64,000 bases of DNA from Diadema setosum (lineage: Eukaryota; Echinodermata; Echinoidea; Diadematoida; Diadematidae), in contig NC_092689.1 in assembly GCF_964275005.1 (NCBI RefSeq), positions 9,319,200 to 9,383,199 on the forward strand. The letters are read 5' to 3'. Positions 1 through 64,000 of the stretch are shown here, in pieces. Position 1 is the first letter of the stretch. Each line of letters opens with the position of its first letter. A program made the translations under genes and the position numbers. The notes under the pieces are model-generated. The model was not told where the DNA came from and did not search any database. It saw only the letters and a program-made list of their open reading frames with translations.

Positions 1-349
1 GGTTGGCGATTTTTGAAGGTGCGATTTTTAGCCATCAGCTTTATATCTCAAGCATAAGCCGCCATCGACATTTTGGTGGCTTCAAATCAAGTCGTTCCGT
101 TTTCAGGATTGGGTGGAAAACGCTGAGAAAATGTTCGAAGGAGCAAAGCGACCGAGCCGGGGGGGGGGGGGGGGGGGAGGGGGTGGAAGTGGACTGTGAC
201 TGGGTAGCCCTACTTCATGTGTATCTGTTGAAGTAAGATTTTAATAACCATAAGTTTTGGTACACAGACAAAGAAATGTATGTGAAAATCAGATTTCGGG
301 AGTGATCTTCGGGACTGATGCTTTTTTTTTTTTTTGGTGTCCATCATAG
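1..349. other. Intron of gene A between coding exons 1 and 2 (part)
   Basis: No gene seen. Holds a G run of about 18 at 160-178 and a T run just before the exon-2 acceptor (348-349). The short reading frames here are not recognisable. Confidence 0.6.
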
Positions 350-19603
<19,254 letters not shown>

Positions 19604-19651
19604 CGATGAGTCTCGGTGTGATACTGGTTCTCCTATGAGGGCATTCTCTGG

Positions 19652-21462
19652 GGGTGCACGTCACGAGACCGCCACCCACGAGTCATACAGCCCACGAGTT
19701 ATACAGCTCACAAGTCATACAGCCCACGAGTCATACAGCTCACAAGTCATACAGCCCACTAGTTATACAGCCCACGAGTTCGACACTAAGTAAATAAAGC
19801 CCACGAGTTCGACATCAAGTAAAATAAGCCCACGAGTGAGACAGCCCATGAGTTCGACACTCACGCTTAAAAGGCTCACGAGACCGACACTATGCAAACA
19901 AAGCCAACGAGACCGACACTACACGCTTAAAAGGCTCACGAGACCGTCGCTAGGCAAAGAAGGCCCACGAGACCGACAGGATGAACAGCGCCACCTATAG
20001 ACCAATTAATTGTATAGAGTGTCCAGATAATGGCATAAGGAAGATAAAATGTGAGAGATGGAAAAGGAGAGTTGCTAGGGTGTTACCCGTCAGTTGCCCT
20101 CCCTCACCAGCTGAAATGTTCAAGATCTTTAATTGCAATGTGTTTACGTGTGCGAGTGTTTGTGAAAAAGTAAACAGAATTCAGTAAAAGTGTGCATCGG
20201 ATCTTTCCACATTAACTTAAAAATGCCAAAACACCCTTGTTTCTCTTTTCGCAAAACACATATACATTTACTTTTAAAAAAATCAAATGATGTGGACATT
20301 CAGATCATCCAACTAGAAAAATAACCAGCTGTGAAACGAAGTTTACAAATAATAATAGAAATATTGCACAAAATAGTCAATGTTGCAGTGCACACCTGCT
20401 TTACATAATCTGGAGGGGGCGTCATCTGCGAAGGTGTTGATTTGATATAAATTCACAGAAAATAACGTAATCGTTTATTAAGGTAGCTTAACGATTCGGA
20501 ATAAGAAGATGCATCCATAAAAACAGATATCCTATTTCTTAAAAAACGCAATGTTTTGAGGAGAATAATTTACAAACATAAGCTACAAATCGAGGTAAAT
20601 CCCTGCGATATATCATCCGTTGAATGTCATACATTATAGTTACAGAGAAAAAAATACAAATTGAACTCTAAAACGTCTTAGCAGGTGGATAGGATATCTA
20701 ATAAGGCCTACTTAACTAGTGGAGCGAGAAAGGAAAGGGGAAAATTTACATCCTGTTCGTCTTCTAGCTAGAAATTTAGAAAGCCTATTAAATAGCACGG
20801 TGGCATTATCAAAAATCTAAAATCAAACAATGCATCGTTCTTGTCCTCTTTTATTTATTCTTCTTTTTTTTTGGGGGGGGGGGTCCATGAAGAGTACATT
20901 TTTATTTTAAAAAGTCGGTAACAATGTCACTCCCCGTAGCGTGACAGAACTGCCCCCTAAAAGCTACACGTGTAGAAATACATACTTGATGTCGTTGATA
21001 TGTAGATGGTGCCCTTCAATATTAGTTACAATCTCTCGCTCGATAGCGTGACGAAATTGCACCCGCCAGTATGAAATTTTCCCTTTCATGGAACACCCTG
21101 CACAAGGTACATACTTGTAATTGACATGAAGATGGCGCTGTTCATCCTGTCGGTCTCGTGAGCTTTCTTTCCTTGTGTCGGTCTCGTGAGCCTTCTTTGC
21201 CTGGTGTCTGTCTCGTGGGCTTTCTTTGCCTAATGTCGGTCTCGTGAGCCTCTTTTGCGTACTGTCGGTCTCGTGAACCTTTTAAGCGTAGTGTCGGTCT
21301 CATGGGCTTTCTTTGCGTGGTGTCAGTCTTGTAAGCCTTTTCTGCGTGGTGTCGAACTCATTGGCTGTATGACTCGTGAGCCGTATAACTCGTGAGCTGT
21401 ATGACTCAGGGACCTATTTTTGATGTCGGACTCGTGGACCGTATGACTCGTTGGTGAACCCG
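19652..21462. mobile_element. Foldback (TU-like) element 1 with tandem-repeat arms
   Basis: Flanked by an exact 8-bp duplication TTCTCTGG (19644-19651 and 21463-21470). Left end GGGTGCACGTCACGAG, right end CTCGTTGGTGAACCCG. The left arm (to about 20005) is about 15 tandem units: 16-bp CCCACGAGTCATACAG-type and about 30-bp CCCACGAGTTCGACACT-type with spacers. The right arm (about 21130-21462) carries the inverse units (TGTCGGTCTCGTGAGCC). Where the tandem units end, CGAGACCGACAGGATGAACA continues the inverted repeat inward. The middle (20006-21130) has no ORF of note. Long arms of short repeats with an 8-bp duplication match the design reported for sea-urchin TU elements. It starts 48 bp after the gene A stop. 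Confidence 0.85.
19793..19798 (+). promoter_or_regulatory. Candidate poly(A) signal for gene A inside a foldback element
   Basis: An AATAAA hexamer lies 190 nt after the gene A stop. The foldback element starts only 48 nt after the stop, and I see no AATAAA in those 48 nt. The gene may therefore end its transcripts in the transposon arm. Confidence 0.35.
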
Positions 21463-21731
21463 TTCTCTGGACCTGATAAACCTATGGAGAACTTGCTTTA
21501 TGTACGTGTAGTATTATCGGGGTCATCCCACGAGAGTGAAAACCAGAATTTCATACAGCCCACGAGTTCGACATTGAAATATAAACTCTATGAGTCATAC
21601 AGCCCTTGACCTCGACACTAGGTAACAACGTCACAGCACACGAGTTCGACAGATACAACACGGGTCTTAATGTGTCGGTCTCGTGGGCCTTGTTAGCTTT
21701 GTGTCGAACTCAGGAGCTGTATGACTCGTGG

Positions 21732-21910
21732 CAGTGGCGTACCGTGGGTCAAGACATTGGGGGGGCACCTCATGGCAGCAACATCAGAATTGCATAACGT
21801 AACAATACTATTAAATGCGAGCGAGCGGAGCGAGCGAGCTTGAAAATTTTGACATTTTACAGTCCCCAAACTGCCGTTTGTAGCTATATATAATAATATA
21901 TGTATGTATG

Positions 21911-21971
<61 letters not shown>

Positions 21972-24571
21972 TTGCTTTGGAAATTAAGGGGGTTGCACCG
22001 GGCGCAACTGCTGGCAGTTGCTGGCAGTTGCTGGCAGTAACATCACGAGAATGGCATAACGATTAAATGCGAGCGAGCGAAGCGAGTGAGCTTGAAAATT
22101 TTGACATTTTATAGTCCAAAAACTGCCGTTTTTAGCTATATTTTTTCGCTTTGGAAATGAAGGCGCAACTGCTGGCAGTTACTGACAGCAACATCAGGAG
22201 AATTGTATAGCGATTAAATGCGAGCGAGCGAAGCGAGCGAGCTTGAAAATTTTGACATTTTACAGTCCCAAAACTGCCGTTTGTAGCTATATTTCTTCGA
22301 TTTGGAAATTAAGGAGAGGGGGCGCACCGGGCGCAACTGCTGGCAGTTACTGACAGCAACATCAGGAGAATTGCATAACGATTAAATGCGAGCGAGGGAA
22401 GCGAGCGAGCTTGAAAATGTTGACATTTTACAGTCCCAAAACTGCCGTTTGTAGCTATATTTTTTCGCTTTGGAAATTAAGGGGAGGGCCTGGGCGCACC
22501 GGGCACAACTGCTGGCAATTACTGACAGCAACATCAGGAGAATTGCATAACGATTAAATGCGAGCGAGCGAAGCGAGCGAGCTTGAAAATTTTGACATTT
22601 TATAGTCCCAAAACTGCCGTTTTTAGCTATATTTTTTCGCTTTGGAAATTAAGGGGAGGGGGCGCACCTCGCGCAACTGCTGGCAGTTAGTTACAGCAAC
22701 ATCAGGAGAATTGCATAGCGATTAAATGCGAGCGAGCGAAGCGAGCGATCTTGAAATTTTTGACATTTTACAGTCCCATAACTGCCGTTTGTAGCTATAT
22801 TTTTTTCGATTTGAAAATTAAGGAGAGGGGGCGCACCGGGCGCACCTGCTGGCAATTACTGACAGCAACATCAGAAGAATTGCATAACGATTAAATGCGA
22901 GCGAGGGAAGCGAGCGAGCTTGAAAATTTTGACATTTTACAGTCCCAAAACTGCCGTTTGTAGCTATATTTTTTCGCTTTGAAAATTAAGGAGAGGGCCT
23001 GGGCGCACCGGGCACAACTGCTGGCAATTACTGACAGCAACATCGGGAGAATTGCATAACGATTAAATGCGAGCGAGCGAAGCGAGCGAGCTTGAAAATT
23101 TTGACATTTTATAGTCCCAAAACTGCCGTTTTTAGCTATATTTTTTCGCTTTGGAAATTAAGGGGAGGGGGCGCACCGGGCGCAACTGCTGGCAGTTACT
23201 TACAGCAACATCAGGAGAATTGCATAGCGATTAAATGCGAGCGAGCGAAGCGAGTGAGCTTGAAAATTTTGACATTTTACAGTCCCAAAACTGCCGTTTG
23301 TAGCTATATTTTTTTCGATTTGAAAATTAAGGAGAGGGGGCGCACCGGGCGCAACTGCTGGCAATTACTGACAGCAACATCAGGAGAATTGCATAACGAT
23401 TAAATGCGAGCGAGGGAAGCGAGCGGGCTTGAAAATTTTGACATTTTACAGTCCCAAAACTGCCGTTTGAAGATTAGCTATATTTTTTCGCTTTGGAAAT
23501 TAAGGAGAGGGCCTGGGCGCACCGGGCACAACTGCTGGCAATTACTGACAGCAACATCGGGAGAATTGCATAACGATTAAATGCGAGCGAGCGAAGCGAG
23601 CGAGCTTGAAATTTTTGACATTTTATAGTCCCAAAACTGCCGTTTGTAGCTATATATTTTTCGCTTTGGAAATTAAGGGGAGGGGGCGCACCGGGCGCAA
23701 CTGCTGGCAATTACTTACAGCAACATCAGGAGAATTGCATAACGATTAAATGCGAGCGAGCGAAGCGAGCGAGCGAAGCGAGCGAGCTTGAAAATTTTGA
23801 CATTAACACAGTCCAAAAACTGTCGTTTGTAGCTACATTATATATTTTTTCGCTTTGGAGGGCCTGGGCGCCCGGTGCGCCCCCTGGATCCGCCACTGGT
23901 AGTCAAGGGTGTCGGTTTATGTTTATGATTGGGGGAGGTATGACCAGCGAGGGGGCGTCGAAGTGACCAAGCGGGAGAAGGATGTCCAAAATCTGCACTT
24001 TGTATAGAGCATCCCCTAATTTGTTTGTGTTTGTGAGTGTGTGTGTTTCATATAGATGGAAAAGTTAGGAAATAGCCAAGGTCAAGTCTAATTATTGGCA
24101 ATGCAAGGCATTTTAATATAGACTAGTATGTAAAGCAACACTGCAAAATCAATGATCAAGCTTTGATAGCAAATGTGTACAACCTATCAAACATCACATT
24201 GCGCAACATTGCAGCGACTCTTTTTGCCATTCCGATGTTCTGAGTACACTGCGCACATCCTGCTTGTATTCAAAATGCCAACCAGGAATCACACTGAATC
24301 ACAATCTTTTGTCGTCTCCGGGCTTTTTGAACAATGTTTCACTATAATACCTTTTTAATTATATGGTTATAAGAAATCTTAGAAAAATATCTTTTTTCTT
24401 GATCATCCTTTCATGTCGATTTCAAAAGTAGTTCACTAACCCTTGAATTACCATTTTGGTAGGGTTTTTTTTTTCTTTTTTTTTCTTTTTTTTCTTCTTT
24501 TTTTTTTAACCAGCGGATTGGGGGGGGGCACGTGCCCCCCCCCCCCATGCCCCCCCGTAGTTACGCCACTG
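21732..24571. mobile_element. hAT-like non-autonomous DNA transposon carrying a satellite
   Basis: Left end CAGTGGCGTACCGTGGG and right end CCCCGTAGTTACGCCACTG share the inverted terminal CAGTGGCGTA. The flanks are the exact 8-bp duplication ACTCGTGG (21724-21731, 24572-24579), as expected of hAT-superfamily insertion. No transposase ORF. The inside holds the 169-bp satellite (21760-23880), then a second transposon-like end GGATCCGCCACTG near 23899, and G/C runs around CACGTG near 24532. Confidence 0.82.
21760..23880. repeat. 169-bp satellite in a three-unit higher-order array
   Basis: About 12 copies of a unit with TTAAATGCGAGCGAGCGAAG, TTGACATTTTACAGTCCC, CAAAACTGCCGTTTGTAGCT and GGGCGCACCGGGCGCAACTG. 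TTAAATGCGAG starts at about 22382, 22554, 22722, 22891, 23063, 23231, 23400, 23577 and 23746, so spacings repeat 172, 168, 169. Unit-specific variants (GGGCCTGGGCG, then GGGGAGGGGGCG, then GGAGAGGGGGCG) recur every third copy. Earlier copies (21811-22214) are irregular and hold a TATG/TA microsatellite (21897-21971). Confidence 0.9.
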
Positions 24572-24623
24572 ACTCGTGGGCTGTATTTTTTATGTCGGTC
24601 TCGTGACGTGCACCCGTATCATC

Positions 24624-25389
24624 AAGGGTCAATGACTGACTTTCCGTTCTTCTACCAAGTAACAGTAATACAAGACTTGCTACCATGATCTCTCAAGGAA
24701 GCTGTTTGTTTGGTATTTCTGTTGTTTCGTGAGGCACTGTATAATTATGATATTGTAGTACACTTGTTGGTGTCGACTACATGTTATTTGAATATGCCTC
24801 TGTCTTTATTTGTTGGTGTTTACTTGTTTTGATGAGTACTGTCAGGAAATGCTGTATCGCACCATGCCATAGGTTGTCCCTACAACCTGATTAAGAATCA
24901 CTTGCATTCGTTAACAAGGGTTCAATTCCATCTATTTTTCCTGCAAACAATTTTGTGCAACATTATCAGATACAGCTATATTTCATCAACTTAAAGAAAA
25001 AAACACAGGACGATTATGTGGAAGACATGGCAAAGAAAAGGATTGCTCTATTTATGAACAAACCAACAAGTGCTGATGGAAAAGATAGCTGAGAATGCTC
25101 TCACAGAGAAGTTATACACCATGGGAGCAGTACTGTGTTGAATTTTGAACTGGAAACAAAATTGTATTTTTCAGTGTTGTCTGTCTAGTTTATTATTACG
25201 CATTTAATGTTCATGTACATAGTTTACTTACTGTAGTTTTGTGTTTGATGTGTTTGTGTACAAAAATGTATACACGAATTTCATTTCTCTCCTCACTGTC
25301 ATGATACGCGCAAGATGATTGAATAATTCTGTAATGAACACGACTTTTAGCATCTGTGAGGAGCAAAGATATAAAAATATTGACTTTCT
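24624..25389. other. Intergenic stretch: nothing firm recognised
   Basis: AT-rich; may include the 5' part of the Tx1-like LINE that becomes recognisable at about 25390. Confidence 0.4.
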
Positions 25390-26600
25390 GAAATGGAAAG
25401 ATGCAAATATTTTTGTCTACAAGACACCCATTTTTTTTTTCGAATTAGAGGAAGACATACATGGACGGAGTGGGAAGGAGGGGTTTATATTCATATAAAT
25501 CACATAACTCAATTTGCTATCAAAAAGATAAAGTGTGATACTGATGAAAGCTTTGTAGCTGCTAGCACCCAGTGTGGTTTCTAGAATTCTCATTTTAGTT
25601 GTGTTATATGGGCCAAAAAAAAATGAAAATCTTGAATTTCATTTATGTATAGGAAATATCTTAGTGAATTACAATAATCCACACAAACTTCTTTGTGGTG
25701 ACCAAAATTTGGTACAGTGTACACTGGTGAATGGAATTGGATACTTTCAGTTATCTTTGACTCTTTAATGGAAAAGTAGAGGAAAAGTACTAGAAAATAC
25801 AAATTATTTTGGTCTGATGGATCCATGGTGTCATCTTCACTCTGGTATAAAATTTTATACCTTCAATAGACAAATTTGAAGCAAAGTAGAATGGATTTTT
25901 TTTCTTCGTGTCATCAGGTATATTTTCTTTGGTCAAGGAAGTGTAAGTGAAAAAATCTGAATTTGCTGACTTTATGAAGGAAAAGGTTGCTGAGGTTACC
26001 TTTCAGAATCTCTATATTGCCTATCTTGATGGTGAACATTTTTAAGATGTCAGTAAAGAGGATTACAGATTTGTAATTGATGATCAGTTATTTTTCGACA
26101 AACTGTTGATGAAAATGAGAGAAGCGACAATTTCGAATGCTATTCGACAGAAAACGTAGAAAAAGTAGAAATTAGAAAATGATCTTGTTAATGAGGTAAT
26201 TGAAATGTAAATTGATAGCTTGATGACACTACGGCCTGAAGGTGATAAAGTGAGACATTTTATCAAAACCTGGAGAACAATTTCCTTGTTAGCGGTTGTT
26301 TATAAGATCTTATCAAGTTGTATTGCGATAGACTTAAAAAGCTATTCTTGCTATTCAGGTTTTGTGATGGGATGATTAATTTCATATGATATATTTGCCT
26401 TTTCTGAAAAAAAGATAAGGTACCTGGGATGATTTTGCTAATTATTTTCGAAAAGGGGTTTGATATTGTCTGTCACCACTCTTTGTTCAAACTCCTTTCT
26501 TTTTTTAAGTTTGATGATTCTGTCAGGTGAATGAATTTACTGCACGATAATGTTTATTTAAGTGTTCTGGTGAATGGGGAATTTTAACACGTACATTTCG
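25390..26600 (+). mobile_element. Tx1/L1-like LINE relic (endonuclease and RT pieces)
   Basis: + strand reading gives KYFCLQDTHFFF (25402-), ILVVLYGPKKNENLEFHLC (about 25583-), NNPHKLLCGDQNLVQ (endonuclease), later WRTISLLAVVYKILSSCIA (about 26272-26330) and PGMILLIIFEKGFDIVCHHS (about 26425-). These match the L1/Tx1 order in which RT has NWRPISLLNxDYKIL and DFEKAFD. Many stops and frameshifts; old. An A run at 26718-26734 lies downstream. Confidence 0.72.
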
Positions 26601-28835
26601 TACATTTATTGGTACATTTATTCTGTAATGGGTACCCTTAAGAAGTTTAGTTAAAAGTGACAGTCGTTCCGACATCTCTTTGTATAAACGATAATCAGTA
26701 ATAATGGAAGAAATGTAAAAAAAAAAAAAAAAAAATGGGTTATGGCTGAAGATACGAGGATGAATGGTCATTTCTTTCATTTCATGGAATAAAACTGGAA
26801 ATGTCTACCTGGTATTCTTGTCTGAATCTTTTCAGTTTGTTAGTTGAGTTTCTAAAATTGAGGTTCTGTAAACGGCTCAAGCACCACTTCTGCCTGTAGA
26901 GAAAACGTAGACTCACTTGATGTCGATATAATGATGAACACATTTATTTCCGTCATACCTATGAATTATCTGATATCATTTTCAGTCATTTGTTGTAGAT
27001 TATAGTTGCTAGCTTTTTTGTCGCTTTTATTTTTTACCATATTATTATACAAATAACAGGTTGTTTGCATAGAGAGAGTTTGTCTCTTTAGATGAATCAT
27101 ACTTTTGACCCATGGAACATTCATCACAGGTGAGAACTTTGTACTACAAAATGCAGTGCATAATAAATTAGAAATTCTTTCAAAAAATTCTAATTTTTGC
27201 ACACTCATTTGCATCACTAACTTGCATAATTGTGCAAATTTCATGTTCATCGGCATAGATAAGAAATCAAATTTTGCATGAATTGTTTTCATATACTTTA
27301 TAGAATATTTCAACCAAATTAGCCATTTATATTAAATGCATAGGCCTATATATCTTTAAATATTTATATGTTTATATTTATATTTGCATGGATACAGAGT
27401 GTCTCTTTGGATGAAAAAAATTGAATTGCCCTAGGGAACATCTTTGCCAAGTAGGACATTTGCACTAAAAATGCAGCGTTTACCCCCTTAACAAGTCTAC
27501 TATATATTCTTCTCAGGACAAATATTTGTTACCGCGTGGGAGGCTTTCTTTTCATACAGTAAAAAAAAAAAAAAAAAAACTTGCCCAAACACTGCCAGGC
27601 GCCCGCGACATATTCGCAGAAAGCCTTCCCAGAAGGTGAAAACCTTGGTAGACCTCAATCAGAACGTGCGTTACGTGAGAAATACCCCATCAGAACGTGA
27701 AGGCTGGAGGGCAGGTACTGGCATCCGTCCATGATGGACCACAGGCCGGATGGTATATGACGCCATTGAGTATCCGAGACTCGGGTTCCCCTTTTCCCCC
27801 ACGGCACGCACGGGTACCATGACACACCGTGAGAAATCTTAACAAGACCTAACGAATCGTGAATACATAATTATATAAGAACAAAAATGGACAGAATCCC
27901 ACGGAGCAAACGGGACTGTTGTCGGTAAGGACATGGTTAGCATCACGTGAACGTATCAATACTTGGTCCAAGAAGATTGGGGCGGGAGGGGGGAAAGGGT
28001 CTCTCGTAACTCCTGCCAGGTCTTAGCCGGGGGAAAAAAACACATGAATTTTGATACTTTTCAAATGGCCTACTGTGATTTGATAAGCACATTCGATATC
28101 ATGTACTGTTCATAAGCAGTTTCCAGGCGTTTGAAGAGATGTATTGCTATATTATAATGACGTTATCATTGATTAGTATGACCAAAACTTAAGTAAGAGA
28201 AGCTAGAGGGGAAAACTTGAAGAGAAAACAAACCATCCAAACTTTTCGATATGTTCTTTTAGATTACGAAAGACACAGTGCACAAGCGACATAACTATGT
28301 GTAACGTTAATTGTTCTTCGTAATGAATGCGATTATTAAAAAAAAAAGATATTTTATTTCTACCTCCTTATTTCCCATTTTTCCAAATATTTTCAGAACC
28401 CAAACACTGATTCTCCTTCTGTTTAAAGAAGACCCAAGAAAAACCTGTGAAATGTAGGACTCTGCATATTAAACCTAGTTTCATAGCGTATTTGAACCAC
28501 GGCCAATATCGGTACTGGAAAAATGCTTAGTCATTGGCGGACTTTAATCAACTTTGAAAAATCCGAACGATCGTAATTTGTACATGCACATGATAAATGC
28601 GTTGGAGATTTCTTTTTTTTTTCTCTCTCTCTCTCTCTCTCTCAGCGGTACAATGTCCATCTAAGGTGATACTCTACACGTCGATAGGCAGCCAGCAGGA
28701 TTCTAAGAATAAAGCACCGGTTTCTTCCTTTCATTTTTTTCTTTTTTTGCTCGTGTTCATCTGAGAATAGCTGACTTCATTTTTTTATTAAAGTATATTT
28801 TCATTCTCTAGTCCGATCAGAGAGACAAATATATA
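26601..28835. other. Intergenic stretch upstream of gene B: no gene seen
   Basis: Possible further decay of the Tx1-like LINE at its start. A GC-richer block at 27585-27830, after an A run at 27561-27579, has no recognisable product. A TC dinucleotide run lies at 28622-28643. The end holds the presumed promoter of gene B. Confidence 0.45.
28622..28643. repeat. TC microsatellite
   Basis: About 11 TC units, some 200 bp upstream of the presumed first exon of gene B. Confidence 0.9.
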
Positions 28836-29022
28836 TCAGTGGCATCCAGTGAAAGCAATTGTATATTGGTGACTTGTCGAAAGAATACCAGTGGGTAAAC
28901 AGCGGTGACAAATTATTGATTTCAAGTAGGGACTGTGTAACGCGAGGAGGGCCATTGGTGGAACCATGCACGACACATAACAGAATTTTGGTCTTGTGAG
29001 TCGTGGGACAAGCTGTTCATCG
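28836..29022 (+). promoter_or_regulatory. Gene B non-coding first exon and core promoter region
   Basis: A block starting GTGGCATCCAGT near 28838 and ending at a GTAAGT donor (29023) is similar to a block at 54784-54970 upstream of gene C. After the donor both continue with a similar intron start (ATACATTTTCTGTA-like). The natural partner is the acceptor at 32944-32945, whose exon starts 45 nt before the gene B ATG. I read this as a 5' untranslated exon. The upstream limit is a guess. An AT-rich stretch around 28788-28798 and AAATATATAT at about 28829 could hold a TATA element. Confidence 0.6.
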
Positions 29023-29609
29023 GTAAGTATCAAATGCATTTTCTGTAAAGCTATACGTTTGTCGTATAAGAGGAATAACCATGACCGACCTTACAATATA
29101 ATACGAGTCCACGCAGCTAATACACACCCATCTAAAACCTGGTACATTATTGTGACTGATAACATTAAATGACTGTACAGATTTTTTTTTTTCAAATGAA
29201 ATAGGTCAGACATATCTTTTCAAATTTTCGCATTGTTGTATAATGATCTCAGTGATTTAGCAAGAGAATGCCATTCGGTTAAAGAAAAAAAACAATAAAT
29301 ACACGCTGCAAATTATGCTTTGAACATTCGGAAAGCGACATATTTAACTCTCAATATATGAAACGACTGAATCTGCTGATGAATAAATTGTAGGTAATGT
29401 CAGAAAGTGACAGTTCGTCACTGTCAAACTTTGTCCCTACATTCCATGATTTGAAGTTGTACTAATGTCAAGTGATATCTATAATTATGTAAGATTCCGA
29501 AATATCCATCTTAATTCTTACATAATCTTGTGTAAAGTATTCTCTTTTCTACAAATCTTTTCATGTATTACATTAAAATGATATCATTTCGAGTAAGTTT
29601 GTATAAAAT

Positions 29610-30085
29610 TACTTGACTTACTTGACTTTATGAAGACGGGTAGTATCTCCCGAGATCCATGGATGATGTCCCTCCAGCGAGGGCTCTCTGTCCCCCATAT
29701 TCGCTATGTCAGTGTGTGATGCAGTCCACTTTAAGTGTATGCGTATTTTGGGCGAGGCCGTCCGCGCCTAGCTCTTCCAATTAGTGGTGAGTGCAATGCT
29801 AGCTCAGGTGTTGTTCGGCATGCCCAGCAACTAGTCTTAGCCTCCTCTTTGCTTCTTTGGAGGTTTTTTTTTTTTTTTCTTTGAAGTTCTTAGTTGGTGA
29901 TCCTCATAAAAAGTAATCCCAAACATTGTTGTGTAAAACAGGTACCTACGATCTTAGTCGTTTAGCACGTTTAGTCATAGTCCAGATTTCAGACCCATAT
30001 AGAAGTAGGCTACTGACTCAGCTGTGGCAGTGAAGAGAAGGACTTTGGGGTCCTTCCGCAGACCTGATCTATACAGCTTTTAATC
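29610..30085 (-). mobile_element. RTE-like LINE C-terminal fragment
   Basis: On the - strand: IRSGLRKDPKVLLFTATAES, then YMGLKSG and TMTKRAKRL, the position of the usual LYGSETWTMTK block, followed by RLRLVAGHAEQH, GRARRGRPRPKY and MGDREPSLEGHHPWISGD near the end. This is the C-terminal tail common in RTE-type LINEs and relatives. Frames are interrupted. It lies in the first (5' UTR) intron of gene B. Confidence 0.65.
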
Positions 30086-30089
30086 TGAC

Positions 30090-31565
30090 ATTCATTTCAT
30101 TTGACATTTATTTCCATCCAAGAAAAACTGAAACAAAATACAAGGCATACATACATTAGTATTGTTTTATCACTTTGTAGAGAAATACTTTACAAGTCTC
30201 TTACTTTATAAGTCTCATAAAGTATATAATCCACTAGATCGCTGCTGGGCGACAACCCCTCGTGTCTACAAAATGCCTAATATTTTCAGGAGAGGTAAAA
30301 ACGTGGCAGCCAAAGCATTGTAAGAAATTGTAGTATCGCCTTTCTTTTGACATGCGGTAGTTGCTTTATTTTGGGGATAACACTGCTGTGATTGGTAGAG
30401 GACATCGCTTGCCTTTATTATCTGGCAAATAATTAAAAAAAAAGGAATTTTCTCCAAAATTTTGCGTTGCCAGGCTTGTCACCCCAGCGACGATATACAA
30501 TTTGTAAGAATTTCCAAGAATAGGATGCACATTTTGAAAGGTTGACCAAAACAACAACAACAACAACAAAACATTAGAATGGTTAAAAGTGGTGCACTGT
30601 GAAGCAAAGCTTGTCAAACGTGTGTCACTTAACACGTGATATGTTACTAAATATCATCCCGAATCATTTCCTGTACTAAGGATATCATCATTACACGGTA
30701 ACTACTTTAAAGTACAAAGAAATGGAAATTGAAACTAGAAAAGCAACCGTAGAGCACAGACCACTGCCAAGAAGCTCATTTCCAACCATTGTACACGCAT
30801 GCTGAAAATCGCCCAATTTCCCAGTATTAGCTGAATATATTATAGGAGCCTTTCATGAGGGTTTTTATGAGGATAGAGGTTAAGAACAATTGAGTGTCTT
30901 CTTTTGCAGTAAAATGAACTTACCTAATAATGATACCCTTAACTAATATTCCATTATTCAAGTATGCGTGGTAAAATTTAACTTCAATATGATATCGTCA
31001 GTGTAGATGAAGGAAGACAGTATTTCTATCTATTGATTATGAAGATTCTACACGAAATGATTTTACAAATACTGTTGATAATTATGACACTTTCATGAAA
31101 GTTTATTGGCAACACAAACACCTAAATATTTAACAAAAGAAACTACTTCAAGGGGATTGTATCAAGCATAATGTCGCCTGGAAGGTTGTTTAAGGAGTTG
31201 CTAAAAAGCATACAGATTTATTTTACTAACATTCACAAGCTAGAATCATCTGAAAATGATATAAATGAGAGTTTGTCTGAGAACCTGTGAAAATCATTCC
31301 TGAATCATGAATAGCATTGGGACGAGTAGGCTTCCTTGTGGAACACCACATTAGATTGTTTTCATTTGAGAGTAACAGAATTTGACAAGTACAAATTGGT
31401 ATTTGTTTGACAGACGTTGTAACTCGTAACCTACTATGAGGCCTTTCCACGTATGCCGTAAAAGGGTAGTTTTATTGACAAGAAGCATTGCGTGGTTAAT
31501 TGTGTCAAAAGCATTCAAGAAGTCTAAAGAGATGCCTAGTGTGAAAGAAAAGCAAGTGCGTTTTT
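30090..31565 (-). mobile_element. CR1/Jockey-type LINE relic
   Basis: - strand from 31565: GISLDFLNAFDTINHAMLL (about 31535-31480), CGVPQGSLLVPMLFMI (about 31350-31300), NNLPGDIMLDTIPLEVVSFV and KYLGVCVANKLS (about 31180-31095). The 3' end on the + strand at about 30093-30112 shows the CATTT-rich tail typical of other LINE ends in this window. 5' truncated, internally decayed. Confidence 0.75.
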
Positions 31566-32945
31566 TATTTTCTCAACAAAGTATAGGGCCTAAGTAGCTC
31601 GTGCGTAGTACAATTTGTGCTATGATTTTTCATTTTTTGCAACATTACCAGAATCGATTATGAACTCTCATTGAGATATCACCGCCACAGTGTGATATCA
31701 TCTTCACGATGTCAAATTCGAGTGTTTTCACATAGTTGAATATTATGAACACAGTGTGAATACACTGTGGGACACATAAGGCCTACGTAACAATTTAAAA
31801 AAAAAAAACTGGCTGTTTTGGGGGGCATGGTTGAATTTATGCCCCTGATTTCAGCCAATCAGAATTGCGGATTCATCAAGTGAGGTATATAGAAATAAAT
31901 ATGTCTTAAAGGACAGGTTGACATACATGAAATGCGACAGCAGTACAACCTTTGCACCCCACTGCCTCTTACAATAACACCTCTCCAAAAATGATAGGGA
32001 TGATAAATATGGCGGCGTATCACGTCACTTTATCAATTTCAATGTCAAATTTCTCTGACATTGCTTTTGAATATCCAGAACATGTTTGAACATCAAATAA
32101 GTAAATATTTGATATCTATCTCATGTCTGGGACACCACAGAAGTTCGATTCAGATTGGAAGTCTTGCATCGTAGTTTCGAATATTTTGTTTAGATTTCAG
32201 GCTTCCATCTCTGGACATATGCCAATAAAGGTCAAAGTAAATACTGATTCTTCACGAAGTTTGCACAACATTGATATCAGGGTAATGGCACAGTTCACAG
32301 TATCATTCCCATGACGTTTGTATCAATATCGACATTCAGTGTCTTGACGGCGCTAATGGAAGTCGTTTTAATCACAGTCATTAAAACACGTCGATGGACA
32401 ACAGTCACAACATTCCCTTGTACGTAAAGCTTCTTACTAAAAATAAATGACATTGGTCATTACACAGACGATGTCAAGCACAAATCGATGGCAACCACGA
32501 ATGGTCGCATTACAACATCACATTCGAAGCCCGAAACAAAACGTTGTAGTTCTTCCTCTTACATAAACAAAAACATGTGTTTCCTATCATAAAACATTCA
32601 TATCCTGCTTCAACTTATTTCCGTTTTCATGGGAAATATAGGCCATTCAACAAATATAGATTTATACCAGCATGTTCAAAAATTCAGTTTCTTGCGAGCA
32701 CTCGGGAATTAGGCACATTAAAAAAAAAAGAAAAAAAGATTGATAGTGTAAAAGATAACGTTGTCCGAAAAAAAAAACCCCACACAAACCATGCAAACGA
32801 TTTATCATTATTACCACAAAAACGTGAATTATTATCATCATAGCATAGCTCTCTTAACAAAACGTTACTATAGACTTTCATGACAGCTGTCTCATCGTAT
32901 ATACCAAATTCTGCAATTTTCTGTATTTTTGTCTCTTAATTTCAG
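31566..32945. other. First-intron stretch of gene B: nothing recognised
   Basis: Contains small palindromes built on CACAGTGTG (for example 31691-31700, 31751-31770) and A runs. No domain or element ends recognised. Confidence 0.45.
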
Positions 32946-32990
32946 AGCAAACCTATTGAGAGACAGGCAGGAATTTCGAAACTGGCAACC
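32946..32990 (+). other. 5' untranslated part of gene B exon carrying the start codon
   Basis: A pyrimidine-rich acceptor ending TTTCAG (32941-32945) precedes AGCAAACC and a short leader to the ATG at 32991. The same leader, with changes, precedes the gene C ATG (56015-56056). The leader has no in-frame upstream ATG. Confidence 0.65.
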
Positions 32991-51058
<18,068 letters not shown>

Positions 51059-51450
51059 ACACACAAGGTTGCCTCTACCAAGGAGAAATAATACTTTACA
51101 TCGGGATGAGATAAATACTCATTGATTTCTTATCGTCTCTCAACATGCATTTTCATCCCAGCATAACATTCATTGGGTAATTACCACCTACATGAACTGA
51201 TCGAGTTATAATTGACAATATCATTAAAAAATGATAACGTTGAAGAGTTTCGGCATATCGCGAATTAAGCAGCAAAACATATCTATTATCATTCACTTTC
51301 CAACTCATTGACTGTTATACATACTGTCATAACATAATATTTGGCATCACATTTATACACGAAAAGATGAGACGTTATACAATAATTTGATTTGTTGGTT
51401 GCGTCGACATTCGTAGTATTCTTTGTCTCAGTTCAAGCTTTCGTATTTGT

Positions 51451-51456
51451 ATTAAA
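51451..51456 (+). promoter_or_regulatory. Candidate poly(A) signal for gene B
   Basis: ATTAAA about 390 nt after the stop. Another ATTAAA occurs near 51224, so the true site is uncertain. No canonical AATAAA was noticed between the stop and the LINE relic at 51712. Confidence 0.25.
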
Positions 51457-51711
51457 TGAGCCTAGAAACCCCCGTATAAGGTGGGTCATTAATGTTATTT
51501 TTTCAAAGTAAAAAGAAAGGATCATGTACTGCGTTAATAGCGAAATAGCTTTCTAAGATGAGCAGGAGACAAGCATGGATAGTATGTTTTACCCAGCATA
51601 TAGGCCTACTCGTGGTGTGGTAATTGATTCTCCTTCAACGGTGCCTCTGCAATGTATACTTTCTACTGAAATGATACAATATACTGTGCTGTGTATGTTG
51701 CTTGGGGCATT

Positions 51712-52130
51712 TTTTTTATTATTACTATTATTGTTATAGCCTAATAATGATAATGATAGTAATAATAATGATAATGATAATAACAATAATAATAATAACA
51801 ATAATTATAATACATACATTTATCACGCGCAACATATCCACTCAAAGGCGCTCATGGCGCACACAATTAATGTTTATAAGCAAACACACCATCTGACGGT
51901 ATTTTACATATCTGAGTTCCTACAGCTGTAAACATGTTCCTCCTCAAAGAAAAGTAGACCAAATGTGCAATTTTAGTTTTCTCTTGAAGTCACTGACAGA
52001 GTCACAATCCTTCACTGAGTCCGGGAGTCTGTTCCATAGGCGGGGAGCTGCTGACATAAATGCTCTATATCCCCATGAATCATGACAGTTCTCCAGCGTA
52101 AAGGGGAAGTGTATTTAAAAAAAAAAGAGA
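51712..52130 (-). mobile_element. CR1-like LINE 3' end
   Basis: - strand: HDSWGYRAFMSAAPRLWNRL then PDSVKDCDSVSDFKRKLKLH and IWSTFL stop (about 52085-51945), the standard C-terminus of CR1/Jockey-type RT proteins. The 3' UTR ends in TTA/TCA trinucleotide repeats (51712-51812). Confidence 0.8.
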
Positions 52131-52662
52131 GAGTAAATCTAGCATGACGTTGCTGTTTTCCTTGGATCATTAAAAAAAAAAAATTATCAAAATAAATGCT
52201 TGTTTATGACGTTGTGTCGAGTAAATGGTCATGTGATAGAAGAAGGTGTAAGTAGGACAATGGTGAATTACTTAATGCTGATGATTTTGACTGTGAGTAA
52301 CTGGAGAGGCAAGTCTTGTAGGAAATAATATGTATATAAGGTGTCGTGAGACACTGAGGGGACAGTGCCGACTTTTCAAAGTGGTTGACAGCTGATCGTA
52401 AGCTTAGTGATGCAAGACGCTCTTGTGCGAAATTCTAATCATCATTGTAAGTATATATACATTGTCCCTGATTGTATAAAAATGTTAGGGGAATTCGGTT
52501 CTTCAATTACAAAAATTCAAGTACGAAATTCGATGAGTAGTTCTATGAGATAACGCCACATGGAGTTTCTTCTACTGAGTCATTCCATAATGACACCAAT
52601 GTAGAACTGACACAATTATTATGTATCACCTTTGTCAAAGATTATTTGCTGTAATCAGGTAA

Positions 52663-52818
52663 GTATATATATATTATATATATATATGTATATTATATAT
52701 ATATATATTATATATATATATATTATATATATGTATATTATATATATATATGTATATTATATATATATATATATATCATATATGTATATTATATATATAT
52801 ATACATACATATATATAT
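52663..52818. repeat. TATATATTA / TATATGTA minisatellite
   Basis: Alternating TATATTATATATATATGTA-like units, about 155 bp. Confidence 0.92.
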
Positions 52819-52924
52819 CTTCTTCTTTTTCATATGCACTTTACTGATACACTTGCAAGACGTTCAAACCGTCAGGTCCGTGATGCCTGATTGATCTTTG
52901 AGTTTAGATAGGATATAGGTATAG

Positions 52925-53265
52925 GATTAGTTGATGATTAGTTGATTTGACTTACATCTGAACATATTTATATGAAACCTTCCAACTTGTAAAATATGGA
53001 TATCTTGTATATACTTCATATACGAAGATGATTCAGTAAAGGTTCCGTGTGAAACAGGTAGTTGACTTTTTTTTTTAAACAATGTTGAGGAGTTTATTCT
53101 TGTTATGCCGCAATTTGCCCAAGCAATATTGCAAAATGAAATGTGAGATAAAAACCATATAATGAAGGAAGACCATTTGATTTGTAACATCTTCCGGTGT
53201 TCCTGGATACGGATCGCTGTATATTTAAAATAACATGTTCGTTTTAGTTGAGATCGCAATTTAAT
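52925..53265 (-). mobile_element. LINE RT C-terminal fragment
   Basis: - strand: SHISFCNIAWANCGITRINS, KKKSQLPVSHGTFTESS, IHILQVGRFHINMFRCK. These follow the usual YCNIVWGN...KKAIRII...FHIGLFMYK order of CR1/Jockey-type elements. No RT core seen. Confidence 0.68.
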
Positions 53266-54480
53266 GGTAAGTCTAAGAAATTGTGTACAGTATTTTTTCA
53301 GTAATCACGTAAGAGAATGTTCATGAATGAATTGTATGACAAATTCCTTCATGCTTACTGTTTTGAAACGAATACAATTTGATTTGTTTATATAATGAAG
53401 TGAGAGTTTGTTGGATTAAAACTTTTTAGAAACTTTAACTAACTCACAGGTTAGTCGAGTTGGAAGAATTTTAAATTTTGATGCGAATGACTTGTATTAT
53501 ACGTACTAGGAAAAAAATAAACAAAAAATTGAATATAGCATATCATTTAGTATAGATGATAAGCAATAATGTACCACACTTAATGTCTAGCTATGAAAGG
53601 TTCAAGGCCACAATGCTGTTTTAATAACAGATGAACTTAATAGCCTGAAGACCTTCCCTTCCTTTTTTCCGATCATGTAAAGCTTTTGTATTGTAACTTG
53701 AATTTTGATTCTCAGGATTTGACTATGAATGACGTATAACACTGCGTTAAAAGGAAAACTTGAAGCAAAAAGAGTGTTTTCGCTTCTGACATTAAGACTG
53801 CTATGCTTTGTATTGAATGATGAAGTCATTCAACTCGCGAGTTGGCCAGTCATGGCCAAATTCAAGTTATCTGTATTCAAACAGATACAGAAAGAATATT
53901 TACTAATATATTGTGAGCAAGGAGGTGGAAGGGATGAATCTTTCCTTTCCACTTCGTAGTGGTGTGGTTCGCAATCTTCGAAATTTAGGAATTCGTATAT
54001 CTAAATAAAGATGAATGAAATCGAAATTCTGTGAATTCAGTGTGTTTTAATTCTGAGTTCAAGCGGAGGGGTTTCTTGTGTCTCCTGCCAGTGACTGCTT
54101 GTGCTGTGACTGAAAAGTTTTGTATGTAAGTTTTATAACAGTGAATGGGTGCTTTGAACATACATTTATTCATATCAATCCCACGCTGAAAACAATGACA
54201 TTAAATAGGAAGCATGCACTGACTACTATAAGGTTTAGGACAGTTACGCGGTGCAGCTTGTGAAGGTTGAACGCAGTAAGGAATCGTATACTAACTAGTC
54301 CTATACAATGAAAGGTCTAGGACCATTGAGCGGGAACTATGGACCATAATTATGACGAGCTCAGAGTTCTAGATCGAATATCAACTGCACTTGATGTAAA
54401 ACACACACATAAATGTAGCAACATAATGTAATGTCGTGGGAAAATTATATTATGTACAATATCAATGCGTCCTGGATCTA
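53266..54480. other. Intergenic stretch B to C: nothing recognised
   Basis: AT-rich, short reading frames without recognisable domains. Confidence 0.45.
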
Positions 54481-54689
54481 TTGAGTGTTTGCAAAGATGA
54501 ACATGAAAGGTACAATGTCCAACTATATAAAGGTAGTATTCTTTGCCTCGATAAGCTGCCAGGAATGTAATAATAAAACGCCAGTTTCCCCCTTCTGTTT
54601 GTTACTCATATCATCTGAAAAAGTAGGCTTAACTTTTATTCATGATGAGTTTATTCTCAACTCTGAGTAATCTGAGTTTGTTAATAATG

Positions 54690-54772
54690 TCTGTAATTCA
54701 GCCTTCGGGCTGCGATGGATATTGATCAATAAAACACCTTTTCAATTCAATTCAATTCAATTCAATGACACA
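54690..54772 (+). mobile_element. LINE/SINE 3' end with CAATT tail
   Basis: TTCAGCCTTCGGGCTGCGAT, a small hairpin, then GGATATTGATCAATAAAAC and five TCAAT units. The AATAAA and tail are those of a + strand retroelement 3' end. It lies directly upstream of the gene C first exon. Confidence 0.6.
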
Positions 54773-54783
54773 GATATTGTAGT

Positions 54784-54970
54784 AGTGGCATCCAGTCAAA
54801 GAGAAATTTTGCATTTGAGACTTGTTGAACGACTAGCGGTGGGTGCAGCACTGAGAGACGAACTAATTTCCCTCAAGTAGAGATTGTCTGACGAGGGGTG
54901 CGACACTTTTGAAACCGTACGCGACGACTGAGAGAATTTTGTCGTGATTTTTGTGTCCAGCTGATCACTC
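54784..54970 (+). promoter_or_regulatory. Gene C non-coding first exon and promoter region
   Basis: Similar to 28836-29022: begins around AGTGGCATCCAGTCAAAG, ends CACTC before a GTAAGT donor at 54971. It would splice to the acceptor near 56013-56014. The exon starts only about 15 bp after a LINE 3' tail of CAATT repeats (54750-54772), so the gene C proximal promoter sequence is largely transposon-derived or displaced. The 5' limit is uncertain. Confidence 0.58.
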
Positions 54971-56014
54971 GTAAGTACATGTATTAAACAGATACATTTT
55001 CTGTACAGCTATTCATCATGTTCATTCGTAGCATAATACTGCATTAATTTTTGCACTGCCCATTTGTTCCGAAACTGTGTCGATGTTGTACCTCAGTTGT
55101 ACATACACGGGTGACAATGTGGCTACGCACCATGGTAGTTTGTTGTCATGGTTGTTGCACGGTCAAAAAAATGAATGAATAGAACTAGGCTGCTTGCCGT
55201 TCCATCACTGACCATAGTTGTACCATGACTTATGGCAATGTGAATGCGTCTCGGTTCAACTCAGTTGCAAAAAGTTCGAAAGTTCAAACACGGTGCAGTT
55301 TAGGCCCTACTATTGAGGGGGCAGTCGGTGTTGAGGAAATGCGTGCATATGATGATAATAACATCTCATGTGTATTATTTTATGGGCACTTCTCAACGTC
55401 GTGTTCAAAGTTTTTGTTGTATTTTTATTCAACGGTTGTTCAAGTTGTTAGAGATTCATTTTCGAGGCCATACATGTAGAGACCACAAAATCACCTGCAG
55501 AAAACAGCAGCAGTTGGCGACGAGAAAGGCTGAAATTTTTTTTTTGTCCCGCGGGCACAGCCCATATGATTCGTGGGTAAACACACAAAGAACGGAAAAC
55601 ATGTGCTTCATATTCATCCTGTATTATACTGGACGAACGTTCTGCAGTTTGAATCACGGGTATGCATCGCAGTTGTGCCGAGACAACGAGAACAACGTGA
55701 ATACGTTTGTTATGGGACTGTTCTGCGACACCAGTATAGATTTTGTAGTCAATGTGAATAAGAGCAGGAGGAATGACTATTCACTACCTCACAAAATCTA
55801 AGTCCACCCATGTAATGTACATATCTCTGAAAGTCCTAATTACAAGTTCTATAAATTTCTCCGATGTTACCGGTCCAAATAATAGCAAGAATGGTTTATC
55901 GCTGTTACTATACAATAAAACACAAACTGTTACCATGGACGGTTCGTGACCGGTGTCATTGTTCCTCATTTATTCCACAATCTAATTGTTTATGTTTTTC
56001 TTTTAATTTCAAAG
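54971..56014. other. First intron of gene C
   Basis: No gene recognised. Overlapping short ORFs at 55225-55801 have no known domain. Confidence 0.45.
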
Positions 56015-56056
56015 CAAACCATCTGATAGATTGGGAAGACCGTGAAACTGGTAACC

Positions 56057-56647
56057 ATGGGAGCTGGACTAGGCATAGGGATTTGGGCTGCTATCTTCGT
56101 TGTGACGTCAATTATAGTCTACTATATGGCCAGGCTAATTCGTATCTACTTACTGATCAGCGAATTCCAGGGACCTCCGGCCCTTCCGTTAATCGGCAAC
56201 ATCCACCAGTTCAGCACAGATTCAAGAGGTTTGTATGACTTGACAAGATCATATAAAGAATGAAAGGAATATATTCCTAGAGGGTTTCCGGTATGTAGGC
56301 GTAATATATTATAGTGAGTTTCACTGTACAGTTGCTATCTGAAGGACTTAAGCCAAGTTTCTTAAACGTAGTATACTGGTAGTCATTTCACCCTGAAACG
56401 TACCAAATACGAAAACAGCGGGTTTTTTTTTTTTTGGGGGGGGGGTGTTTTTTTTTTTTTTTTTTTTTGTAGACCGAATGTATCGAAGATTTTTCTTTTT
56501 TTTTCCCCTTTTTTTTTGACTCCCGAAGAGTTCTTCGTGCACATGAACACAGTGATGGATGAATATCGCCAGAAGACGGGTGGAATTGTCAGATTTTGGC
56601 TTGGCCTCAAACCATCTCTGAATATATACGCTGCAAGACACATGGAG
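56057..56647 (+). CDS. CYP4-family cytochrome P450, gene C (first two coding exons only)
   Basis: Exons 56057-56228 and 56529-56647. The first encodes MGAGLGIGIWAAIFVV, an N-terminal membrane anchor, then GPPALPLIGNIHQFSTDSR; it differs little from gene B. The second encodes EFFVHMNTVMDEYRQKTGG and ends AARHME before a GTAAGT donor. Sizes (172 and 119 nt) and phases match gene B exactly. No exon resembling the third coding exon (AILNNSRHMDKG in B) is found before the window ends, though that intron is 1.4 kb in B and 2.6 kb in A. Here the intron is over 7.3 kb and contains a LINE relic and an LTR element, so the rest of the gene may lie beyond 64000. It could instead be a truncated duplicate; the window cannot decide. 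The acceptor of exon 2 follows very long T and G runs. Confidence 0.88.
56412..56519. repeat. Homopolymer tracts before gene C exon 2
   Basis: Runs of T, G and T again fill the intron end before the acceptor at 56527-56528. Gene B has ordinary sequence at this place. Confidence 0.85.
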
Positions 56648-57299
56648 GTAAGTTTAAAGCTTTTATAAGTTATTCTCTCACAGTGAAAAACGAAAATACG
56701 TGACTGAGAGAGGATACAGACAAGTTGATGATTATGAAAGACTTTCTGGCGAGTAACCACCATGCCAAAAGTTTTTCATAATAATGCAAAGAATGTTTGT
56801 GCGTATTAACCTGTGAAGGTTTTATAATGAGAGACATTACACCGTTCACGCGACTGTTTCCTGGATGTTCTTTTGTCCCAAATAGGTGAAAATGATTACC
56901 ACCAGAAGATGGTCACAAAACAACCACTTTCTTTTAAGTTCGTATATTATTGTATCTAAATTGTTCACTGTAATTTTCATTTCACTTATTTCATTTCCAA
57001 CAAAACTGCCCTTGTCAAAGGCAAGTAAAAGTCTTAGGATTATCGGGTAGGACATGGGTGAAAAGTTTTCCTTTTGATGAATATGGGATCGAATACAAGA
57101 GGGTTTGTAAGTCTGTATAATGCTTTTGTTTGTTGTTTGTTAGTTTTTATATACTATTATGATTATATGTACAATATATGTTGTTGTTCTTTTTTCCTTC
57201 TTCTTCATTTTTGTTATTCCAGTAGATTGCGAATTTCACTCTGTATTCATCTTAACAGACAATAAAATGCTTTGTATCCTTGTATCCCTGTAAGTTTGT

Positions 57300-58100
57300 A
57301 CATGAATTGTCCTAAGTGCAAACGATAGGAATCGATGATCTTTGAAATGTTGTTCTCATGAAATAGAACATTAGTATGGCATCTCTATATGATTCGCTAC
57401 AAATAATACGAAGATCTTCCTTTTTTTTTCTATAATTCTTTTCTATTATTCTCTCTATATATGAGAAATTTGTGTTTCCCCGTGCGAGTATGACACAGTT
57501 CAAGAAAGTATAGCAAAGTACAGTATACATTTAACATTGTACCGTCAAAGAAAATGTTCCTTGGAAGACTTTCCAAGAAGTTTCTAAAAAGCATACGTTT
57601 GGTTTCTTGAAAATTTGACAATTTGTTAACTCTTATACACTAAAGTGATTATAGCAATTCGGTGTTTCAGGTATCAATCAATACATCAGCAGTGGTGAGA
57701 TAGACAGAAATACGTTAGTCATTAGCGAATATCAAGGGGGCAGTGGGGTAATATATCGTGTTTTCGGGTACCCGCGATCAATTAAATATAATTATTCTGT
57801 GATACCCCTACAAACCATGATAGTGTTGGAAAGCTTAGATCCTGAGGAACCCCCCCCCCCAAAAAAAAAAAAAAACAAACAAACAAACAAACAAACAAAC
57901 AAACAAACAAAAAAACGGTAACCAAGAGACCAGATATCTTGAAATAAGAGAGAGACAGTTTACTTGACATGGTAAAAATTTCTGATGTTTGGGAATCAAA
58001 ATTCCAACCACTACTATTCAGAGGTTTATAGAGGTATATCGCTTAGTTAAATCAAAGACAAGTACTATGTTGATATAGCAATAATTTAATGACGGCTTTT
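57300..58100 (-). mobile_element. CR1/Jockey-type LINE relic in gene C intron 2
   Basis: - strand: LVFDLTKRYT (about 58055), GVPQDLSFPTL (about 57850, after an A/C homopolymer-disturbed block), KRMLFRNFLESLPRNIFFDG (about 57600-57540), then DLRIICSESYRDAILMFYF (about 57420-57360). The order RT B-domain, YxDD-proximal GVPQG, thumb, C-terminus is kept. Old and interrupted. Confidence 0.6.
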
Positions 58101-58293
58101 TGAGATATTCTGCTGTTTAATGGATTGATTACAATTGTTTGAGGAAACAGAAAACCTATATATCCACTGACATACTTTTATTCAAAATATAAGTACCCGT
58201 TTTATCATATAAAAACAAATATTTCCTCCAAATTTCAGCAAAATTGGATTAACAGTTTTCAAGTTATAGCAATTTTAGACTGAAAACATGAAT

Positions 58294-58439
58294 CGCCGGT
58301 AAATAAAAGGGGAAACCGTAGACGATTCGGATGAGGTTTGGATCTGGTTTATTGCCGTGGCCGAGACAACTACGGCAGGCCAATTGTGCACAAACATAGA
58401 TTACTACATACACTGTATATAACACAACCAATACTGGCG
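58294..58439 (-). repeat. 3' terminal repeat of the LTR element
   Basis: 146 bp, nearly identical to 62834-62979. Contains GACGATTCGGATGAGG and TATTGCCGTGGCCGAGACAA on the + strand. On the - strand it carries AATAAA near CGGCAATAAACCAG. Confidence 0.88.
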
Positions 58440-60374
58440 TGACTTCTTCTTTCTTCCTCTGTTCTCTGACAGCTTAATCATTACTTTCCATTAGCAATCA
58501 ATCATACGTTTATACAACCTCAAACTTGCCTCTGTTACAAACACTCTGAAAAAACTGAAACTAATCACTAAGTAAAACCACAACTGAACAGTTAGCATAT
58601 CACCCATCACTGTGATAACAATCACTATACTGTAGTTAATAACAAAACTCTATCGCTGTCAACAAACAATTGATAACCTTATGCATAAACATATTGATCA
58701 TACAGACTATCAATGTCCAACAAAAATCTTGCCCATTTAACCTCTGCATACAAGTATATCGACACACAAATGTAACTTGACTTGCTTTACGATTTTCACA
58801 AAAAAAACACAAAATCATCATATTCATGTAAACTACCGGTACACTGTATTTGCACCAAACTCCACTCAATTACCAACATCATATTGTTCCTAGATTTCTG
58901 ACAACAACTGAACACAAATCACATTTCACAACAAACTCACTATTGTGTACTGTATCCCAATATCTTCTCTTCCCCCATTAATTAACTAACTATGCTAACA
59001 TGACACTAGTGAAGCATCACACAAAATTGAAAAAGCCGTATACATGTATATATAATCATAATCATACATTAAGTATACATGGTCATCTGAATAAAACATG
59101 AAATTCCTCACTAAGTTGAGCACGTGCAATGTACATGGTACTCATAAAAACATAACTGGATGTGGATTATAACATAACCAGGGCAGACCTGGAAAACACT
59201 GTTTTGTTTTCATGAATCAATCCTGCTCAATAATAGTGAATAAACAATCCAGACAACCACACTATGTAAAAATACAAATATGTACATACCGGTAAGTATG
59301 TTTACGCTGTACATATATGTGCCAATCTTATGGCAACAATTAACAAAACTGTGCTAATAAGGGGCATGGGCATGATAAAACTACAAATCTGGAATACTGT
59401 ACTGGAAACATACAATGTATACAGTCATACGAGTCTAATTTACCATGGACAGTAATCAGGAAGCAGGGAAGTTTGCCACCATTTATCAACATTAGTATTA
59501 AAAAAATTATCATAATTTTGATCCTCCATGTTTACAAAACAACATACAATACCTGTAGTAATAAATGAGTATACCACATATGTATCCGAAAAAGCGAATA
59601 GACAAATACAAAAGTGTACTGTCTTTAAAAATCATACATACCAGTAGATTCCACTCATGTGTCCTATACATTTGGTCAGTAAACAATCTATGACCATCAA
59701 TAAAAACAAGTGACAAATAATATAATCTTAGGCTAGCTAAATACGACATCAGCATGAGATATTTGTATGGACTTGCACAGGCTGCAAAAACAAACTTATT
59801 GTGAGTCAAAATGAAACTGGTTAAATAATGAACATTAAAATAACTAGACGGCTTGTGCATTGACATACACAGTCAACGATATGTTGACATCAACCCTGAT
59901 AAAAATCGTACATGTCCAGTCTATCTACATGTCTGGTTAAATACTGGTATAAAATGAAATACAGTGTCGTACAGAGCTGCCATACTAGGAACACTAAAAA
60001 CAAAAAGGCACCATATTCCTGCCTGATAGCCAAAGTGGTAATAATTACAAAAACACACATTGCATCCTTAGTCCAAAGGGCAAAAAACCTTTACTTGAAA
60101 AAGATTCAGATCTCGAAAAATCAAAACAGAAAACTGTACGAAAAAAGGGGGAACATTCACAAAATGATCAAAACATCAAATAATACCCAAAGCATTTTAC
60201 AAAATGTAAGTTTACCTAGTGCAATGACAAAAAGGTGGGTATAAAAACGTACGATACATACAGTTGATGCATGTGGAAAAATGTGAATTACATCAACACA
60301 CACGTAACATTGTGCACCTACATGTATCGATACACACTACAAACATGGGTACAGAATACAACTTAGATGACCAA
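58440..60374. other. Non-coding 3' half of the LTR element
   Basis: About 1.9 kb between the ORF end and the 3' repeat. No coding domain recognised on either strand. Confidence 0.6.
58443..58460 (-). other. Polypurine tract
   Basis: AGAGGAAGAAAGAAGAAG on the - strand, three bases before the 3' terminal repeat, the usual place of plus-strand priming. Confidence 0.65.
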
Positions 60375-62657
60375 TTAACCTGGAGGAGATAGGGGCATGG
60401 GAGGACCACGGGTTATCGCTGATGGGCGGGAGGAGTCAGGGGGTGCTGAGGGATGGGGAATCCGGAGCACGTAGGGGAGTAGGACATCCATGATACCCAC
60501 ATCAGCGAAGCCATGGGTAGGAGCTCGGGGATCATCAGATGAATGTTCGGTGGGGATCATCTGGTAGAATGCACGCGAGACTCCATCATCGGGAGAGGGG
60601 GAGGGATCTCCTTCGGACCACAAACAGGACAGGCACAGGCCGTTGTGCCATGGTGGAGCCTTCCAGGTCGGGTGTGTGTCACGATCGGCGAGGCCAACGT
60701 CATCCATAGGGAGGCGGAGGCGAACAGCATTGTTGTAGGCAGGAAAACCCTCTGGTTGGATTTTGGTGACCACGCTGAAGACCACCATGAACTGGTGTTC
60801 ACTGTCTGGCGGCGTGTAGGAGGGAGAGGCATCATCAGGAGTGAGGTAGTAGCCAGGCGGAGAACCTGTAGAAGATGGTAGTTCACCCTGCAAACGAGTA
60901 CTGAGGACATCGACTGGCTGATGGGTGAATGTCGCGGTGGTCTTCTCCACACAGGCAGAACCATGACTAGCACGATGTCGATCAATGCCAAATACACGCA
61001 TGTCCATGTGGGTTGACACCTTGGGTAGAGGGACATGATCCGTGACAGGAAGAGCGTCCTCACCTGTCTGACTGGGAAGAAACTTGGAGAAACCTTGAGG
61101 TAAGGTAGCTACCACAAACTGGTACTGCTCATTGTGACTTTGAGGATCATTGTAGGTATTACACCAATTGTCAATGGGCGTGTATTGACCTTGGTTGTTA
61201 GACTGTGAGTGTATGTGTGAATTCACTTGTGGTTGATGTGAAGTGTCTGTGAATGTAATGTCAGTGTCAGCGTGAGGGTTTGTATTGCCCATGAAAATGT
61301 TTGTGCTAGACTCAGTGAAGAAGGTAACAGAGCTAGGCTCAGTGAAGGGAGGAACAGAGCTAGGCTCAGTGAAGGGAGGCACAGAGCTAGGCTCAGTAAA
61401 GGGAGGAACAGAGCTGGGCTCAGTGAAGGGAGGAACAGAGCTGGGCTCAGTGACGGGAGTAACAGAGCTAGGCTCAGTGGAGGGAGGAACAGAGCTGGGC
61501 TCAGTGAAGGGAGGAACAGAGCTGGGCTCAGTGGAGGGAGTAACAGAGCTGGGCTCAGTGGAGGGAGTAACAGAGCTAGGCTCAGTGAAGGGAGGAACAG
61601 AGCTGGGCTCAGTGAAGGGAGGAACAGAGCAGGGCTCAGTGGAGGGAGTGGCCATATTGGGACTCTCAACACCACAGACTTCAATGCCAACCACACCTGC
61701 AGGAACAAAAGTCCATGAATCACTGTCAGAATTTGTCCCATATTTCTGTTCACACTCAAACCAATCACCTTTGTCCACAGCAGTGATCTCACTCTGTCCA
61801 TCATCATAATTCAGTAACACATACAACATTACTTCATCTTCCGTATTCCCCATCTCACATTCAAACCCTGGATCCTGCACTTTTGTCTCTTTCACCATTA
61901 AGCCTACACCAACACCTTCAGGCTGTATGTTGTGTGGCTTACACTCTGCTTCAGCATCCTCTGTATTTTCCATCTCACACTCAAACTCATTGTGATCATG
62001 CGCATGTATCTCTTTCTCCATTACACTGACATGAACGGCTTGTGTGTGATGAGTGTTATGTGAATCATAGCCAGCGGATTGATCGCTGATACTGTAAGTG
62101 TACATAGTATCATCTCCAAACATAATCTGACCTTTCGAAGGACGAACAGCAATATCATTTTGCTCCATGAAATCTGCACCTGCGAGCACATCGACACCGT
62201 CATTCATCACATGATCATCTACGACGAAACCGTTAAACATCAGGTCACAGTCATTGTGGTATAATGTACACGAAACGATACCAACAATATCAAGCTCTGG
62301 AAGATCACCTGAGTGACCAAGGGGTACATCAATGTAATCCTCATATCCAGACCCATCGACAAGGATTTCTAAACCAAGCATATCAGCTGCAGTTTCACTG
62401 ATCAGACTACAGACAGAGCCACTTCGAACTTCAACCTGTATGACCTGATTATCATTCCCTTGCCCCGTAGCAGGGAAGTGTGGAGGTTCACGTTTTGTCG
62501 CGTCTGACAACGCGGATTGCTGGCCAAGGCCAACCTGCTGGCCCGCGGGACACCCCCGCTTGGGTGCCTCAGCGGCCGGGGCTGCGCGTCGCTGCATCGA
62601 CGGGGAGCCGGTGGACCCGGCCACGGCGGCGCATCGCTTTGTTGATGCAACGTGCAT
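60375..62657 (-). CDS. 760-codon ORF of the LTR element, retropepsin-like plus repeat region
   Basis: Starts about 180 nt inside the 5' repeat and ends at 60375. Residues 1-70 are Ala/Gly/Gln-rich. Residues about 72-180 resemble a clan AA aspartic protease fold (CSLISETAADMLGLEI, later DVLAGADFMEQNDIAV and KGQIMFGDD). About 181-335 is acidic with two FECEM.NTED segments. About 336-452 is a 9-residue repeat PPFTEPSSV, 13 units. The C-terminal 300 residues are Pro/Ser-rich with no known domain. No zinc knuckle, capsid or RT was recognised. The long open frame and low decay fit the youth of the element. Function unknown. Confidence 0.7.
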   Translation of the reverse strand: MHVASTKRCAAVAGSTGSPSMQRRAAPAAEAPKRGCPAGQQVGLGQQSALSDATKREPPHFPATGQGNDNQVIQVEVRSGSVCSLISETAADMLGLEILVDGSGYEDYIDVPLGHSGDLPELDIVGIVSCTLYHNDCDLMFNGFVVDDHVMNDGVDVLAGADFMEQNDIAVRPSKGQIMFGDDTMYTYSISDQSAGYDSHNTHHTQAVHVSVMEKEIHAHDHNEFECEMENTEDAEAECKPHNIQPEGVGVGLMVKETKVQDPGFECEMGNTEDEVMLYVLLNYDDGQSEITAVDKGDWFECEQKYGTNSDSDSWTFVPAGVVGIEVCGVESPNMATPSTEPCSVPPFTEPSSVPPFTEPSSVTPSTEPSSVTPSTEPSSVPPFTEPSSVPPSTEPSSVTPVTEPSSVPPFTEPSSVPPFTEPSSVPPFTEPSSVPPFTEPSSVTFFTESSTNIFMGNTNPHADTDITFTDTSHQPQVNSHIHSQSNNQGQYTPIDNWCNTYNDPQSHNEQYQFVVATLPQGFSKFLPSQTGEDALPVTDHVPLPKVSTHMDMRVFGIDRHRASHGSACVEKTTATFTHQPVDVLSTRLQGELPSSTGSPPGYYLTPDDASPSYTPPDSEHQFMVVFSVVTKIQPEGFPAYNNAVRLRLPMDDVGLADRDTHPTWKAPPWHNGLCLSCLWSEGDPSPSPDDGVSRAFYQMIPTEHSSDDPRAPTHGFADVGIMDVLLPYVLRIPHPSAPPDSSRPSAITRGPPMPLSPPG
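61303..61650. repeat. 27-bp coding minisatellite
   Basis: About 13 tandem copies of a GAACAGAGCTGGGCTCAGTG-containing 27-bp unit. It keeps all six frames open locally, which produces spurious long ORFs on both strands. Confidence 0.93.
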
Positions 62658-62816
62658 ATCACTACATGGGACTACACACTATAAATCGCCCAAATACTAT
62701 ATACGTCACCCGAATTATCACTGTAAATTACAACAGAACGCCTACTCCTGCGTATATCAGGCGAGATTCTCCTTTCTCTTGGACTAGGGTAGAGCAAATT
62801 AGGTGGCGTTAAATTC

Positions 62817-62833
62817 GCATCCAGCTGCCACCA
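62817..62833 (-). other. Primer-binding-site-like sequence
   Basis: TGGTGGCAGCTGGATGC on the - strand begins directly after the terminal repeat. A leading TGG fits pairing to a tRNA 3' CCA end; the tRNA is not identified. Confidence 0.55.
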
Positions 62834-62979
62834 CGCCAGTAAATAAAAGGGGAAACCGTAGACGATTCGGATGAGGTTTGGATCTGGTTTATTGCCGTGG
62901 CCGAGACAACTACGGCAGGCCAATTGTGCACAAACATAGATTACTACATACACTGTATATAACACAACCAATACTGGCG
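62834..62979 (-). repeat. 5' terminal repeat of the LTR element
   Basis: Partner of 58294-58439. On the - strand TTATATACAG near its start could serve as a TATA box. Confidence 0.88.
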
Positions 62980-63439
62980 AATGTTGGAAAATATGCAATT
63001 AAAGTAAACAATATTGGTTAATTGTGTATTACGATTCCCTTGAATAACAAACATATGTTTGAGCAATGTACAAGTTTCCAGGGACCATGAGACATTGTAT
63101 TATCTCATTAGGGCATGGCATGTAAACATGGCCCTATATGAACTAAAGATGGCTGCATTATATTACATTTAAAAAACATGGAAACACTCTGGTTGAAATT
63201 TGTATATTTTCTGTTATTTTCAAAAATTCATTTTTGGGTTGGATATTGATTGAAAAGGTCCACTTTTGGTTTGAAAATAAGCACTTCCGGTTAGAAAAAT
63301 GCTTGACATTGATTATCTAATCCTTATTTAGAAAAAAAATGATTACCTGTATATCCCACAAATCCGGTATGTTCTGAAGGGTTATACTTCAGAGATTCCA
63401 CAGAAATACAAAATTCAATTTTTACCCCACTGCCCCCCC
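62980..63439. other. Gene C intron stretch: nothing recognised
   Basis: AT-rich, no element ends or domains. Confidence 0.45.
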
Positions 63440-63760
63440 CCCCCTCCCTTAAAGAGAAAGAAATGCTATGCATTCACCATACCGTTTATGTAAAGAACAA
63501 CTGAATGATGTCCAAGCAAGTTTCCGTCAGGTACACCACAGTCGACATGTTGCAGAATAGATGTATGACCACTGCTATAAAAAAAAAGTGTTTTTGTTTT
63601 TGTTTTTGTCATTAACACCTGAACCACTCGTAGGCAACGGTCAATGGTATCAAAAGTTTTTAAGAAATATACATGTAATACAACGGTCAAAAATTCAAGT
63701 GAGTAGATTCTCTCGAGGACTAAATACTCAAAACCGAAATAATTCGGCATGTGGTGCATT
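63440..63760 (-). mobile_element. LINE RT fragment
   Basis: - strand: VVLHVYFLKTFDTIDRCLRV then CGVPDGNLLGHHSVVLYING and MVNA, i.e. the AFDT and [20 protein letters not shown] motifs of a CR1/Jockey-type RT with a shortened middle. A C run lies at 63434-63444. Confidence 0.72.
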
Positions 63761-64000
63761 TAAATCATCTGAGCCCAATCGTTCAGTGCGCAGACCATAC
63801 AAAAAATTTGACTATTAAATATAGGTTCTCAGATGTACCAAGTTCCTCATATTGTCGGACGACAGTCACGCTTGCGCAAACTTTCTTTTTATATTTCATT
63901 TACCGCCTTGCCTTCGTTTCCCCATGAAGTATTGCAGACAAGTGTCAATATACAAAATGCACTCACCTGGAATAAAATGTTCGTTGTGCAACTGTTGCTT
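63761..64000. other. Window end: nothing recognised
   Basis: No CYP4 third exon (AILNN- or AVLKC-like, ending PWLGLGLLL) is present before position 64000. Confidence 0.5.

Follow-up and report, generated by a model that had tools for sequence, protein, structure and literature searches.

The question raised by positions 19652-21462 of this stretch of the Diadema setosum genome (64,000 nucleotides, analysed as a whole and called the window below) is whether the inverted, internally repetitive sequence found there is a foldback transposon and, if so, what kind of transposase moves it. The segment forms a complete foldback element of 1811 bp with a middle of about 1.1 kb (Table 1). As the first-pass annotation had claimed, an exact 8-bp duplication borders the element, with TTCTCTGG present at both flanks and absent elsewhere in the window on either strand. 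An extra base C (21462) separates the GGG of the right end from the duplication, and a one-base slip likewise occurs in some other copies of the family.

Table 1. Coordinates of the foldback elements and their parts within the window (position 1 is the first letter of the stretch).
Feature	Position	Strand	Basis
Left copy of the 8-bp target duplication of the first element, TTCTCTGG	19644..19651	.	
A end, GGGTGCACGTCACGAG, exact family terminus	19652..19667	+	Genome-wide count of exact copies
Left (A) arm with 15 unit starts; 16-bp block on the outside, followed by 29-31-bp block	19662..19978	+	
Inner inverted segment, A side, core GACAGGATGAACAGCGCCA	19956..20015	+	Comparison of inverted pairs
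Non-coding middle, common to other long-form copies	20016..21110	.	Pfam, no transposase match
Inner inverted segment, B side	21111..21170	-	Comparison of inverted pairs
Right (B) arm with 12 unit starts (at most 2 mismatches)	21147..21452	-	
B end, diverged, CGGGTTCACCAACGAG	21447..21462	-	
Right copy of TTCTCTGG	21463..21470	.	
Second foldback of this family, B end on the left (21519), A end on the right (24615)	21519..24615	+	
Insert of 2840 bp lying within the second foldback; ends CAGTGGCG, by eye hAT-like	21732..24571	.	
Probable third foldback copy, decayed, between P450 matches	12476..12865	.	Partly by eye

The arms are composed of 16-bp units, with the consensus CCCACGAGTCATACAG, on the outside and of 29-31-bp units on the inside. 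Unit starts within two mismatches of three unit types number 15 in the left arm (19662 to 19966) and 12 in the right arm (21147 to 21439). The inverted arms and both unit sizes that had been described are likewise present, but the units are arranged in blocks rather than in strict alternation, with a single 16-bp unit seen by eye among the inner units of the left arm. Tandem Repeats Finder resolves the left arm into 6.6 copies of 16 bp (19675-19779) followed by 29-bp and 60-bp periods to 19978, and the right arm into 7.2 copies of 29 bp and 2.6 copies of 16 bp. Complementarity ranges from 70 to 89% in the longest 25 of 46 inverted pairs found between 19500 and 21600. The inner inverted segment noted previously was recovered at 82% complementarity, and its core, GACAGGATGAACAGCGCCA, recurs in the copy at locus L029, again at the inner limit of the A arm. 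The single-strand fold of a short copy (L045) has a z score of -13.9, and a search of positions 19400-24800 against Rfam gave no match. Tests against chance were made at the level of the family, through counts of dispersed copies and shuffling of duplications.

The units and ends of this element are widely dispersed. In the 912.7-Mb genome (912,680,840 bases in 102 contigs), the unit CACGAGTCATACAG has 4889 exact copies against 4 of the reversed control, while the A end GGGTGCACGTCACGAG has 1278 exact copies (control 0) and the B end GGGGTCATCCCACNAG has 1093 (control 1). In typical copies ACCGACACCCACGAGTCATACAG comes next after the A end as well as after the B end. Most of the 20 loci taken around places listed by the CACGAGTCATACAG search contain compact foldbacks, about 250-450 bp in length, and the family comprises short forms of 248-465 bp and a long form of about 1.8 kb, to which the window element belongs. 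In viral contigs the two-unit pattern had no exact match. The middle of the window element is shared with the copies at L026, L029, L058, L059, L060 and L062 and is absent from those at L057 and L061. Of 669 candidates for a 251-bp query from this middle, the best 40 comprise the window copy and 39 further places with 83-87% identity, a level of divergence which argues that the window copy is old and not a recent insertion. The window element is one old copy of a large, dispersed foldback family. A satellite without dispersed copies, named beforehand as the observation that would speak against a transposon, is excluded for the family by the dispersed units.

The 8-bp duplication seen at the window element is a property of the family. 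Duplications were scored in 55 elements, including copies (L033-L062) picked by their exact A and B ends independently of any duplication. The count leaves out L003 and L027 (the same copy as L002), L007, L008, L014, L024 (two), L025 and one cluster each of L011, L023 and L026, rows for which one end is not confidently placed, and one of two pairings at L059 and a duplicate row for the window copy were also removed. The two flanking 8-mers are identical in 20 of the 55 at fixed boundaries and in 24 with a one-base slip, and at least 7 of 8 positions match in 38 when the slip is allowed. Among 5000 shuffled pairings with slip, exact matches average 0.46 (maximum 4) and matches of at least 7 average 0.88 (maximum 6). 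Exact agreement at fixed boundaries for lengths 5 to 11 is found in 0, 0, 0, 20, 3, 0 and 0 elements, respectively. Some of the 17 elements scoring below 7 are probably wrong pairings of ends or decayed copies.

Direct proof of mobility comes from a copy at L020 (C1, about 27.853 Mb), which interrupts a transposase-like gene and is flanked by an 8-bp duplication. When its flanks are joined with a single duplication, one open frame is kept, and 10 other places in the genome match the 300-base query over 299-300 bases at 93-97% identity, with an eleventh covering query positions 52-300 at 96%. The copy that carries the foldback splits the query into 1-150 and 143-300, and the 8-bp overlap is GTCTCTAC. 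The joined-flank query has 37 matches in all, the others being weaker or partial. These paralogous uninterrupted copies are empty sites and prove directly that the family has moved. On one side of the insertion 50 amino acids of the interrupted gene match DDE_Tnp_4 at E 4.5e-4, below the curated cut-off, and the 50 amino acids on the other side have no match; its translation reads as that of a Harbinger-type gene. For the window copy itself, no other place in the genome spans the joined flanks. A candidate at C5:9219588, 74% identical over query positions 34-198, corresponds approximately to a P450 exon, does not cross the junction and was rejected.

The family shows a weak preference for its target. 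The 16 bases preceding 96 distinct A ends (100 listed of 1035 places, with 4 repeats dropped, and with G at -16 excluded by the search pattern) are enriched for G at -12 (0.38), -11 (0.50) and -8 (0.47), T at -7 (0.48), A at -2 (0.45) and C at -1 (0.45). Beyond the B side the motif is weaker, with C commonest at +3 (20 of 54) and +4 (17 of 54), by a small margin (G 16, T 14), and the seventh base of the duplication being A in 16 and T in 17 of 54. The target is thus a weak palindrome, GGnnGTnnnnACnnCC, with GTnnnnAC as the 8-bp duplication. Excerpts of PMC3276498 list GTNCGNAC for hobo and GTCCGGAC for P, both 8 bp, and describe palindromic target sites in the cut-and-paste families studied there.

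A further property of the family is that its two ends are different and, in the part of the genome covered, pair consistently A with B. On two of the 102 contigs (C1 and C2), and for exact ends only, there are 99 A and 97 B ends forming 42 convergent A-B pairs closer than 20 kb, a few ends being counted in more than one pairing. Pairs of exact ends less than 500 bp apart are A-B in 29 of 29 cases, for which the chance with interchangeable ends is about 2e-9, and below 15 kb there is no A-A pair and one B-B pair, which joins two separate elements. The arms follow the same division. Over the outer 110 bp in 24 short copies, identity is 87.8% between A arms and 87.9% between B arms, and it is 79.6% between the A and B arms of one element and 80.5% between A and B arms of different elements. 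As the two arms of an element resemble each other no better than arms drawn from separate elements, A and B arms are inherited separately and represent distinct lineages, not copies of each other. We infer that elements spread intact from sources in which the A and B arms are fixed, and not by copying from arm to arm. The same comparison argues against hairpin copying de novo and against homogenisation. That the arms are a local satellite or a hairpin made by gene conversion, with no transposon involved, is therefore hardly credible; they are tandem arrays, as such an origin would have them, but thousands of dispersed units, defined ends, 8-bp duplications and empty sites all speak against it.

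Element loci were searched for coding content. The window copy, nine further element loci and the stretch to the left of the arm at L025 together yield 89 open reading frames of at least 70 amino acids, none of which has a match to a Pfam transposase family at E 0.01. Three lone weak matches, to Pim (0.00091), RNA_polI_A34 (0.0012) and RPN2_C (0.0065), and another among the long-copy loci, to Exosortase (0.013), are not to transposases. The copies at L026 (4.1 kb) and L029 (7.4 kb) were considered as autonomous elements and rejected, having the same middle as the window element and owing their length, by eye, to nested inserts. L025, considered as a long element, was likewise rejected: its A arm has no partner and is read as a remnant, and SYVN1-family matches in two open reading frames on the left side of the arm (E 2.3e-9 and 1.3e-27) identify the stretch there as a host gene. 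An autonomous copy with matching ends, which the first-pass annotation had proposed to look for, was found neither among the ten element loci scanned nor at the transposase loci read.

The window element lies just past a P450 reading frame and in the company of related insertions. Three P450 matches in profile order (12052-12336, 18438-18770 and 19337-19603) probably belong to one gene, and the left copy of TTCTCTGG is situated 40 bp, and the start of the element 48 bp, past the stop codon (19601-19603) of the last of these reading frames. The second element starts 48 bp past the right duplication of the first, measures 249 bp without its insert and has flanks, GTATTATC (21511-21518) and GTATCATC (24616-24623), that agree at 7 of 8 positions. 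Its nested insert is bordered by an exact duplication of ACTCGTGG (21724-21731 and 24572-24579) and contains in its middle an array of repeats of about 168/340 bp (22162-23774, 4.7 copies of 340 bp). By eye, similar GCGAGCGAGC repeats are present in what seem to be nested inserts at L029 and L061, and another insert with CAGTGGCG ends and a duplication of GCTGTATG occupies a foldback arm at L061:710-2339. The flanking 8-mers of the third copy agree by eye at 5 of 8 positions. The presence of three foldback insertions, the third being probable, within about 12 kb around one gene is notable.

Several other observations concern repeats and transposase genes in general. Within the window, a reverse-transcriptase fragment at 6304-6822 (RVT_1, E 8.5e-9) is probably a retroelement remnant, and a 767-amino-acid open frame on the minus strand (60375-62678) runs over a 27-bp tandem array (61311-61648, 12.5 copies) and has no Pfam match at E 0.01. 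At L030 (C6:32190200-32199800), inverted repeats of 260 bp that are 93% alike and about 8.3 kb apart flank a MULE domain and are possibly the ends of a large Mutator-like element, the second repeat reaching the end of the stretch read. L032 carries an 857-amino-acid MULE transposase frame (3084-5657, minus strand) that is equalled in score by two other genomic places, and five Merlin/IS1595-type matches on one strand within 4.4 kb (C4:43972414-43976806) appear to form a local array.

The TU elements of sea urchin, reportedly described in Nature in 1983, are said to have long inverted arms built from repeats of about 15 bp in tandem, with outer and inner domains, variable middles and 8-bp duplications. 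The 8-bp duplication and the modular arms of the present family, with a unit here of 16 bp, agree with that structure, and the proposed match to TU is in part supported, at the level of architecture. We know of no report of unequal A and B ends for TU, and the end sequence of Galileo, a foldback-like element of the P superfamily, reportedly differs from that of the window family. Literature searches found no paper combining TU elements, sea urchin and foldback or combining Merlin, sea urchin and foldback, and the main text of an S. purpuratus repeat paper (PMC8615465) contains neither "foldback" nor "TU1". Of three unit strings searched in the literature, only the 12-mer CGAGACCGACAC was met, in five papers whose titles, on yeast, worm and mycobacterial subjects, suggest a chance occurrence.

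Characterized elements each share some of these features. Tm1 of root-knot nematodes, as described in sections of PMC3169594, resembles the family in its unlike terminal motifs, arms of 13-15-bp tandem repeats and several size classes, but has mostly 9-bp duplications, a coding member and other motifs. Galileo, in the portions of PMC3688188 available, has foldback-like arms with repeated sites that bind the DNA-binding domain of its transposase, but differs in encoding a P-type transposase. Tetris of Drosophila virilis is, in an excerpt of PMC4079207, similarly known from non-autonomous copies only, with its superfamily deduced from duplication length, although its duplications are 8-10 bp and its arm repeats 220 bp.

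Which superfamily supplies the transposase is the point on which the evidence divides, since Merlin-like GG ends and 8-bp duplications, a hobo/P-like target and a Tm1-like architecture give conflicting clues. Neither a unit array nor an A-B pair is present at the transposase loci read, which comprise three for MULE, two for P and the flanks of a single Merlin copy. On C1 and C2 the 14 transposase matches, all kinds taken together, are separated from the closest exact end by 47 kb to 1.48 Mb. A Merlin origin, in which an IS1595-like transposase cuts the ends and the element is a foldback derivative of Merlin, is tentative. Both ends start with GG (A and B begin GGG) and the duplications are 8 bp, but GG ends occur in Mutator-like elements too. 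The available part of PMC8101967 gives 5'-GG ends and 8-9-bp duplications as marks of Merlin and describes one family whose 5' and 3' ends are very different; it does not mention foldback arms. Profile searches find 35 IS1595-type matches in the genome, several in frames of 316-523 amino acids; against a Merlin source, the flanks of one of the 35 (2 x 1151 bp) lack units at up to 3 mismatches and ends at up to 4, and the 7 matches on C1 and C2 are 47-1482 kb from the nearest exact end. A hAT or P source, with the arms holding repeated transposase sites as in the P-type Galileo, is an equally tentative alternative. Elements of hAT and P type have CA-type ends, with which the GGG ends here are at odds, but GTnnnnAC resembles the hobo and P targets given above, and Galileo arms contain several binding sites for the THAP domain according to the same portions of PMC3688188. 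The genome has 52 P-type RNase-H matches, several in frames of 600-925 amino acids, and 40 matches to the hAT dimerisation domain, also from profile searches. The two P matches read (L063 and L064, of the 52) contain neither a unit at 3 or fewer mismatches nor an end at 4 or fewer, looser cut-offs giving only scattered single matches at L063, and the four P and two hAT matches on C1 and C2 are 60-765 kb from the nearest exact end (139 and 657 kb for hAT).

A Mutator-like foldback, comparable to Foldback4 and Tm1, is improbable, despite Tm1 being the closest architecture found (unlike outer motifs and 13-15-bp repeat arms in the sections of PMC3169594) and most foldback elements being thought of as Mutator in the excerpt of PMC4079207. 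Tm1 duplications are most commonly 9 bp with a range of 8-10 in the former source, and at fixed boundaries exact agreement here is over 8 bp in 20 of 55 elements and over 9 bp in 3 of 55. Three of 27 MULE matches, read with about 4-5 kb on each side, have no array and no A-B pair. With 3 mismatches allowed, single units number 1, 2 and 1 in the three loci, and with 4 allowed, sites resembling an end number 1, 0 and 2. A KDZ profile search was silent in this genome and likewise in control genomes; the Zisupton (KDZ) group has 8-bp duplications in the part of PMC12730594 available. That the source is none of Merlin, hAT, P or Mutator-like elements is conceivable, if on the whole unlikely.

Whatever the superfamily, the dispersed copies, the 8-bp duplications in most scored copies and the empty sites of another copy bear out the original call of a foldback transposon, and the family very probably consists of non-autonomous foldback transposons of the cut-and-paste DNA class, presumably moved by a transposase acting in trans. 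A transposase made elsewhere would recognise the A and B ends as an unequal pair and, by analogy with the repeats in the long arms of Galileo, may bind the arm units as a series of sites in tandem. It would then excise the element and reinsert it at staggered cuts 8 bp apart in GGnnGTnnnnACnnCC-like sites. Short and long forms would represent variants in the middle and in unit number that depend on the same mobilising source.

Foldback transposons of this kind have, to our knowledge, been known for decades without a defined transposase. A broader reading, that TU-type foldbacks constitute a lineage derived from Merlin or otherwise new, with obligatory unequal ends and arms that serve as arrays of transposase sites, is speculative and rather unlikely; if the Merlin-derived version were true, a long-orphaned foldback family would gain a transposase class and the foldback architecture would be added to Merlin. 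The separately inherited arm lineages constrain models of how foldbacks originate. What is required to recognise the mobilising element in a complete genome, and to test binding to the arm units, is provided by the exactly defined A and B ends, the 8-bp rule, the palindrome at the target and the proof from empty sites.
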